From: Sinomonas gamaensis
GTDB lineage: Bacteria > Actinomycetota > Actinomycetes > Actinomycetales > Micrococcaceae
DNA: 64,000 nt
Direction of reading: 5' to 3'
NCBI RefSeq assembly: GCF_005876955.1
Contig: NZ_SSCL01000002.1
Span: 1 to 64,000 of the forward strand
A program made the translations under genes and the position numbers. Under the pieces are notes generated by a model. The model saw only the letters and a program-made list of their open reading frames with translations. It did not search any database and was not told the origin of the DNA. Numbering within the stretch: the stretch's first letter is position 1; every line of letters begins with the position of its first letter. Of the stretch, positions 1 to 64,000 are shown piece after piece.

Positions 1-62
1 ATAGGCACGCCCTCCGCGCGATGCAGACGACGGATCTCGGCCCAATCCTCCACTCCCAACAC
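1..62 (-). CDS. istA: IstA N-terminus, IS21 family, cut by window edge
   Basis: Read on the minus strand from GTG at 62, the frame encodes a short peptide containing VEDWAEIRRLHRAEG. This matches the start of the IstA encoded at 56586-57830 in this window (LEDWALIRRLHLAEG), which is the N-terminal helix-turn-helix region of IS21-family transposases. Only about 20 residues are visible before the window ends. The start could also be the GTG at 53. The terminal-type repeats at 82-121 lie just outside the gene, as expected for an IS21 end. Whether the rest of the element is intact cannot be seen. Confidence 0.7.
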   Translation of the reverse strand, partial: MLGVEDWAEIRRLHRAEGVP

Positions 63-81
63 CCTCCAAGCGTCGCGGAGG

Positions 82-121
82 GGGTCAAAATTCACGCGAC
101 CCCAGAGGGTCAGTCTTCACG
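82..121. repeat. IS21-type subterminal direct repeats
   Basis: Two 15-bp direct repeats, 82-96 and 107-121, share 12 of 15 bases (gggtca...ttcacg). They sit immediately upstream of the IstA start. IS21-family ends typically carry several short repeats that bind the transposase, so this is read as the outer end of the element entering from the left edge. The exact terminus was not determined. Confidence 0.5.
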
Positions 122-619
122 AGTCGCCGACAGGTCCACCCCCCGCGGTGGGCTCGGGCTGTCCGGGCACCAGGAGGACCTGCTGCCCGGGAGGGGTCAG
201 GACCGGATGGTTGGGGCGCTGCTGAAGGCGGGGATGAGCGAAGAGACTGCTCTGGAGCAGGTCGGACGCCTCTCCGCCGGAGACATCTGGTGCGGGTGAT
301 GCGATAGCCCCTGGTCGGCTCGGCCTCATGGGGCAAGACGGAAACCGGTCCCAACGGATCCGGATACCGCCACCGGCCGGTGCGCCATTGGGTCCTTCCG
401 AGGGCGTCAGCCTGGCATGGTCCAGGCAGTGTGTCTGGGCCTGGTCGTCCTCTGTCTGCGCCTACGAGGGTTGGCGGCCTAGCACAGCTCGGAGGCCTCC
501 CGGCTGGCGGAGGAATCACTTCCCTCCTGCACCGCCCGCCGGAGGCCCTAGCGGCGCACTCGCGGCCGTGAGCCGCAGCCAGCGGCTGATGAATCCCAGG
601 GCCTGGGCTCCCGGGGCAA
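122..619. other. No supported gene
   Basis: About 500 bp between the IS21 end and the resolvase relic. Open frames exist on both strands but show no recognisable domain, no convincing ribosome binding site and only the usual GC-rich shadow-frame composition. Probably decayed accessory DNA. Confidence 0.5.
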
Positions 620-736
620 TAGTCCAACGCGGGTGTCCCCAAAGCGGAGGTCGCCCGCCGGCTCGGCGTCGATCGCACCACGCTGTACCGGTCCCTCGCA
701 GGCGAGACAGCTTCCAGTGGCACCCTCCCGCTCTAA
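620..736 (+). pseudogene. Serine recombinase C-terminal tail (relic)
   Basis: One frame reads GVPKAEVARRLGVDRTTLYRSL and ends at TAA 734-736. This is the Hin-like helix-turn-helix at the C-terminus of serine resolvases/invertases and is nearly identical to the tail of the full gene at 40929-41537. No catalytic domain precedes it: upstream sequence in the same frame has no resolvase motifs. It is therefore a 3-prime remnant. The similarity to the 41 kb locus continues past the stop codon (see the repeat entry). Confidence 0.75.
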
Positions 737-875
737 GCGCCGTCAAAGGCCCTCTGCATTCATAAACGGTACAGGGGGCTCCGAGGTGGCAGGCGGTGAG
801 CGTGCCCGGGGCCACTCGATGGCAACGGCCGCGACAGTGGCCACGCGCTTCAGGTGCATGCCGCCCATTTTGCGG
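630..875 (+). repeat. Decayed copy of the resolvase 3-prime region at 41.4 kb
   Basis: This segment aligns with 41433-41677 by eye at roughly three quarters identity, through the resolvase tail, its stop codon and about 140 bp of downstream sequence ending near gccgcccat. Similarity of both coding and non-coding parts indicates duplication of one mobile unit rather than shared protein function. This copy is the degenerate one. Confidence 0.75.
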
Positions 876-974
876 TGGTCCGGTCCTTCGCGGATGCCGT
901 GGCGCGCCGCTTCGAGTATGTGATCTGGTCTCGACCGACAGCGAACTTGGCCGCGTGGTCGGCGCCGTCGGGCT

Positions 975-1334
975 CGAGCAACTCCTAGGGCCGCCGGCGT
1001 CAGCGGGTCCCAGCTCAACCACTACTTCCCGACGAAGGAGAGACTCGTTCTGGCCGTTATCGAATGGAGTTCCGAGCGGGTCCACTCGTTCCATCTCAGT
1101 GTGCGGTTCGACAGCAAGCAGCCACCCCGGCCCGTGACTCTCGAGATGAAGGTCAGGGTGGCCCGTCAGATGCTCTCCGTAGGCAATGGCGCTGCCGCGG
1201 CTGCCGAGGCGGTGGGCTGGTCGCGGGCCACACTTTACCGGCACCTCAAGCAGCACGGGACCGAGCCCCCTCCTGCCGAAGGGGCGGTCGTCACCCGGCG
1301 GCCCCGTGGCCGGTCCCGCTACGGTCAGTCCTAG
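975..1334 (+). pseudogene. TetR HTH fragment fused to a recombinase-type HTH
   Basis: One continuous frame first reads RAAGVSGSQLNHYFPTKERL, the classic second half of a TetR-family DNA-binding domain, then about 40 residues later AAEAVGWSRATLYRHLKQHG, which resembles the C-terminal helix-turn-helix of serine recombinases. Neither parent protein is complete: the first TetR helices and ligand domain are missing, as is any catalytic domain. No start codon is obvious. The simplest reading is a recombination junction between two gene remnants. A short expressed chimera cannot be excluded. Confidence 0.55.
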
Positions 1335-1392
1335 GCCCAAGCCGTTGGAGGAATCAGGGATGTCCGAGGAGCACCGCTTCTACTCCGTGCGG

Positions 1393-1854
1393 TCAGCTCG
1401 TCTCGATAGCCTCGAGCCCGCGTCTGAACGAGGCCGCGACGGGCTCGCCCCTGCTAATCCGGATCATCCTGCAGATCAGTTTCCCCGTCAGGGTGCTGCC
1501 GGTGCGGTTCCAGGCGACGTGGATGGTGCTGCCGCCGTTCTTGCCTGGCCGGATGGATGCCGAGACGTAGCTGCCAGGGGTGGAGAAGTTGCTCTCACGG
1601 ACCGTCCAGCGGACCGTCTCGGAGTCCGACCAGTCGTAGTGCTCGCGCGCCCAGACCATCCCGCCGGGCCCCTTGCTGCCCTCGCGCACCTCGGCAGTGG
1701 TTTCCCCGACCGAGTAGACCTCGTACTGGGAGGGATCGATCGCGGGCCAGATTTGGGGGCGGCGATCGGAGAAGTCCAGGAGCGCAGCCCGCACTTTCTC
1801 GGGTCGGGCCGTGGACTCCAAATCGAACTCGACCGTGTGTTCCTTGGCCTTCAT
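1393..1854 (-). CDS. SRPBCC-family protein (polyketide cyclase/dehydrase-like)
   Basis: 153 residues if started at ATG 1854 (MKAKEHTVEF). The frame is open 42 codons further upstream, but that stretch is Arg/Pro-rich and unlike the family. The protein begins with the beta-strand and helix pattern of START/SRPBCC folds (TVEFDLESTARPEKV), continues with paired strands (VYSVGETTAEVREG, RWTVRESNFS) and ends with the long C-terminal helix (ASFRRGLEAIE). Such proteins bind hydrophobic ligands in a helix-grip cavity; the ligand here is unknown. Length matches the family. It stands alone on the minus strand with no operon partner. Confidence 0.65.
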   Translation of the reverse strand: MKAKEHTVEFDLESTARPEKVRAALLDFSDRRPQIWPAIDPSQYEVYSVGETTAEVREGSKGPGGMVWAREHYDWSDSETVRWTVRESNFSTPGSYVSASIRPGKNGGSTIHVAWNRTGSTLTGKLICRMIRISRGEPVAASFRRGLEAIETS

Positions 1855-2152
1855 GGGAACAGCTTGCTCCCGGTGCGGCCTTCGGCACATCGCGCGATCA
1901 CGCGATTTTTCCGGGGGAAGGGGCGGGTCGATCAGTAGCAGGCGGCCAGCGCGTGCGACGGAACCCCGGGCTTCACACAATGAACAGTGGCTTCGGGCAG
2001 CTTTAGCCTCTACTCGAGTGAAGCAGCCGGCTCATCCCCAACGGTGAAGCCCTTCGTGGGCCCGCTGCCAGGGCCCCAGGAGCGCCTCAGCGGGAGTGAG
2101 TCAGTGTAGATGATACAAGCCTCGTGGCAAACCTCGTTTACGGGGCACCTTT

Positions 2153-2410
2153 GTGGTCGGCGCCCTCGTGCTGTTCGTCCTAGCAGTCCTTCTGATCGGC
2201 ATGATGCTCCTTGCAGGCGTGGCCGAGGCAATCCGGTCCATCGCCAGCAGGGCCCGGCGCCCGTTGCTTTGGCAGGCGCAGCAGTCGACGGCAGTAGAAC
2301 CGGCAGTACCCTCCGACAGGCGGAATGCGGAGTTGCTTGAAAAGGCCAACGCGATCCTGGCCGGATTTCACGGCGGCACGACCGAGGGGCAGGACGAGGG
2401 GTCGGAGTAG
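2153..2410 (+). CDS. Small single-pass membrane protein
   Basis: 85 residues from GTG 2153. Residues 3-22 form one strongly hydrophobic segment (LVLFVLAVLLIGMMLLAGV), followed by a charged, partly helical tail ending in acidic residues. No domain is recognised. The ribosome binding site is weak, so the call rests on the clear membrane segment and plausible topology. It faces the sigma factor gene convergently. Confidence 0.4.
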   Translation: MVGALVLFVLAVLLIGMMLLAGVAEAIRSIASRARRPLLWQAQQSTAVEPAVPSDRRNAELLEKANAILAGFHGGTTEGQDEGSE

Positions 2411-2608
2411 GCGATCCCTCTTGGGTGGAACCATGCCATGACCGGCGCCAACGCCATCCCAGGCCGACCAGGACGGACACCCTGCACGGGAGCGTTCGCC
2501 AGTGGGCCTCGCCCAGGGCGAGGAGCGCCGTGGGCGCGGCCTCGGAGGGACGGCATGACGAGAAGGATGGCCGTGCGGCGATGGTGCGTAGAGCGTTCTG
2601 GCCTTGTG

Positions 2609-3271
2609 TCAGGCGGCGAGGCGGCGGCGGAGGCGGTTCAGCAGTCTGCGCAGCAGCCTGGAGACCTGCATCTGGCTCACTCCGAGCTCGTCGGCGATCT
2701 GCTGCTGGGACATCTCCTGCGCGAACCGCAGGTGGAGTATGCGCGTCTCCTCCTCCGTGGCGCCTCCGAGGGCGTAGGAGAGCGCGAGCGATGAGTCGAC
2801 CTCTTCGTAGCCGGGCTCCTGGAATGCCATCACGGTGGAGTCGAAGCGGCGGGCGTCGCTGTCCTCGGTGGTGTCGGTCGGCTTGATCGGCTGGTATCCC
2901 AGGCTGGCCTCAGCCGCCTGGTCCTGGCAGACCTCGGCCGCGGTCAGTCCGAGTTCGTCGGCGAGCTCTCTTGGTGTGGGCTCGCGGCCGAGCCGCTGGG
3001 TCAGGTCGGGGACGGCGCCTCTGACCTTCAGGCGCAGCTCCTGGACGCTGCGGGGCGGGCGGACGGTCCAGGCTTGGTCGCGGAGGTAGCGCTTGAGCTC
3101 CCCGGCGATGGTGGGCACCGCGTAGGCGACGAATCCGCGGCCTTGGCCGTCCTCGTAGCGCTGGGCGGCCTTCATGAGCCCGAGCCTGGCGACCTGGCGG
3201 AGGTCTTCGGCGTCGTGGCCCGGGCAGCGGTAGCGCCTGGCGAGGGCGTCGGCGACGGCGAGGTATTCCAC
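2609..3271 (-). CDS. RNA polymerase sigma factor, SigB/SigF/SigG type
   Basis: 220 residues. Region 2 is seen as EYLAVADALARRYRCPGHDAEDLRQVARLGLMKA, with the YAVPTIAGELKRYLRD segment typical of SigB/SigF factors. Region 3 follows (PRSVQELRLKV, PTPRELADELGL) and then region 4 with the helix-turn-helix MSQQQIADELGVSQMQVSRL. It directs RNA polymerase to stress or stationary-phase promoters and is usually held by an anti-sigma factor, which is not seen here. Start GTG 3271 is the first available start in this frame. Homologues usually begin 20-40 residues earlier, and the frame stays open upstream without a normal start codon, so the N-terminus may be trimmed. It is divergent from the GAF-ANTAR gene. 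Confidence 0.85.
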   Translation of the reverse strand: MEYLAVADALARRYRCPGHDAEDLRQVARLGLMKAAQRYEDGQGRGFVAYAVPTIAGELKRYLRDQAWTVRPPRSVQELRLKVRGAVPDLTQRLGREPTPRELADELGLTAAEVCQDQAAEASLGYQPIKPTDTTEDSDARRFDSTVMAFQEPGYEEVDSSLALSYALGGATEEETRILHLRFAQEMSQQQIADELGVSQMQVSRLLRRLLNRLRRRLAA

Positions 3272-3364
3272 GGCGAGGTCTCCCGCGGCCTTGGCCCGCT
3301 CCGCCCTCGCGGCGGGAGCCTGCTCCTCGGCGATGTCGGCTATGGGGTCTTGGGTGCGTCGGCC

Positions 3365-4083
3365 GTGACGGTCGACCTTCCCCTCGCCGGGGAGCTTGCC
3401 GAGTTGACCGCCCGGCTGGCCGTGCTCCTGCTAACCCGGGAATCGGTAGAGGCCGCCGTCCAGTCCCTCGCCCAAGCCGCGACGAGGCGATCCCGCACGC
3501 CTCCGGGGCCGGGGCGAACCTGATCGACGTCCGCGGCCGCCGCCCGACCAGCTCCGGGGCAACCGACGAGCGCGTGCTGGAGGCCGACCGCCTGCAGTAC
3601 GAAATCGGGAAGGGACCCTGCCTGAGCTCCTGCGCCGAGGACCGGACGCAGGAAATCTCCGACACCGCGACCGAGACCCGCTGGCCGCTGTGGACCCAGG
3701 CCGCCGCGGCCACGGGCGTGCGCTCCGCGCTCAGCACCCCGCTCACGGCAGGCGGCACCCCGACCGGGGCGCTGAAGGTCTACGCGGACAGCGCGGAGGC
3801 CTTCTCCGTGCGCGATCTGCGCCTGCTGGTGATGCTCGCCCGACCAGCGGCTCTCATGCTCACCACCGTCCAGGCCCGCGACGCCGCGGAGCGGGCCAGC
3901 GAGATGATGGCCCGCGCTGTAGCAGATCGGGACCGCATCAGCATGGCCACCGGGATCGTTATGGAACGGGACCTGCTCGGCCCCGACGAGGCGCTCCTGC
4001 GGATCATGTCCCTTTCACGGCTGGAGCACAGGGCCCTCCGCGAGGTCGCCCAGGACATCATCGCCGGGCAGCCTGTTCCCTAG
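3365..4083 (+). pseudogene. GAF-ANTAR regulator with one frameshift
   Basis: From GTG 3365 the frame reads LAELTARLAVLLLTRESVEAAVQSLAQAA, the normal start of actinobacterial GAF-ANTAR proteins. It then leaves frame near 3483, where one missing base separates it from the next frame (IPHASGAGANLIDV...). That second frame continues through the GAF core (QYEIGKGPCLSS) to the C-terminal ANTAR domain (RISMATGIVMERDLLGPDEALLRIMSLSR) and stops at 4083. GAF senses a small ligand or redox state, and ANTAR binds paired RNA hairpins to prevent termination. An ATG at 3574 could express a shorter protein lacking half the GAF domain. Whether the indel is real needs read-level checking. Confidence 0.75.
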
Positions 4084-4489
4084 AGGGACGAGGAAGGACG
4101 CAGGCAGCAACGGAGCGTGGAGGATCGAGGCGGGCGGGCTCACCGCGGGGGAGGTCTGGACGCGGGTGCCCGGCTGGCCGCCTTCCTGAGCTCCCAGCCG
4201 GCAGAGGCTGAACCCCCGGTGGTCCTCGACCGGAATGCGCCCCTATCGCCACCGATCCGGCGGCAAGCGGCTCTGGGCCAGGGTCCGCTCGGCTGCGGGC
4301 CGTGGTCGGCGAGATGGTCGTGGTCGGCCATATGGGGCGGGTGAGCGTCTCCGGGTCGCCGAGGACGGCAAGGCCCCGAGCAGGAACGAGGCCGGGTGAA
4401 ACGGCACGAAAGTGTGCGGTATTGAAACCTCCCGGCACCCCGGGTGCTGGGGTTACGGTCCTCTTATCCCTTAGAGCGAGGAGAATGCC
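4084..4489. other. Intergenic, probable DUF1540 upstream region
   Basis: No supported gene. Near 4432-4450 there is an inverted repeat around caccccgggtg. The last bases before 4490 contain a good ribosome binding site (gcgaggag) for the DUF1540 gene. A 75-codon open frame at 4117-4344 has atypical composition and no domain and was not accepted. Confidence 0.45.
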
Positions 4490-4783
4490 ATGACGCTTCA
4501 CGTGACGGAAGTCTCGACCTGTTCGGTGGACAATTGCGCGTTCAACCACGAGCACGAGTGCAACGCCTACGCCATTACGGTTGCGGGAGCGGCCGACCAC
4601 GCCAGCTGTGGGACCTTCATCGACACCTCCTCGCTGGGGGGTCTGCCGAAGGTGCTCGCTCATGTTGGGGCCTGCCAGCGGGGCGAGTGCGTGCACAATG
4701 AGCACCTGATGTGCAACGCGCATGACGTGCGCGTCGGGCCCGGGGCGGACGCCGCGGACTGCCTCAGCTACGAGCACCGCTGA
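4490..4783 (+). CDS. DUF1540-type cysteine-rich protein
   Basis: 97 residues with two similar Cys-rich blocks: CSVDNCAFNHEHECNAYAIT near residues 10-29 and CQRGECVHNEHLMCNAHDVR in the second half, each followed by a further Cys (SCGTF, DCLSY). This duplicated C-x4-C-x7-C pattern is that of DUF1540, small proteins thought to bind metal through the conserved cysteines. The role is unknown. ATG 4490 has a strong Shine-Dalgarno sequence 7-8 bases upstream. It stands alone between the ANTAR gene and a convergent beta-propeller-like gene. Confidence 0.85.
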   Translation: MTLHVTEVSTCSVDNCAFNHEHECNAYAITVAGAADHASCGTFIDTSSLGGLPKVLAHVGACQRGECVHNEHLMCNAHDVRVGPGADAADCLSYEHR

Positions 4784-4835
4784 CACCGGATTGCCTTGGC
4801 CCCATCTGACGTGCCGAAGCCTCCGCAAGTGGAGT

Positions 4836-5846
4836 CTAGGGGCGCAGGACGGACGGGGACGAGGCGTGCTGGATGAACAGTGAGGGGTTCCCGCTGCCGT
4901 CGGCGGGGATCGACCAGATGTCGGAGTCTCCCACAGGTGCGCCGCGGGCCATTCCATAGAGCAGTGTGGAGTCGTCGAGCCACTCGGCTTGGTCGTCGAC
5001 GCTGCGCCCCTCTCCGAGTCGCGTGACCTGATCAGTCCTGAGCTCCAGTACCGCCAAGAGCCTGACCTGGGGCAGATTCGGGTCGGGGGATTTGATCTTG
5101 AAGGCGATCCTGGTGCCGTCGGGTGAGAGTGAGGGGCATTCGACCCCTGCGTGGATGGCGGTCAGCATCCGTTTCCCGATGCTGCCGCGCACCAGCCAAT
5201 TGCGGTCCGCGGAGCCGACGGTCGCGTAGAAGGTGTCCCCGTCCTTGGCGAAAGTCACGCCCCACACGTTTCTCTCCTGGGGTGTGAGCGTGGCGCCGGG
5301 GACCTCCAGAGTGTAGTCCTCGAGATTGCCGAAGCTCTCGCCGCCGGTTGCCGAGATCTCGGTCGAGGTAGAGAAGCCGCCAGTGTAGGCATGCCCGCTG
5401 ACGAACACTGTCGAGGCCGCGAATTGGCCGTCCGCGGAGAGCCGGGCGCGGCTGGGCAGCCCGGTGAGCGTGCGGGTGCGCAGGGGGTGCCAGTCCGCGT
5501 CCAGTATCTGCTCGTCTGTTGTGTTCTCGAGGCCGAGCTTCGTCCGGAGGCAGATTCTCTCCCCGGCTGCTGCGTAAACGCGGTCGCAGGCCTGGGGCGT
5601 GAGGGTCCTGGGGCTCTGCGGGGCGGCCGCGGGCACAGATGCCACCTGCCCCTGCCCCTGCCCGGAGGCGGTGTTGCGGAAGAAGATGACCGGCCCTGCC
5701 GGGGCGGAGGCTGCCACGGGGACCTGGGAAGGTGCCCGGGACTCGGCCTGGTACTGCGCGTACGCCCATACCCCGTACCCGCCAGCCGCTCCAAGGGCCA
5801 GGACGATGATGGCGATGAGCACTACGAGGCGCGTCCGGTGCGTCAT
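4836..5846 (-). CDS. Membrane-anchored TolB/beta-propeller-like protein
   Basis: 336 residues. An N-terminal transmembrane anchor (LVVLIAIIVLALGAAGGYG, about residues 7-25) is followed by an Ala/Pro linker and an extracytoplasmic repeat domain. LSADGQFAAS, LSPDGTRIAF and DSDIWSIPADGSGNPS are the hallmark turns of WD40/TolB-like propeller blades. The start codon overlaps the stop of the upstream MFS gene in an ATGA, so the two are translationally coupled. A periplasm-like sensing or scaffolding role for the transporter is a reasonable inference, but no substrate can be named. Confidence 0.7.
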   Translation of the reverse strand: MTHRTRLVVLIAIIVLALGAAGGYGVWAYAQYQAESRAPSQVPVAASAPAGPVIFFRNTASGQGQGQVASVPAAAPQSPRTLTPQACDRVYAAAGERICLRTKLGLENTTDEQILDADWHPLRTRTLTGLPSRARLSADGQFAASTVFVSGHAYTGGFSTSTEISATGGESFGNLEDYTLEVPGATLTPQERNVWGVTFAKDGDTFYATVGSADRNWLVRGSIGKRMLTAIHAGVECPSLSPDGTRIAFKIKSPDPNLPQVRLLAVLELRTDQVTRLGEGRSVDDQAEWLDDSTLLYGMARGAPVGDSDIWSIPADGSGNPSLFIQHASSPSVLRP

Positions 5847-7123
5847 CGGACCGTACTGGCAGCCGTCTGAGGGGCGGGCTGGCGGAGCAGGAGGGCCGCG
5901 AAGGGGATGGCGAGTGCGAGCATGCCTGCCACCGCCCACATGGCGGCCTCGCTGCCAATCGCATACCAAAGCAAGCCAAAGCCGGTCGAGGAGATGAGCC
6001 GGGCGACGGCGACGACCGTCTGGGCCGCGGCAATTCCGCTTGCCGCCGCGCGGTCGGGAGCGAGAAGGCCGGCCAGGGCCGCCAGGACCCCGTCGGTGGC
6101 TGCGTAGAAGGCTCCCAGGAGCACGAGCGTTGCCACCGTGGCGGGGAGACCTGCCCAAGGCAGCGCGGCGGCGGCGTACGCGGTGAGGAGTCCGCAGTGG
6201 CCAGCGAGGAATACCTTGGTGCGGCCCCAGCGGTCGGCGAGGCGGCCCATGGGGATGGCGAGGAGGAGGTAGGCGATGTTGGTCCCGACATACAGCAGCG
6301 GAAACCATTCGGGCGCAAAGGAAGTCCGGGACTGGAGCACGAGGTACAGGAACCCGTCCCCGACTGTCAGGAGCCCCAGCGCCCCGGCGGCGAGCAGGAG
6401 CCGCCTCATCCTCGGGCTGTTCACATCGCGCCAATGCGGACGAGCGCGCCGCGCTGACCGGGCTTGATTCGCACGCTCGTCCTGACCCTGCCGTCGTGCG
6501 CCGGGGACGAACAGACCCAGGACCGCGACACCGATCAGCGCGAAGGCAAGAGAAGCGACAAAGACCACGTGGTAGCCGTTGGGGATAACAAGGAGGATCA
6601 CGAACGCTAGCACCGGGCCGAGGGCGGCCCCGACGGTGTCCAGCATGCGGTGGACACCGAACGAGCGACCCAGATGCTCGGGCTGGGCGGCAAGCCTGAT
6701 CAGCGCATCCCGCGGTGCCGTACGGATGCCCTTGCCTACCCGGTCGACGGCGATCACCGCGGCCAGCGAGCCGAAGCCGCTGGCGGCGAGCAGGGCGATC
6801 CTTGCTGCGGCCGAGAGGGCGTAACCGGCGAAAGCTGTCCATTTCCGGCTCCCGGTGCGGTCGGCGCTCCATCCGGCGGCGATGCGGACGGTGGCGCTGA
6901 TGCCCTGGTAGATTCCGTCGACGAATCCGTAGGCGATCGTCGACAGGCCCAGAGACGCGGTGATGTACAGCGGCAGGACCGCCGCGACGGATTCTGAGGA
7001 GATGTCGGTCAACAGGCTCGTGATGCCCAGAGCGAGGATGACCGGTGAGAGCCTGAACGCCGGGACGCTGCCGGGCGGGGGCTCAGTCCGACGGCCGCGC
7101 CAGTCCGAAAGGGAGAGATACAT
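5843..7123 (-). CDS. MFS transporter
   Basis: 426 residues with about 12 hydrophobic segments. The cytoplasmic loop motif appears twice in MFS fashion (GWSADRTGSRKW after TM2 and GRLADRWGRTKVF in the second half). The central loop near residue 200 is charged (RRQGQDERANQARSARRARPHW). The fold is that of multidrug/sugar-efflux MFS carriers; no substrate motif is diagnostic. It is followed by the coupled beta-propeller-like gene with a 4-bp overlap and preceded, after a 179-bp gap, by the iron-boxed adenylation fusion on the same strand. It could therefore export that gene's product, but this is unproven. Confidence 0.8.
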   Translation of the reverse strand: MYLSLSDWRGRRTEPPPGSVPAFRLSPVILALGITSLLTDISSESVAAVLPLYITASLGLSTIAYGFVDGIYQGISATVRIAAGWSADRTGSRKWTAFAGYALSAAARIALLAASGFGSLAAVIAVDRVGKGIRTAPRDALIRLAAQPEHLGRSFGVHRMLDTVGAALGPVLAFVILLVIPNGYHVVFVASLAFALIGVAVLGLFVPGARRQGQDERANQARSARRARPHWRDVNSPRMRRLLLAAGALGLLTVGDGFLYLVLQSRTSFAPEWFPLLYVGTNIAYLLLAIPMGRLADRWGRTKVFLAGHCGLLTAYAAAALPWAGLPATVATLVLLGAFYAATDGVLAALAGLLAPDRAAASGIAAAQTVVAVARLISSTGFGLLWYAIGSEAAMWAVAGMLALAIPFAALLLRQPAPQTAASTVR

Positions 7124-7225
7124 GCCCGCTCCGATCGCCGCCTAGCTCTGAACGCCGCCTGGGGGGGAAACCCGTGCGCCGTGGAACAACTCTCGCAAGG
7201 CGGGGCCTGCGGAGACCACACTTGC

Positions 7226-7262
7226 CTGTACTCGAATTCGCGGCGTGGGCGCGGCAGTACAG
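7226..7262. other. Inverted repeat upstream of the MFS gene
   Basis: ctgtact at 7226-7232 and agtacag at 7256-7262 form 7-bp inverted arms in the 179-bp gap between the adenylation fusion and the MFS gene. It could be a weak terminator or an operator. No T-run follows on either strand. Confidence 0.3.
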
Positions 7263-7302
7263 CCGGAGACCGGCCGACCCCTCGGATGCTTTGGCGGGAT
7301 CC

Positions 7303-9912
7303 CTACCGACCGCTCGCCTGAGCCATTGCTGAGATCCCCCGTCCCTGTCTCGTCCGGGCGGCGATGAGACTCCGCGTGAGCCTCTCTACGGCCCTGACGG
7401 CCTTGGTGACGGCGGCGCAGTAGGCGATGCCGACCGCGAGGGACGCCACGACGGCGAGTGGCTTGCTGGCCTGGTCTAGGTGAGGGTAGACAAGCCAGTG
7501 GGTGAGGTAGATGTACAGCGACGACCCGGCCAGCACCCCGAGCGCGTTGTGCAGGGCCCGGGGCACCGGGAGGCGCGGGAACCAGATCAGCAGGAGCAGG
7601 CCTGCCAGGATCGTGCCGTCCCGCGCGGGCTCCTGGAAGTACCCCGCCGCGGCCGCAGCGGCCGCCAGGGTCAGGGCAACGCGGCGCCGCGTTCCCCGTG
7701 CGGCCGCGGCAGCCCACCCCAGGGCGAACAGCCACAGCACGGGCCCGTCCGGTAGCCCGGGATCGGCGGCCAGGAATCTGCTGAGCACCCCAACGGCAAG
7801 CAAGGCTGCGGGGAAAGCCCAGGGCCAGCGCCGTTGGGCCCGGTCTGTGAGCGGGACCGCCGTCAGGACCGCGGCGCCGGCCAGGAGGTAGGCGAGTCGC
7901 TCGATGAACCAGAAGTGCGCGTGGACCTCCCAGCCCTTCGGTCCCAGGAAGGTGTCCAGGAGGAAGACGTTCGCGAGCGTGTACCTCTTGTCGGTCACCA
8001 TCCATGCGAACGCGATGAAGGCCATGCTGGGGACAAGGATCCGCGCCATGGTACGCAGCTGACCGGCCAGACGCCGAACGCGAGACCCGGTCAGGTGGAA
8101 CCGCGCGAAGTTGTACCCGGCCACGGCCAGGAGGATGTGCGCCATTCCCGGCCAGGAGAACAGGCCGATGTGCGTGCAGACGACCATCACAATCCCTGCC
8201 CCGCGCAGGGCGATACCTGTCTCCAGCGGAGCCACGGCTCGCTCGCGCCATCGTCGACGAGCCGGTTCGGCATCCTCGGCTGTCACCTTCTGGGGTGCGC
8301 CGGACGTGGCGAGCTCCACCGCCGGCATGAGGTGCCAGCCCTGCGGCAGCGTGCCCAACGCCTGCTCGAGCCGCACCGATGCCGCGACGTAGGAGAGGGA
8401 ATCCCCGCCGAGGGAGACGAAGGAGTCGGTCTCGGCGACGTCGTCGACTTCGAGTGACTCCGCCAGGATCCTCCTGACATCCTCGACACTACTGCCATCC
8501 TCCCGGCCTCCAGCACTCAAGTCATCGGGATCGTCATCTTCGGCGGCGAGGGCAAGGATGCTCTGGTAGTCCGGCTTGCCGTTGGGCAGCCGGGGGATCT
8601 GATCGACCGGATGGACGACGACGGCGGCCCGGGGGAGGGCGAAGGCGCGGGCGAGTTCTTTGCCGAGGAGGGAAGGGCCGGTGACGTTCTCGACGGCAGC
8701 GACCAGGCGGTCATCATTCCCGGCGACCGCGGCGGCGGTGCCCAGCTGGGCGAGGTGGCGTTCGGCCTGGCCGAGGTCCACTCGGAGTCCGGCGATCTTC
8801 ACGAAGCGGCTGCGGCGCCCAAGGATCTCGTACAGTCCCGCCTCGTTGCGGCGGGCGAGGTCTCCCGTGCGGAGCTCATGCACAGTGCGCCCAAGGCCGA
8901 GGTCCTCGGCCTGCTCGGCGTAGCCGAGCATGACGTTCGGCCCCCGGTAGACCAACTCCTCCGCGCCCACGCCGGGCACCGGGTCGAGCCTGAACTCCCC
9001 TCCCGGGATGGGCACCCCGATCGAGTCCGGGTGCGCCATGGCGAGGTCCGGGGGAAGGTAGGCCATGCGAGCGGTGGCCTCGGTCTGCCCGTACATCACG
9101 TAGAAGTCCCAGCCTCGGCGCCTGCCGAGCGCGCTATAGGCCCGCACACGTTCCGGGGCGAGGCGGCCCCCGGCCTGGGTGACGAAGCGCAGGCTCGGCA
9201 ACTCCATATCCTCGAACCCCACGCGATCAAGGAGGTCGAACGTGTACGGCACCCCCGCGAGGGAGGTCACCCCCCTCGATTGGACGAGTTCCCAGAAGCA
9301 CGGGTCCACCACTGAGAGCCCTGTCAGCGCCACCGAGGCGCCGCGGGAGAGGTGGCTGTTGATCACCGAGAGCCCGTAGCAGTACGACAGCGGCAGTGTC
9401 GTCGCCGCGACGTCCCCGGCGCCCAGGTGCAGGTAGTCGGCGATCGCCCCGGCATTGGCCTCCACCCCGTCGGCGGAGAGCCGGACCAGCTTCGGAGACC
9501 CAGTTGATCCCGACGTGCTCAGAAGGAGTGCCAGCTCCGAATGGAGCTCGTGCCGGGTACCCTCCCGGCGCTCTTCCAGGACCAGCTCCCCGCCCTCCGC
9601 CCGGACCACTACGTCCGGGTCGTAGCGATCCAAGATGCCGTCGGCACCGCTGCCCTTCCCGTGGGGCAGCAGCAGCAGCGGGTGCCCGGCGGCCAGCGCT
9701 GCCAGATACACCTGCAACGAGGCCAGGGTGTTGTCCGCCTCCAGGGCGACCAGACGCCGGACAGGACCGAGAGCTTCTGCGACGTCGCCGACCCGATCCG
9801 CGAGCTCCCGGTATCCAACCGTCCGCTCCTCGGTGTGCAGGGCAGGCCGGTCGCCGTGTTGGGCCAGCTTGGAGGCGAAGGGTACGACGGTGCGGCGGGA
9901 CTCGAGGATCAC
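7303..9912 (-). CDS. Adenylation-carrier-membrane acyltransferase fusion (NRPS-like), iron-regulated
   Basis: 869 residues in three parts. Residues 1-455 are an AMP-forming adenylation domain: P-loop STSGSTGSPK at 132-141, YGQTEAT at 274-280, TGDL at 349-352 and the catalytic-lysine motif LPNGKPDY at 442-449. Residues 475-545 are a phosphopantetheine carrier with GGDSL at 502-506 (Ser505). From about 565 to 850 there are roughly ten hydrophobic segments resembling acyltransferase-3 membrane enzymes. The arrangement suggests activation of an acyl or amino acid, tethering to the carrier, and transfer to an acceptor at the membrane. A perfect IdeR/DtxR-type box lies 13 bp upstream of ATG 9912, implying expression under iron limitation and perhaps a siderophore or envelope-modification role. 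Substrate unknown. Confidence 0.75.
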   Translation of the reverse strand: MILESRRTVVPFASKLAQHGDRPALHTEERTVGYRELADRVGDVAEALGPVRRLVALEADNTLASLQVYLAALAAGHPLLLLPHGKGSGADGILDRYDPDVVVRAEGGELVLEERREGTRHELHSELALLLSTSGSTGSPKLVRLSADGVEANAGAIADYLHLGAGDVAATTLPLSYCYGLSVINSHLSRGASVALTGLSVVDPCFWELVQSRGVTSLAGVPYTFDLLDRVGFEDMELPSLRFVTQAGGRLAPERVRAYSALGRRRGWDFYVMYGQTEATARMAYLPPDLAMAHPDSIGVPIPGGEFRLDPVPGVGAEELVYRGPNVMLGYAEQAEDLGLGRTVHELRTGDLARRNEAGLYEILGRRSRFVKIAGLRVDLGQAERHLAQLGTAAAVAGNDDRLVAAVENVTGPSLLGKELARAFALPRAAVVVHPVDQIPRLPNGKPDYQSILALAAEDDDPDDLSAGGREDGSSVEDVRRILAESLEVDDVAETDSFVSLGGDSLSYVAASVRLEQALGTLPQGWHLMPAVELATSGAPQKVTAEDAEPARRRWRERAVAPLETGIALRGAGIVMVVCTHIGLFSWPGMAHILLAVAGYNFARFHLTGSRVRRLAGQLRTMARILVPSMAFIAFAWMVTDKRYTLANVFLLDTFLGPKGWEVHAHFWFIERLAYLLAGAAVLTAVPLTDRAQRRWPWAFPAALLAVGVLSRFLAADPGLPDGPVLWLFALGWAAAAARGTRRRVALTLAAAAAAAGYFQEPARDGTILAGLLLLIWFPRLPVPRALHNALGVLAGSSLYIYLTHWLVYPHLDQASKPLAVVASLAVGIAYCAAVTKAVRAVERLTRSLIAARTRQGRGISAMAQASGR

Positions 9913-9924
9913 CGACCCAACGTT

Positions 9925-9943
9925 AGAGGTAAGCCTTACCTAA
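9925..9943 (-). promoter_or_regulatory. IdeR/DtxR iron box
   Basis: A 19-bp palindrome with core aggtaag-c-cttacct and flanking AA/TT-like ends. On the minus strand it reads TTAGGTAAGGCTTACCTCT, very close to the actinobacterial consensus TTAGGTTAGGCTAACCTAA. It ends 13 bp before the ATG of the adenylation fusion, where a bound repressor would block the promoter or early transcript. Confidence 0.85.
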
Positions 9944-10449
9944 TCAGAAATACGCAAGACGAATGGCACGCAATCCGCCACCTCACGCGCTCCCTCGGCC
10001 TGACCAAGGACGTCCCATGGGGGTACCCGTCTATATCGCCCTTGCTCCTGGTCCTGCAGTTGGTGGCCACTGCTCCTGGACCGGGGGCGACGGGGCTGCC
10101 CGCTGCGGCCATCCACTACAGGGATGATGCTCGCCCTGGCGCTGTTCGTCCTCCCCGGATCAATCCGCCGCACGCGTAGAGCCCGGACCCACGCGGCGCC
10201 GCAGCAACTGCCCAAGGCGCGCGTCCGCTGCCCGCCTCCTCGCGGGGACGCGTCTCCGAATAGACCCCGGGGAAAGGCCCACGATCGCCTGGAACGTTCT
10301 CCCGCCGGCCTGGGTCATCCCGGAACGGATTACGGCCGACCGAACTTGCGGAGGCTTGCAGACCGGCCGAAAAACTGCACCGATGCGGGCTAGTGACAGC
10401 GGGCAGTGGGGCCCGAGCAGACAGGAAACCACCTCGGGACAGGAGCACC
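9944..10449. other. No supported gene
   Basis: About 500 bp between the iron box and the VIT pseudogene. It should contain the promoter side of the iron-regulated gene, but no clear -35/-10 pair was picked. Open frames on both strands look like shadows. Confidence 0.5.
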
Positions 10450-11566
10450 ATGCCATCGCCTCACGAACCCGCCGCGCCGCGGGAGCCCACGAGCGCCGAC
10501 TACCGCCGGTGGCGGGTACCTCGCCGACGACAAGGCCGAGGCCGCCATCTACCGCGCCCTCACACGCCGGGCGTGAGAGCGAGGAGAAGGCGATCCAGCT
10601 CGGCCTCGCCGAGGCCGAAGGCAGGCACGAGGCGCACTGGACGGCACTGCTCGGTGAGCAGGCCGGCAGGCCCCGCCGGCCCTCGGCGCGCAGCCGAATG
10701 CTCGGCTTCCTCGCCCGGCACTTCGGCTCCGTGTTCATCCTCGCCCTGGCCCAGCGGGCCGAGAGCCGCTCGCCCTATGCGGACGACCCGCACGCGAGCC
10801 CAGCCATGGCCGCCGACGAGCGGATCCACGAAGAGGTGGTCCGCGCCCTCGCGGTGCGCGGGCGTACACCCCTCTCGGGCTCGTTCCGCGCCGCCGTGTT
10901 CGGCGGGAGTCCCGGCCTCGTGAGCAACCTCTCCCTCGTGGCCGGCATGGCGGCGACCGGGGTGGTGGCGAGCCACGTGGTGCTGCTCTCCGGGGGCGTG
11001 GGCCTGCTCGCCGGGACGCTGTCGATGGGCATGGGGGGTTCATCTCCGTCCGGTCCCAGCGCGAGATGCTCTCCGCATCCCGACCGACCCAGATCACGCT
11101 CGCCGCCGCCCCGGCGCTCGACCTAGACCGGAACGAGCTCGTCCTGGTCTACATGGCCCGCGGAATGAGCTAGGAGGCCGCCGAGCACAGGGCCGCCGAA
11201 CGGCTCCGACACTACTCCTGCGACTGCGACCCCAGCCTCTCCCTCCACCCCCCGAGGCTGGAACCGATGGGGACGAGCACGAGGCGGTTGGCTCGGCCTG
11301 GCAGGCTGCCGTCAGCAGCTTCTGCTTCTTCGCCTCAAGGGCGATCGTGCCGATCATCCCCTTCCTGTTCGAGGATGGTCGGGCTTCCTGCCCTGGTCGC
11401 GGCGGTCGTCCTGGTCGGGCTCGTGCTGCTCGGGTCCGGCGCGATGGTGGGCTTGCTCTCCGGCGGATCGCCGCTCTCGCGCGCCGCGCGCCAGCGCCTC
11501 ATCAGCTTCGGCGCCACCGCCGTGACCTATATCCTCGGACTGCTCTTCGGCGCCACCGTCGGATAG
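10450..11566 (+). pseudogene. VIT1/CCC1-family Fe/Mn transporter, multiply broken
   Basis: Pieces in different frames add up to one VIT1/CCC1 protein with an N-terminal ferritin-like domain. MPSPHEPAAPREPTSADYRR starts at ATG 10450 in one frame. GEEKAIQLGLAEAEGRHEAHW, FLARHFGSVFILALAQRAE and GGSPGLVSNLSLVAGMAATG follow in another to about 11035. A third frame continues to an in-frame TAG at 11171-11173 (VYMARGMS-stop). The C-terminal membrane pair (MVGLPALVAAVVLVGLVLLG, TYILGLLFGATVG) ends at 11566. At least two frameshifts and one stop are needed to join them. The intact family carries iron or manganese out of the cytosol. Too damaged for a single sequencing error. Confidence 0.85.
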
Positions 11567-12041
11567 CCCCGCCGACGACCCCAGCCAACACTAGGGCACG
11601 TTCTGCAAGGGCCTCTGCGCTGTAGCCAGACGGTGCGGACTCGTCGATGAGGCTGGGCCCCGCTACTGGCCCGAGGGCGAGTCCGCACCACCCTCCTATT
11701 CTGGTCCTCTTACCTCGCAAGAACCTGGAGCGCGGCACGATCAAGGCTTTGCCGGTCGTCGCGTCGTTGCTCGCCCTGAACGGCTGAAAATCGCCCCCCG
11801 CGGACTTGGACTTCTTGCACCAGGTCCTCGAGCCACTTGCACGTCAGGGCGGACTCGGATGGTGCCCTCGGCGCGGTTCGCACGTCCGGGAGCCGCCCGT
11901 CGACCCCGGCCCGTGGCGGTACGCGCCGACGAGGCATAGAGCTTCTGACCCGGTGGACCAGAGACTTGCCCTCCCATTTGCCGTGCACAATGACAGGACG
12001 GCGTTCATCACCGGGAGCGCGGCTGAGGCAGGCGGTGTGGG
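11567..12041. other. No supported gene
   Basis: 475 bp after the VIT relic. A 92-codon minus-strand frame (11710-11988) shows no domain and its composition resembles shadow frames. Probably decayed DNA between pseudogenes. Confidence 0.45.
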
Positions 12042-12318
12042 TTGGACTGGGCGGGATGGGCGGTCTTCGGGGTGCTGGCCACCAGCATGCTGACGGCGGT
12101 GATGATCGGGGCGCAGATGGCGGGCTTGACCAGGCTGGACTTTCCGCTCGTGCTCGGCACGCTGGTGACTCCGGATCCGGACCGGGCGCGCGTCGTGGGC
12201 TTCTTCATCCATCTGGGCGCGGGCCAGGTCTTCGCGCTGGGCTACGCGGCGACCTTCGCCCTGGTGGGGGAGGCGACCTGGTGGCTCGGGGCCCTGCTGG
12301 GGCTGCTTCATTTCGCGA
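12042..12318 (+). pseudogene. Membrane protein fragment (uncharacterised)
   Basis: The frame encodes about 90 residues with three hydrophobic stretches (WAVFGVLATSMLTAVMIG, GFFIHLGAGQVFALGYAATF, WWLGALLGLLH) and the loop LVTPDPDRARVV. It reads like the beginning of an uncharacterised actinobacterial integral membrane protein, but at about 12312 the sequence switches abruptly to an unrelated P-type ATPase fragment. No function can be assigned. The abrupt change marks a recombination junction. Confidence 0.5.
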
Positions 12319-12400
12319 GTCATCGAAGCGCTCGGCTCGGCCACGGTCCTGCGGGTGGACACGACGGGGACCTTCACCATGAACAGCATGGCCCAATGCG
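12319..12400 (+). pseudogene. P-type ATPase scrap with altered DKTGT motif
   Basis: In a frame offset from the preceding fragment the sequence reads VIEALGSATVLRVDTTGTFT, then MNSMAQ. Cation P-type ATPases have the pattern VE-x-LG-SATV-x-x-x-DKTGTLT-x-N at this point. The phosphorylation-site lysine and leucine are replaced (DTTGTFT). Only about 27 residues survive, so this is a relic. Confidence 0.6.
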
Positions 12401-12495
12401 CCGGGCATAAGGGAGGACTCCAAAACCGTGTTAGCTTGTTTTAGAAAATTCAGGTCCGCCCTCCACGGGGCCAGCCTGCGTTCGAGGAGGAGCCG

Positions 12496-13134
12496 ATGGT
12501 GCCCGAAAGCCCAAGCCCGCAATCGGAACCCGTTCTGGGCGTTGGAGGCGCGGGCATTGCCGGCCGCGTCGGCGGCGGCGCTATCGTCGCCCCGTTTCAG
12601 GCCAAGCCAGGGTGCGGACCCGTGTGCATGTCCCGGGCGGCTCGCAGACGGCTTCGGCACCTCGGCCTAGGTCTTCACCTTCTGGGGCCTCGAGGACGGC
12701 CGGGAGCATCTGCTGCTGGGCCTGGGCGACTGGCATGGCGCCCTCGGCGGCGATTCGGCTGCGGCCCGGGCTCCACTGGTGCGCCCGCACAGCGAGTGCC
12801 TAACCGGGGACGTCCTGGGCTCGCAGCGGTGCGACTGCGGGCCGCAGCTGAGGGAATTCGGTCGAGCGGATCTCGGCAGAGGGCGGCTTCCTGCTGTACC
12901 TGCGGCAGGAGGGCCGGGGGATCGGATTGTATGCCAAGCTCGACGCCTATGCCTTCAGGACGGCGGGCTGGACACCTATGCGGCCAAGGTCGCCTTGGGC
13001 CGAGGACAGGACGAACGCGACTACCGGGCGGCGGCCCAGATGCTCCTCGCCGTGGGGCCACGAGGATCCGGCTGCTGACCAACAACACGGACAAGGCCGC
13101 CCAGATGGCCGCCTACGGCATCGCCGTGGCACAG
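12496..13134 (+). pseudogene. ribA: GTP cyclohydrolase II, 5-prime part, frameshifted
   Basis: A ribosome binding site (gaggaggag) precedes ATG 12496. Fragments in different frames are clearly RibA: RTRVHVP near 12615, SECLTGDVLGSQRCDCGPQL with the zinc-binding cysteines near 12785, [19 protein letters not shown] around 12885, then [20 protein letters not shown] and [20 protein letters not shown] up to 13134. Several indels separate them, so the enzyme (first step of riboflavin synthesis) cannot be made from this copy. The remaining C-terminus lies at 17191-17299, beyond the transposon that inserted here. Confidence 0.9.
13128..13134 (+). repeat. Target site duplication, left copy
   Basis: ggcacag at 13128-13134 is repeated exactly at 17191-17197, flanking the transposon. 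Joining the flanks after removing one copy restores the ribA frame: ...AVAQ continues directly into RVPTGVHLS. Confidence 0.9.
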
Positions 13135-13184
13135 TGACTATGGCAGCTTGATTCAGGACCGGTGTGACGGCTTGATTCAGGACC
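13135..13184 (+). repeat. Left terminal inverted repeat
   Basis: 50 bp containing two ttgattcaggacc units (13148-13160, 13172-13184); a third unit lies at 13216-13228. It pairs with 17141-17190 with seven mismatches. Confidence 0.9.
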
Positions 13185-13279
13185 ACCTGCCTTCCGACCG
13201 GCGTGTTGTGACGGTTTGATTCAGGACCACCTTCGACGGTGGGTATGCCCGATGGGTTTGCCTACGTGAGGTGGTTCGG

Positions 13280-14949
13280 ATGGGAAGTCGTGTGGAGCTG
13301 TTCGCCCGGATCCGGCGGGACGAGCGGGTCGAGGGACTCGGGATCCGGGCCCTGGCCCGGAAGTACGGTGTGGGCAGGGATACTGTGCGGATGGCGCTGT
13401 CGCGGGCGGATCCGCCGCCGCGGAAAACGCCGGTGCGGGCCTCGCCCAGACTGGACCCGTTCAAGGACGCGATCGATGCGATGCTGCGGGAGGACCTGGA
13501 GGCCCCGCGGAAGCAGCGGCATACCGCGACGAGGATCCTGGCCCGGCTCGCCGAAGAGCACGGGGCGGTGGATCTGTCGTATTCGACGGTGCGGGACTAT
13601 GTGCGGGTCCGCCGGGCGCAGATCGACCTCGCAGCGGGGCGCCGGGTGGAGGTGTTCGTCCCACAGGAGCACGCCCCCGGGCGGAAGCCGAGGTCGACTT
13701 CGGCGAGCTCTGGGTGGTGCTTGCTGGGGTGAAGACGAAGTGCCACATGTTCGTCATGCGCCTGAGCCACAGCGGCCGTGCCGTCCACCGGATCTACCCC
13801 TCACAGGCGCAGGAGGCCTTCCTCGAGGGCCACATCGATGCGTTCGAGGAGTTCGGCGGGATCCCCTTCCGGCACATCCGCTACGACAACCTCAATTCCG
13901 CAGTCAGCGCGGTCATCTACGGCCGCAACCGCCAGCGCGAGGAGAACGAGCGCTGGATCCTCTTCAAATCCCACTACGGCTTCGACGCCTTCTACTGCCA
14001 GATAGGACTGGCCGGGGCCCACGAGAAGGGCGGCGTCGAGGGCGAGGTCGGCCGATTCCGGCGCACCTGGCTCTCCCCGATGCCCGTCGTCGCGTCCCTG
14101 GGCGAGCTGAACGAGCGCATCAAGGAATGGGACACCCGCGACCTGAAGCGGCGGATCGAGACCCGGATCCGCACCGTGGGGGAGGACTTCGAAACCGAAC
14201 GCCCGCTCCTGACCCCGCTGCCTGCCCAGCGGTTCGACCCGGGACTGGTCCTGCACCCGAGGGTGGACCGCTCGGCACTGATCACCGTGCGGATGGCCAA
14301 GTACTCCGTCCCAGCCCGGCTCATCGGACGCCGGGTGCGGGTCTCGCTCCGTGCCTCGGAACTGGTCGTCTTCGACGGGCGCACGGTCGTGGCCCGACAC
14401 GGGAGAGTCTCGGCCAAGGGCGGCTCGTCCATCGCCCTGGACCACTACCTCGAGGTCCTGAGGACCAAGCCCGGCGCCCTCCCCGGCTCCACCGCGCTCG
14501 CCCAGGCCAGGGCCGCGGGCGCGTTCACCGCCGCCCATGAAGCGTTCTGGCAGGAGGCCCGCAGGGTCGAAGGCGACGCCGCGGGCACCAGGGCCCTGAT
14601 CGAGGTGCTCCTGCTGCACCGGAGCATGCAGGCCCCGGACGTCATCGCCGGCATCGAAGCAGCCCTCTCCGTCGGGGCGGTCTCCCCGGACGTGGTCGCC
14701 GTAGAGGCACGCCTGCACGCCAGTGGGCCCAGTTCGGGCCGCCATCACGACGACCACGATGAACGACGCGAGCATCGCGTTGTCAGCCTGACCCAGCGCC
14801 GCCTCGCCGACCCCGCCGCGGTCATCGCCGGCCTCCCGGCCGACACACGGCCGCTGCCGAGCCTGACCGCCTACGACGAACTCCTCCAACGCCGCACCGC
14901 TGCCGACGAGACCACCAATGCAGACAGGGAAGGGACGAGCGCATCATGA
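13280..14949 (+). pseudogene. istA: IstA transposase, IS21 family, one -1 frameshift
   Basis: The first frame starts at ATG 13280 with ribosome binding site gaggtgg and encodes the HTH region (LGIRALARKYGVGRDTVRMAL) and linker to about 13680. The second frame carries the integrase core and C-terminal region to 14949 (HIRYDNLNSAV, YGFDAFYCQIGLAGAHEKGG, RMAKYSVPARLIGRRVRVSL). The frames join by a -1 shift in the run cccccggg at 13673-13680, which restores AEVDFGELW with the first catalytic Asp. Without it the transposase lacks its whole DDE domain. This could be an indel, an assembly error or programmed slippage. The stop overlaps the istB start (ATGA). Confidence 0.85.
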
Positions 14950-15746
14950 GCACCCCGACGAAAGTCAACCCGAGCCTGCGCAGGCAGCGGAGCATGACCG
15001 AGGAAGCGGCCCAGGCAGCGGTGGACCAGGCCTGCCGCCGCCTGCGCCTGCCCACCATGCGCGCGGTCATGGAGGAAGCGGTCAAGGTCGCCGAGCGCGA
15101 ACAGCTCTCCTACGCCGGCTTCCTCGCCGAGCTGCTCCTGGCCGAGTGCGACGACCGGGACCGCCGCTCGGTCGAGCGCAGGGTCAGGGGTGCGGGGTTC
15201 CCGCGGCAGAAGTGGCTCGGAGACTTCGACTTCGAGGCCAACCCCAACGTCAACCCCGCCGTGATCCACACCCTCGCCCAGGCCGACTGGATCCGCCGCG
15301 GCGACCCGCTCTGCCTCATCGGGGACTCCGGGACCGGCAAGTCCCACCTGCTCATCGCCCTCGGAACCGCCGCGGCCGAGAAGGGCTTCAGGGTCAAGTA
15401 CACCCTCGCGACCAAGCTTGTGAACGAGCTCGTCGAGGCCGCCGACGAGAAGCAGCTCGCCCGCACCATCGCCCGCTACGGGCGGGCCGACCTCCTCGTC
15501 ATCGACGAGCTCGGCTATATGGAGCTCGACCGCCGCGGCGCCGAGCTGCTCTTCCAGGTCCTCACAGAGCGGGAGGAGAAGGCCTCCGTCGCGATCGGGT
15601 CCAACGAGGCCTTCAGCGGCTGGACCAAGACCTTCACCGACCCCCGCCTCTGCGCTGCCATAGTCGACCGCCTCACCTTCAACGGCACCATCATCCAGAC
15701 TGGAACAGACTCCTACCGCCTCAACCACACACGCGCCCACGTCTGA
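14946..15746 (+). CDS. istB: IstB ATPase, IS21-family transposition helper
   Basis: 266 residues, DnaA-like AAA+ ATPase. Walker A is GDSGTGKSHL (about residue 119), Walker B is LLVIDELGYMELD, and the C-terminal sensor region is DRLTFNGTIIQTGTDSYRL. IstB stacks ATP-dependently on target DNA and activates IstA. The ATG overlaps the istA stop by 4 bp, the standard coupled arrangement. The frame is intact and full length, in contrast to istA. Confidence 0.95.
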   Translation: MSTPTKVNPSLRRQRSMTEEAAQAAVDQACRRLRLPTMRAVMEEAVKVAEREQLSYAGFLAELLLAECDDRDRRSVERRVRGAGFPRQKWLGDFDFEANPNVNPAVIHTLAQADWIRRGDPLCLIGDSGTGKSHLLIALGTAAAEKGFRVKYTLATKLVNELVEAADEKQLARTIARYGRADLLVIDELGYMELDRRGAELLFQVLTEREEKASVAIGSNEAFSGWTKTFTDPRLCAAIVDRLTFNGTIIQTGTDSYRLNHTRAHV

Positions 15747-15756
15747 CTTACCTGCT

Positions 15757-16344
15757 TCACTGGGCGGGCGACTCTTTCACGAGGAAGTTGTCGGCCTCGA
15801 CGATCCACTTGCCGGATGGGTCCTTGGCCATGGCGACTTGGCTGCTGTTCGGCATGATCAGCCAGGCCTCTTCGCTACCTTCGGGATTCCCCGTCCGCAG
15901 GCCGTAGGTATCGAACCCTTTGATCCGGGTGCATCCCATCGATTTGCCGCTGCCGTCTGGGCCAACGGGGATCAAGCAGATCAGATCGGTTCCCTTGGAG
16001 ACGGCGTAGTAGCGCAATGTCGTTCCTTTGCCGAGATAGCGGGAACTCCCGAGATCTATCCCGCTCTTCCCGAAGGTATTGGCTGCAGGGGTCGGCAGCA
16101 TGTCCGACGGCTGCTGGGCGGCAGCCATCGCCGGGACGATCTCTGAAGCCTTCGAGACGCCCTGCGGTTGCGAGGCTGCGATCCCTCCAATGGCTGCCCC
16201 GCCCACGAGTCCGGCCCCAGCTGCAATAACCCCGAAGCGGATCCACAGGCTTCTGCTCCAAGAGGGCGATGGGTGCTGCACGCGGGCAACGAGCTCTGCG
16301 CGCAGCGCGGCGCTGAACCGGTCGTCGACTTCAACGTTGCTCAT
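15757..16344 (-). CDS. Single-TM protein coupled to ECF sigma factor (anti-sigma-like)
   Basis: 195 residues: a charged cytoplasmic N-terminus of about 32 residues (VDDRFSAALRAELVARVQH), one membrane segment near 33-55 (FGVIAAGAGLVGGAAIGGIA) and an extracytoplasmic domain of about 135 residues with two cysteines (DLICLI, MGCTR). The start overlaps the sigma stop by 4 bp, so the pair is co-translated. Position and topology fit a membrane anti-sigma or accessory sensor. The short N-terminus lacks a zinc anti-sigma HxxxCxxC motif, so sigma binding is inferred only. It lies inside the transposon. Confidence 0.65.
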   Translation of the reverse strand: MSNVEVDDRFSAALRAELVARVQHPSPSWSRSLWIRFGVIAAGAGLVGGAAIGGIAASQPQGVSKASEIVPAMAAAQQPSDMLPTPAANTFGKSGIDLGSSRYLGKGTTLRYYAVSKGTDLICLIPVGPDGSGKSMGCTRIKGFDTYGLRTGNPEGSEEAWLIMPNSSQVAMAKDPSGKWIVEADNFLVKESPAQ

Positions 16345-16949
16345 AGCCCTTCTCCTTCCAAGGCCGGTGTCCTCGCGGGAGTCATCTGGGGGTGGGCTCT
16401 AGTGAGGGCTGCCCGCAGGTGCTGGCGCGCCCGGTGCATCCGGCTTTTAGCCGCCGCCGGGCTGATATTCAGAGCCGCGGCCGCGGCAGCAAGCGTGTAC
16501 TCCTCGAAGACGACCAGGGTCACCAGATGCAGGTCGATGGGCTTCAGAGTCCCCAGCGCGGAGGACAAGTCGTGGTCGAGCTGTCCCTGCAGCCCGAGTG
16601 GGCCCTCCTCCGCCGTGCTGTCCGACCGGTCCTGGGAGCGGGGCAGCGAATCCAGCAGTTTCCGGTAGCGCCGCCCCGCCCTTCCGTGGTTGCGGGCCAC
16701 GTTCGTTGTCGTGACAAGCAGCCACGGCAGGATCGACCCTTCCACGACCCGGACGTCTTGCCGGCGCCGCCACAGCTCCAAGAACGCCGAGGCCATGATG
16801 TCCTCGGCATCGTGGTGGTTCCCGCAGACCCGGTACGCGTGGTGGAACACCCGATCGCGGTGCCTGTCATACAGGACACCGAACGCCTCGCCCTCGCCTC
16901 GGAGGCTGCGGGACCACAGGGCCTCTTCACCGGCTTCGACGCTCCCCAT
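16341..16949 (-). CDS. ECF RNA polymerase sigma factor, transposon cargo
   Basis: 202 residues from ATG 16949; the frame extends 21 codons upstream, but this start fits the family (LWSRSLRGEGEAFGVLYDRH). Sigma region 2 shows VFHHAYRVCGNHHDAEDIMASAFLELWRR with WLLVTTTNVARN. Region 4 shows VVFEEYTLAAAAAALNISPAAAKSRMHRARQHLR, including the helix-turn-helix. It would redirect transcription to a small regulon and likely its own promoter. It is coupled to the membrane protein gene and sits, antisense to istAB, inside the right inverted repeat. Confidence 0.88.
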   Translation of the reverse strand: MGSVEAGEEALWSRSLRGEGEAFGVLYDRHRDRVFHHAYRVCGNHHDAEDIMASAFLELWRRRQDVRVVEGSILPWLLVTTTNVARNHGRAGRRYRKLLDSLPRSQDRSDSTAEEGPLGLQGQLDHDLSSALGTLKPIDLHLVTLVVFEEYTLAAAAAALNISPAAAKSRMHRARQHLRAALTRAHPQMTPARTPALEGEGL

Positions 16950-17140
16950 GCCCTGTATTGTCCGGAACCACCGCGAAGGTTTCACCCATCCCGTCGGAAA
17001 ATTCAAACCCACCTGGGGAATCGAGCCGCGCGGCGAAGCCTGGCCTTCCTCGGTGCAGTCGCCGAAGGTGGCTGAAGGCCGGCACGAAGGGCAGAACGGG
17101 ATGTCAGGGCACGACCACCCCTCGGCTCAGTTCAGGAAGG

Positions 17141-17190
17141 GGTCCTGAATCGAACCGTCATGCCGGTCCTGAATCAAGTTGACATAGCCA
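17141..17190 (-). repeat. Right terminal inverted repeat
   Basis: 50 bp, inverse of the left end, with two ggtcctgaatc units (17141, 17165). Its outer end, ...gacatagcca, abuts the target duplication at 17191. Confidence 0.9.
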
Positions 17191-17299
17191 GGCACAGCGC
17201 GTGCCTACCGGAGTGCACCTTTCCGCCGCCAACGCCGCCTACCTCATGGCAAAGAGCGATCACAGCGCCCACACCATCAACCTCGGAGCCGGCCTCTAG
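17191..17299 (+). pseudogene. ribA: GTP cyclohydrolase II, 3-prime part
   Basis: From the right copy of the target duplication the frame reads RVPTGVHLSAANAAYL, then MAKSDHSAHTINLGAGL and TAG at 17297-17299. This is the C-terminus of GTP cyclohydrolase II and continues in frame from the fragment ending at 13134 once the transposon and one ggcacag are removed. It proves that the host gene of the insertion was ribA, already or later damaged by indels in its 5-prime part. Confidence 0.9.
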
Positions 17300-17792
17300 C
17301 CGCCCCAGGGTCCGTGTCAAGGTTCCCGCGACTGGCAGGACGGGGGTGGCAAGGGACCGGCGGAGGAGTCACGTGGGTCGAATCACTGCCGCTCGCGGCT
17401 ATCTTCGTGTTCATCGCCATTGTGAACAATGTCTGACAGTTCATGGCGAATGTGCAGCAACGCGCTCGAGCCGGAAGCGGACAGGGGGATGCTCGGGCTG
17501 CTTCAGGAGGACGTCGAGGCCTCGGCCGGTCGGCGCATGCATGGGAGCCCGGCTTCCGCCGCTGGGCCGGGGCCGGGAAGCCGGCTAGACGTACCAGCGC
17601 CCCGAGGCGCCGCGACGAGGAATCTCAGGGTGATTTGGGGAACGCCCCGCGACGCGCCGCGTTCTCGATGCAGGACGCCGTCGAGGATTTGGCGACGATC
17701 AGGGCGACTCCGGGCACTTGTCCTGAGGCGGAGACCCGTGATCTGCAGGATGCCGGGTAGCTGGGCATGCGCCTTGCGCTGCCGGGCTCCGG
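17300..17792. other. No firmly supported gene
   Basis: About 490 bp after the ribA remnant. A very short plus-strand frame ending in TGA around 17430 encodes one hydrophobic stretch (LPLAAIFVFIAIVNNV), but it has no convincing start or homologue. The rest shows no coding signature. Confidence 0.4.
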
Positions 17793-17894
17793 TCAGCCGA
17801 ACAGGTCAGCCACCTTCGTGAGCGTGGTCGCGACCCCGTAGAGGAGCGGCAGGCCCACGAGGATCCATCCGATCGCAAGGCGTGCGGTCTTCAT
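17793..17894 (-). CDS. MFS transporter small subunit (33 aa)
   Basis: 33 residues, MKTARLAIGWILVGLPLLYG then VATTLTKVADLFG: one membrane-spanning helix with a basic N-terminus. It begins one base after the stop of the OFA-type transporter, on the same strand. Tiny single-helix proteins of this kind are annotated as small subunits of OFA-family MFS transporters in actinobacteria, and position, length and sequence agree. It is too short for routine gene finders. Confidence 0.75.
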   Translation of the reverse strand: MKTARLAIGWILVGLPLLYGVATTLTKVADLFG

Positions 17895-17895
17895 G

Positions 17896-19290
17896 TCAGC
17901 TCTCCCTCTCCTTCGCGGCACCCGTCGAGGCGGGCTTCTCCGGCTCGTGGAATCTTGCGTCGACCGGCCGGATCAGCAGGTTGGCGATGAACCCGGCCAC
18001 GAGAAGGCCCACCATGATCAGCAGCGCCGGCTGGTAGGCCGTCGCGGTGAGCTTGCCGGGCGTGCCCTGGGCGTCGAGCACCCCGTTCACGATCAATGGG
18101 CCCACCACCCCGGCCGCGGACCACGCGGTGAGGAGCCGGCCGTGGATGGCTCCTACCTCGAGGGTCCCGAAGAGGTCTCGCAGGTACGCAGGGACCGTGG
18201 AGAACCCGCCGCCATAGAACGAGATGATGATGACTGCGATGGCCACGAACAGGGCCGTGGCCGTGTGCCCGGCGAAGGCCAGCAGGACGTACAGGACCGC
18301 GCCCACGCCCAGGTAGCCCATGTACATGCGCTTCCGGCCGATCGCGTCCGAGGTCGCCGACCAGACGAAGCGGCCGGTCATGTTGCCGATCGAGAGCAGC
18401 CCCACGAACCCCCCGGCCACGGACGCGGCCACGAGGGACTTCCCGCCCGGCTGCCGGAAGAAGTCCTGGATCATGGGGGCGGCCTGCTCGAGGATGCCGA
18501 TCCCGGCGGTGACATTGCAGAACAGCGCCACCCACAGGAGCCAGAACTGCGGGGTCTTGATCGAGTTCGCGGCCCGGACGCTGGCCGTGGTGATGAGGGC
18601 GTGGGAGCGGACCGATGCCGGGTCAAAGCCAGCGGGCGCCCAGCCGGGCGGCGGGACCTTGATGGTGAAGGCGCCGAAGACCATGTAGGCGAAGTAGATC
18701 ACCGCAAGTGTGAGGAACAGCTTGCCCACGGCATCGCCGCTCGCCACTCCGCCGGGGGCTGCGGAGGCGGGGTCGTAGGCGTTCAGGAGCGCGGTGGAGA
18801 GCGGGCTCGCGATGAGGGCGCCGCCGCCGAACCCCATGATTGCGAGCCCGGTCGCAAGGCCGGGTCGGTCGGGGAACCACTTGATGAGCGTCGAGACGGG
18901 CGAGATGTAGCCGATGCCGAGACCGACCCCGCCGATGAACCCGTAGCCGAGGTACACGAGCCACAGCTGGCGGGTGAAGATGCCCGCGGCGCCCACGAGG
19001 AAGCCGCCGGCCCAGAACACCGCTGCGACGAACATCGCCTTGCGGGGACCGTTGTGGTCCACCCACGTCCCCATCACCGCCGCGGACAGCCCGAGCATCA
19101 CGATCGCCACCGAGAAGATGACGCCGATCTCGGTCAGGCTCGCACCGAAGTGCTTCACGAGGGCGGTCTTGTACACGCTGGTGGCGTACGCCTGGCCGAT
19201 ACACAAGTGTACTGCGAGTGCCGCGGGAGGGATGAGCCACCGGCTGAATCCTGGTCCGGCAACGCTGTGCTCCCGGTCGAGCCACCCCAT
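17896..19290 (-). CDS. OFA-family MFS transporter (oxalate/formate type)
   Basis: 464 residues from ATG 19290 (MGWLDREHSV); the frame is open much further upstream into the formate dehydrogenase locus, but that part is antisense shadow. About 12 membrane segments. It has the OFA-type layout with FGASLTEIGVIFSVAIVMLG, YISPVSTLIKWFPDRPGLATG and a second half with RFVWSATSDAIGRKRMYM. OFA carriers exchange small carboxylates such as oxalate and formate. Divergent placement next to a formate dehydrogenase makes formate, or a formate-yielding acid, the likely substrate. The small subunit follows. Confidence 0.85.
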   Translation of the reverse strand: MGWLDREHSVAGPGFSRWLIPPAALAVHLCIGQAYATSVYKTALVKHFGASLTEIGVIFSVAIVMLGLSAAVMGTWVDHNGPRKAMFVAAVFWAGGFLVGAAGIFTRQLWLVYLGYGFIGGVGLGIGYISPVSTLIKWFPDRPGLATGLAIMGFGGGALIASPLSTALLNAYDPASAAPGGVASGDAVGKLFLTLAVIYFAYMVFGAFTIKVPPPGWAPAGFDPASVRSHALITTASVRAANSIKTPQFWLLWVALFCNVTAGIGILEQAAPMIQDFFRQPGGKSLVAASVAGGFVGLLSIGNMTGRFVWSATSDAIGRKRMYMGYLGVGAVLYVLLAFAGHTATALFVAIAVIIISFYGGGFSTVPAYLRDLFGTLEVGAIHGRLLTAWSAAGVVGPLIVNGVLDAQGTPGKLTATAYQPALLIMVGLLVAGFIANLLIRPVDARFHEPEKPASTGAAKERES

Positions 19291-19368
19291 CGGGTCCTCC
19301 TGTCCCAGCCGGCCGCCACGGCTGCATACGAATAAAAGTATTCCCGCGAGAGTGAGTTTCAAGACCTC

Positions 19369-19422
19369 TCTACGCCGAGTAGTAGCTGCGGCGCGTCTAC
19401 GCCGAGTAGTAGCTGCGGCGCG
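19369..19422. repeat. Perfect 27-bp tandem repeat
   Basis: The 27-bp unit at 19369-19395 (beginning tctacgccgagtagtagctg) is repeated exactly at 19396-19422, in the 375-bp divergent region between the OFA transporter and the formate dehydrogenase. It may duplicate a regulator binding site or simply be a slippage product. Confidence 0.9.
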
Positions 19423-19665
19423 CCGAACGGCAGTGCCGGGGGCCGCCTTCGTGCGCCTTGTTGGAGGACGCCATGGCCCGGCTCGAGCGCTGGGCGCTTC
19501 TGGACGGGATCGGGGATCCCCTCCGCAGGAACACCGCGATCGCCGTAGGATCCCGGCAAGGACCGCTGTTCCCGGCCTTGGCACTGCGTGCCGCCCAAAG
19601 CGGGGCATATGCCAGATGATAATCGTCCTGTCGCTCGCGCCCCGCTGTGGGATATGCTCCGGAGA

Positions 19666-22600
19666 ATGGCACGGCGAAGTTTTCTCCAATGGCCGGTCGT
19701 CCGTCAGGTGAGCACGGGCGACCTGCTGGGCCGCGGGCCATCGGTAACCTCGCCGCGGACGAAGGCGCTCGCCCCGCGGACGTCCACCGCGGACCGCGCC
19801 GTGCAGAGCGTGTGCCCCTATTGCGCCGTTGGGTGTGGACAGCGCGTCTATGTCAAGGACGAGAAGGTCGTCCAGATCGAGGGCGACCCGGATTCGCCGA
19901 TTTCGCGAGGGCGGCTCTGCCCGAAGGGCTCTGCCAGCGAGCAGCTGGTCAACTCCCCGGGCCGGCAGACCCGAGTGCTCTACCGTGCACCGCGCTCCAC
20001 CCGCTGGGAGCATCTGGATCTGGCCGCGGCGATCGACATGGTCGCGGACCGGTTCATCGAGACCCGCCGCAGGACCTGGCAGCAGGAAGACGCAGAAGGC
20101 CGGCTGCTGAGCCGCACGATGGGTATCGCCTCCTTGGGCGGGGCCACGCTGGACAACGAAGAGAACTACCTGATCAAGAAGCTCTTCACTGCTGCCGGAG
20201 CGGTCCAGATCGAGAACCAAGCCCGCATTTGACACTCCGCCACGGTTCCCAGTCTGGGAGCCTCCTTTGGACGCGGTGGTGCGACGCAATCACTGCAGGA
20301 CATGGCGAACGCCGACTGCATCGTCATTCAGGGTTCCAACATGGCCGAGTGCCACCCCGTGGGGTATCAGTGGGTCGCGGAAGCGAAGGCCCGCGGAGCG
20401 AAGGTCATCCACGTCGATCCCCGGTTCACGCGCACCTCGGCGGTTGCTGACAAGCACATTCCGATCCGGGCCGGCTCTGACGTTGTCCTCCTGGGTGCGC
20501 TCATCAACTACGTCATCAGCAATGACCTCTGGTTCAAGGAGTACGTCAGCGCCTACACCAACGCCGCCACGCTCGTTCACGCGGATTACCGCGACGCCGA
20601 GGATCTCGGCGGGCTGTTCTCCGGCTTCAATCCGGAGACGGGGGCGTACGACACGGCGTCATGGTCCTATGCGGAAGAGGCCGGGGACGCCATCGGCGAG
20701 CCCGGGGCTGGCTCAGAACACGGTTCCGATGCCTCCGCTCGTGCCGCCGGGCACCAGTTCGGCAGCGGCGGCCCGGCCCTGGAGCACGCCCGGGTGCAGC
20801 GCGACGATACCCTGCAGGACCCGCGGACTGTCTTCCAGATCGTGAAGCGGCATTACGCCCGCTACACCCCTGAGATGGTCCACGACATGTGCGGGATCGA
20901 GGTCGCGGACTTCGAATATCTGGCCCGTGCCATCACGGAGAACTCAGGCCGCGAGCGGACAACCTGCTTCGCCTATGCCGTCGGGTGGACCCAGCACTCG
21001 CTCGGAGCCCAGTTCATCCGGGCGGCTGCCATCCTGCAGCTTCTGCTGGGAAACTTGGGCCGTCCCGGCGGCGGGATCATGGCCCTGCGGGGCCATGCCA
21101 GCATCCAGGGCTCCACCGACATCCCGACCCTGTTCAACCTGCTGCCCGGGTACCTGCCGATGCCCACCGCCGGCCGCCACGACACCCTCAGCCAATACCT
21201 GGAGGCAATCGCCTCGAAGAAGCAGAAGGGCTTCTGGGCCGACGCCGATGCCTACACCGTCAGCCTGTTGAAGGCCTGGTGGGGCGAGGCCGCGAACGCG
21301 GAAAACGACTGGGCCTACGACTACCTCCCGAGGCTGACCGGAGCGCACGGCACCTACGAGACCGTGATGGGCATGCTCGAGGACGAGGTCGAGGGCTACT
21401 TCCTGCTCGGACAGAACCCCGCAGTGGGATCCGCCCACGGCCGGATGCAGCGGCTGGGCATGTCCCATCTGAAGTGGCTGGTGGTGCGCGACCTGAATCT
21501 GATCGAGTCGGCGACCTGGTGGAAGGACGGGCCGGAGATCGAATCCGGCGAGCTGCACACCGAGGACATCGAGACCGAGGTGTTCTTCCTCCCGGCAGCA
21601 ACCCATGTGGAGAAGGCCGGCTCGTTCACCCAGACCCAACGCCTGCTCCAGTGGCGGCACCAGGCAGTCGCGCCGCCCGGGGATTGCCAGAGCGAACTGC
21701 AGTTCTTCTTCGAACTGGGCGAGCGGATCCGGCAGAAGCTGGCCGGCTCGGACGACGAGCGCGACCGCCCGCTGCTCGACCTCACCTGGGACTATCCCAC
21801 CGACGCCCACGGTGATCCAAACCCCGAGGCGGTGCTTGCCGAGATCAACGGCCGTCATCTGGAAGGCCCGGACGCAGGCAAGCCCCTCCCGGCATACACC
21901 GAGCTGCGCGCAGACGGTACCACATCGGCGGGCTGTTGGATCTACACCGGGGTGTACGCCGGCGGCATCAACCATGCCGCCAACCGCAAGCCGGGCCGCG
22001 AGCAGGGGCCGGCAGCCCCGGAATGGGGCTGGGCGTGGCCAGCCAACCGTCGTATCCTCTACAACCGGGCCTCGGCCGACCCTGACGGGAAGCCGTGGAG
22101 CGAGCGGAAGAAATACATCTGGTGGGACCAGGAGCAGGGGAGATGGGTCGGAGACGACGTGCCCGACTTCCCGGTTGACCGGGCGCCCGGCAGCCAGCCC
22201 GATCCCGCCGCCGGCGGTCCCGAGGCACTCAGCGGTGACGATCCATTCATCATGCAGGCCGACGGCAAGGGCTGGTTGTTCGCGCCCAAGGGGCTGGTCG
22301 ACGGGCCCCTTCCCACCCACTACGAGGCTCAGGAATCGCCGGTGGCCAACGCGCTCTACCCGCAGCAGCAGAGCCCGGCGCGGCTGGTGTTCCCGCGTGC
22401 GGACAACCTCAGTGCACCGAGCGCCGGTACCAGCGGGGCGGAGGTCTATCCCTACGTCTTCACCACATACCGGCTCACCGAGCACCACACGGCGGGCGGA
22501 ATGAGCCGGTGGCTGCCGTACCTTTCGGAGCTGCAGCCGGAGATGTTCTGCGAGGTCTCCCCGGAGCTGGCCGCCGAGCGCGGACTCGAGCCCTACGGGT

Positions 22601-22998
22601 GGGCCACGATCGTCTCGCCCCGCTCCGCCATCGAGGCGAGGGTGCTTGTGACCGAACGGATGACGCCCCTGTCCGTCGGCGGGCGCACCGTGCATCAGAT
22701 CGGGCTGCCCTACCATTGGGGCGTCGGGAACGACGCGGTCGTCAGCGGGGACGCGGCCAACGATCTGCTGGGGATCACGCTGGACCCCAACGTCCAGATC
22801 CAAGAATCCAAGGTCGCCTCCTGTGACATCCGCCCCGGACGACGGCCCCGCGGTCCAGCGCTGCTGGCCTTGGTCGCCGAATACCAAGCACGTGCCGGAA
22901 CGACGATCGAGACCGGGAACCGCGCAGTCACCGATCCGGCGGCGGAAGGCATCGAACCCAAGCCTGGTGGGCACGGCGGCGCCGGGGGGCGGCGATGA
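19666..22998 (+). CDS. fdhA: Formate dehydrogenase catalytic subunit, selenocysteine (UGA at 20230)
   Basis: About 1110 residues when UGA 20230-20232 is read as selenocysteine (codon 189, in QARI-U-HSATV); both halves share one frame. N-terminal [4Fe-4S] ligands are CPYCAVGCGQ and GRLCPKG. Molybdopterin domains follow (GNLGRPGGGIMALRG; GQNPAVGSAHGRM), then the C-terminal MGD-binding domain (HHTAGGMSRWLP, NDLLGITLDPNVQIQES). It oxidises formate to CO2 at Mo/W-bisMGD-Sec. The U-H pair is the family's catalytic site, and no Cys codon replaces it. The start is uncertain: ATG 19666 (MARRSFLQWP) fits the family but its GGAG is too close; ATG 19654 and 19609 are in frame. Partners are the Fe-S and NrfD subunits downstream. 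Confidence 0.92.
20244..20262 (+). promoter_or_regulatory. Putative bacterial SECIS hairpin
   Basis: ggttccc (20244-20250), loop agtct, gggagcc (20256-20262): a 7-bp stem with one G-U pair, beginning 11 nt after the UGA codon. Bacterial SECIS elements lie inside the coding region just 3-prime of UGA and are bound by SelB. Position and size fit. The loop differs from the E. coli GGUCU type, as expected across phyla. Confidence 0.65.
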
Positions 22999-23096
22999 TG
23001 ACAGTTATCGCCGCCGCCGAAGCGCATCCTGCCGCGCCCGGACGGCGAGTGAGCTCTGGCCGCGTCCGGGGCACCGATTCGAGGTTGGAGGACTAG

Positions 23097-24101
23097 ATGG
23101 GCCAGCTGTCAGGACCGACGGACCCGTCCGCCGATGCCCGCTGGGAGGACCACCCACCGCGCAAGGGGTTCTTCACCGACACCTCGATCTGCATCGGCTG
23201 CAAGGCCTGCGAGGTCGCCTGCAAGGAGTGGAACCACAATCCGCAGGACGGGAACCTCGAGCTGCTCAAGTCCTCCTACGACAACACCGGAGCGCTGGGC
23301 GCGAGCACCTGGCGGCACGTGGCCTTCGTCGAACAGGGCCAGGAACGCGTCGTCCAGGCGCGGGAATCCGGGCGGGCGCTCGTCAGTCTGGGCATGCCCG
23401 CCATCGGCCCTCCCGCCCCGGCAGCCGATCAGGACCTGTCGGAGGTGGACACGACACCGCCGGACACCCCGGACTTCCGTTGGCTGATGTCCTCCGATGT
23501 CTGCAAGCACTGCACTCACGCCGGGTGCCTCGACGTGTGCCCGACCGGAGCGCTCTTCCGCACCGAGTTCGGCACCGTGGTGGTGCAGGACGATGTGTGC
23601 AACGGCTGCGGAACCTGCGTGGCCGGGTGCCCCTTCGGGGTGATCGAGCGCCGCAGCGACGGCACGGTAGCGGTCGCCGCCCAGCGGGAAGAGCCTCACG
23701 CCCAACCTCCCGCAGTCCCCAACGTCGGCATCGCCCAGAAGTGCACGCTGTGCTACGACCGGCTCATCGCGGACGAGACCCCGGCCTGCGCCAAAGCCTG
23801 CCCCACAACGTCGATCAAGTTCGGCGACCACGACCACATGGTGGAGACGGCGCGGGCACGCGTCGCCGAGCTGCATGCGCAAGGCCTGACCGAGGCCAGG
23901 CTCTACGGCGCGAACGAACTCGACGGCGTCGGCGGAACCGGGTCCGTCTTCCTCCTGCTCGACGAGCCGGAGGTCTACGGTCTCCCGCCGGACCCGAGAG
24001 TGCCCACCGCCGACCTGCCGCGAATGTACCGGCGGGCCGGAATGGCGGTAGCAGGCATGGTGGCCGCAGCCGCGCTGGCTTTCCTGAGAGGACGGGCGTG
24101 A
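23097..24101 (+). CDS. fdhB: Formate dehydrogenase iron-sulfur subunit
   Basis: 334 residues. Four [4Fe-4S] motifs of the FdnH/HycB type are visible: CIGCKACEVAC at 32-42, CKHCTHAGCLDVCPTGA, CNGCGTCVAGCPFG, and CTLCYDR...CAKACP. A C-terminal hydrophobic stretch (AGMAVAGMVAAAALAFL) may anchor it in the membrane. It passes electrons from the catalytic subunit to the NrfD-type membrane protein. ATG 23097 has a clear ribosome binding site (ggttggagg). The gene is 98 bp downstream of fdhA, and its stop overlaps the next start by 4 bp. Confidence 0.93.
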   Translation: MGQLSGPTDPSADARWEDHPPRKGFFTDTSICIGCKACEVACKEWNHNPQDGNLELLKSSYDNTGALGASTWRHVAFVEQGQERVVQARESGRALVSLGMPAIGPPAPAADQDLSEVDTTPPDTPDFRWLMSSDVCKHCTHAGCLDVCPTGALFRTEFGTVVVQDDVCNGCGTCVAGCPFGVIERRSDGTVAVAAQREEPHAQPPAVPNVGIAQKCTLCYDRLIADETPACAKACPTTSIKFGDHDHMVETARARVAELHAQGLTEARLYGANELDGVGGTGSVFLLLDEPEVYGLPPDPRVPTADLPRMYRRAGMAVAGMVAAAALAFLRGRA

Positions 24102-25186
24102 CCCACTCCGAGTTCGACAGCTTCCGCCCCACCGAGCCCGCCCGCCGCCGACGCACCGACCGCAGGGGTGCCGGGCGCCGGCGAGACGGCGGTGACGGCT
24201 CCCGGGAGATGCCCATGGTGCCGGAGGCCGAATTCACCTCGTACTACGGCCGTCCCGTGGTCAAGCCCGCCCCGTGGGGTGACGATGTTGCTGCCTACCT
24301 GTTCCTGGGCGGGGTCGCTGGCGGTTCCGCCCTGCTCGGCCTGGGCGGGCAGCTGACCGGACGGCCAACGCTGCGCCGGAACGCCAGGGTGACCGCATTG
24401 GCCGCTGTGAGCCTCGGCGCTGTCGCCCTGGTGAGGGATCTGGGCAGGCCGGAGCGCTTCCTGCATATGCTGCGGACCTTCAAGCTGACCTCGCCGATGA
24501 GCGTGGGCTCATGGATCCTCAGCGCCTTCAGCGCCGGTGCAGGGGTCGCGGCGGTGGCCGAGATCGACCGGATGAGCAGCGCCCGGCTGCCGCTGGGCCC
24601 TCTGCGGCCCGTGCTGCAAGCCGTCGAGGGCCCGGCCGGTGTCGAGGCCGCGCTGTTCGCCGGACCGCTGGCCGCATACACGGCGGTCCTGCTCGGCGAC
24701 ACGGCCACGCCGACGTGGAACGCCGCCCGCGAGGAGCTGCCTTTCGTCTTCGTCAGTTCGGCCGCCCTCGCCTCCGCCGGGCTCGCCATGATCACCACAC
24801 CGGTGCGCGAGGCCGGTCCCGCCCGAAAGCTTGCCGCGTTCGGCGTCATGGGGGAAATGGTGGCCATGCGGGTGATGGAGCACCGGATGGACCCTGTCGA
24901 AGCCGAGCCCCTGCACCAGGGCAGGGCAGGTGCCATGCTCAGATGGAGCGAACGTCTGGCCGCCGCCGGTGGCCTGGGGACGCTGCTGGGCGGACGCAAC
25001 CGCGCGGTGGCCGCAGCGTCGGGACTGGCGCTGCTGGCCGCCTCGGCCCTCACCCGGTTCGGCGTGTTCGAGGCGGGCCTTTCCTCGGCGAAGGACCCGC
25101 GCTACACCATCGAACCGCAGAAGAACCGGCTCGCCGCCCGCCGCGCGGCCGGCATCACCGGCGATTCGATCACTACCGCCGGCTGA
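24098..25186 (+). CDS. nrfD: NrfD/PsrC-type membrane subunit of formate dehydrogenase
   Basis: 362 residues from GTG 24098, overlapping the fdhB stop (GTGA). A basic N-terminal tail (RRRRTDRRGAGRRRDGG) precedes about eight hydrophobic segments, including AAYLFLGGVAGGSALLGLGG and FELK-like loops typical of polysulfide-reductase NrfD proteins. It replaces the cytochrome b gamma subunit found in proteobacterial FDH-N and would deliver electrons to quinone. The Arg-rich tail is unusual and could contact the Fe-S subunit. It is the last gene of the fdh operon, convergent with selD. Confidence 0.88.
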   Translation: MTHSEFDSFRPTEPARRRRTDRRGAGRRRDGGDGSREMPMVPEAEFTSYYGRPVVKPAPWGDDVAAYLFLGGVAGGSALLGLGGQLTGRPTLRRNARVTALAAVSLGAVALVRDLGRPERFLHMLRTFKLTSPMSVGSWILSAFSAGAGVAAVAEIDRMSSARLPLGPLRPVLQAVEGPAGVEAALFAGPLAAYTAVLLGDTATPTWNAAREELPFVFVSSAALASAGLAMITTPVREAGPARKLAAFGVMGEMVAMRVMEHRMDPVEAEPLHQGRAGAMLRWSERLAAAGGLGTLLGGRNRAVAAASGLALLAASALTRFGVFEAGLSSAKDPRYTIEPQKNRLAARRAAGITGDSITTAG

Positions 25187-25201
25187 CTGGGCCTGATCGG
25201 C

Positions 25202-26227
25202 TCAGCGGATCTCGATCCCCTGGCCCGCGGTGGTGTGCCCGATGACAGGATGCCCGGGCAGCTCGCCGACGACGAGCAGGCCGCCGGAGGTCTGAGCGTC
25301 GGCCAGAAGGAGCAGATCGTCTTCGGTGACGCCCGGCGCGACCCGTACCTGCGGCCGCACCCAATCGAGGTTGCGCCGGGTCCCACCGGAGACAAAGCCA
25401 TCCCGCAGCGCCTCCCGGGCCCCACCGACGAGCGGCACCGCCTTCAGGTCGACCACCGCGCCCACACCGGAGGCACGGCACATCTTGTACAGGTGTCCCA
25501 GCAGGCCGAAACCGGTCACATCCGTGGCCGCACGCACCCCGGCAGCCACCGCGTCCTCGGCTGCGTCGCGGTTGAGGGCCGCCATCGTCTCTACCGCTTC
25601 GGCGAACACCTCGCCGGTCTGCTTGTGCCGATTGTTCAGGAGCCCGACGCCGATCGGCTTGGTGAGCGTGATCGGCAGACCGGGCTTTGCGCCATCGTTG
25701 CGCAGCAGCCGATCGGGATGGGCGACGCCGGTTACCGCCATGCCGTACTTCGGCTCCGGGTCGTCGATGGAATGCCCGCCGATCACTGGGCATCCCGCCT
25801 CCGACGCGACGCTCAGGCCGCCGCGGAGGACTTCGGTCATCAGGTCCGGCGTGAGTACGCCGCGGGGCCAGCCCACGAGATTGATGGCCATGATGGGGCG
25901 ACCGCCCATCGCGTAGATGTCCGAGAGGGCGTTGGCGGCGGCGATCCGGCCCCAGTCGAAGGCGTCGTCGACGACCGGAGTGAAGAAGTCGGCCGTAGAG
26001 AGTATTGCGAGGTCGTCACGCACGAGGACGGCTCCGGCGTCGTCGCCGCCCTCGAGGCCGACCAGCACGTCCGCCCCGGGCTGGCCGATGAGGCCCCGGA
26101 CCACGTCTTCGAGCTCGCCGGGGGGGATCTTGCAGGCGCAGCCGCCACCGTGGGCATAGCCTGTGAGCCTGGGGGCGTCGGCGGCACGTCCGTCGAGTTG
26201 CGGGATTGGCGTTCGGGCCTCGTTCAC
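25202..26227 (-). CDS. selD: Selenide, water dikinase
   Basis: 341 residues from GTG 26227. It makes selenophosphate from selenide and ATP, the Se donor for Sec-tRNA. The active-site motif GGGCACKIPP has the catalytic Cys at 30 and Lys at 33; Cys, not Sec, is used. Further family motifs are STADFFTPVVDDAFDWGRIA, AMGGRPIMAINLVGWP, GGHSIDDPEPKYGMAVTG and DVTGFGLLGHL. The start lies 43 bp from the divergent tRNA-Sec. It is convergent with nrfD, 15 bp between stops. Confidence 0.95.
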   Translation of the reverse strand: MNEARTPIPQLDGRAADAPRLTGYAHGGGCACKIPPGELEDVVRGLIGQPGADVLVGLEGGDDAGAVLVRDDLAILSTADFFTPVVDDAFDWGRIAAANALSDIYAMGGRPIMAINLVGWPRGVLTPDLMTEVLRGGLSVASEAGCPVIGGHSIDDPEPKYGMAVTGVAHPDRLLRNDGAKPGLPITLTKPIGVGLLNNRHKQTGEVFAEAVETMAALNRDAAEDAVAAGVRAATDVTGFGLLGHLYKMCRASGVGAVVDLKAVPLVGGAREALRDGFVSGGTRRNLDWVRPQVRVAPGVTEDDLLLLADAQTSGGLLVVGELPGHPVIGHTTAGQGIEIR

Positions 26228-26270
26228 CCGGTTAGCGTACCCCCCCGTGCAGCCTGCTAGATTGAGGGAC

Positions 26271-26365
26271 GGTGGCGTCCGGGTTCTGGTGGGCCCCCCG
26301 GTCTTCAAAACCGGTGAGGCCGAGCATCTCGGCCTGGCGGGTTCGATTCCCGTCCGCCACCGCCA
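26271..26365 (+). tRNA. selC: tRNA-Sec (anticodon TCA)
   Basis: 95 nt including encoded CCA. The anticodon stem ccggt/accgg holds a CT-TCA-AA loop (TCA at 26305-26307). There is a long variable arm with stem aggccgag/ctcggcct, a T arm cggg-ttcgatt-cccg, an acceptor stem ggtggcg/cgccacc and a G discriminator before CCA. The long variable arm plus TCA anticodon is diagnostic for selenocysteine tRNA. It sits between divergent selD and selA. Confidence 0.95.
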
Positions 26366-26402
26366 ACTGCCCTCGGGCAATCCCCCGGAACGAGGAGGGG
26401 CT

Positions 26403-27734
26403 GTGGACCAGGTCGATCCTCGCCGCCTGATTCCCCGCACGAACGACCTGCTGGCGCTGCCGGAAGTCCGCGCGGCCCGGGAACGGCTGAACGAGAGGGT
26501 CATCCGCGGACTTGTCCGGAAGGTCCAGGAGCAGGCGCGGCGCGGCGTGCTCGCGCCCGGCCAGGTGGAACCAGCCCTGCTGGCAGCCCTTGCTGCGCGC
26601 AGGGCGACGACCCTGCGCCCGGTGCTGAACGCAACTGGGGTAATCGTCCATACCAACCTCGGCCGCGCCCCTCTTTCTGCTAGTGCGGTCGAAGCTCTTG
26701 TGGCAGCCAGCGGCTACGTCGACGTGGAGCTGGACCTGGCAGACGGCACCCGCTCCCGCCGCGGCGAGGGCGCCCGTGCCGCGCTGCTCGCTGCCTGTCC
26801 CGCCGCCGAAGACGCCCTGATCGTCAACAACGGGGCCGCGGCCCTGGTGCTGGCCACCACAGCCCTGGCCGCCGGCCGGGAGGTGGTGGTGAGCCGCGGG
26901 GAGCTCGTGGAGATCGGGGCCGGCTTCCGGCTGCCCGACCTGATCGAGTCGACGGGCGCAGCGCTGCACGAGGTGGGCACGACGAACAGGACGCATCTGA
27001 GCGACTACGCCAATGCTCTCGGGCCGGACACGGGCTGCGTGCTCAAGGTCCACCCGAGCAACTTCCGCGTGGACGGATTCACCTCCGCCGTGCCGCTGCA
27101 GGAACTGAGCTCGCTCACAGCGGCAAACGGGATACCTCTGGTCGCGGACCTCGGCAGCGGACTGCTGGCGCCCGACCCGCACCTGCCGCACGAACCCGAT
27201 GCCGCCTCCGCGCTGGACAGCGGGGCCGACGTCGTCATCGCCAGCGGCGACAAGCTGCTGGGCGGACCACAGGCAGGCTTGCTGCTGGGAGGCATGGAGA
27301 TCATCCAGCGATTGGCCGGCCACCCGTTGGCCCGTGCCGTGCGGGCGGACAAACTCGCCCTAGCCGCCCTCGAGGCGACCCTCGCGGGCGAAACGCCGCC
27401 GGTTGTCCAGGCCCTGCACGCCGATGTCGGTCAGCTCCGGCGCCGCACGGACAGGCTTGCCCGAGCTCTCGGAGCGCCTGTCGTGGCGCATGAAGGCAGG
27501 GTCGGCGGCGGTGGAGCGCCCGGTGTTCCCCTGCCGGGATGGGCGCTCCGGCTCCCTGAGCAGCTCGCGGCGCTCTTGCGCGCCGGAGACCCGGCGGTGC
27601 TGCCGCGCGTCCACGACGGCTCTTGCCTGATCGATCTGCGCTGCGTGCAAGAAGAGGACGATGACCGGATACTCGATGCGGTACAGCAGGCGCTGACGGC
27701 CCTCGAGGTCCGGGATGCGGGCAGGGCGGGCTGA
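26403..27734 (+). CDS. selA: L-seryl-tRNA(Sec) selenium transferase
   Basis: 443 residues from GTG 26403, 37 bp after the tRNA. A PLP-dependent fold-type I enzyme that converts Ser-tRNA(Sec) to Sec-tRNA(Sec) with selenophosphate. Visible are the N-terminal recognition segment (RLIPRTNDLLALPEVRAARE), the core motif TGVIVHTNLGRAPLS, the glycine-rich GTRSRRGEGAR and the PLP lysine in ASGDKLLGGPQAG. Full length. It is followed by selB after 3 bp, so the two form an operon, perhaps with the tRNA. Confidence 0.95.
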   Translation: MDQVDPRRLIPRTNDLLALPEVRAARERLNERVIRGLVRKVQEQARRGVLAPGQVEPALLAALAARRATTLRPVLNATGVIVHTNLGRAPLSASAVEALVAASGYVDVELDLADGTRSRRGEGARAALLAACPAAEDALIVNNGAAALVLATTALAAGREVVVSRGELVEIGAGFRLPDLIESTGAALHEVGTTNRTHLSDYANALGPDTGCVLKVHPSNFRVDGFTSAVPLQELSSLTAANGIPLVADLGSGLLAPDPHLPHEPDAASALDSGADVVIASGDKLLGGPQAGLLLGGMEIIQRLAGHPLARAVRADKLALAALEATLAGETPPVVQALHADVGQLRRRTDRLARALGAPVVAHEGRVGGGGAPGVPLPGWALRLPEQLAALLRAGDPAVLPRVHDGSCLIDLRCVQEEDDDRILDAVQQALTALEVRDAGRAG

Positions 27735-27737
27735 GCA

Positions 27738-29534
27738 ATGCAAGTCGTCGCCACCGCCGGGCATGTCGATTCCGGCAAGAGCACCCTGGTGCGCGCCCTC
27801 ACGGGCATGGAGCCGGACCGTTGGGAGGAAGAACGACGCCGCGGGCTGACGATCGACCTGGGCTACGCCTGGACCAGCCTGCCGTCCGGACAGGAAGTCG
27901 CCTTCGTGGACGTCCCCGGCCACGAGCGCTTCCTTGGCAACATGCTGGCCGGAATCGGACCCACGCCCGTGGTCTGCTTCGTCGTCGCGGCCGACGAGGG
28001 CTGGCAGGCGCAGTCAGGCGATCACCGCGACGCCGTCGCCGCCCTGGGCATCGAGTACGGCGTCGTGGTCCTCAGCCGCGCGGATCGGGCATCCGAACGG
28101 CGGGTCGACGACGTGCTCGCCCGCACGCGCCGGGAGCTCGCCGGCACTGGGCTGCAGAACGCGCCCGCAGTCGCCGTCTCGGCCGTCGACGGCACAGGCC
28201 TGGCCGAGCTGCGTGCAGCGCTCGACCGCGTCTTGGCCGATGTGCCTCCTCCCACCACCAGCGGGCGGGTCCGGCTGTGGGTGGATCGCTCATTCACCAT
28301 CACAGGCTCCGGAACCGTGGTGACCGGGACACTGGCAGCAGGAACCATCGACCAGGGTGACCGGCTGCAGCTTCTGGGCCACTCGGATTCCCGGCCCGTC
28401 GTGGTCCGCGGCCTGGAAAGCCGCGACACCTCCTACGCCTCAGTGGGGCCGGTCAGCCGAGTGGCGTTGAACCTGCGTGACGTCTCCGCCGCGGACATCC
28501 GCCGCGGAGACGCCCTCGTCACCCCCGACGCGTGGCCCACCACGGCCGTCCTGGGCATCCGCCGCACCACTGGAGCGGCCTATACGGATGTGCCGGAGCA
28601 ACTCATGGTGCACGCTGGCACCGCCTCCGTGCCAGCGCGGCTCCGGCCCTTCGGCCCAGACCATGCCCGGCTCGTCCTGGAGAGGCAACTGCCGCTCGTC
28701 CTCGGAGACCGTCTCGTGCTCCGCGACCCGGGGAGCCGATCGGTCCTCGGCGGGGCACGCGTCCTCGATGCCGATCCGCCACCGCTGCGGCGCCGCGGCG
28801 ACAGCGCGCGCTGGGCGGAGCGGCTTTCACGGATGGATCCCGCCGGAGACCTCCTGGGCGAAGTCGCAGCCCGCGGAGCCGTGCAGGAGCACCATCTCCG
28901 CCGCCTAGGGCTGCTCTCCGAGCACGACGCGGACCCGCCCCCCGGCGTCAAGGCCTTCAGCGATTGGTGGGTGCACGCGCCCGTCTTCGAGGCCTGGCAG
29001 CATCGGCTGCGCACCGAACTTGAGGCGCTTCACGAGCGCGACCCTTTGTCCCCGGGTCTTTCCATGGGTGCTGCCAGCGACCTGCTTGACCTGCCTGACA
29101 AGAGGCTGCTATCCCACCTCATCCGCGATGCCGGTCTGGAACAGGAGAACGGCCACATCCGGATCCCCGGCATTGAGGATAACCTCGGTCCCGCCGAGTC
29201 CGCAGTCGCAGAGTTGGAGCGCAGGCTCACAGCACACGCCTTCCACGCCCCAGAAGCCGACGAGCTGGCCGCGCTTGGCCTGGGGGCCCGGGACCTGGCC
29301 GCCGCTGAACGCACAGGACGCCTACTCCGGCTCCGCGACGGGGTGGTGCTGCTCCCCACGGCACCGGCCCTTGCAATGCGCGCCCTCGCCCGCCTGGAGC
29401 AGCCCTTCACCACCAGCCAAGCACGTCAGGCCCTCGGCACAACGCGACGGATCGCAGTCCCACTGCTGGAATATCTCGATTCCCGCGGCTGGACCCAGCG
29501 CCTCGACGCCGGCCACCGCACCGTGGTGCGCTGA
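27738..29534 (+). CDS. selB: Selenocysteine-specific elongation factor SelB
   Basis: 598 residues. An EF-Tu-like GTPase: G1 AGHVDSGKST, switch region RRGLTIDLGYAW, G3 DVPGHERFLGNML. G4 is the atypical SRAD rather than NKxD/TKAD. Domains II-III follow (WVDRSFTITGSGTVVTGTLAAG), then C-terminal winged helices (about 400-598; ending RIAVPLLEYLDSRGWTQRL) that bind the SECIS hairpin. It brings Sec-tRNA to the ribosome at the UGA in fdhA. Start ATG three bases after selA. Only one selenoprotein gene is visible in this window. Confidence 0.95.
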   Translation: MQVVATAGHVDSGKSTLVRALTGMEPDRWEEERRRGLTIDLGYAWTSLPSGQEVAFVDVPGHERFLGNMLAGIGPTPVVCFVVAADEGWQAQSGDHRDAVAALGIEYGVVVLSRADRASERRVDDVLARTRRELAGTGLQNAPAVAVSAVDGTGLAELRAALDRVLADVPPPTTSGRVRLWVDRSFTITGSGTVVTGTLAAGTIDQGDRLQLLGHSDSRPVVVRGLESRDTSYASVGPVSRVALNLRDVSAADIRRGDALVTPDAWPTTAVLGIRRTTGAAYTDVPEQLMVHAGTASVPARLRPFGPDHARLVLERQLPLVLGDRLVLRDPGSRSVLGGARVLDADPPPLRRRGDSARWAERLSRMDPAGDLLGEVAARGAVQEHHLRRLGLLSEHDADPPPGVKAFSDWWVHAPVFEAWQHRLRTELEALHERDPLSPGLSMGAASDLLDLPDKRLLSHLIRDAGLEQENGHIRIPGIEDNLGPAESAVAELERRLTAHAFHAPEADELAALGLGARDLAAAERTGRLLRLRDGVVLLPTAPALAMRALARLEQPFTTSQARQALGTTRRIAVPLLEYLDSRGWTQRLDAGHRTVVR

Positions 29535-29556
29535 CCCGGGGTCCTGACGCGGCAGC

Positions 29557-29847
29557 ATGGCGGTCCAGCTGGGCAACAGTGTAGGGATCGTGATCGGCAG
29601 GGTCGTGGTCTGCCTCGCCGTCGGCTCGCTGAGCTGGTACGCGCTGACCAAGCTCTCGCCGCCGCGCTGGGTCAGGCTGGTCGCGCTGGCCCTGGCCGGG
29701 GTCATCCCGCTGATCCCGCCCACAACTCTGGCGCCCGGCCTGTACGTCCTCCTGACCAGTGTCGGACTCCTGGGAACCGTCTCGGGCCCGGTCATCGTCT
29801 ACGGCCTATTCAACCTGCCGTTCGCGGTGCTGCTGATGAGCTTGTAG
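29557..29847 (+). CDS. Small multi-pass membrane protein
   Basis: 96 residues with three hydrophobic segments (SVGIVIGRVVVCLAVGSLSW; LVALALAGVIPLIPPTTLAP; VGLLGTVSGPVIVYGLFNLP). Not recognised. It begins 22 bp after selB on the same strand and could be co-transcribed, though nothing connects it to selenium metabolism. Its last 96 bp belong to a perfect 108-bp tandem duplication whose second copy lies downstream of the stop, so the protein itself is unaffected. Confidence 0.6.
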   Translation: MAVQLGNSVGIVIGRVVVCLAVGSLSWYALTKLSPPRWVRLVALALAGVIPLIPPTTLAPGLYVLLTSVGLLGTVSGPVIVYGLFNLPFAVLLMSL

Positions 29848-29967
29848 TTCTCGGCCCGGCTGACCAGTGTCGGACTCCTGGGAACCGTCTCGGGCCCGGT
29901 CATCGTCTACGGCCTATTCAACCTGCCGTTCGCGGTGCTGCTGATGAGCTTGTAGTTCTCGGCCCGG
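29752..29967. repeat. Perfect 108-bp tandem duplication
   Basis: 29752-29859 is repeated without change at 29860-29967; the match extends one further base. It copies the 3-prime end and stop codon of the membrane protein gene plus 12 bp. Complete identity means it is very recent, or an assembly artefact. The following 220 bp (29968-30190) show no supported gene. Confidence 0.92.
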
Positions 29968-30190
29968 CCGGATGAATTGCGCGAGGCCGCTCTCGTGGAC
30001 GGCGCACATGAGATGCGCATCTTTCTGGCCTGTGATGCTGCCCTTGGTGCGCCCGGCCTGGCCGCGACCGGGGTCTTCATCGTCGGGATGGCCTCGGCGG
30101 GCCGCCGCTGGGAGGCAGGCAGGAGGCGATCTGCCGCATCATCGAGTGCCCGTGGGACCGGACGGGCCGCGGCTGGACTCCCGATGCCGG

Positions 30191-30577
30191 TCAGAGGTAG
30201 CTGCAGACCTCGCCGGGGTCGCAGCCTTCCGGCCCGGAGGCGGCGGCCTCGAGCTGGGCGGCGAGGCTGTTCCGGAGGGCCTGGAGCTCTGAGATGCGGG
30301 CGTCGACCGCCTCGAGCTGGTCGACGAGCCGATCGCGGACATGCGAGCAGGGGCGGGTCCCGGCATCGTGCACTGCTAGGAGAGCTGCGGCCTGCTCCAG
30401 GCTCAGGCCCGCGGCGCGGGAGCGGCGGATGAACGCCGCCCGCTGGACTATCTCGTCGGGGTAGTCGCGGTAGCCGGACGGGGTCCGGCCGATCCCGGGC
30501 AGGAGCCCAATCTCCTCGTAGAAGCGCAGGGTCTTGGCGGTCGTGCCCGCGGCGGCCGCTGCCTCGGAGATGCGCAT
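30191..30577 (-). CDS. merR: MerR-family heavy-metal regulator
   Basis: 128 residues from ATG 30577 (MRISEAAAAAG) with ribosome binding site gggagc upstream. The N-terminal winged helix is typical (AGTTAKTLRFYEEIGLLPG, SGYRDYPDEIVQRAAFIRR), followed by the dimerisation helix. Metal-site cysteines are RPCSHVRD near residue 78 and GCDPGEVCSYL at the C-terminus. The three-Cys layout and the merA fragment next door favour a mercury sensor, but other soft metals are possible. It is divergent from the merA remnant, with only 32 bp between them. Confidence 0.8.
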   Translation of the reverse strand: MRISEAAAAAGTTAKTLRFYEEIGLLPGIGRTPSGYRDYPDEIVQRAAFIRRSRAAGLSLEQAAALLAVHDAGTRPCSHVRDRLVDQLEAVDARISELQALRNSLAAQLEAAASGPEGCDPGEVCSYL

Positions 30578-30609
30578 CGTGTGCTCCCTTCCCTCCGGAT
30601 CCGTTCCCG

Positions 30610-31299
30610 ATGGTCTCAACCGAGACCGTCGTCACGGCCGACCTCGGCGGCGCGGCGGACGAGTACCGGGCGGAACGTGTCCTGATGGCCACCGGCCGCC
30701 GCCCCATGACCGCTGGGCTGGGGCTGGCCGGAGTCGGGGTCGCCTTCGGGCCCGGCGGGGAGGTCCTTGTCGATGCCGGGCTGCGGAGCGCGAACCCGCG
30801 CATCTGGGCGGCAGGGGATGTGACCGGGCACCGGGAGTTCGTCAACGTCGCCGCCGCCCAGGGCGCCCTCGCCGTGGAGAACGCCTTCGCCGCAGCCGAT
30901 CTGGAGGTGGACTACTCCCGGCGCCCGAGGGTGGCGTTCACCAGCCCCGCCGTCGGGGCGGTGGGGCTGACCGACCGGCAGGCCAATGGCGAGGGCCAGG
31001 TCTGCGAGTGCCGGGTGCTGCCGCTGGAGTTCGTGCCGAGGGCGCTGCTGAACCGGGACACCCGGGGGTTCATCAAGATCGTCGCCGAGGGGGGCACCGG
31101 GCGGATCCTGGGCATCACCGCGGTCGCCCACGACGCCGGGGAGATCGCCGCGGCCGGGGTGCACCTGATCGGCTCCGGCACCACGGTCCAGGAGCTCGCC
31201 TCCCGATGGACACCGTACCTGACGATGGCCGAGGGGCTGAAGATCGCGGCGCAGTCCTACACCGCGGACGTTTCCCGCCTCTCCTGCTGTGCGGTATGA
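30610..31299 (+). pseudogene. merA: Mercuric reductase lacking its N-terminal half
   Basis: 229 residues: the end of the NAD(P) domain (YRAERVLMATGRRPMT), the FAD-binding AAGDVTGHREFVNVAAAQG, and the complete dimerisation domain ending in PYLTMAEGLKIAAQS and the C-terminal vicinal cysteines LSCCAV. The FAD Rossmann motif and redox-active GTCVNVGC site of MerA, about 240 residues, are absent, so Hg(II) reduction is not possible. The break falls just upstream of ATG 30610 beside merR. A deletion apparently fused the divergent regulator to the middle of merA. Confidence 0.85.
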
Positions 31300-31475
31300 A
31301 CCGCTCTCGCCGGAGGCACCGGTGCGCGCGGGTTCTGTGTGCGCTCGCACACACAACACGCCCCAGCCGGGCGTAGTGTGAGAGACCGCCCGAGAGGGCA
31401 TCGAGAAGAAGAGGCTCGGCCGCCGCCCGCAGAACCCGACGGGCCCGCGCAAGCAAACGAAGAAGGAGCCGCACC

Positions 31476-32024
31476 ATGCCCCGCATCCCCGTCCACACCC
31501 TCGACACCGTCCCGGAGGCTTCCCGCCTGCACGCCGAGCGCCTGGAGAAGCGGATGGGCCGGTTCATGAACATCCACGCCGGGATGGCCCACTCCCCGGT
31601 GGTGATCGCCGCCTACCAGGGCATGCAGAAGGCCATCGCCGAGCACGGGACCTTCGACGCCGCCACCCGGGAGGCGATCGCCTTGGCCGTGGGCAACCAG
31701 AACGGCTGCGACTACTGCCAGGGCGCCCACACCGTCTCCGCGCGGAAGGCAGGTCTCGCCGACGACCAGATCGTGGCCATCCGTGCAGGGGAGGTCCGCT
31801 TCGACGCCCGGCTCGCGGCCCTGACCGAGGTCGCCCGCGCCGCCGCCGCCGACACCGGCAACGTCCCCGAGCCCCTCTGGCAGGCCGCGCTGGATGCCGG
31901 GTGGACCGACACCGAGCTCGCCGAGGCATTCGCGCACATCGCCGTCAACCTGTTCACGAACTACTTCAATCACTACGCCCACACCGAGCTCGACGTCCCC
32001 GCCGCCGAGCCCCTCACCGCTTGA
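31476..32024 (+). CDS. AhpD-like carboxymuconolactone decarboxylase-family protein
   Basis: 182 residues, all helical. The redox motif NGCDYCQGAHTVSARKAGL carries the CxxC and downstream His of alkylhydroperoxidase D-type proteins, and the second half has helices of the CMD fold (FAHIAVNLFTNYFNHY). Proteins of this class reduce peroxides or act on small organic substrates. A ribosome binding site (gaaggag) precedes ATG 31476. It is 39 bp upstream of a haloacid dehalogenase-like gene, likely the same transcript. Confidence 0.85.
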   Translation: MPRIPVHTLDTVPEASRLHAERLEKRMGRFMNIHAGMAHSPVVIAAYQGMQKAIAEHGTFDAATREAIALAVGNQNGCDYCQGAHTVSARKAGLADDQIVAIRAGEVRFDARLAALTEVARAAAADTGNVPEPLWQAALDAGWTDTELAEAFAHIAVNLFTNYFNHYAHTELDVPAAEPLTA

Positions 32025-32063
32025 CACATACCCCGACTGCAAGAGAAGAGGAAGGAACGAAAC

Positions 32064-32741
32064 ATGGCCGCGGCACCGCAGGTGATCGTCTTCGACGTCA
32101 ACGAGACCCTCTCCGACATGACCTCGATGGCCAGCAGATTCGCCGAGGCCGGGGCCCCGGAGCCTTTGGCGAAGCTGTGGTTCGCGACTCTGCTGCGGGA
32201 GGGCTTCGCCCTCGCCGCGGCCGGGGACGCGGCCCCGTTCGGCGAGATCGGCGCCGAAGTCCTCACCGGGCTCCTGGAGGGCGCGGGCGTCCCCGACCCT
32301 GCGGGCACGGCCCGGCGCCTCGCCGCGTCCGTCGCGGACCTCCCCCTGCACCCGGACGTGCCGGAGGGGATCTGCGCCCTGCGGGCGGCCGGGCACCGGC
32401 TCGTGACGCTCACCAACGGCTCCGCCCAGGTCGCCCAGAAGCTCTTCGGCGCGGCCGGGCTCCGGGACGAGTTCGAGGCTCTGCTCTCCGTCGAGGACGC
32501 CCCCGCCTGGAAGCCGCACCCCTCCTCCTACCAGTACGCCGCCCAGCAGTGCGGGACCAGAGTGGAGGACGTGATGCTGGTTGCGGTGCATCCTTGGGAC
32601 ATCCACGGCGCCGCCCGCGCGGGCCTGCGCACAGCGTGGGTCAACCGCACCGGCGGCACATACCCGTCGTACCTGGCCCGCCCCGAGCTGACCCTGGCCT
32701 CCCTGACGCACCTCAACGCCGAACTGTCCCCCAGCGCCTGA
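32064..32741 (+). CDS. HAD-superfamily hydrolase, haloacid dehalogenase type II
   Basis: 225 residues. Motif I is VFDVNETLSD with nucleophile Asp near residue 10, motif II is LVTLTNGSAQV, and the motif III lysine is in AWKPHPSSY. Motif IV is VAVHPWDIHGAARAGL, where most relatives have (A/S)xHxWD. The DVNET signature is that of the L-2-haloacid dehalogenase group, acting on 2-halo acids or related phosphates. It follows the AhpD-like gene with ribosome binding site gaggaagg. Confidence 0.85.
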   Translation: MAAAPQVIVFDVNETLSDMTSMASRFAEAGAPEPLAKLWFATLLREGFALAAAGDAAPFGEIGAEVLTGLLEGAGVPDPAGTARRLAASVADLPLHPDVPEGICALRAAGHRLVTLTNGSAQVAQKLFGAAGLRDEFEALLSVEDAPAWKPHPSSYQYAAQQCGTRVEDVMLVAVHPWDIHGAARAGLRTAWVNRTGGTYPSYLARPELTLASLTHLNAELSPSA

Positions 32742-32778
32742 CGAGGGCGTCCGTTCGAGCCGACCCCAAAGGGCCGGG

Positions 32779-33063
32779 TCATACCGCACTGGGCCCTGGG
32801 CCGGAGGGAGGAGAAATGCGCACTGGGCAGGCCTGCGCCATCCACCAGCAGGACCAGGGGACCCCGGGCTGCAGCAGGGACCGCCGCAGCGGTGGGCTTC
32901 GCGCTCCGCGAACTCTGCCGGGCCTTGCAGGGTGATCGCGCAGCAGGCGGTAGCAGACCTCGGTATGGATACCGGCCAGGCGTGCGGACCTATTGATCTC
33001 CTCGCCGGCCTTGATCGCGGCCAGAAGCCGCACCGCTGCAGGCGAGGACAAGGACAGATACAT
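32779..33063 (-). pseudogene. Possible transposase N-terminus (HTH fragment)
   Basis: The first 42 residues (MYLSLSSPAAVRLLAAIKAG, then EEINRSARLAGIHTEVCYRLLRD) look like an N-terminal helix-turn-helix of a transposase. After that the frame turns into Pro/Arg-rich sequence without homology. A ribosome binding site (ggaagg) precedes ATG 33063. The family cannot be named with confidence and no catalytic domain is present, so this is probably the leftover 5-prime end of an insertion sequence. Confidence 0.4.
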
Positions 33064-33589
33064 TCGACGGACACCTTCCGGGAGGTGTTGCGTCGATCAA
33101 CTGAATCTTGCGGGCCCCAAATCATACGGTCCTCAGGGAAGTCCCACGAGTGCGCGTGGTCCCCTGGCAGCCAAGAGCCCTGAGGACGGAGCGGGCGGGC
33201 CGAGGACCACCCGGTTGGCAAAAGAACCAAGTCGCCTGAAAATCGACAGGGATGAGGAGAATACTTCGTCAAGCTGGCGAGCTCACATTGGCCTCCTGCA
33301 TCTCGGCGGCACCTTTCAGGCGGTCCAAACCGAGTCGCTACGACTACCCTCAACGAGGATGTGCCACGCGGCGCACGGTCACCACCGCGCGCGGCGACCT
33401 CCTGTGCAGGCTGAACCGGTACCCGACCTCGTTCTAGGTCCACAACGACGGTGAGCGCCTGTTGAACGGTATCGTTGACCGGCGCAGTGCTGGAGGTGCG
33501 CTTGGCGAGGACGCAAGGCTCTCGTTTCGTGGTGGCTTGATGCTGCGAGCTGAAGCACCGAGAGGGGCGAGGCGCCGGGACTCCCCGCG
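33064..33589. other. No supported gene
   Basis: About 525 bp. Inspection of both strands shows only short or shadow-like frames. A long minus-strand open frame that covers this stretch (31257-34883) is antisense to several real genes and is not itself a gene. Confidence 0.5.
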
Positions 33590-34995
33590 CTATCCCATGG
33601 CTGCCGCGGCGATCAATCGGTGAAGGTTCGCCGGAGCGGCCGATGCTGCCTGCCCGTACCTGTGGAGCAGGGCGGTCCTGGCTTCGTCTGTCGGGCTGAC
33701 CTTCCGGGCCATGGCGGAGAAGCTGTCGAGCCTGGAGTGGACGAGCCATTCCCTCAGATCCGGGTTCTGCCTCCAGCGGGCCTGGGCTGTCAGGTTGAAT
33801 AGCATCGCTCCGAGCCAGTCTCGCGGCCGGTCGGTCATTGGGAACGGGGTGCAGAGTTCGTTCTTCTCTGCCTGGTCGCCGACGGTCGCCTCGATGTGGG
33901 CGATGATGGCGCTGCTGAACACCGGCTGCAGCGGGCGCACCATCTGCGGGGTGATCTTCCGGCCGTCGAAGACAGGGACGGCCGCGCGCACGGGGACGCC
34001 CCGGGCCGAGCAGTCGATGTAGAGCCGGCCTGGGTCCGATTCCACGGTGCCGTGGTCCAGGACGATGCGGCTTGGTTCGAGGCGCTGGACCCGGCCCATG
34101 CGGACGACGTCGCGGATCTGCCGGAGGGCCTCCAGCTCCGCTTCGGAGACGGTCGCGCCATGGTACATGGTAGGGATCACACCGGGGTCCAGCCGCAGGA
34201 GCTGCCCTGCCGCCTCGAGGCGGGCGAAGAGCTCCTCCACGGTGGCTGCGGTGGCTGCGATCTCGGCCTGGACGGCGAACGCGGTGAAGGTCTGCTCGAA
34301 GAACTCCTCGGCAGGCTGCAGCTTGGCCCGGTTCTGCAGCCACGGATCGCGTGGCACGATCCAGCTGATCAGGTCGGGGGAGACCCCGTTCTCCAGCAGC
34401 CAGAGGCAGGCGTCGATGCCGGTCTTGCCGGCCCCGATCACCACGTACCCGCTCGGCGGCCGCGCCTGCCGGGTGAGCCGGTTGGGCGGAATGCAGTGCA
34501 CGCCGCCGGCCACCTCGTACTTCGGCGGGTGGGTCGAGGGGACCTCCGTGCGGAGGTAGGAGGCGTCGACGACCTTCTTCCGGACGCGCAGCTCGAGCGT
34601 GCCGCCGTGGAGCAGGGACATCAGGCGGTGCGTCTGGTCGTAGTCGCCCTGGTAGTCGGTCAGGGGATGGTAGCGGACCCGTCCCGTGGCGGTGAACTCG
34701 CGCATCAGCTGCTCGTAGTAGGACAGGATGGTGGCGCTGCTGGCACGGCTGCATAGTCCACGGTTGAGGGGCGTGGTGTCGCGTTCGCCGTCGCTGAGGG
34801 CCCGCGAGTTGACCCCGTAGGTCGCCGACGGCTGATGCAGCCTGATGAAGGGTAGGCGTCATTCCAATGGCCGCCCGGGGCATGGCGACGATCGACGACC
34901 GCGATCGTGGACTCGGTCTCGTGGACCAGCACGTCGGCGAACGCCATCCCGACGGCTCCGCTTCCGACGATCAGGTAGTCTGCCTCAAGGCTCAT
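33590..34995 (-). pseudogene. FAD/NAD(P)-binding oxidoreductase with one frameshift
   Basis: The first frame from ATG 34995 carries the FAD Rossmann motif YLIVGSGAVGMAFADVLV and GGHWNDAYP. It leaves frame near 34853, where one C appears missing from the run that would give YPFIRLHQPSATYGV. The second frame runs to 33590 with a second dinucleotide-binding motif (YVVIGAGKTGIDACLWLLE) and a long C-terminal domain. The two Rossmann motifs suggest a flavin monooxygenase or NAD(P)-dependent flavoprotein of unknown substrate. A 371-residue protein from ATG 34705 would lack the FAD site. Confidence 0.75.
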
Positions 34996-35094
34996 GTGTA
35001 CCTCCCGACCTCAGCGGAGGCCAAGGGGCGCCGCGATTTCATAGTTGCCCGGCGCGCCGCGCAGATTCTGGTTCCGACATCGGCACTGTCCCGC

Positions 35095-36270
35095 TCAGCT
35101 GGCGCCGCACAGGGAGTTGACCGTCTCGCTGAGCGTGGACTGCATCTGCTCGCCGATCGACTGGCGCTGCTGGTCGGCGCTGGGGTCTTCCGGGGTGCCG
35201 GGCAGGGGTGGCAGAGCGATGGCCATGCTCGCTGTGTACCTTCCGTCGCTGCTGGCCACGGAAACGGTGAAGGTGTACTCCTCGTTGCCCGCTATGTGGA
35301 ACGATCCGCTGCTCGTGCAGCCCTTCGGGCCCCTCCAGATGCCGAGGGCGTAGGGCGTTGGCGAGGCGCCCTTCTCCATCTGCGCCAGCGATGCTGGCGA
35401 GAGGAGCCTGCCGCCGAAGAGGGCGGCGAGGAAGGTGTTGACGTCGCCCACCGTGGAGATCACCCCTTCGGCGGAGGAGCCGGCTTGGTGGGTGTTGTCG
35501 GTGGTGTCGATTCTCTGCCCGTGCAGTGTCAGGTAGCCGTGGAGGATGTCCTTCTGGGACAGGTCGAGCCGGGCCATGGACGTGTGGGCCAGGCCGAGCG
35601 GGGCGATGACCTCTTCGTTGAGGACGTCGGGGAAGGGCTTCTTCCGCAGCGTCTGGACGAGCAGGCCGAGGGCGATGTAGTTGGTCTCGTCCCATTGGTA
35701 GTTTCCGACGGCGCTTGCGGGCCAGGGCTGGCCGGCGGCGTCCTTGAGGGCCTGCTCGAGCGTCAGCGGCCGGGCTAGGGCCGGGCGGAAGTCCATGCCG
35801 CCCATTGAGGCGGGGATGTAGCTGGGGATGCCGGAGGTCTGTGCGAGCAGCTCCCGGACGGTGATCGGCCCGGGCGGGTGGAGCTCCTCCTGGAAGCCGG
35901 GGATGACGCTGTTCACGGGGTCGTCGAGCCCGATGAGGCGGTCGTCGACGAGCTTGAGCACGGTGACCGCGGCGAACGTCTCCGTCACGGTGCCCACCGA
36001 CACCCGGTCGCCAGGCTGGGCCGGGTCCTTGGTGTCGAGGTCCCGCACCCCGTAGCCATGCGACCACTGCCCGCCGGGCCACTTCGCCTCCGCGACGGCG
36101 GAGACGGCGCCGCTGCCGATGAACAGCCTGGCCTGCTCGTCCAGGGGTGCGACGGCCACTGGGGTCGTCGCGCTGGGCGTAGCCGAGGAGTTCGAGCCGG
36201 AGTACTGGCAGCCCGTGAGCAGGAGAGGGACGAGCAGCGCTGCGGCCGCTGTTCGTGATCGAGGGGCCAT
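35095..36270 (-). CDS. Class C beta-lactamase-like lipoprotein, catalytically degenerate
   Basis: 391 residues from ATG 36270. A lipoprotein signal with lipobox LLLTGCQ (Cys21) anchors it outside the membrane. The fold is that of serine hydrolases of the AmpC/D-Ala-D-Ala carboxypeptidase group (LKLVDDRLIGLDDPVNSVIP, TVRELLAQTSGIPSY, NYIALGLLVQTL). The active site is altered: the SxxK position reads TVTE (in VSVGTVTETFAAV), the YxN triad region reads WDETNY instead of YSNTNY, and the third motif is HIAG. Nucleophile Ser, Lys and Tyr are therefore all missing. Likely a binding or sensory pseudoenzyme rather than a hydrolase. Confidence 0.8.
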   Translation of the reverse strand: MAPRSRTAAAALLVPLLLTGCQYSGSNSSATPSATTPVAVAPLDEQARLFIGSGAVSAVAEAKWPGGQWSHGYGVRDLDTKDPAQPGDRVSVGTVTETFAAVTVLKLVDDRLIGLDDPVNSVIPGFQEELHPPGPITVRELLAQTSGIPSYIPASMGGMDFRPALARPLTLEQALKDAAGQPWPASAVGNYQWDETNYIALGLLVQTLRKKPFPDVLNEEVIAPLGLAHTSMARLDLSQKDILHGYLTLHGQRIDTTDNTHQAGSSAEGVISTVGDVNTFLAALFGGRLLSPASLAQMEKGASPTPYALGIWRGPKGCTSSGSFHIAGNEEYTFTVSVASSDGRYTASMAIALPPLPGTPEDPSADQQRQSIGEQMQSTLSETVNSLCGAS

Positions 36271-36521
36271 CGGAACCACCGTGCCATCGTGTTGAGGAAT
36301 GAACGGCCGATGAGGCCCAGACGGCGCCGAGGCGCGCGGATGTCCCAGCGGCATCAGGATAATTCCGAGACATGGGGGAGCGGGAGGGCATGGCTCGTCC
36401 ACTTTCCCTCTGGCTGCCACCAAGCGAGGGGAGCCGCAATGCCGCAGGTGGGGTTCGACTATCAGATTTGCCACGTACAATTCGGCAAGATCGATACCGT
36501 TAATTGGGGGGGCGAAGAAGC

Positions 36522-36803
36522 GTGAATGAAGCAAAGAGGCGAGACCTCTCCCGGCAGATCTCTGGCCTGGGAGAGCCAAGGTGGCAAGACCATGCGCTGT
36601 TCTCCGTGTGCCTCCGAAGGCTGGGTGACTTCCTGGCCGAACGGAGGCGGATGCCGGACGTGGGGGCCGAGGACGCCTCCGAGGCGAGGCTCGCGTCGTG
36701 GCTGCGAACGCAGCAGGCGGCGGAGAGGCACGGCACCCTCTGCGGTGTTCGCGGCTTGAGCCTCCGGGAGCTCATCGGCCCCGGATGGGCCTTCATGCGC
36801 TGA
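36522..36803 (+). CDS. Short helicase-associated-domain-like protein
   Basis: 93 residues from GTG 36522. The pattern W-x-L-x-RLGDFLAERRRMPD, then SEARLASWLRTQQAAERHGTL and LIGPGWAFMR, resembles one helicase-associated (HA) repeat, normally found in tandem at the C-terminus of large actinobacterial helicases. Here a single repeat stands alone. It may be a remnant or a small nucleic-acid-binding protein. The ribosome binding site is weak. Confidence 0.5.
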   Translation: MNEAKRRDLSRQISGLGEPRWQDHALFSVCLRRLGDFLAERRRMPDVGAEDASEARLASWLRTQQAAERHGTLCGVRGLSLRELIGPGWAFMR

Positions 36804-37059
36804 GAACGCTGGGCTCATCGGCGAGATCTCCGCCAGCAGCGCCGATTTCGGCACCCGCTTTGGCGCGCGAGGCTGCCGAGGTGCGCCTCGACGCCGACGG
36901 GTCAAAGCAGTGCAACGAAAGCGCTCAAGATCTGCTCCGCGGGCGTCATATCGAAGGCCCCGGCCGGAGCCCCGCAGCTCATCGAGCCGTACAAGACGGT
37001 CTTCGGCCTGATCTTGGAACCCGCTCATGCTGGAAAGGTCACTTGGATCTTCAGCGGCT

Positions 37060-37497
37060 TCACTTCGACGCCACCGTCAGCGCCCACGCACACCTCCACG
37101 AGTTCCCCGCCCAGCTCTGCTCTGCGGCCAGAACCTCGACCATCGTGCTCGAGCCGTCATCCCAGTGGAGTTCTGAACGCAACCTCTGGTGCCAGTGGCC
37201 CGCGAACAGTGCTTTGGGCCGGATCTTCTCCGCAGTGTCTTGCAGGAGCTCCCTTGTCTGGTTGGCCCTCTCGATCGTCTTCGCGGAAAGCCCGGGCATG
37301 CCTTTGAGTCCCGTCACTCCCATTGGGACGTCGTGGGTAAGAAGGACGTCTAGGCGGGGTCCCTTTGTGCACTCGTCCACTAGGCGCTGGGCTTCCTCGC
37401 GGGTAGGCTCCTCCTGTTCCCACCAGTCTTTTCCGGCGGTCCGCCATGCCTTGTCGACGCTGTGGAAATCACCCATTACGGCAGCACGCCAGACCAT
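37060..37497 (-). CDS. Calcineurin-like metallophosphoesterase, C-terminal part only
   Basis: 145 residues. The C-terminal metal-binding motifs are present (LLTHDVPMGV; LFAGHWHQRL, the GHxH motif). The N-terminal DxH and GDxxD motifs that complete the dimetal site are absent: the protein begins at what is normally the middle (WRAAVMGDFHSVDKAWRTAG). ATG 37497 overlaps the upstream stop in ATGA, so it is still translated in an operon. Whether the missing half is supplied elsewhere is unknown; it may be inactive. Confidence 0.65.
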   Translation of the reverse strand: MVWRAAVMGDFHSVDKAWRTAGKDWWEQEEPTREEAQRLVDECTKGPRLDVLLTHDVPMGVTGLKGMPGLSAKTIERANQTRELLQDTAEKIRPKALFAGHWHQRLRSELHWDDGSSTMVEVLAAEQSWAGNSWRCAWALTVASK

Positions 37498-37871
37498 CAG
37501 GACACTTCCAAGGGCTTGATCGAGATGACGGTCGTCGTGTGACGCAGCGTCACCACGCCATCGGTCCTCACCCGGAGGTAGAAAATCCCATCCTCGCCGA
37601 CGGTCAGGTTGCGAATGCCCACGAGGGGCAGGGTGTCCCCATCACGCCTTAGGTCGGCGATGAGGTCCCGATCGCTTATCTGGGAGACCTGCCGCGGGAG
37701 TCTGGCCACAGTACTGGTGCCATCCGTTCGGAGGTCGAATACATGCGGGCTGCCGGACCCTGTGGTCACTCGCCAGCGACCGATGTCCAGGTCGGTTAGA
37801 GTGCGCAGTTCCGTGCCTTCCACTGAGAGGCTGTCGCCGCGGTCCCCTTCGCATTCCATGCCGCAACTCAC
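37497..37871 (-). CDS. Hypothetical protein in overlapping operon
   Basis: 124 residues from GTG 37871, or 120 from ATG 37859. Mostly beta-strand-like (DIGRWRVTTGSGSPHVFDLR, GEDGIFYLRVRTDGVVTLRH). Not recognised. The GTG start overlaps the stop of the preceding small gene and its own stop overlaps the metallophosphoesterase start, both by 4 bp, so it belongs to a tightly coupled gene chain on the minus strand. Confidence 0.6.
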   Translation of the reverse strand: MSCGMECEGDRGDSLSVEGTELRTLTDLDIGRWRVTTGSGSPHVFDLRTDGTSTVARLPRQVSQISDRDLIADLRRDGDTLPLVGIRNLTVGEDGIFYLRVRTDGVVTLRHTTTVISIKPLEVS

Positions 37872-38059
37872 TCGGGCAGCTCCTTGGAAAGGGCGATGAT
37901 CGAAACCGGAGTGATGTCGCCGGCTTTGTCGATCACGATTCGGGCCTTCGCAGCGGCGATCTGGACACCCCGGTCTTCAGGGCTCACCGACGCTGGGCGA
38001 TGTGACCGAGGGATCTGCCTTCCTCGTTCGGCCTCTTCGAATCTCCGACAGCAGCGCAT
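37868..38059 (-). CDS. Small hypothetical protein in overlapping operon
   Basis: 63 residues from ATG 38059 (MRCCRRFEEAERGRQIPRSH). The C-terminal half (VQIAAAKARIVIDKAGDITP) looks like a compact alpha/beta unit. Not recognised. Both ends overlap neighbouring genes by 4 bp, which is the main evidence that it is translated. Confidence 0.5.
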   Translation of the reverse strand: MRCCRRFEEAERGRQIPRSHRPASVSPEDRGVQIAAAKARIVIDKAGDITPVSIIALSKELPE

Positions 38060-38652
38060 CAAGCCGCACCGCCCCGGCGCGTCGACGCAGGACGTGCCCG
38101 TTCAACGAGGGTCCGAAGACGCCGTCCTTCTGCGTTGGTTGTCCGAGGCAAGATCGCCAGTCGCACTTGGGCGGTCTCGCCCGTATGGGGGAGCGATAGC
38201 TCTATCGTTGCCTCCCCCTCTTCCGTTCGAAGGGGTCGGTAGTTGTCCAGATGGAGGCGGGGAGCGAGGTGCATCGATGTCATCTCATCCCGCACGGATT
38301 GGGCCTGTTCCGGTATGAGGTCCTCTAGCAGGAGTTCCACAACGATTCGTCTTGAATGGGGTGACCGCCATGACTCGATGCTGTATGCGCCCGTGGAAGT
38401 GAGGAGGCCGATCCTCCTGAGGATGGCGCTTTCGATGTCGAGGCCCGCTATCCACTTCGCGTCCATCTTGGCCTTGAACCGCTCGTGACGGGTCCAGCCG
38501 TCTGGCACCGCTCTGCCTGCCCATCTCGCCGGACCGCTACGCGCCGGCTCAAGCTCTGCTGGGCTGACGCCGGCGACGACGATCTCTACTGGCTGACCGG
38601 GGCGGTAAAGGCGTGTTCCAGCCTTGTGCGGCCTCATGCGGAGGCCTGGCAC
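38059..38652 (-). CDS. Hypothetical protein, first long gene of overlapping operon
   Basis: 197 residues with mixed helices and strands (WIAGLDIESAILRRIGLLTS; EGEATIELSLPHTGETAQVR). No domain recognised. An alternative start is ATG 38637. The stop overlaps the next start in ATGA. A short gene (38634-38924) overlaps its 5-prime end by 19 bp. Together with the three genes that follow, it looks like a small uncharacterised module ending in a phosphoesterase fragment. Confidence 0.6.
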   Translation of the reverse strand: MPGLRMRPHKAGTRLYRPGQPVEIVVAGVSPAELEPARSGPARWAGRAVPDGWTRHERFKAKMDAKWIAGLDIESAILRRIGLLTSTGAYSIESWRSPHSRRIVVELLLEDLIPEQAQSVRDEMTSMHLAPRLHLDNYRPLRTEEGEATIELSLPHTGETAQVRLAILPRTTNAEGRRLRTLVERARPASTRRGGAA

Positions 38653-38924
38653 GCCCGAGAGGTGACATCTCGGAACCGTGTTGCTGGGCCGAAGTGGATC
38701 GTCAAGCTCTCATGTCCCGGTTCAACACGCGGGATCCCGTACGAGGAGGGGTTGCTTCCCCGGGGTGCATACCGAAGCGAGCGGAGCTGGTTGAAGAAGG
38801 TGCCTTCGAGGTCTCGCTGGGCCGGCGATGCCTCGTTCGGCTCGTGTTCAAGGCATTTCTGGTAGCTCTGGCCTGTGGCCTTCGCCTGAATATAGGCGGT
38901 ACGAGTTCGTCCGGATTTGGGCAT
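38634..38924 (-). CDS. Hypothetical protein
   Basis: 96 residues from ATG 38924 with a good ribosome binding site (gaggag). The first 34 residues (TRTAYIQAKATGQSYQKCLE) look like a conserved short helical motif; the remainder is less structured and could be out of frame after an indel. It overlaps the start of the next gene by 19 bp. Function unknown. Confidence 0.4.
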   Translation of the reverse strand: MPKSGRTRTAYIQAKATGQSYQKCLEHEPNEASPAQRDLEGTFFNQLRSLRYAPRGSNPSSYGIPRVEPGHESLTIHFGPATRFRDVTSRACQASA

Positions 38925-39438
38925 GACGCTCCTCGAGCATGCACTGCCGACTCAGAATGCTCAGGGCGCTCAGGCGTGGACGATTTCGATCTAATGTAAC
39001 TGGGCTGAAAGACAGTGCACCTTGGCGGTTTGACAGGTCCAGTAGGGGACTGCCTCCCGCCGGCTGCCCATGGGACCGACGCTCGCGACTCTACCAGATT
39101 CCACCGCCTCATTCCGCATGGCAAGACACGTGACCGGTCTGAACGACCGCCCGCAATCCTCGGCGGGGGAGAGCGGGCTAGGAGTCGCTGCTTCGACACC
39201 CTACGGATCCCCGTCGGGCCCTTTCGCGATGACGCGCGCTCGGTTCGCTCATGAGCCCTGACATGCGTAGAACCCACGGTGACGGCTCCGGATCGTGGCG
39301 GCAGCCGTCCGCGTCTGGGCAGCGCGACCAGCTCGCTGACGTCACCCCCCCGGGTGACGGTCGCCTAGAGGCTCAGCCCAGCCCTCCGATTCCCGCGACA
39401 CGAATCAAACGAGCATTTGGGGAACACCTTTGGGTTCC
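38925..39438. other. No supported gene
   Basis: About 510 bp between the divergent hypothetical operon and the PASTA gene. No open frame shows a domain or ribosome binding site. Upstream control elements of both transcription units should lie here. Confidence 0.45.
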
Positions 39439-39466
39439 TTGGACGTGCCCAACGATCCAGTATTCT
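39439..39466 (+). promoter_or_regulatory. Putative sigma-70-type promoter for the PASTA gene
   Basis: ttggac at 39439-39444 and tattct at 39461-39466 with a 16-bp spacer form a reasonable -35/-10 pair, 63 bp upstream of the chosen TTG start. This favours translation starting at 39529 rather than at the earlier in-frame TTG at 39430, which would lie within the promoter. Confidence 0.45.
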
Positions 39467-39528
39467 CGCTTAAGGGGCGGGGGACGCCTCATCCGGATTC
39501 GGGGCGTGGATGCGCACCAGGGGGACCT

Positions 39529-40542
39529 TTGAACAGCACCACGCGCCGTCGCGCAATGTTCGGCGGCACCGCTGCCGCAATCCTGATCGTTGTCTTGGTG
39601 CTCGCAGCTATCGTGGGCCCGCAGCAGCAGGCTGCACTTTCTGGACAGTCCTCCACTGCGATGGCCTCGACCAGCCCAACTCCGCGCCCGACCGTCCCAG
39701 ATGTCGTCGGGGCGACGGTCGCGGATGCGGACCCGGTCTTGCTCCACCTTGGCGCGCTCCGCGCCTTCAAGGGTCCCGACGGGGTGGCTTACACAGCACC
39801 TGACTCCGCGAAGGTGACAGGCACCGTCCCCGCCGCCGGAGCCACGCTCCCCGCTGGCGCAACCCTTGTCGTCAACGTGGACATCACCCAGAAGGATGCG
39901 CAAGCGAAAGCGGCGGCCGCGGCGAGGGCAACACGGTACGCATTCAAGTGTTGGGAGGAGGGATCCTCCCGCTCGGCGCCGCCCACGACGTTCAATGACT
40001 TCCACGCCATCTGGCCCAATCCCAAGATGAACAGTTGCGATCTCACCATCGGCGGCCAAGAGCTGTACAGTGCGAAGCTCGAGGATGACGAGAAGCAGGC
40101 GGTTCAGCAGCTCGCGGCCGATGGCGGCGATGCCAGCAGCCCGGGTATCGCCTATGGCGAGACGCTGCTCGCCTGCGCTGTCCCGCCCACTGTTCTCTGG
40201 GAGCGCGAACGCACCAGGCCGCAGGCTGTTGCCCTGGCCAAGGCCGCCCTGCGGATGTGCCCTGACGCTCCGTTCGCCTCCGAGCTCCAACGGATCGGCA
40301 ACGGCATCCCGCCCGGAAGGTTTGCGGATGGCACGTATGTGGTCGGCAAGGACATCCAGGCCGGCACATACCAGGTGAAGGGCGGGCAAGTGCACGACTG
40401 CTATTGGGAGCGCACCGGCGCCCAAGGTGGCACGATCGCCAACGACTACATCACCTTCGCACCCCAAGGGCCTGTGGTGACCGTCTACGTCGGCGAAGGG
40501 TTCGTCTCTGAGCGCTGCGGGGAGTGGTCGAAGATCGGCTAA
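39529..40542 (+). CDS. Membrane-anchored PASTA-domain protein
   Basis: 337 residues from TTG 39529 with ribosome binding site ggggga. There is a basic start (NSTTRRRAM), a membrane anchor (AAAILIVVLVLAAIVGP) and a Ser/Thr/Pro linker. A PASTA-like domain follows (PTVPDVVGATVADADPVLLH ... VTGTVPAAGATLPAGATLVV), then a helical middle and a C-terminal beta domain (FADGTYVVGKDIQAGTYQVK) with four cysteines overall. PASTA domains usually bind muropeptides or beta-lactams outside the cell. It has no kinase domain. A cell-wall-associated role is inferred. Confidence 0.75.
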   Translation: MNSTTRRRAMFGGTAAAILIVVLVLAAIVGPQQQAALSGQSSTAMASTSPTPRPTVPDVVGATVADADPVLLHLGALRAFKGPDGVAYTAPDSAKVTGTVPAAGATLPAGATLVVNVDITQKDAQAKAAAAARATRYAFKCWEEGSSRSAPPTTFNDFHAIWPNPKMNSCDLTIGGQELYSAKLEDDEKQAVQQLAADGGDASSPGIAYGETLLACAVPPTVLWERERTRPQAVALAKAALRMCPDAPFASELQRIGNGIPPGRFADGTYVVGKDIQAGTYQVKGGQVHDCYWERTGAQGGTIANDYITFAPQGPVVTVYVGEGFVSERCGEWSKIG

Positions 40543-40928
40543 CACCGGCCCATGTCCCAGCGGTAGATCGGCTTCCTCCGGCCCCCGCCACGTTCTGCGT
40601 GACCTCGCCGGTTAGGGTCGTGGTCCGCCGTGCCCTTCGCCCTGCGGCTGGCGTCCACCCCTCCAGCGGACCCCGTCTCCGGCGTTCCAGCTGTTTCGTG
40701 CAGCGGCAGCGGACAGCGGCGGGATTGTCCCTCTCCTTCTTTTAGGTGCCCACGTCGTTAGACCTTTGAAGGTGCCCCAGATCTCTGTCGCCCGACTAAG
40801 GGTCGCAACACCCCCAGTAGCTGTAGGTCTGGGGTGTACTCCATCACCACAGATGCCGACTTCAGACTTTTGCGTTGCAGAAGGGCGGATTTCTAACTTT
40901 TGCTACATATCTGTACTAAGGTCTAGAC
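40543..40928. other. Intergenic; possible resolvase binding region
   Basis: 386 bp with no supported gene. The last 90 bp before the recombinase are AT-richer than the surroundings and contain the related motifs cagacttttgcgttgcag (about 40863) and taacttttgctacat (about 40894), which could be subsites of a res/crossover region or a promoter. This is inference from position. Confidence 0.35.
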
Positions 40929-41537
40929 ATGCTGCCGCACTCTAAGGGCGGTCAGACCGTCGCGTACCAAGGGGCCTCATCTGAGGATCAGAACCTCGCT
41001 CGCCAGGTCGAGCTCGTCGGCGAGGTGGACCGCTCATTCGAGGAGAAGGTCTCCGGAAGTAGCAGGGAGGGCCGTGCGGCCCTAGCACAGATGATTGCCT
41101 ACGTCCGGACGGGCGATACCGTGGTCGTTGCTTCCATGGACCGCTTGGCGCGTTCGCTCACGGACCTCAGGCAGCTCGTGGATGAGCTGGTGGGCAAGGG
41201 TGTGGCTGTTCGCTTCGTCAAGGAAAGGCTCACGTTCGAGCCCGGCGAGAGCGACAAGTACGCGCAGTTCCAGCTGTCGATGCTCGGTGCCGTCGCGGAG
41301 CTCGAGCGAGCGATTATCCACGAGCGTCAGGCCGATGGGATCAAGGCCGCAAAGGCCCGCGGCGTCTACAAGGGCCGTGCTCGCGCTCTCAACTCGGAAC
41401 AGGTAGTCCAAGCTCTGGAACAGATCGCCGCCGGGGTCCCGAAAGCGGAGGTCGCCCGCCGGCTTCGCGTCGATCGCACCACGCTGTATCGGTCGCTCGC
41501 AGCCGCGGCAGATTCCAATGACATCCTCTCGCTCTAA
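40929..41537 (+). CDS. Serine recombinase (resolvase/invertase), altered active-site region
   Basis: 202 residues. The catalytic domain shows ASSEDQNL (catalytic Ser17), GRAALAQMIAYVRTGD, VVASMDRLARSLTDLRQLVD and the long E helix (LGAVAELERAIIHERQADG). A C-terminal Hin-like HTH follows (VPKAEVARRLRVDRTTLYRSL). The usual Y-A-R-V-S start of this family reads Y-Q-G-A-S here, so the conserved active-site Arg is replaced by Gly, which should weaken or abolish strand exchange. Tail and downstream sequence are duplicated in decayed form at 630-875. It marks the left side of the catabolic island. Confidence 0.85.
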   Translation: MLPHSKGGQTVAYQGASSEDQNLARQVELVGEVDRSFEEKVSGSSREGRAALAQMIAYVRTGDTVVVASMDRLARSLTDLRQLVDELVGKGVAVRFVKERLTFEPGESDKYAQFQLSMLGAVAELERAIIHERQADGIKAAKARGVYKGRARALNSEQVVQALEQIAAGVPKAEVARRLRVDRTTLYRSLAAAADSNDILSL

Positions 41538-41677
41538 AGCGCCGCTAAAGGCCCTCCCCACCCGCGGACTGGTAAAGGAGGCTCCGGTGTCGCCGGCGGT
41601 GAGCCGCCAAGGCCGATCATGGCAACCGCCGCGACAGCGGCCGCTGCGCTTCAGGTTCATGCCGCCCATGTGTGCGG
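41433..41677 (+). repeat. Resolvase 3-prime region, intact copy of 630-875
   Basis: Matches 630-875 through the HTH coding region, stop codon and downstream non-coding sequence. This is the better-preserved copy. Confidence 0.75.
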
Positions 41678-41757
41678 CGCCCCGATCAGCCCTTCGCGGA
41701 TGCAATGGCGCGCCACTTTCTTCTTGTTGGATGACAGGCAATTTGGCCCTTCCGACA

Positions 41758-41798
41758 AACTAGATGGTCCTTTGACATCGAACTTGGTCCTTTGGTCC
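41758..41798 (+). repeat. GGTCCTT-rich repeat, left of catabolic island
   Basis: Contains catcgaacttggtccttt followed by ggtcc (41776-41798), matching 55594-55616 at 22 of 23 positions in the same orientation. The preceding aactag...ggtccttt also matches 55558-55570. The pattern of several ggtcctt units looks like an insertion-sequence end. The remaining sequence to 42073 shows no gene. Confidence 0.7.
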
Positions 41799-42073
41799 GT
41801 TTGCTGTCAGAGGGCCAGGTGCGTCTACTCCTGCGAGACGGGCGGTCCAAGGTGGGCTGGCGATCTCGGTGACCGGTGCCGCATTTTTTCGACTATCTGG
41901 GGTCCTAGTGGTGCACCCAGCCAGACCCTCAAGATCGCTCGGCCTCCCTGGCTGCCCCGAAAGGGCGCCAGAGAGAGGCGGACGCTGTTTGAGTGGGTCA
42001 GTGAGCCAAGCTTGAGCATCGGGTGCATGGTGCGGGAGTGAGGGGAATATGCTCTCGTGCCACTGGATTGTGC

Positions 42074-43381
42074 TTATTCGGCGACGTCTCGTGCAGGCTT
42101 CGAGGATGCGGCTGCTAATGCGGCGAGTACGCAGGTGAGGGCGACAGCGGCCGCAGTGAGGAGCCAGTTGTCGTTCTCGCCGAGGAGCGCGTAGCAGATC
42201 GTGGGGGCGAATCCGGTGAGCAGGAAGCTCAGCTGGGTGGCGATCCCGACGCCGGTATATCGGACCTGGGGGGTGAACAGCTGTGCGAAGAACGATGGCC
42301 ACAGGGCGTTCGGGGCGGCGTAGAGGACCCCCTTGAGCACAAGGGTGGCGATCACGATCAGGACGGTGTTTCCGATGCTGATGGCGCCGAGGAACCCGAA
42401 GACGCCGACAGCGCAGAGGATGCTGCCCACAACGTAGATCGCCTTGAACCCGACGCGGTCTGCGAGGGCGCCGAAGAGTGGGTGGAAGACCAGGGCGACG
42501 ATCTGGCTGACGGAGATGGCTGTGAGCATGGCCGCACGGTCGACGTGGTGGACCTGGGTGGCGTAGGAGAGGCCGAAGACGATGACGAAGGTGGAGATGA
42601 CGATCGTGAATGCTGAGACGAAGACCGTGACGGTGGCACGGAGCTCGGTCTTCAGCACGGTGCCGATCGGGATGGTGCGGAGCTTGCTGCTCTGCTTGGA
42701 CTTGAGGAGTTCGGGGGATTCGTCGACGCCGCGCCGGACGATGAGTGTGGCGATGACCATGAGGAAGCTGAGGAGGAACGGGATCCGCCAACCCCAGGCC
42801 TGGAGCTGGGCCGCTGGGAGTGCGCCGAGGGGGATGAAGACGGCCGTGGCGAGAAGGCTTCCCACTGCTGCGCCGTTGAGCAGCCAGCTGGTGTAGAGGC
42901 CGCGCCGGTTCTTGGGGGCGTGTTCCATGGTGAGCAGGCTTGCACCGACCTGCTCTCCCCCTGCGGAGATTCCCTGGAGGAGCCGGCAGAGGACAAGCAG
43001 GGCGGGCGCGAGTGCCCCGGTCATGGCGTAGGTCGGGAGGATCCCGATGGCCGCTGTTGCTGCGCCCATTATCAGGAGGGTGGCGATGAGGACGTTCTTG
43101 CGTCCGATTCGGTCGCCGAGGTGGCCGAAGAGGAGGGCGCCGAGGGGACGGGCGACGTATGCGGCGCCGAAGGTGGCCAGCGATGCCAAGGTGGCGGCAG
43201 TCGGGTCTGCTCCGGGGAAGAACAGCTTGTCGAGGATGAGGGCTGAGGCGGTGCCGTAGACGAAGAAGTCGTAGTATTCGACGGCGCTGCCGAGGAAGCT
43301 GCCCAGGGCGGCCCGTCGGGCCATCTTTCGCTGCCGTTCGGTTGTGGAGGGGATGGTGTCTGAGAGGTGGGCCGTGGTCAT
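42074..43381 (-). CDS. MHS-family MFS transporter (shikimate/metabolite:H+ type)
   Basis: 435 residues. ATG 43381 chosen because aaggaag lies at proper distance; an upstream ATG at 43405 is possible. Family signature GSAVEYYDFFVYGTASALIL, then GHLGDRIGRKNVLI, EQVGASLLTMEHAPKNRRGLYTSW-type motif at the TM4-5 region, and FGALADRVGFKAIYV in the second half. MHS carriers bring in shikimate, alpha-ketoglutarate, aromatic acids or betaines with protons. It is last in a minus-strand operon behind SDR and TIM-barrel genes, so it probably imports their substrate. Confidence 0.85.
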   Translation of the reverse strand: MTTAHLSDTIPSTTERQRKMARRAALGSFLGSAVEYYDFFVYGTASALILDKLFFPGADPTAATLASLATFGAAYVARPLGALLFGHLGDRIGRKNVLIATLLIMGAATAAIGILPTYAMTGALAPALLVLCRLLQGISAGGEQVGASLLTMEHAPKNRRGLYTSWLLNGAAVGSLLATAVFIPLGALPAAQLQAWGWRIPFLLSFLMVIATLIVRRGVDESPELLKSKQSSKLRTIPIGTVLKTELRATVTVFVSAFTIVISTFVIVFGLSYATQVHHVDRAAMLTAISVSQIVALVFHPLFGALADRVGFKAIYVVGSILCAVGVFGFLGAISIGNTVLIVIATLVLKGVLYAAPNALWPSFFAQLFTPQVRYTGVGIATQLSFLLTGFAPTICYALLGENDNWLLTAAAVALTCVLAALAAASSKPARDVAE

Positions 43382-43423
43382 GTTCATCTTCCTTGATGAG
43401 GTCATTTGCGAAAGGGGGAGGGG

Positions 43424-44194
43424 TCAGGGGGCGGTGGCGAGCTGGGCGCCTCCGCAGACGTGGAGGACTTCGCCGGTGATGAAGGAGGCCTTTGCGCTGG
43501 CGAGGAATTCGACGGCGTCGACGATGTCCTCGGCAGTGGCGAGTCTTCCCAGCGGGGACATTCTGGTGTGGCGCTCGGTGAAGGCGGCGAACTCCTCTTC
43601 AGTCCTTCCTCCTCTGGTGAACGGTGTGGCGACCATGCTGGGGGCTACGGCGTTGGCGGTCACGCCGAGTGGTCCGAGTTCGACGGCGAGGGAGCGGGTC
43701 AGTCCCACGATTCCGGCTTTGGAGGTGACGTAGGCCGTTGGTCCTCCTGCGAGCCAGGTCCGGGAGGTGATGTTGACGATCCGGCCGCTGCGGGTGGCTT
43801 GCCATATCGGAAGGGCTGCCTGGCACAGTGCCATCGGCGCGCGGAGGTTCACGGCCATGGTTGAGTCCCATTCTTCCGTCGCCGTCCGCTCGAGGGACGT
43901 CTTGGGGTTGAAGGCGGCGTTGTTGACGAGGCGGTCGAGACGGCCGTACCGCTGGCCCACGTCCGCCATCGATTCTCGGATCGATGCCTGCTCGGTGAGG
44001 TTGACGGTGTGGGCTTCGACGTGGGATCCGGTGGCCTCGGCGATTCGCTGGGCTTGGTCTCGGGCGGCTTCGGCGTTGTTGTCGAAGATGAGCACGGTGT
44101 CGCCGTTGCTGGCGAGACGGTGGGCGATGGCCGAGCCGAGGGCGCCGGCGCCGCCGGTCACCAGCGATACGGGGGTCGGGTGCTGGGTTGTCAT
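43424..44194 (-). CDS. Short-chain dehydrogenase/reductase
   Basis: 256 residues. Cofactor motif TGGAGALGSAIAHRL, DNN after the second strand (pointing to NAD+), NNAAFNP, the catalytic Ser in ITSRTW and YxxxK in AYVTSKAGIVGLTRSLA. Full-length classical SDR. It lies 27 bp downstream of the TIM-barrel gene and 42 bp upstream of the MHS transporter on the same strand. It likely oxidises a hydroxyl of the imported acid; the exact substrate cannot be read from sequence. Confidence 0.88.
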   Translation of the reverse strand: MTTQHPTPVSLVTGGAGALGSAIAHRLASNGDTVLIFDNNAEAARDQAQRIAEATGSHVEAHTVNLTEQASIRESMADVGQRYGRLDRLVNNAAFNPKTSLERTATEEWDSTMAVNLRAPMALCQAALPIWQATRSGRIVNITSRTWLAGGPTAYVTSKAGIVGLTRSLAVELGPLGVTANAVAPSMVATPFTRGGRTEEEFAAFTERHTRMSPLGRLATAEDIVDAVEFLASAKASFITGEVLHVCGGAQLATAP

Positions 44195-44221
44195 GCTGGT
44201 CCTTTGTTCGTTCGGGGAAGG

Positions 44222-45073
44222 TCAGGCGGTCTGTGCCAGATGGTCTGAGAAGGCGGCTCTTGTGCGGAGGTACTTGGAGTTGTAGTGCAGCTTGTCCGGG
44301 TCTGAGCGGGAGGTGCTGAAGTCCTCGACCGAGATCCAGCCGGTGTAGTCGTACTGCTGGAGGAGGCGCAGTAGCCTGTCGACGTCGACGATGCCTCGGT
44401 CCAGCTCGGTCCACTGGTGCTTCCATGGGCCGCCCGCTGCATCTGGGTAGAAGGCGGCATTCTTCAGGTGGATGTGGGCAAGCAGAGGGCCAAGCATCTG
44501 CAGTGCCATCTCGTGGTCTTCGTATCCCTCCACCACAAGGTTGCCCACGTCATAGATGACCCCGACCCGGGTCGGCGGGAGGTGCCCCACCATCTGGCGT
44601 GCCAATGAGGCGCTGGGGCAGATGGAGCGCTGGTGGATCTCCAGAAGTGCCTTGACACCGTAGGACCCGGCCAGCGCGGCGGCCTGGTCGAAGAACGCAC
44701 GGCCCTGATCGAAGAGGGCGTGGAACCCCTCCGGGCCCATCCACGGGGCCCGCAGCCGCACGGCCGGAACGTCGTTGCACTTGGCCATCGCCATCAAGCG
44801 CTCGACCGTTTCCAGGTCGCCTGTCTCGATGTAGGGCGCCAGCGCGATGACCTCGAGGCCGGCATCCCGGCTGGCTTCGCACACCTTGGCGACCTCATCC
44901 TCGTGGGGCCGGACGGTGCACCTGTTGTTCCCGAGGAAGTCGGGGGAACCGGAGTCTCCGACGTCATCTGAGACGCGCCATTCGACCCCTGAATACCCTG
45001 ATTGTGATGCGACGGCGATCGCCTCCTCGGGGGACAGGGACGGCAGGCATGCCGAATAGAAGCCGAGCTTCAT
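44222..45073 (-). CDS. Xylose isomerase-like TIM-barrel protein (isomerase/dehydratase)
   Basis: 283 residues from ATG 45073 with strong ribosome binding site caaggag. AP-endonuclease-2/TIM-barrel fold: GYSGVEWRVSDD, VRLRAPWMGPEGF, ALLEIHQRSICPS with metal ligand Glu, VGVIYDVGNLVVEG, AHIHLKNAAF and WISVEDFSTS. The ordered Glu/Asp/His/Glu ligands fit a divalent-metal isomerase, epimerase or 3-dehydroshikimate dehydratase. The shikimate-type neighbours make the dehydratase attractive, but it is not proven. First gene of the minus-strand operon, divergent from the LysR. Confidence 0.8.
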   Translation of the reverse strand: MKLGFYSACLPSLSPEEAIAVASQSGYSGVEWRVSDDVGDSGSPDFLGNNRCTVRPHEDEVAKVCEASRDAGLEVIALAPYIETGDLETVERLMAMAKCNDVPAVRLRAPWMGPEGFHALFDQGRAFFDQAAALAGSYGVKALLEIHQRSICPSASLARQMVGHLPPTRVGVIYDVGNLVVEGYEDHEMALQMLGPLLAHIHLKNAAFYPDAAGGPWKHQWTELDRGIVDVDRLLRLLQQYDYTGWISVEDFSTSRSDPDKLHYNSKYLRTRAAFSDHLAQTA

Positions 45074-45217
45074 GATTCTCCTTGAAATTGCGGGGGAGAG
45101 GCCTGGGCGTCTCGCTTTCCGTCCTTCCATTAGAGACGGAGGTCACCTTGGGCGTCCAAGGCCCATCGCGTACACCGGCTATGCTTCAGGTGGATAACTG
45201 GCGCACGGGGAGGCCCG

Positions 45218-46159
45218 ATGGAGTTCAGGCAGCTGCAGTACTTCCTGGCGATTGCCGAGGAGGGATCTATCAACCGGGCCGCCGACCGGCTGCTGGTCTC
45301 CCAGCCGTCCCTGAGCAGGCAGCTCCATTCCCTGGAGCGACAGCTTGGGCACTCATTGGTCTCGAGGACGGCACGGGGGATCTCGCTCACCCCGGCCGGC
45401 CACGCCCTGCTGCAGCACGCACGCAGGATCCTCGCCCTCGAGGCGGCCACGCCCGAGGTGCTGGCAGAAGGGCTCCCTGCCCGGGAGGTGGTCTCAATCG
45501 GCGTCCCCCCTGGGACTCCGGCGGACTGGCTGGTCGGGTTGGTGAGGGAGCTGAAGGAAGGCGAGTCCGCCTGCGCGCCGACACTGATCGAGGCGAACAG
45601 CTCCGTCCAGCTGCGAATGCTCCGGGAGGGCCGGCTGGATCTGGCGATGGTCCATCAGCAGCCGCCGAGCGAATACTCGTCCTGGAGGATCGGCCAGGAA
45701 TCCTTCGGGCTGGCTGTGAGGCCCAACAGCCCCTTGGCGGCCCAGGCCGTCCTCACCGTCGGGTCCCTGGACAGCCTGCGCGTGCTGGTGCACTCGAGGG
45801 ATCAGGTGCCAACACAGCAGGAGGGCCTCATCCGCGCTGCCCTGGACGCGGGGGTGCAGCCCAAGTGGCAGTTCGCGCAGTTCGTGGAGCATGCGTTGGC
45901 CAGCGCCGAGGCCGCGGACGCGGATGCGGTCCTCGTCTCCCGCTACACCGCGGAGCGGCAGCTTCCCGGCTGGGTGTGGCACCCCATCTCCGCGCTGCCC
46001 ATCGAGATGACGACCTGGCTCGTCTCCCAGCCTCGGACGAGAGCAGCGGTGGAGGCGGCGGCGGCCGTCGTCGTCGGATACGAGAAGCGCAAGGTGTCTA
46101 GGGGAGCTGCATCTGGCGAAGGCCAAAAGGTCCGCCAGGACTCTGTCCCAGTCAGGTGA
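45218..46159 (+). CDS. LysR-family transcriptional regulator
   Basis: 313 residues. The N-terminal winged helix is textbook: FRQLQYFLAIAEEGSINRAA, LLVSQPSLSRQLHSLERQLG, SRTARGISLTPAGHALL. An effector-binding domain follows (RLDLAMVHQQPP). It is divergent from the TIM-barrel operon with 144 bp between starts, the usual arrangement for control of the neighbour by binding a T-N11-A-type site. The C-terminal 25 residues are charged and dispensable-looking. Confidence 0.9.
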   Translation: MEFRQLQYFLAIAEEGSINRAADRLLVSQPSLSRQLHSLERQLGHSLVSRTARGISLTPAGHALLQHARRILALEAATPEVLAEGLPAREVVSIGVPPGTPADWLVGLVRELKEGESACAPTLIEANSSVQLRMLREGRLDLAMVHQQPPSEYSSWRIGQESFGLAVRPNSPLAAQAVLTVGSLDSLRVLVHSRDQVPTQQEGLIRAALDAGVQPKWQFAQFVEHALASAEAADADAVLVSRYTAERQLPGWVWHPISALPIEMTTWLVSQPRTRAAVEAAAAVVVGYEKRKVSRGAASGEGQKVRQDSVPVR

Positions 46160-46381
46160 ATCAGGTCGGGGAATCTGATCGTCGGCGAAAAGGCCAAGGC
46201 TGGGAGGCTGCGAGGTTCGGAGCCGAGGATCCGGAGGATCTTGGGACCTCTTGGGGGCTGCCGGACGTGGCATGGCCAGCAGGACCGCCCGCGGCAGACG
46301 GATCGAGGCGGAAGGCGGAAGATGCCGCCACGGATCGGGGGTCCAACGCCGATCCGTGGCAAGCATCGCCCTGATCGTCGG

Positions 46382-47995
46382 CTACCGGGGCGGCGGGAGG
46401 TACCCGAAGCGGCGTTCGGGGGTGAGGGCCCCGAGGCTGGGCCACTCTGTCTCCACGCCCAGGGCGGCCAGTGATCGGCGGAGGTCCTCGAGCCGGCGCG
46501 GATCCGAGCGCACCTGCCGCGGGGCGGAGGCTGTGGAGAGGCAGAAGGCCGCCAGGGCTCCGGCGGCTTCCCCCACGGACCATTCGATGGGATGGACGCG
46601 GTACGCGCCGTTGGTCAGGTGGGTCGTCCCCATCGCCTTGCCGGCGGCGAGGACGTTCTCGGCCCTCTGGGGGATCAGGGCGCCGAGCGGGACCTGGAAC
46701 GGCCAGGTGTCCAGGTCCAGGGTGTTCCTGCCCGAGCTGGAGGGGTGCAGGTCCATCCGGTACGCGCCGACGCCGACGCTGTCCTTGAACGGCTCCGCCC
46801 CGTCGAGCCCGGCACGCGCGGCGACGCCGATATGCTGTTCGAGCACGGTGAACTCTGCCTTGATCCTCCTCCCTTCCCGGATGTAGGGCAGCATCGCCAG
46901 GCCGTCGGGGGTCCCGGTGACCTCGCCGTGGGGCCGCAGTTCCGGGTACCCGGTCCCGCCGTCGTGGCGGGGCGCCTCGGTCTGCATCCAGTAGATGAAG
47001 GAGAGGGTGAACTCGCGGGCCTCGGCCAGGGCGGTCCCCGCGCCTTCCTCGGAGCCGAGGAGGGGGATCTGCCAGTAGTCCATCATCGGCCAGGCGGCGA
47101 TGGTGGTGTCCGATTCCCAGCCGTCTTCCATCTGGCTGGCAGCCAGTGCGCGTCGGGCGTGCCAGAGGTCGTAGTGGATCTCGCCGTCCTGGGAGCTGGC
47201 CAGGAACAGGGGCCGGTGCCGGGGCTGGTGGGTGACGTAGTCCGAGACGTCCCAGCCGAGCAGCGGGCCCGGCCAGAAGTCGGGCTGGTACGAGCGCCAT
47301 CTGTCGTAGGCGCCCGGCTTGTCGATGATGTTCTCGGTGTGCGGGGAGAGCCGCAGGGCCGCAGCCCAGGTGATCGCCTGCTGGTCTGTCGGGTCCGACT
47401 CGCCGGGCAGGGCGTGGGGCTCGCCGGTCTCTGCTGTGCTCTCGGCGCCGATCACGTGCTCGACGCCTGCGGCGGCGACCAGATCGCCGAGATCTGTTGT
47501 GTCCAGGAAGTACTCGGCCTCGAGGACCTTCTCCTCGCCGTCGTCGCTTCGCACCCTGACCGATCTGGTGTGGTCGCCCGTGGTCTCGGCCTCGACGATC
47601 CGCCAGCCTCGCAGCACCTCGATTAGGCCCCGGCTGCGCCACGGGGCGAGCATCTGCTCGATGACGAGCCCGGCGACGAAGGGCTCGTGCGAGAGCGGGC
47701 CGATGTTCCCCAGCCCCGGGTTGAGGCGGGGCGCCGAGCGGGACTGGGCGTTCAGGGGGTAGTGGTCCCGGTAGAAGGCGCGCACCCCGTTGCGGAACTG
47801 CCGGTAGGTCTCGGTGCACCCGGTCATCTCGATCCAGGGGTGCTCGTCCGGTGGGATTGCCTGGCTGGAGACCTGGCCGCCGAGCCAGCTGCACTCGGAG
47901 ACGATGATGCTTGGCACCCCGAGCCTCGCCGCGGAGAGGCTGGCTGCTATCGCGCCGAGTCCTCCGCCGATGATGACGATCTTCTTCGCGCCCAT
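46382..47995 (-). CDS. FAD-dependent oxidoreductase (FAD_oxidored family)
   Basis: 537 residues from ATG 47995. FAD motif KKIVIIGGGLGAIAASLSAA, followed by SECSWLGGQVSSQAIPPDEH. TDLGDLVAAAGVEHVIG and FQVPLGALIPQRAENVLAAG with KAMGTTHLTNGAYRVHP close the FAD site. The fold resembles FAD-dependent enzymes that oxidise or dehydrogenate cyclic alcohols and acids. It starts 2 bp after the stop of the MHS transporter gene and so shares its mRNA. Substrate not identifiable; a hydroaromatic or sugar acid is likely. Confidence 0.8.
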   Translation of the reverse strand: MGAKKIVIIGGGLGAIAASLSAARLGVPSIIVSECSWLGGQVSSQAIPPDEHPWIEMTGCTETYRQFRNGVRAFYRDHYPLNAQSRSAPRLNPGLGNIGPLSHEPFVAGLVIEQMLAPWRSRGLIEVLRGWRIVEAETTGDHTRSVRVRSDDGEEKVLEAEYFLDTTDLGDLVAAAGVEHVIGAESTAETGEPHALPGESDPTDQQAITWAAALRLSPHTENIIDKPGAYDRWRSYQPDFWPGPLLGWDVSDYVTHQPRHRPLFLASSQDGEIHYDLWHARRALAASQMEDGWESDTTIAAWPMMDYWQIPLLGSEEGAGTALAEAREFTLSFIYWMQTEAPRHDGGTGYPELRPHGEVTGTPDGLAMLPYIREGRRIKAEFTVLEQHIGVAARAGLDGAEPFKDSVGVGAYRMDLHPSSSGRNTLDLDTWPFQVPLGALIPQRAENVLAAGKAMGTTHLTNGAYRVHPIEWSVGEAAGALAAFCLSTASAPRQVRSDPRRLEDLRRSLAALGVETEWPSLGALTPERRFGYLPPPR

Positions 47996-47997
47996 CC

Positions 47998-49366
47998 TCA
48001 GCCGATCGTGCGGGGGAGTTCGCTGTCTGCGGCGGCCTGGTCCCGCTCTGTGACCGGGTGCACGAGCCGCTGGGTCTCCGGGCCGATCCAGACGCAGAAG
48101 AACGCGATTCCGACGAAGACGAGCATGAACACGGCCACGCTCCAGTAGGAGCCGGAGGCGACCAGCAGCGAGGTGGCGATGACCGGGGTGAAGCCGGCCA
48201 GGGGATCGGAGATGGTCCGGGCGGTCGTGACGGCGCTGCTGCGGATGCGCGGGTCGAACAGCTCGGCCAGGTACGCCCCGGAGACTGAGAGGATGACCTT
48301 GACCCCGAAGCCGTAGGAGAGCACCAGGGCGAGCACGACGAGCAGGGGAGACCTGCTCCCCAGGAGCCAGAAGAAGGGGAAGGCGAACGCTGCCAGGAAC
48401 CCGAGCCCGGCGAGGTAGACGGGGCGCCGTCCGAAGCGGTCGCACAGGTGCCCGGCCAGGGGGATGACAGCCAGGCCGACGAGGTTCGCGGCCATGACTC
48501 CGGTCAGCCCGACGGTGGCGGGCAGGTGGAGCGCCTCGGTGCAGTAGGTCAGTGCGAAGACGTTGTACAGCTGGCCGCCGACGGCATCGGCGGAGCGTGC
48601 GCCGGTGGCGATGAGCAGGTTGCGCGGGTGGGTCTTGAGCATCTGCCGGAACGGGGCGCGCACCACCTTGTCCTCGGACAGGAGGGCCTTGAACTCGGGG
48701 GATTCGTCCACCCGCAGGCGCAGGTAGAGCCCCACGGCGACCAGGGAGAAGCCGAGGATGAAGGGCAGCCTCCAGCCCCAGGCGTTGAAGGCCGCCGCGG
48801 GCAGGAGCGAGAGGGCCGCGTAGGCGCCGGTCCCCCAGGAGGATCCCGAGGGAGACGCCCAGGGCCGGCAGGCTCCCGACGAGGCCCCGCCGACGGTTGC
48901 TGGAGTATTCGGCGACCATCGTGATCGCGCCCCCGTATTCCGCGCCGGCGCCCACGCTCTGGACGAGGCGCAGGAGGACCAGCAGGACCGGGGCCCCGAC
49001 GCCGATCTGGGCGTAGGTCGGCAGCAGCCCGATCCCTCCGGTCGCGATTCCCATGGCTACCAGGCTGATCACCAGGACCCGCTTGCGCCCGATCGTGTCC
49101 CCGAACCGGCTCAGGATGATCCCGCCGATGGGCTTGAGGATGAAGCCGATCCCGTAGGTGACGAAGGCCGCGAGGGTCCCGGACATCGGGTCCAGGGAGG
49201 GGAAGAAGACCTTGCCGAGCACCAGGGTGGCGGCCGTGCCGTACACGTAGAAGTCGTACCACTCAAGGACGGTGCCGACCGTGCTGGCCGCCACCGCCTT
49301 CCGGACGGCGGATGGCGGTGCGGCCACGCTGCCGCGGCGGCTCGCAGAGCCGGAAGGAGATGACAT
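47998..49366 (-). pseudogene. MHS-family transporter with one frameshift in a G run
   Basis: From ATG 49366 (MSSPSGSASRRGSV) the first frame shows the MHS signature GTVLEWYDFYVYGTAATLVL and SRFGDTIGRKRVLV, up to LGVSLGILLG near 48835. There one extra G in a G5 run shifts the frame. The second frame resumes with MGLYLRLRVDESPEFKALLS, GHLCDRFGRRPVYL and runs to 47998. All 12 segments are present across the two frames. One corrected base would give an intact 455-residue carrier, so a homopolymer error or phase-variable tract is possible. Confidence 0.85.
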
Positions 49367-49469
49367 GGGATCGCTTTCCGCTAGGGGGACAAGGGTTTGG
49401 GCCGGGACCCGGCGGCAGTCTTTGCCGCAGCGGCCGGGGCGAGCTCGGCTCGTTCTGTTTGTTCCATCT

Positions 49470-49487
49470 GATGGAATGGATTCCATC
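49470..49487. promoter_or_regulatory. Palindromic operator between MHS transporter and IclR
   Basis: gatggaat-gg-attccatc: perfect 8-bp arms around a 2-bp centre. It lies 104 bp upstream of the transporter start and 142 bp upstream of the IclR start, between divergent genes. IclR proteins bind such AT-containing palindromes. A near copy lies at 54994-55011 beside the paralogous IclR gene. Confidence 0.6.
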
Positions 49488-49629
49488 GAGTGGTGTCGTC
49501 TAAGTCTCACCGGCGGCCTCGGCCCTTGTCAATAGAAGGAGTCCGAGCGGCAGGGGATCCTCGCCCTGCTTGGGGGAGCGGGAGTGGTGCTGATTGCCTT
49601 GTGGGGGGCGTCTCGGCCATACTGCTCGC

Positions 49630-50451
49630 GTGCCGGTGAATGAAAAGGACTCCGTGGAGCGGAGCGCTGTGATCGCAAGGGCCGCGGATGTCCTCTTCGC
49701 CTTCTCCGCAGACCGCCCCCATCTGAGCCTGGGCGAGATCGTCAAGCGGGCGTCACTGCCGCCGAGCACCGTCCGGCGCCTCCTCGTCCAGCTGACGGCC
49801 GCGGGCCTGGTCGAGCAGGACGACTCGACCCGGCTGTACTCGCTGAGCCTCCGGCTCGCCCGGCTTGGTGCCGTGGCGCTGGGGAGCATGGACATCGTCG
49901 CGCGTGCCGCACCGGTCATGCGGGAGCTGAGCGCGGAGGCCAACGAGGCGGTCCTCCTCGGGCAGCTCTCGGCCCAGGGAGTGGTCTACCTTTCCGTGGT
50001 CCAGCCCGCCTCTGAGGTGCGGATCTCCACTCAGGCCGGCGACATCCGGCCGGCTCACAGCACCTCGATCGGGAAGGCGCTGCTGGCATCGCTCGGCCAG
50101 GGCGAGCTCGAGGCCTGGCTCGCCTCGCACTCCCTCGAGGAGGGGACGAAGAACGCGCCCAAGACGAAGGACAGGCTGCTGGCGGACTTGGAGGGCGCGA
50201 GGGCGCGCGGCTACGCGATCAACGACAGGGAATCGAGCTCGGAGTTCGCCTCGGTGGCCGCGCCGGTCGTGGACCACGAAGGCAGGACCGTGGCGGCGTT
50301 GGCAATATCGTCCCCGGCGTACCGGGTCCCCCCGGAGCGGATCGACGAGCTGGGCCGACGGGTCGTCGCGGCCGCGGCCAGGCTGACCGGCCAGCTCGGC
50401 GGGGTCACCGCAGGCGTCCGCCCCGTGGAGCAGGACGGGCGCCGCGCCTGA
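49630..50451 (+). CDS. IclR-family transcriptional regulator (copy 1)
   Basis: 273 residues from GTG 49630 (VPVNEKDSVERS). Winged-helix domain: AADVLFAFSADRPHLSLGEI, VKRASLPPSTVRRLLVQLTA. Effector domain: GQLSAQGVVYLSVVQ, RPAHSTSIGKALLASL, GYAINDRESSSEFASVAAPV. Closely similar over its whole length to the IclR at 54226-55020, indicating duplication. Divergent from the MHS transporter/FAD oxidoreductase pair, which it probably represses until an acid effector is present. Confidence 0.92.
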   Translation: MPVNEKDSVERSAVIARAADVLFAFSADRPHLSLGEIVKRASLPPSTVRRLLVQLTAAGLVEQDDSTRLYSLSLRLARLGAVALGSMDIVARAAPVMRELSAEANEAVLLGQLSAQGVVYLSVVQPASEVRISTQAGDIRPAHSTSIGKALLASLGQGELEAWLASHSLEEGTKNAPKTKDRLLADLEGARARGYAINDRESSSEFASVAAPVVDHEGRTVAALAISSPAYRVPPERIDELGRRVVAAAARLTGQLGGVTAGVRPVEQDGRRA

Positions 50452-50549
50452 GGCGGTAGTGGCCCCGGCGACGCAGTCGACGCTGCGCCGCCTGAGGCCT
50501 TGGCGTCGAAGCGGGTCGAACCCACGGCTGCCTGCCGGGCTCGCCGCGG

Positions 50550-51425
50550 CTATCCCTGGGTGCCCTTGGTCAGTGCGAGGAAATGCGACCGCATTCGCGT
50601 GCGGTCCGGGTCGAGCCCGGTGATGAGCCGGAAGGCGTCGACTGCCTGCCCGACGGCCATGTGCCCGCCGTCGAGCACTCGGCAGCCTTTGGCCCGGGCG
50701 GCCTCCACGAGTTCGGTCTCGAGGGGGACGTAGATGATCTCCGCCACCCATTGGGAGGGGCGGATCAGGCGGGTGTCGATGGGCGTGCCGGGGTGCAGGT
50801 TCATCCCGACGGGGGTGGTGTTCACGATTCCGTCGGCGGAGGCAAGCGCATCGGGGAGGGAGTCTGGGCGGAGGGCGACGACCTCGTGCCGGGGGAAGGC
50901 AGCTTCCAGCGAGCGGGCGAGCTCGCCCGACCTGGCGGCGTCTAGGTCGTAGACGCCCAGGCTCTTTGCTCCCAGTGCCAGCAGGGCGGCGGCAACTGCC
51001 GAGCCGGCGCCCCCGGCGCCCAGCTGGACGACGCGGTCGGCCGTGATGTCGGGGAGCCCGTCCTGCATCGCGGCCGTGAAGCCGCTGTAGTCGGTGTTGT
51101 GGCCGACGAGACGGCGGTCTCGGATCAGGACTGTGTTCACGGCGCCCAGGGCGGCGGCCTCAGGACTGAGCTCGTCCAGGTGGGGGATTGCGACCTGCTT
51201 GCAGGGGTGGGTGATGTTGAAGGCGTTGAAGCCCAGGTCGCGCCCGGCCCGCAGGAGGTGTCCGACGTCCTCCGGGGGCCGTGCGATGACGCCCAGGTCG
51301 ATGGGCCGGTAGAGGTAGTCGATGCCGTGGTGCCTGGCCTCTTCCTCGTGGAGGGCTGGGGTGAGGCTGCGGGTGGTCCCGTCCCCGATCAGGCCCACGA
51401 GGTAGCTTTCGGCGGTGGTGCTCAT
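50550..51425 (-). CDS. aroE: Shikimate/quinate dehydrogenase-type enzyme
   Basis: 291 residues from ATG 51425. Substrate-binding motif TRSLTPALHEEEA, catalytic Lys in FNITHPCKQVAIPHLD and catalytic Asp in GHNTDYSGF. The nucleotide motif GAGGAGSAVAAALLALG is followed by YDLDAARS, an acidic residue favouring NAD+ over NADP+, typical of catabolic quinate/shikimate dehydrogenases. The start overlaps the stop of the FAD oxidoreductase gene (ATGA). Operon order is IclR, DctA, FAD oxidoreductase, this enzyme; it would interconvert shikimate or quinate and the dehydro form for degradation. Confidence 0.88.
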   Translation of the reverse strand: MSTTAESYLVGLIGDGTTRSLTPALHEEEARHHGIDYLYRPIDLGVIARPPEDVGHLLRAGRDLGFNAFNITHPCKQVAIPHLDELSPEAAALGAVNTVLIRDRRLVGHNTDYSGFTAAMQDGLPDITADRVVQLGAGGAGSAVAAALLALGAKSLGVYDLDAARSGELARSLEAAFPRHEVVALRPDSLPDALASADGIVNTTPVGMNLHPGTPIDTRLIRPSQWVAEIIYVPLETELVEAARAKGCRVLDGGHMAVGQAVDAFRLITGLDPDRTRMRSHFLALTKGTQG

Positions 51426-52801
51426 CGCGCTCCCCGTCCCGTCGTCGCCCCGGATGCGGCCTGCGCGGGAATCTGGGTGCGGTCTTCGAGGGGGTCGTCG
51501 ACGATCGCGCCGGCAGCCCGGAGGTGGTCGCGGAGGACCTGGGCCGGGAGGCGCCGGGGGGTGATTCCGCGTGCCGACGAGAGTGCGGCGGCGGCGCCTG
51601 CGGCCTCGCCGGTTGGCATGATGCCTCCCATGTGGCGCAGGCCGCCCATGGCCTCCGGGTCGGCGGAGAGGGCCCGGCCGGCGACCAGGACGTTCTCCAG
51701 GCCCCGGGGGAGGAGGCACTGGTAGGGGACGGCGAAGGGCCGCTCGGGGCTGGCGAGCCGGACGGTGTGGCCTTCGTGGACGTCGATGGGGCCTCCGCCC
51801 CAGGAGATGGCGTCCCGGGACCCGGCGCCGGTGCGGACGTCCTGGCCGGTGAGGACGTAGTCGCCGAGGACGCGGCGGGTCTCGCGGACTCCGATCCACG
51901 GGGCGATCTGGACGAGCCTGGCCTCGGCGAAGCCGGGCATGCTGTCCCGGAGGTAGTCGAGGGTGTGCGCGATCTGGCGGCGTCCTTCCTGCTCGGCCGC
52001 GGTGAGGGAGAATTCGTCGGCGCCGTCGGCTCCCTCGACCGCGCTCATCAGCAGGAACGCGTCGCCGTTGGCGGGGCTGTACGAGACCGCGAGGCTCCTG
52101 TAGAACAGCGCGCCCTGCTCGATCCCGGCCTTCACGATGCCCCGGCGGGTTTCCTTGGGGGTTGCTTCCAGCTCGGCGCGGAGGACGCCGGAGACGCGCA
52201 TCATCAGGGTCATGGGCTGCAGGGGTTCCGCGGTGTTCAGCTGGGCGGCGCCGGCCTTGAGGGCGACGGTGCCGTGGCCGGTGGCGTCGACGTAGCGCTG
52301 GGCCCGGACGGCCCCTGGGCGGGTGGGTCCCTCGTAGACGATGCCCTGGACGGCGCCGCCGGCGGCGAGGGCGTCGGTGGCGCGGGCGTGGTGGATGACT
52401 TCGATGCCGGCCTCGCGGACGAGGTCGTCCAGGACGAGCTTGAGGATCTCGGGGTCGAAGGGGTAGGTCTCGAAGGGCACCGGGTTGTCGGTGAGCTCCG
52501 CGGCGACGTAGTTCTCGAAGCCTGCCCCGCCTCCGGCTGCCTCGAGGCGCTGGGTGATCTCGTAGGCGATGCCCCCGGTGACGCGGACGTCGCGCCAGTA
52601 GAAGGCGTTCCAGGCGGCGACCATGCCGCCGGTGGCGGTGCCGCCGAGGAACCCCGCGTCCTCCAGGAGGAGGACCTTGGCCCCTGCCCGGGCGGCGGCG
52701 ACGGCGGCGCAGACCCCGGAGGGGCCCCCGCCGATGACGCCGACGTCGGCTTCCCGATGCACGGGCACCGTCCCGGCGGGGACATGGAGGGTCTGGTTCA
52801 C
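51422..52801 (-). CDS. FAD-dependent oxidoreductase (FAD_oxidored family), second type
   Basis: 459 residues from GTG 52801, overlapping the DctA stop (GTGA). FAD motif ADVGVIGGGPSGVCAAVAAA, then LLEDAGFLGGTATGGMVAAW, YVDATGHGTVALKAGA and C-terminal VPYQCLLPRGLENVLVAGRA with GEAAGAAAALS. Same broad family as the enzyme at 46382-47995 but clearly divergent. It sits between a dicarboxylate-type carrier and a shikimate dehydrogenase, suggesting oxidation or desaturation of a cyclic carboxylic acid. Substrate unknown. Confidence 0.82.
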   Translation of the reverse strand: MNQTLHVPAGTVPVHREADVGVIGGGPSGVCAAVAAARAGAKVLLLEDAGFLGGTATGGMVAAWNAFYWRDVRVTGGIAYEITQRLEAAGGGAGFENYVAAELTDNPVPFETYPFDPEILKLVLDDLVREAGIEVIHHARATDALAAGGAVQGIVYEGPTRPGAVRAQRYVDATGHGTVALKAGAAQLNTAEPLQPMTLMMRVSGVLRAELEATPKETRRGIVKAGIEQGALFYRSLAVSYSPANGDAFLLMSAVEGADGADEFSLTAAEQEGRRQIAHTLDYLRDSMPGFAEARLVQIAPWIGVRETRRVLGDYVLTGQDVRTGAGSRDAISWGGGPIDVHEGHTVRLASPERPFAVPYQCLLPRGLENVLVAGRALSADPEAMGGLRHMGGIMPTGEAAGAAAALSSARGITPRRLPAQVLRDHLRAAGAIVDDPLEDRTQIPAQAASGATTGRGAR

Positions 52802-54198
52802 TTCGCTCCTTCGGGGACGATGCCGTGGTCCGGGGCCGCGGGCGCGTGCTCCCCGGGCAGGTCGGCGATGGCGGGCAGGGGTTCGACGGGCTGGCGGTCG
52901 AGGACCTTCTTGGCGCGGGCGAGGTCGAGGTTGCCTTCCCATTTGGAGACGACTAGGCCTGCGACGGTGTTGCCGAAGAGGTTGGTCAGGGCGGCGCCGT
53001 CGGAGAGGAAGCGGTTGATGCCGAAGATGAGCATGATCCCCGCGACCGGGACGGTGCCCAGGGTCGATAGCGTGGCGGCCAGGACGATGAACCCGGCCCC
53101 GGTGACGGCGGCGACGCCCTTGGACGTGAGCATCAGGACGGCCACGAGCCCGAGCTGGGCCCAGACGGAGAGCTGGACGCCCGTGGCCTGGGCGATGAAG
53201 ACCGCGCAGAAGGCGTAGTAGATGGAGGTGCCGTCCTGGTTGAACGTGTAGCCGGTGGGGACGGTGAGCCCGACGACGTCCCGGGGCGCGCCCAGGTTCT
53301 CCAGCTTGCCCAGGACCTGGGGCAGCACGGCCTCGGAGGAGGAAGTGCCCAGGACGATGAGAATCTCCTCCTTCAGGTAGCGCAGCAGCTTGAAGACGTT
53401 CAATCCGACGGCGGCCAGGATCAGGCCCATGACGACCACCACGAAGATGATGCAGGTCACCCAGTACATGCCGATGAGCTTGCCCAGGCCCGCGAGGGTC
53501 GCCAGGCCCGAGGAGCCCACGAGCGCGGTCAGGGCGCCGAAGACGCCGACCGGGGCTGCGTACATGACGATCTTGAGGACCTTGAAAAGGATCAGGTTCG
53601 CCTTCTCCAAGCCGGTCACGATCCCGCGGGCGCGGGGCCCGGCCATGTGGACGGCGATGGCAACGAGCACCCCGATGAACAGGATCTGCAGGATGTTGCC
53701 CTCGGTGAAGGGGCTCACGACGCTAGTCGGGACGATGTTGAGCAGGACGCTCCACCAGTCGTTGCTCTTGCCCTGCCCGATATAGCCCTGGACGGCCTGG
53801 GAGACTTGGATCTTGGAGGGGTCGATGTTCAGCCCTGCCCCTGGCTGGAAGAGGTTCACGGCCAGCAGGCCGATGAGCAGCGCCAGAGTCGAGACGGCCT
53901 CGAAGTAGACCAGGGAGCGCAGCCCGATCCGCCCGGCCTCCTTCAGGTTCGTCAGCCCGCCGACGCCTGTGACGACGAGGCAGAACACGATCGGGCCGAC
54001 GATCATCTTGATCGCATTGATGAAGACCGTTCCCAGGGGCTGCAGCGACACTGCCGCCTTCGGCGCCGCCACTCCCAGGGCGGCCGCGGCGACGACCGCG
54101 ACCAGCACCCAGAACCACATCTGCTTCACGAGGGGCTTCCTCGTCCTCGCCGTTGCGGGCGCGGCACCGTTGCCGCCGGCCGCTGCTGAGCTTGCCAT
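52798..54198 (-). CDS. dctA: Dicarboxylate/cation symporter (DctA, DAACS family)
   Basis: 466 residues. Conserved features of the glutamate/C4-dicarboxylate carrier fold: IKMIVGPIVFCLVVTGVGG, the serine-rich hairpin LGTSSSEAVLPQVL, the TM7 motif GYTFNQDGTSIYYAF and the second hairpin TSKGVAAVTGAGFIVLAATL, with DGAALTNLFGNTVAG in TM8. It imports succinate-like acids with cations. In this operon, beside shikimate-type enzymes, it may take a cyclic or dicarboxylic substrate. 27 bp downstream of the IclR gene. Confidence 0.92.
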   Translation of the reverse strand: MASSAAAGGNGAAPATARTRKPLVKQMWFWVLVAVVAAAALGVAAPKAAVSLQPLGTVFINAIKMIVGPIVFCLVVTGVGGLTNLKEAGRIGLRSLVYFEAVSTLALLIGLLAVNLFQPGAGLNIDPSKIQVSQAVQGYIGQGKSNDWWSVLLNIVPTSVVSPFTEGNILQILFIGVLVAIAVHMAGPRARGIVTGLEKANLILFKVLKIVMYAAPVGVFGALTALVGSSGLATLAGLGKLIGMYWVTCIIFVVVVMGLILAAVGLNVFKLLRYLKEEILIVLGTSSSEAVLPQVLGKLENLGAPRDVVGLTVPTGYTFNQDGTSIYYAFCAVFIAQATGVQLSVWAQLGLVAVLMLTSKGVAAVTGAGFIVLAATLSTLGTVPVAGIMLIFGINRFLSDGAALTNLFGNTVAGLVVSKWEGNLDLARAKKVLDRQPVEPLPAIADLPGEHAPAAPDHGIVPEGAK

Positions 54199-54225
54199 GA
54201 TGACTCTTCTTCCTTTTGTTGCTTC

Positions 54226-55020
54226 TTATGCGACGACGGTGAAGGCGCCGCCGAGCCGGCTGGTGAGCTCGCGGGCGGCCTCCAGGACTGCCGCCCCAAG
54301 CTCGGGGATCCGCTCCCGGGGGATGCGGTAGGCGGGGGCGGAGATCGCCAGGGCGGCGACGGTGGCGCCGCGGTGATCCCTGACCGGGGCAGCGACGGAG
54401 GTGAACTCGGCGCTGGACTCCCTGTTGTTCACCGCGTATCCGCGGGAGCGGACCCCTTCGAGATCGGACCTGAGGGTCTGGGGGTCCGTGTGCGCGAACT
54501 GCGTGCCGGATCCGAGGGGATGGGAGGCCACCCAGGCTTCCACGTCATTCGCGGCGAGGGAGGCCAGCAGCGCCTTGCCCATCGAGGTCGTGTGCGCCGG
54601 GCGGACCTCCCCCGCACGGGTCGAGATCCGCACGGCCGTGTCCGGCTGGGTGACGGCCAGGTACACCACGCCCTGTGGGGAGAGCTGTCCGAGGAACACC
54701 GCTTCGCCCACCCTTGAGGTCAGGGCCCGCATCACGGGGTTCGCCCGCTGGACCAGGTCCCGGCTCCCCAGCGCCACAGCACCGAGCTGGGCCAGGCGCA
54801 GGCTCAGCGCGTAGGTGCGGCTGGAGCCATCCTGGTCGATCAGGCCGGCGTCGATGAGCTGGACCAGCAGGCGGCGCACCGTACTCGGGGGCAGCTCCGC
54901 GCGCTTGGCGATCTCACCGAGGGTCAGCTCGGGCTTCTCCGCCGAGAACGCGAAGAGGACCGCGGCGGCCCTAGCAATCACTGCGCTCCGCTCAATGGAA
55001 TGCATTTCATTGGATGGCAC
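54226..55020 (-). CDS. IclR-family transcriptional regulator (copy 2)
   Basis: 264 residues from GTG 55020, chosen because VPSNEMHSIERSAVIARAAA parallels the paralogue start; ATG 55005 is an alternative. Winged helix: LTLGEIAKRAELPPSTVRRL. Effector domain: GQLSPQGVVYLAVTQ, RPAHTTSMGKALLASL, GYAVNNRESSAEFTSVAAPV. First gene of the operon with dctA, FAD oxidoreductase and shikimate dehydrogenase, so probably the local regulator. The palindrome at 54994-55011 lies over its first codons. Confidence 0.92.
   Translation of the reverse strand: MPSNEMHSIERSAVIARAAAVLFAFSAEKPELTLGEIAKRAELPPSTVRRLLVQLIDAGLIDQDGSSRTYALSLRLAQLGAVALGSRDLVQRANPVMRALTSRVGEAVFLGQLSPQGVVYLAVTQPDTAVRISTRAGEVRPAHTTSMGKALLASLAANDVEAWVASHPLGSGTQFAHTDPQTLRSDLEGVRSRGYAVNNRESSAEFTSVAAPVRDHRGATVAALAISAPAYRIPRERIPELGAAVLEAARELTSRLGGAFTVVA
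54994..55011. promoter_or_regulatory. Palindrome over the IclR copy 2 start (possible operator)
   Basis: aatggaatg-catttcatt: 9-bp arms with a single mismatched pair. It shares atggaat..att.cat with the palindrome at 49470-49487. Here it covers codons just after the GTG start, so binding would block the gene itself. Because it is partly coding, chance or conserved-protein explanations remain open. Confidence 0.45.
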
Positions 55021-55557
55021 GTGTTTAGTATCACCGCTCGGAGGCCAAAGATCAAGGGAGGCTGCCGCGATCACAGCCGCGGGAACTGGCAGCAAGACGC
55101 GCGGCTGCGGAGAGTGGCGGACCGAGGATTCCGCGGCCTAGCGATGCGGGCCGCCTCCGCCCTCGGCACGAAGAGCCACGACGCGGCCCGTCGGCTTGGC
55201 CTGACCGTCCTCGAGGTCGTACGACCGTTCGAACTCGCCAAGGCCTGCTGGCAACTCATTGAGGCGCGGGACTTCCTCACGCTCAGCTACGTGCGGAAAG
55301 TCGTGAACGATCCCGAGGCCAGACTCGCCATCCACGTGGCGTGCCCGGCCGTGCTTCCGACGACAGCACGCCTAGATGCGCCCGCGTCATTCAACACCTC
55401 GGCTGAGTGCGGCATCAGCTGGGCGTGGAAAGGACCATCTTCGATGACAGAACGGAACCGCAGGTAGGCGGCGGAAGCCGCGGAATCACAGGGTTCGCAT
55501 TCTGGTCCCAAGGACCAAGATGCGTGGCAATCTACATGACTGTGTGGATTTCCAAGC
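55021..55557. other. No supported gene
   Basis: Open frames such as 55143-55467 (plus strand) have no recognisable domain. Near 55507-55525 an inverted ggaccaag motif appears, relating to the repeats that follow. This stretch is read as the decayed right border of the catabolic island. Confidence 0.4.
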
Positions 55558-55616
55558 AACTAGGTCCTTTTTCCAACGTACTTGGTCCTCTTCCATCGAA
55601 CTTGGTCCTTCGGTCC
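55558..55616 (+). repeat. GGTCCTT-rich repeat, right of catabolic island
   Basis: Three ggtcct units; 55594-55616 matches 41776-41798 at 22 of 23 positions and 55558-55570 matches 41758-41773 apart from a 2-bp gap. It differs from the left copy mainly by about 20 bp of extra repeat in the middle. Same orientation as the left copy. Confidence 0.7.
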
Positions 55617-55791
55617 TTCGGCGGGAAAAGGACTAGCCCATTCGTGCGACTTCCGGCCGAGGACTGCCTCAAGCGATCGAAGGCTCTGTACGCTTGGGGC
55701 ACCCCCCTCAGGTGGAACGTCCTCGGTTGGCACGTCATCGCGCGTGTTGACGCTCTTGAGGAACTGAACGTTTGTGCTCTTCGAGATCTGG

Positions 55792-57830
<2,039 letters not shown>

Positions 57831-57899
57831 CCATCCAATCGTGGTGAGGTGTCCAGATCTGCAAGAGCGAAAGTGTTCAGTTCTTCAGGAGCGCTGACA

Positions 57900-58411
57900 G
57901 CGCGGGCTAAAACGTACCGCGCAAGTACCGCAGCTGCTTGGGCACTCCCCTCGGTTCGATGAGCGCTCGGGGGCGGGCTAACGCTCGTGGGTCAGTGGCC
58001 AGATTCGGGAACGAAGGGGATCTGGTTCGTGGGTTCACTGCGGCGACCTCGTCGAGGGCGATTGTGTGGCCGTTAGTGGCGCTCCCAGGGCGTGGACAAC
58101 GTGGTGCTGGACCAGACATCGACACCTCGATCGTGCTGGGGAAAATGTTCCACAGCTTCGGGGTGAGATGAGGCAACGGCAAGCGTCGTCGCGTGGGCTG
58201 CACGGAGTTGGAGCAGCCCGAGCTGGACGATATGGACGGCATCGTCGCGCTGCCCGCCGGTACCATTCACTGGCTACCAGCTGCCCTAGAACCGGAGGGG
58301 TGGAGTTACGTCCGGATCACGAGCGCTGATGCGCGATGCCTATATGACAGTGGCGACTGGGACAGCATCGTTCAAAGCCTTGGTTTGCGTCAACGCAGAT
58401 CAGGGCAGCAA
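57900..58411. other. No firmly supported gene
   Basis: Two open frames (57907-58266 minus; 58193-58477 plus, containing MDGIVALPAGTIHWLPAALE) have no recognisable domain and weak translation signals. They may be remnants disrupted by the adjacent insertion sequence. Confidence 0.4.
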
Positions 58412-58443
58412 GGGGCCTCCCAGTTGCGAGAACGGGAGGCCCC
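58412..58443 (-). terminator. Strong hairpin terminator of the aldehyde dehydrogenase operon
   Basis: ggggcctccc (58412-58421) and gggaggcccc (58434-58443) form a perfect 10-bp GC stem with a 12-nt loop, 30 bp after the stop of the minus-strand cluster. There is no long T-run, which is common in high-GC actinobacterial terminators. Confidence 0.75.
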
Positions 58444-58473
58444 TTGCATCGTTTGGCCGTTTGCTGTGCAGCT

Positions 58474-59955
58474 CTAGCCGGCGTAGGGGTCGGCGATGCC
58501 GACGTATTGGGTGGAGAGGTATTCTTCGATGCCTTCGGAACCGCCCTCGCGGCCCAGGCCCGACTGTTTGACGCCACCGAACGGCGCGGCAGCCGTGGAG
58601 ATGACGCCAGCGTTGAGGCCGAGCATGCCGGTCTCGAGCCTTTCGCTAACGCGCAGGCCGCGGCTGAGGTCCCTCGTGAAGACATAGGCGACCAGGCCGT
58701 ACTCGGTGTTGTTGGCCAGGCGGATGGCGGCGTCCTCGGAGGCGAACGTCACGATCGGTGCAACCGGTCCGAAGATCTCCTCCCGGAGGATGCGGGCGTC
58801 CTCGGCGACGTTCTTCAGCACGGTGGGCTGGTAGAAGTAGCCGGGGCCGTCGACGGCTGCACCGCCGGTGACTGCTTCGGCGCCACCTGCCAGCGCGTCG
58901 CTGACCAGGGCATGGACGCCGTCGCGGGCTTTGCCGTCGATCAGCGGACCGACCGTGCATTCGGGCTCGGTGCCGCGGGCGGTGGTGAGGGAAGTGATCT
59001 TCGCCGCGAACTTCTCCGCGAAGGCGTCGGCGATGGACTCGTGGACGATGAAGCGGTTGGCCGCGGTGCAGGCCTCGCCCATGTTCCTCATCTTGGCGGC
59101 AAGGGCGCCTTCAACGGCCTTGTCTAGATCGGCGTCCTCGAACACGACGAACGGTGCGTTGCCGCCCAGTTCCATGGAGGTTCGTAGGACCTTGTCCGCT
59201 GCCTCCTTCATCAGCGCTTGTCCGACCGCCGTTGATCCGGTGAAGGAGATCTTGCGGAGGCGGTCGTCCTTGATGAGCGGGCCGGTGACAGCGCCTGCGG
59301 TGGAGGTCTGGATGACGTTCAGGACGCCGGCCGGGAGGCCTGCTTCCTCCATGACCTGGGCGAACAGGAGGCTGGTCAGCGGGGTCAGGTTTGCGGGCTT
59401 CAGGACCATGGTGCAGCCAGCGGCGACGGCCGGGGCGACCTTGCGGGTGGCCATGGCCAGGGGAAAGTTCCAGGGGGTGATCAGCAGGCAGGGCCCGACG
59501 GGCTTCTTCTGGACCAGAAGGCGGTTCTTTCCGTCCGGCGCGGGCAGGTAGCGTCCGCCGATGCGGACCGCTTCCTCGGAGAACCAGCGCAGGAAGTCTG
59601 CGCCGTAGGCGACTTCGCCCCGGGCTTCCGCCAGCGGCTTGCCCATTTCGAGGGTCATGAGGAGGGCGAAGTCTTCTGCGCGTTCGGTGACGAGATCGAA
59701 GGCGCGGCGCAGGATCTCACTGCGTTCGCGCGGCGCGGTGCGGCCCCAGCCGGCTTGGGCGGACGCTGCGGCATCCAGTGCGGCGGCGCCGTCTTCGGTG
59801 CCGGCGTCGGCGATGCTGAGCAGGACCTTGCCTGTGGCGGGGTCTTCGACGTCGAAGGTCCTTCCGGACGACGCCGGACGCCACTGGCCGTTGATCAGCA
59901 GGCCGGTGGGGATGGAGGTGAGGAGCAGGGATTCGTCGTTCAGGGAATCAGGCAT
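58474..59955 (-). CDS. gabD: NAD(P)+-dependent aldehyde dehydrogenase, succinate-semialdehyde type
   Basis: 493 residues from ATG 59955, preceded by ggaag; the ATG at 59985 is less likely. Cofactor and active-site motifs: LLITPWNFPLAMATRKVAPA, FTGSTAVGQALM, general base Glu in MELGGNAPFVVFEDAD, nucleophile Cys in MGEACTAANRF, and C-terminal PFGGVKQSGLGREGG. It is closest in pattern to succinate-semialdehyde dehydrogenases. It ends the minus-strand cluster after a TPP enzyme, so its aldehyde could be the product of 2-oxo acid decarboxylation there. Confidence 0.88.
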   Translation of the reverse strand: MPDSLNDESLLLTSIPTGLLINGQWRPASSGRTFDVEDPATGKVLLSIADAGTEDGAAALDAAASAQAGWGRTAPRERSEILRRAFDLVTERAEDFALLMTLEMGKPLAEARGEVAYGADFLRWFSEEAVRIGGRYLPAPDGKNRLLVQKKPVGPCLLITPWNFPLAMATRKVAPAVAAGCTMVLKPANLTPLTSLLFAQVMEEAGLPAGVLNVIQTSTAGAVTGPLIKDDRLRKISFTGSTAVGQALMKEAADKVLRTSMELGGNAPFVVFEDADLDKAVEGALAAKMRNMGEACTAANRFIVHESIADAFAEKFAAKITSLTTARGTEPECTVGPLIDGKARDGVHALVSDALAGGAEAVTGGAAVDGPGYFYQPTVLKNVAEDARILREEIFGPVAPIVTFASEDAAIRLANNTEYGLVAYVFTRDLSRGLRVSERLETGMLGLNAGVISTAAAPFGGVKQSGLGREGGSEGIEEYLSTQYVGIADPYAG

Positions 59956-60014
59956 TGTCTTCCATTCATTCAGGGTGCACGGCATGGCTGGGGCCGGGGC
60001 GCCGGCCGCCGGGG

Positions 60015-60986
60015 CTAGTAGGCCTTGACGCGCTGCTCGACTACGAGGTGGACGAGGGCGAACACCCTATCCCGCTCGATCGCCTGCAGGGCTGCTTCGA
60101 GTGCGGCCGGGATGTCCCTGTCGTGTTCGACTCTGGCGCCGAAGCCGCCGAAGGCCTGGGCCATCAGCGCGAAGTCCGGATTCTTCAGCTGGGTGCCGGA
60201 GATCCGCTGCGGGTACTGCCGCTCCTGGTGGGTGCGGATCGTGCCGTATTCCTGGTTGTCCATGACGATCACCAGCGGCGTGGCTCCGTACTGGGCTGCC
60301 GTTGCCAGCTCCTGTCCGTTCATGAGGAATTCGCCGTCGCCGACGATGGTGACCACCCGCCGATCGGGGTAGGCCAGTGACGCGGCGATCGCAGATGGCA
60401 CCGAGTAGCCCATGGAGCCGTTTCGGGCGCTCAGCATGGAGGCGTAGCGCCGGGTCGGGAAGTAGCGGTGGGCCCAGTTCGTGTGTTCGCCCGCGCCGAA
60501 GGTGACGATGGCGTCGGAGGGAAGCGCGGACACGAGGTTCGCCATCAGAGTGTCCATGCGTGCTGGTCCTTCGCCTGGGGTCGCCGGCGGAAGGGCCGAG
60601 AAGGACTCCTGTTCAGCGCGCATTCTCGCGCTCCACTGCCGCCACTCATCCTTGACGGGGAGTTCGAGCTTGGAGAGGTCGCGGGCGAAGACGTCGGGTT
60701 TGGCCACGATCTGGTGGGAGACGGGCCCTGACCGGCCCCGCAGTGACGGGTCGATGGTGACAAGGAAGTTCTTCTTGTTCCAGTCCTGGCGGCACACGAA
60801 TCCGTCGGTGATGACGTCGCCGGGGACGGTTCCGACGAAGACCAGCAGGTCGGTCTCTTCGAGGAGGTCGTAGGTGGGGCGTGGCCGGCCGTAGCCGATC
60901 GGGCCGACGTAGACCGGGGAGTCGAAGGGGATGGTCCTGGGGTCGAAGTCCCGGGAAGCCATCTGGCGTGGGGTCTCCGGGTACAT
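60015..60986 (-). CDS. TPP-dependent enzyme lacking the N-terminal PYR domain
   Basis: 323 residues: part of the middle domain (LLEETDLLVFVGTVPGDVIT, VSHQIVAKPDVFARDLSKLE) and a complete TPP-binding domain with VGDGEFLMNGQELATAAQYG and MDNQEYGTIRTHQ. Benzoylformate decarboxylase- or acetolactate synthase-type enzymes are about 530-560 residues; the N-terminal PYR domain with the catalytic Glu is missing. Yet ATG 60986 has a good ribosome binding site (aaagga), so the short form looks expressed. Either a truncated remnant, or one half of a two-subunit enzyme whose partner is elsewhere. Between ALDH and RraA genes. Confidence 0.75.
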   Translation of the reverse strand: MYPETPRQMASRDFDPRTIPFDSPVYVGPIGYGRPRPTYDLLEETDLLVFVGTVPGDVITDGFVCRQDWNKKNFLVTIDPSLRGRSGPVSHQIVAKPDVFARDLSKLELPVKDEWRQWSARMRAEQESFSALPPATPGEGPARMDTLMANLVSALPSDAIVTFGAGEHTNWAHRYFPTRRYASMLSARNGSMGYSVPSAIAASLAYPDRRVVTIVGDGEFLMNGQELATAAQYGATPLVIVMDNQEYGTIRTHQERQYPQRISGTQLKNPDFALMAQAFGGFGARVEHDRDIPAALEAALQAIERDRVFALVHLVVEQRVKAY

Positions 60987-61118
60987 GGATGTGTCCTTTC
61001 TGGTGGCGGTCCGCCTTCACAGCCGCAGCTACAGCGGCGCCGCGGGGACGAGCAGCGACGCGGCCATGCCGATGCCGACGACGGAGCGGCAGGGCCGCCA
61101 CGGGCAGGGGGACGGGTG

Positions 61119-61601
61119 TCAGCGTTGGACGAGGATGCCGTCGTCGTCGCAGTAGACGGTCGCCCCGGGGCGGAAGACGGCTCCGCCGAAGGCCACGACG
61201 AGGTCGGTCTCGCCGGCGCCGGTCTTGGTGCCCTTGCGGGGGTTGCTGCCGAGGGCCTTGACGCCGAAGGGGAGGTCGGCGAGCTCTGCGCGGTCGCGGA
61301 TGGCGCCGTTGACGATGACGCCGGCCCAGCCGTTCTCGAGGGCCTGGGCGGCCATGTTCCCGCCGAGGAGCTCGCAGCGGAGGGAGCCTCCGCCGTCGAC
61401 GACGAGGACGGCGCCGTTGCCGGGGGTGGCGATGGTCTGCTTGAGCAGGAGGTTGTCCTCGTGGCACTTGAGGGTGCGGACGGGGCCGTGGAATCGGGTC
61501 CGCCCGCCGAAGGACTGGAACTGCGTGCTGACGGACTGGAGCTGTTCGCCGTACTCGTCGTAGAGGTCGGCGGTGTTGAGCTCTGCCTGCTGGCCGGTCA
61601 T
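61119..61601 (-). CDS. rraA: RraA-family protein (4-hydroxy-2-oxo acid aldolase type)
   Basis: 160 residues, full length for the short RraA family: NTADLYDEYGEQLQSVS, GPVRTLKCHEDNLLLKQTIA, VVDGGGSLRCELLGGNMAAQ, WAGVIVNGAIRDRAELADLP and ATVYCDDDGILVQ. The GGGSLR...GxxxA pattern and the RD pair match aldolase/oxaloacetate decarboxylase members that need divalent metal; related proteins inhibit RNase E in enterics. Between aconitase (33 bp upstream) and the TPP enzyme, a catabolic aldolase role is more likely than RNA control. Confidence 0.85.
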   Translation of the reverse strand: MTGQQAELNTADLYDEYGEQLQSVSTQFQSFGGRTRFHGPVRTLKCHEDNLLLKQTIATPGNGAVLVVDGGGSLRCELLGGNMAAQALENGWAGVIVNGAIRDRAELADLPFGVKALGSNPRKGTKTGAGETDLVVAFGGAVFRPGATVYCDDDGILVQR

Positions 61602-61634
61602 GGGATGGGTTCTCGTTTCTTCGGGGAGCTGCGC

Positions 61635-64000
61635 TCAGACGGCCTGGGTGTTCTGGGCGAGGATGGCGGGGATGACGCCCCCGTGGGCGAGGAGGCGGGT
61701 CTCGAAGGCGGTCTCCACTGCCGCGGTGGCGGTGAACTCAAGGGCGGGCTGGCCGGCCTTCAGGAGGGTGACCGGGATGGGCGCCTGGGGGTGGATGTTC
61801 GCGGGGGAGGCGTCGATGTGCAGGGTGTCGCCGGGTGCCATGCCCTGGAGCTCCTCGCGGACGCCGGCCGGGATGAGCAGGGGCAGGACGCCCATTCCGA
61901 TGAGGTTGGAGCGGTGGATGCGCTCGAAGCTGTCGGCCAGGACGGCGCGGGCGCCGAGGAGCCGCTGGGCCTTGGCGGCCCAGTCGCGCGAGGATCCCAT
62001 GCCGTAGCGTTCCCCGCCGACCACGACGACCGAGTCGCCGTGGGCGCGGTAGCGCTGCGCCGCGTCCCAGAGCGGCATGAGTTCCCCACTCGGGCCGTGG
62101 ACGGTGTGCGCCACGGGAGCCGCGGGGGCGAGGGCGTTGCGGAGGGTCTTGCTGTGGAAGGCGCCTCGCACCATGACCTCCCAGTTGCCCCGCCGGGAGG
62201 CGAAGACGTTCAGGTCGTTGCGGGCTTCGCCGCGTTCGACGAGGAAGTCGGCGACGGCGCTGTCCCGGGGGATCGCCGAGGCAGGGGAGATATGGTCAGT
62301 GGTGATGTCGTCGCCGAGGACGAGGAGAGGATGGGCGGTGTACTCGCCCAGGAGGCACCCTTCGCCGAGGGAGGCGAACGGTGGCCGGCGCAGGATCGTG
62401 GAGGACTCGTCCCAGGGGAAGAGGTCCCCGGTGGGGGCCTCGATCTCGGCCCAGAGCCGGTTCTGGGAGGCGACGCGGAAGTCGCGGGCGAAGTCGGCCG
62501 GGTCGAGCGCCGCCGCGAGGGCGGCGTCGATCTCGTCGGCGCCGGGCCAGAGGTCGGCGAGGTAGACCTCGCGGCCGTCGGCCGTGCGCTGGACGGGCTC
62601 GGAGGAGAGGTCCTTGGCGGCGTCGCCGGCGAGGGCGTAGGCGATGATCATGGGTGGGGACATCAGGAACCCCAGGTCCAGGTCGGGGTGGACGCGGCCG
62701 GGGAAGTTGCGGTTGCCCGAGAGGATGGCCACCGGGCGGCTGCCCTCCGCCTGGAGGGCCTGGGCCACGGGCTGGGTGAGGGAGCCCGAGTTGCCGATGC
62801 AGGTAGTGCAGCCGAATCCGACGATGCCGAAGCCGACGGCGTCGAGGTCCTCGGTTAGGCCCGCCCGCCTGAGGTAGCTGGCGGCTGCGGGGGAGCCCGG
62901 GGCGAGGGAGGTCTTGACCCATTCCGGCACGGTGAGCCCGAAGGCCCGGGCGCGCCGGGCGAGCAGCCCGGCGGCGACGAGGAGCCTGGGGTCGGTGGTG
63001 TTGGTGCAGCTGGTGATCGCGGCGATCGCGACCGGGAACTCCGGGAGCCCCCCAGCGGCATGGGTCGACGGGCGCCGCTCGGCGGCGAGGGCGGCCGGGA
63101 TGGCGCTGACGGGCAGGAGGTCCTGGGGCCGGCGGGGCCCGGCGGCGCTGGTCTCGATCGCGGAGAGGTCGATCTCCAGCGTTCGGGTGTAGACGGGCTC
63201 GGCCGCGGGGTCGAACCACAGGCCGGCCCGGCGCATGTACGCCTCGACGAGGACGACCTGCGACTCGGTCCGGCCGGTCTGCCGGAGGTACTCGACAGTC
63301 CGGGCATCGACAGGGAAGAACCCGGTCGTCGCCCCGTACTCCGGGGCCATGTTCGCCACGACGGCGCGCTCCCCGACGCTCAGGGCGGAGACGCCGGGGC
63401 CGTAGAACTCCACGAACTCGCCGGTGACCCCGAGCTCGCGGAGGCGGTGGGTGACGGTGAGGGCGAGGTCGGTGGCCAGGACGCCGGGGCCGAGGCGGCC
63501 GGTGAGGCGGACGCCGACGACGTCGGGGATCCGCAGGGTGGTGGGCATGCCGAACATGACGGTCTGGGCCTCCAGTCCGCCCACGCCCCAGCCCAGGACC
63601 CCGAGGCCGTTGACCATGGGGGTGTGGCTGTCGGTGCCGAGCATCATGTCCGGGACCGCCCAGCGTTCCCCGTCGCGTTCCTGGACCGTGACAACCGTGG
63701 CGAGCTGCTCGAGGTTGATCGTGTGCATGATCCCGGTGCCCGGCGGGTTGATGTGGACGTTGTCCATCGACTGCGCCGCCCACTTCAGGAAGCGGTACCG
63801 TTCGCGGTTCCGGCGGATCTCGTGGGCCATGTTACGCACCGGCGCTCCGGCGTGGGCATAGTCCTCCACCGCCAGGGAGTGGTCGATCGAGACCTCCACC
63901 GGCAGCAGCGGGTTCAGCGCCGACGGGTCCCCTCCTGCCTCGGCGACCGTGCTGCGCATCGCGGCGATGTCCACTAGCGCCGGGGTGCTGGTCGTGTCGT
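61635..64000 (-). CDS. acnA: Aconitate hydratase, N-terminus beyond window
   Basis: 788 residues visible; the frame stays open to the window end (DTTSTPALVDIAAMR), where about 100 more residues are expected. [4Fe-4S] ligands are in AITSCTNTTDPRLL and GFGCTTCIGNSGSL. Substrate motifs include MLGTDSHTPMVNGLGVLGWG, ILSGNRNFPGRVHPDL, and the swivel-domain GGERYGMGSSRDWAAKAQRL. It isomerises citrate to isocitrate or hydrates a related unsaturated tricarboxylate. Placement in front of an RraA aldolase, TPP enzyme and aldehyde dehydrogenase suggests a side pathway rather than the central TCA enzyme. Confidence 0.93.
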   Translation of the reverse strand, partial: DTTSTPALVDIAAMRSTVAEAGGDPSALNPLLPVEVSIDHSLAVEDYAHAGAPVRNMAHEIRRNRERYRFLKWAAQSMDNVHINPPGTGIMHTINLEQLATVVTVQERDGERWAVPDMMLGTDSHTPMVNGLGVLGWGVGGLEAQTVMFGMPTTLRIPDVVGVRLTGRLGPGVLATDLALTVTHRLRELGVTGEFVEFYGPGVSALSVGERAVVANMAPEYGATTGFFPVDARTVEYLRQTGRTESQVVLVEAYMRRAGLWFDPAAEPVYTRTLEIDLSAIETSAAGPRRPQDLLPVSAIPAALAAERRPSTHAAGGLPEFPVAIAAITSCTNTTDPRLLVAAGLLARRARAFGLTVPEWVKTSLAPGSPAAASYLRRAGLTEDLDAVGFGIVGFGCTTCIGNSGSLTQPVAQALQAEGSRPVAILSGNRNFPGRVHPDLDLGFLMSPPMIIAYALAGDAAKDLSSEPVQRTADGREVYLADLWPGADEIDAALAAALDPADFARDFRVASQNRLWAEIEAPTGDLFPWDESSTILRRPPFASLGEGCLLGEYTAHPLLVLGDDITTDHISPASAIPRDSAVADFLVERGEARNDLNVFASRRGNWEVMVRGAFHSKTLRNALAPAAPVAHTVHGPSGELMPLWDAAQRYRAHGDSVVVVGGERYGMGSSRDWAAKAQRLLGARAVLADSFERIHRSNLIGMGVLPLLIPAGVREELQGMAPGDTLHIDASPANIHPQAPIPVTLLKAGQPALEFTATAAVETAFETRLLAHGGVIPAILAQNTQAV

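Follow-up and report, generated by a model that had tools for sequence, protein, structure and literature searches.

A cargo-bearing IS21-type element of Sinomonas gamaensis with an ECF sigma factor gene and its probable anti-sigma partner

Positions 13,135 to 17,190 of the 64,000-nucleotide stretch of Sinomonas gamaensis DNA analysed here (the window) are very probably occupied by a cargo-bearing member of an actinobacterial IS21 clade, in which the genes lying in a slot behind istB are exchanged between elements and which in this copy would carry an autoregulated ECF sigma factor together with a probable anti-sigma partner. In the proposed mechanism, IstA would bind the repeats at both ends, and IstA and IstB would move everything between these ends, generating a target duplication of 5 to 9 bp (mostly 6 bp). 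The slot would extend from the istB stop codon to a right end of approximately 50 bp and its genes would be swapped between elements, that of the window copy holding the sigma factor gene and a membrane partner likely to act as anti-sigma factor and sensor.

Ends, target site and transposition genes

As judged from its sequence, the 4056-bp stretch (plus strand) was confirmed to be one IS21 unit with the sigma pair inside its right end. Its 50-nt inverted ends (13,135 to 13,184 and 17,141 to 17,190) are 86% complementary (43/50), with end profile scores of 46.4 and 44.2, and an exact 7-bp duplication, GGCACAG, lies on either side (13,128 to 13,134 and 17,191 to 17,197); both the ends and the duplication, as given in the preliminary description, were reproduced on recomputation. 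The left end (13,135 to 13,228, plus strand) bears three copies of TTGATTCAGGACC, at 13,148, 13,172, and 13,216, and the right end (17,141 to 17,190, minus strand) bears two, at 17,141 (one mismatch) and 17,165. The TG...CA termini, the motif repeated at both ends, and the short target duplication are those of IS21-type elements, but the usual restriction to istA and istB does not apply, 1.4 kb with two extra genes separating istB from the right end. Passenger genes without a role in transposition thus lie inside the ends of a single IS, as in a transporter IS (tIS). The element is the sole full copy in its own genome, and since the loaded unit was detected at a single site, the view that it moved with its own cargo, presumably by means of its own IstAB, is drawn from the ends and the duplication.

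The gene istA (13,271 to 14,949, plus strand), encoding a DDE transposase, is followed by istB (14,946 to 15,746, plus strand), encoding an AAA+ helper ATPase, which overlaps its stop codon. The istAB pair named in the preliminary description is borne out in full for istB, which is intact and scores 258 bits against IS21_help_AAA (NF038214; cut-off 200) besides matching PF01695, but istA carries a single-base frameshift near 13.68 kb, which leaves two open pieces (13,271 to 13,732 and 13,714 to 14,949). The pieces match NF033546 in register (positions 1–117 and 129–294 of 294), each alone staying below the 160-bit cut-off because of the frameshift, and Mu-transpos_C_2 is found above its cut-off, identifying a DDE transposase of IS21 type. 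The istA of a relative in another genome of the genus (G104), 91% identical, reads through without a break for 558 residues. The window copy is probably not autonomous and, its own istA being interrupted, would probably need the IstA of another element, provided that the frameshift does not stem from faulty sequencing.

Removal of the element yields the junction ...GIAVAQ | RVPTGVHLSAANAAYLMAKSDHSAHTINLGAGL, the C-terminus of RibA. The restoration of the ribA frame asserted earlier therefore holds locally, but ribA upstream of the insertion is spread over several reading frames, and for this reason the target has the appearance of a decaying gene. A RibA-type match spanning the insertion point was present in all 14 other genomes of the genus (protein matches irrespective of locus), at 57–70% identity in nine of them, the remaining five having a paralogue only (37–41%).

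A cargo slot in related elements

A sample of 98 related actinobacterial loci was selected for high IstB similarity (best 80 of 532 confirmed), duplicates included, and fell into 60 groups after dereplication. Both ends were present in 75 loci, the other 23 lacking one or both, some because the contig stops. The gap from istB to the right end in these 75 measured less than 150 bp in seven, 312–346 bp in four, and 504–7724 bp in 64, so that 68 two-ended elements hold 0.3–7.7 kb after istB. A duplication of at least 5 bp was found in 53 of the 69 testable elements and not in the other 16, in a count for which the ranking of ends gave a bonus for a duplication and the ends of two loci (L068 and L096) were set by hand. 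Leave-one-out end profiles that ignored the duplication recovered ends in 72 of the 98 loci, 69 of them the same as before, and a duplication in 51 of 66 testable elements; L059, L060, and L094 fell below this stricter threshold and L127 was called at an inner right end. The chance level was set by mispairing the flanks of different related elements, at least 5 bp being common in 4 of 3192 pairings.

The slot contents include merA, a copper operon, TrpRS, ProRS, and MscL; about 35 cargo types other than the sigma pair occupy the slot in the clade, with operons of up to 7 kb. A PADLOC search of 10 cargo proteins of unknown kind returned no defence genes. An MscL-bearing element of 3903–3904 bp lies at different sites in four genomes with the duplications TGGCAC, GCCACC, GCCCAG, and GCCAAC, and a merA-bearing element of 4576 bp does so in three (CACGGT, ACTATG, and AACGAT). 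Among 25 distant IS21 loci, the ten with resolved ends, which do not include three at 59–66% IstB identity, have the right end 47–72 bp after istB; for one of the ten (L183) the top candidate was a 10.6-kb alternative, and the second candidate, equal to L182 in the same genome, was counted. By these comparisons of sequence, cargo is the rule in this IS21 clade and not a peculiarity of the window copy.

The slot of the window element (15,747 to 17,140) begins where identity to its relative in G104 ceases. The two are sisters in the core tree (support 100). Their first 2613 bp, which reach from the left end as far as the istB stop codon, are 90.6% identical, and the likeness breaks off there. 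The G104 slot is filled by a lactococcin-972-type bacteriocin cassette, the element has its own 6-bp duplication (TTTCGC), and the genome contains no sigma match at E ≤ 1e-30. Related elements whose cargo differs were compared in nine pairs, in eight of which the identity boundary lies between −4 and +19 bp of the istB stop codon; in the pair L092/L103 identity extends 160–190 bp beyond istB. A right-end block of 47–112 bp is alike again in six of the nine pairs, similarity at the right end not being detected in the other three. An element without cargo (L082) and one with 1.0 kb of cargo (L084) are 94.2% identical in the core and 94.4% in the right end.

It might be argued that a short IS21 merely sits beside host genes, the distant right end being unrelated or a remnant and the sigma pair trapped host DNA. 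The short elements among the relatives (7/75) are of the kind that this account expects, as are L127, whose cargo combines istB pieces in reversed orientation with a strong inner right end, L117 with an inner right end and an istB 3' piece, L104 with an istB piece, and a sigma pair that really does lie outside a short IS21 (L215). We nevertheless consider the account extremely improbable, and largely refuted by the duplications: the window element has no inner end, its duplication brackets the outer ends, and identical loaded elements occur elsewhere in the clade at different sites with different duplications. The preliminary description had named relatives ending after istB, coupled with a sigma operon fixed in the host, as the result that would overturn it; this was not encountered, since the sigma pair lies inside the duplicated ends in spite of the seven short relatives, and other genes fill the G104 slot.

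The remnants in L127, L117, and L104 give some loaded elements the look of fusions of two copies. Cargo might accordingly have entered through adjacent copies, the outer right end being used and remnants of the second copy left behind, and tandem pairs of IS21 are known (PMC9330008). This remains a tentative and rather unlikely proposal, given that inner end-like sequences occur in 4 of 62 cargo slots (that of L098 only 68 bp from the true end), that the five inner hits in 146 kb of slots do not clearly exceed the 12 in 656 kb of flanks, and that the window element has no remnant of a second copy. The inner right ends, in 4/62 slots and at a rate near flank level, were thus rejected as too weak to prove a route of capture. 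Fusion is in any case a capture route that is compatible with a cargo-bearing IS21 clade, not an alternative to it.

The sigma factor, its partner and a promoter-like block

The cargo of the window element had been described as a minus-strand ECF sigma factor gene with a membrane partner, and this stands. The sigma factor (16,341 to 16,949, minus strand, 202 aa) has a likely ATG at 16,949 and a longer frame from 17,012; PF04542 (Sigma70_r2) and PF08281 (Sigma70_r4_2) match above cut-off, and the presence of regions 2 and 4 without regions 1 and 3 defines it as an ECF member. The partner, a putative anti-sigma factor of 195 aa (15,757 to 16,344, minus strand), shares its first 4 bp with the 3' end of the sigma gene. 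It contains one hydrophobic stretch, read by eye as a probable transmembrane segment, a short N-terminal part common to other sigma/partner pairs in alignment, and an extracytoplasmic domain of its own type. Searches of the partner returned no Pfam match, with CU044_5270 far below cut-off, and a fold search with its structure model (mean pLDDT 72, the N-terminal half at low confidence) found nothing at E ≤ 0.001. The partner probably acts as the anti-sigma factor and sensor of the sigma factor.

A conserved promoter-like block, TGAAACCTT-N11-CGGACAATA (16,955 to 16,984, minus strand), precedes the sigma ATG and was found in nine of the ten sigma loci examined. Third positions upstream of the ATG are conserved at 0.86, compared with 0.88 and 0.83 at the other positions, whereas inside the sigma gene they are conserved at 0.60 versus 0.83 at second positions; this equal conservation of thirds and a shift by one base in one locus indicate that the block is not coding. 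It is probably an ECF promoter from which the sigma gene is autoregulated.

ECF genes next to istB inside elements of the same clade were found at two more loci, L103 (sigma 57% identical) and L070 (approximately 30%), both via the istB search, and three gains of ECF cargo are required on the core tree, as forced by the starred branches. The association proposed earlier between istB and this kind of gene is thereby upheld for L103 and L070 but not for L215, which was rejected as a case of cargo, the pair being situated just outside a short IS21 of another clade. Neither istA nor istB was detected within 1.5 kb of any further pair among 197 genomes of the family (15 with a sigma match at E ≤ 1e-30) or among 396 of the order, the window genome included (19 with a sigma match at E ≤ 1e-45). 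A degenerate sigma/partner pair at C1 of the window genome has no ends of this IS21 clade. A duplicated sigma pair in G164 was rejected as a transposon, its 3368-bp repeat (99.8% identical) having no terminal inverted repeats. On pASPHE301 a sigma pair adjoins a recombinase, a Mu-type transposase, and an ATPase gene.

The preliminary description went further in suggesting that the sigma factor could reprogram host genes or the movement of the element, and it could be envisaged that stress frees the sigma factor to switch on istAB or genes nearby. Such control would accord with the three gains of ECF cargo in the clade and with a module that has its own promoter block, yet it appears highly improbable. 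The search for the motif in and near the element, called for earlier, gave a single match in the entire window, situated before the sigma gene, and none before istA; in the whole genome there is one perfect match, that before the sigma gene itself, and with at most two mismatches 15 matches against seven for the reversed control. Some 35 other cargo types share the slot, and similar sigma pairs stand alone in 18 of 395 other genomes of the order sample (E ≤ 1e-45), all without istA or istB within 1.5 kb. The proposal of reprogramming thus found no support, and a cargo module that is probably self-regulated is the preferred reading.

Significance and relation to known systems

Since IS21 counts as an insertion sequence of two genes, a common actinobacterial clade that carries operons would mean that annotation misplaces the right end and assigns merA, copper operons, and bacteriocins to the host. 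The near-identical pairs without and with cargo (L082/L084) and with different cargo (window/G104) make the capture and swap of genes by a simple IS directly testable, and a sigma switch on an element would be a way for regulation, not just enzymes, to move. We are inclined, by a modest degree, to the broader proposition that the clade constitutes an actinobacterial transposon family for gene carriage in general, with a fixed slot and block exchange by an undescribed mechanism. New hosts would thereby receive metal resistance, spare tRNA synthetases, and bacteriocins as well as ECF switches, these last on three or more occasions and as a ready-made self-regulated module. The literature search brought up no description of IS21 elements with cargo in the texts available to it; ISfinder and the main IS reviews lay outside its coverage, and an earlier description there is possible.

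The window element shares with IS21 and IS5376 the overlapping istA and istB in one frame order, the TG...CA repeated ends, and the short target duplication, and PMC10122671 describes IS21 ends with multiple repeats (L1/L2 and R1/R2). The same paper presents IS21 members as a pair of genes flanked by inverted repeats, in contrast to the 68 of 75 clade elements with a further 0.3–7.7 kb after istB. The notion of a tIS, a single IS that encloses passenger genes, has been published (PMC3129680, PMC7986276, and PMC9330008), and the window element resembles it in just this respect; the passages on it name a case from the IS6 family and none from IS21, whereas here a whole IS21 clade is concerned.

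A further likeness is to the Tn7-like, Tn5053, and Mu-type transposons, which combine a DDE transposase with an AAA+ helper: their helper ATPase is related to IstB (PMC10122671), and their cargo, metal resistance included, is decoupled from the core (PMC8649781). The window element differs in that its core is istAB only and its repeats are of IS21 type, no target selector or resolvase having been seen in it. Finally, the cargo resembles ECF sigma factors with membrane anti-sigma factors in its regions 2 and 4, the 4-bp gene overlap, and the promoter-like block before the sigma gene, but departs from them in a partner without a recognised anti-sigma domain.

The window element and its same-genus relatives

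The preliminary description had delimited an IS21 transposon with a sigma/anti-sigma-like pair as cargo at 13135-17190, and these boundaries were upheld by 50-bp inverted ends alike at 43/50 positions and an exact 7-bp duplication (GGCACAG); the ends contain the repeat TTGATTCAGGACC three times on the left and twice on the right. The element splits the C-terminus of RibA. The proposed rejoining of ribA held at the joint, across which the halves continue in one frame, but upstream ribA (12496-13137) reads in several frames, so that the target either was a pseudogene already or has turned into one. Other RibA-type genes of this genome lie at C33 and C12:304 kb (C numbers denoting its contigs). 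Within the element, istB is intact and istA has a single-base frameshift, while the minus strand 3' of istB encodes an ECF sigma factor and a 195-aa partner, a putative anti-sigma factor. No second full copy was found in the genome (4.32 Mb, 35 contigs). A degenerate, frameshifted sigma/partner pair (L040, C1:302.7 kb) and a partner-like stretch lacking a sigma gene (L042, C13:29.2 kb) are related to the window cargo, and a 3' piece of istB lies at C13:10.9 kb. An ordinary IS21 from a different clade is also present in the window (L200, 54.0-57.0 kb; 2155 bp), with istB at 55.85 kb on the minus strand, IstB 34% identical, the right end 47 bp past istB and a 5-bp duplication, CGCGC.

The alternative that the sigma operon is fixed host DNA was weighed against a sister element in the same-genus genome G104, which is 90.6% identical to the window element across the left end and istAB (the core; 2613 bp). 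This identity stops at the istB stop, and the slot from there to the right end holds about 4 kb in place of the sigma pair, followed by the right end and the duplication TTTCGC; no sigma match was obtained in G104 at E <= 1e-30. The G104 cargo comprises a gene of the lactococcin-972 family (34.8 bits against a cut-off of 32.1), one of 666 aa with no family match and an ABC ATPase resembling the lactococcin-972 exporter, below that family's cut-off. Two near-identical copies of 2699 bp that carry no cargo occur in G200, also of this genus; a 6-bp duplication flanks one of them.

A cargo slot between istB and the right end

The survey began with 86 loci: the window, five plasmid loci and the best 80 of 532 IstB relatives, confirmed in genome contigs at 77% identity or more. 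A 34-bp end profile placed both ends in 63 of them. With loci G104, G200, L186 and L190 and eight of ten further plasmid loci, those with both ends, the figure was 75/98. Of these 75, 7 have less than 150 bp between istB and the right end, 4 have 312-346 bp and 64 have 504 bp or more, up to 7724 bp. A duplication of at least 5 bp flanked 53 of the 69 elements with enough flank, against 4 of 3192 pairings of mismatched flanks. Because the first ranking rewarded duplications, the end calls were redone using leave-one-out profiles and no duplication bonus, which gave 72 loci, with ends unchanged in 69 and a duplication in 51/66 testable. Grouping near-copies left 60 elements, 7 without cargo.

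Nine related pairs with differing cargo have cores that are 79-95% identical. Identity breaks off close to the istB stop in eight of them, from 4 bp ahead of it to 19 bp past it, and continues for another 160-190 bp in the exception, L092/L103. Six pairs resemble each other again over a right-end block of 47-112 bp; similarity there was not detected in the other three. L084 has about 1.0 kb of cargo that L082 lacks, with 94% identity on either side. On a core tree of 67 elements, the cargo labels need 43 changes, and the ECF label needs three, forced by starred branches. The sister of the window element is the G104 bacteriocin element, that of L103 a thioredoxin-type element and that of L070 a cation-efflux element. 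Slot contents are therefore exchanged often, and ECF cargo was gained on three or more occasions and in either orientation, lying on the plus strand in L103 and the minus strand in the window and L070.

Single-linkage clustering of the cargo proteins, in which a few links are weak, gave 35 cargo types and five elements without cargo among the 67. Scans of 60 proteins with Pfam and 10 with NCBIfam returned mercury(II) reductase (L069, L065; above cut-off), a heavy-metal P-type ATPase with multicopper oxidase and two-component pair (L100, Actinomyces), cation efflux (L098, L071), MscL (L113), TrpRS (L036), ProRS (L127) and lactococcin 972 (L169), besides GGDEF, ABC transporter, glyoxalase-fold and TetR with CAAX protease; numerous others were unknown proteins. 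Plasmid loci carry merA (L216, L220, L224) or an ArsR regulator with P-type ATPase and lspA (L219). In a Cutibacterium modestum plasmid (L223), an arsenic operon occupies the stretch from istB to a right end of this clade; that element has lost its left end and has a truncated istA. The TrpRS element is common to L036 and L095, a Microbacterium plasmid and a metagenome bin labelled Acidobacteria, a label that may be wrong. L099, with an IstB of this actinobacterial clade (80% identity), lies on a contig doubtfully titled Vibrio cholerae.

The sigma module

The block TGAAACCTT-N11(12)-CGGACAATA, 9 bp before the ATG, is common to nine of the ten sigma loci examined, with the spacing off by one base at one locus, and is absent from the tenth, L070. 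Its codon-third positions are as conserved as the others, unlike those within the sigma gene; we infer an ECF promoter with a leaderless start. Its one perfect match in the genome lies at the window sigma pair. The window partner has its N-terminal part alone in common with the partners of other pairs, the outer domain differing, and its predicted model (mean pLDDT 72.1) returned no fold match at E <= 0.001. The putative anti-sigma partner would likely keep the sigma factor membrane-bound, to be released by an extracellular signal, whereupon the sigma factor would likely boost its own transcription and that of few other genes.

Sigma/partner pairs also occur in other settings. Genome G164 has one in a 3368-bp segment present in two copies (L045, L046; 99.8% identity) in which no terminal inverted repeats were found. 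On pASPHE301 (L214), a related pair adjoins recombinase, Mu-type transposase and AAA ATPase genes and is possibly cargo of another transposon type; on plasmid p2MP (L215), one lies next to a short IS21 from a different clade, immediately beyond its right end.

Extent, capture and comparison with known elements

An order-wide sample comprised 35 loci. Among the 25 with IstB at 26-37% identity, ends were clear in 10, all 47-72 bp past istB, and 15 were without clear ends; three loci at 59-66% likewise gave no clear ends, and of six at 77% or more, the two with resolved ends carry cargo. As far as seen, the cargo habit thus belongs to this clade. In L127, L117 and L104, remnants of a second copy suggest that at least some cargo entered when two copies adjoined, with the outer right end in use, a route kept tentative because inner ends are not clearly more frequent in slots than in flanks.

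Passenger genes in IS copies, termed tIS, are already in print, and in the portions available of those sources the named case belongs to the IS6 family (PMC3129680, PMC7986276, PMC9330008). The available text of PMC10122671 describes IS21 as two genes between two repeats, to which the window element adds two cargo genes. The literature search, whose scope excluded ISfinder, returned no cargo-bearing IS21 in the text it covered.
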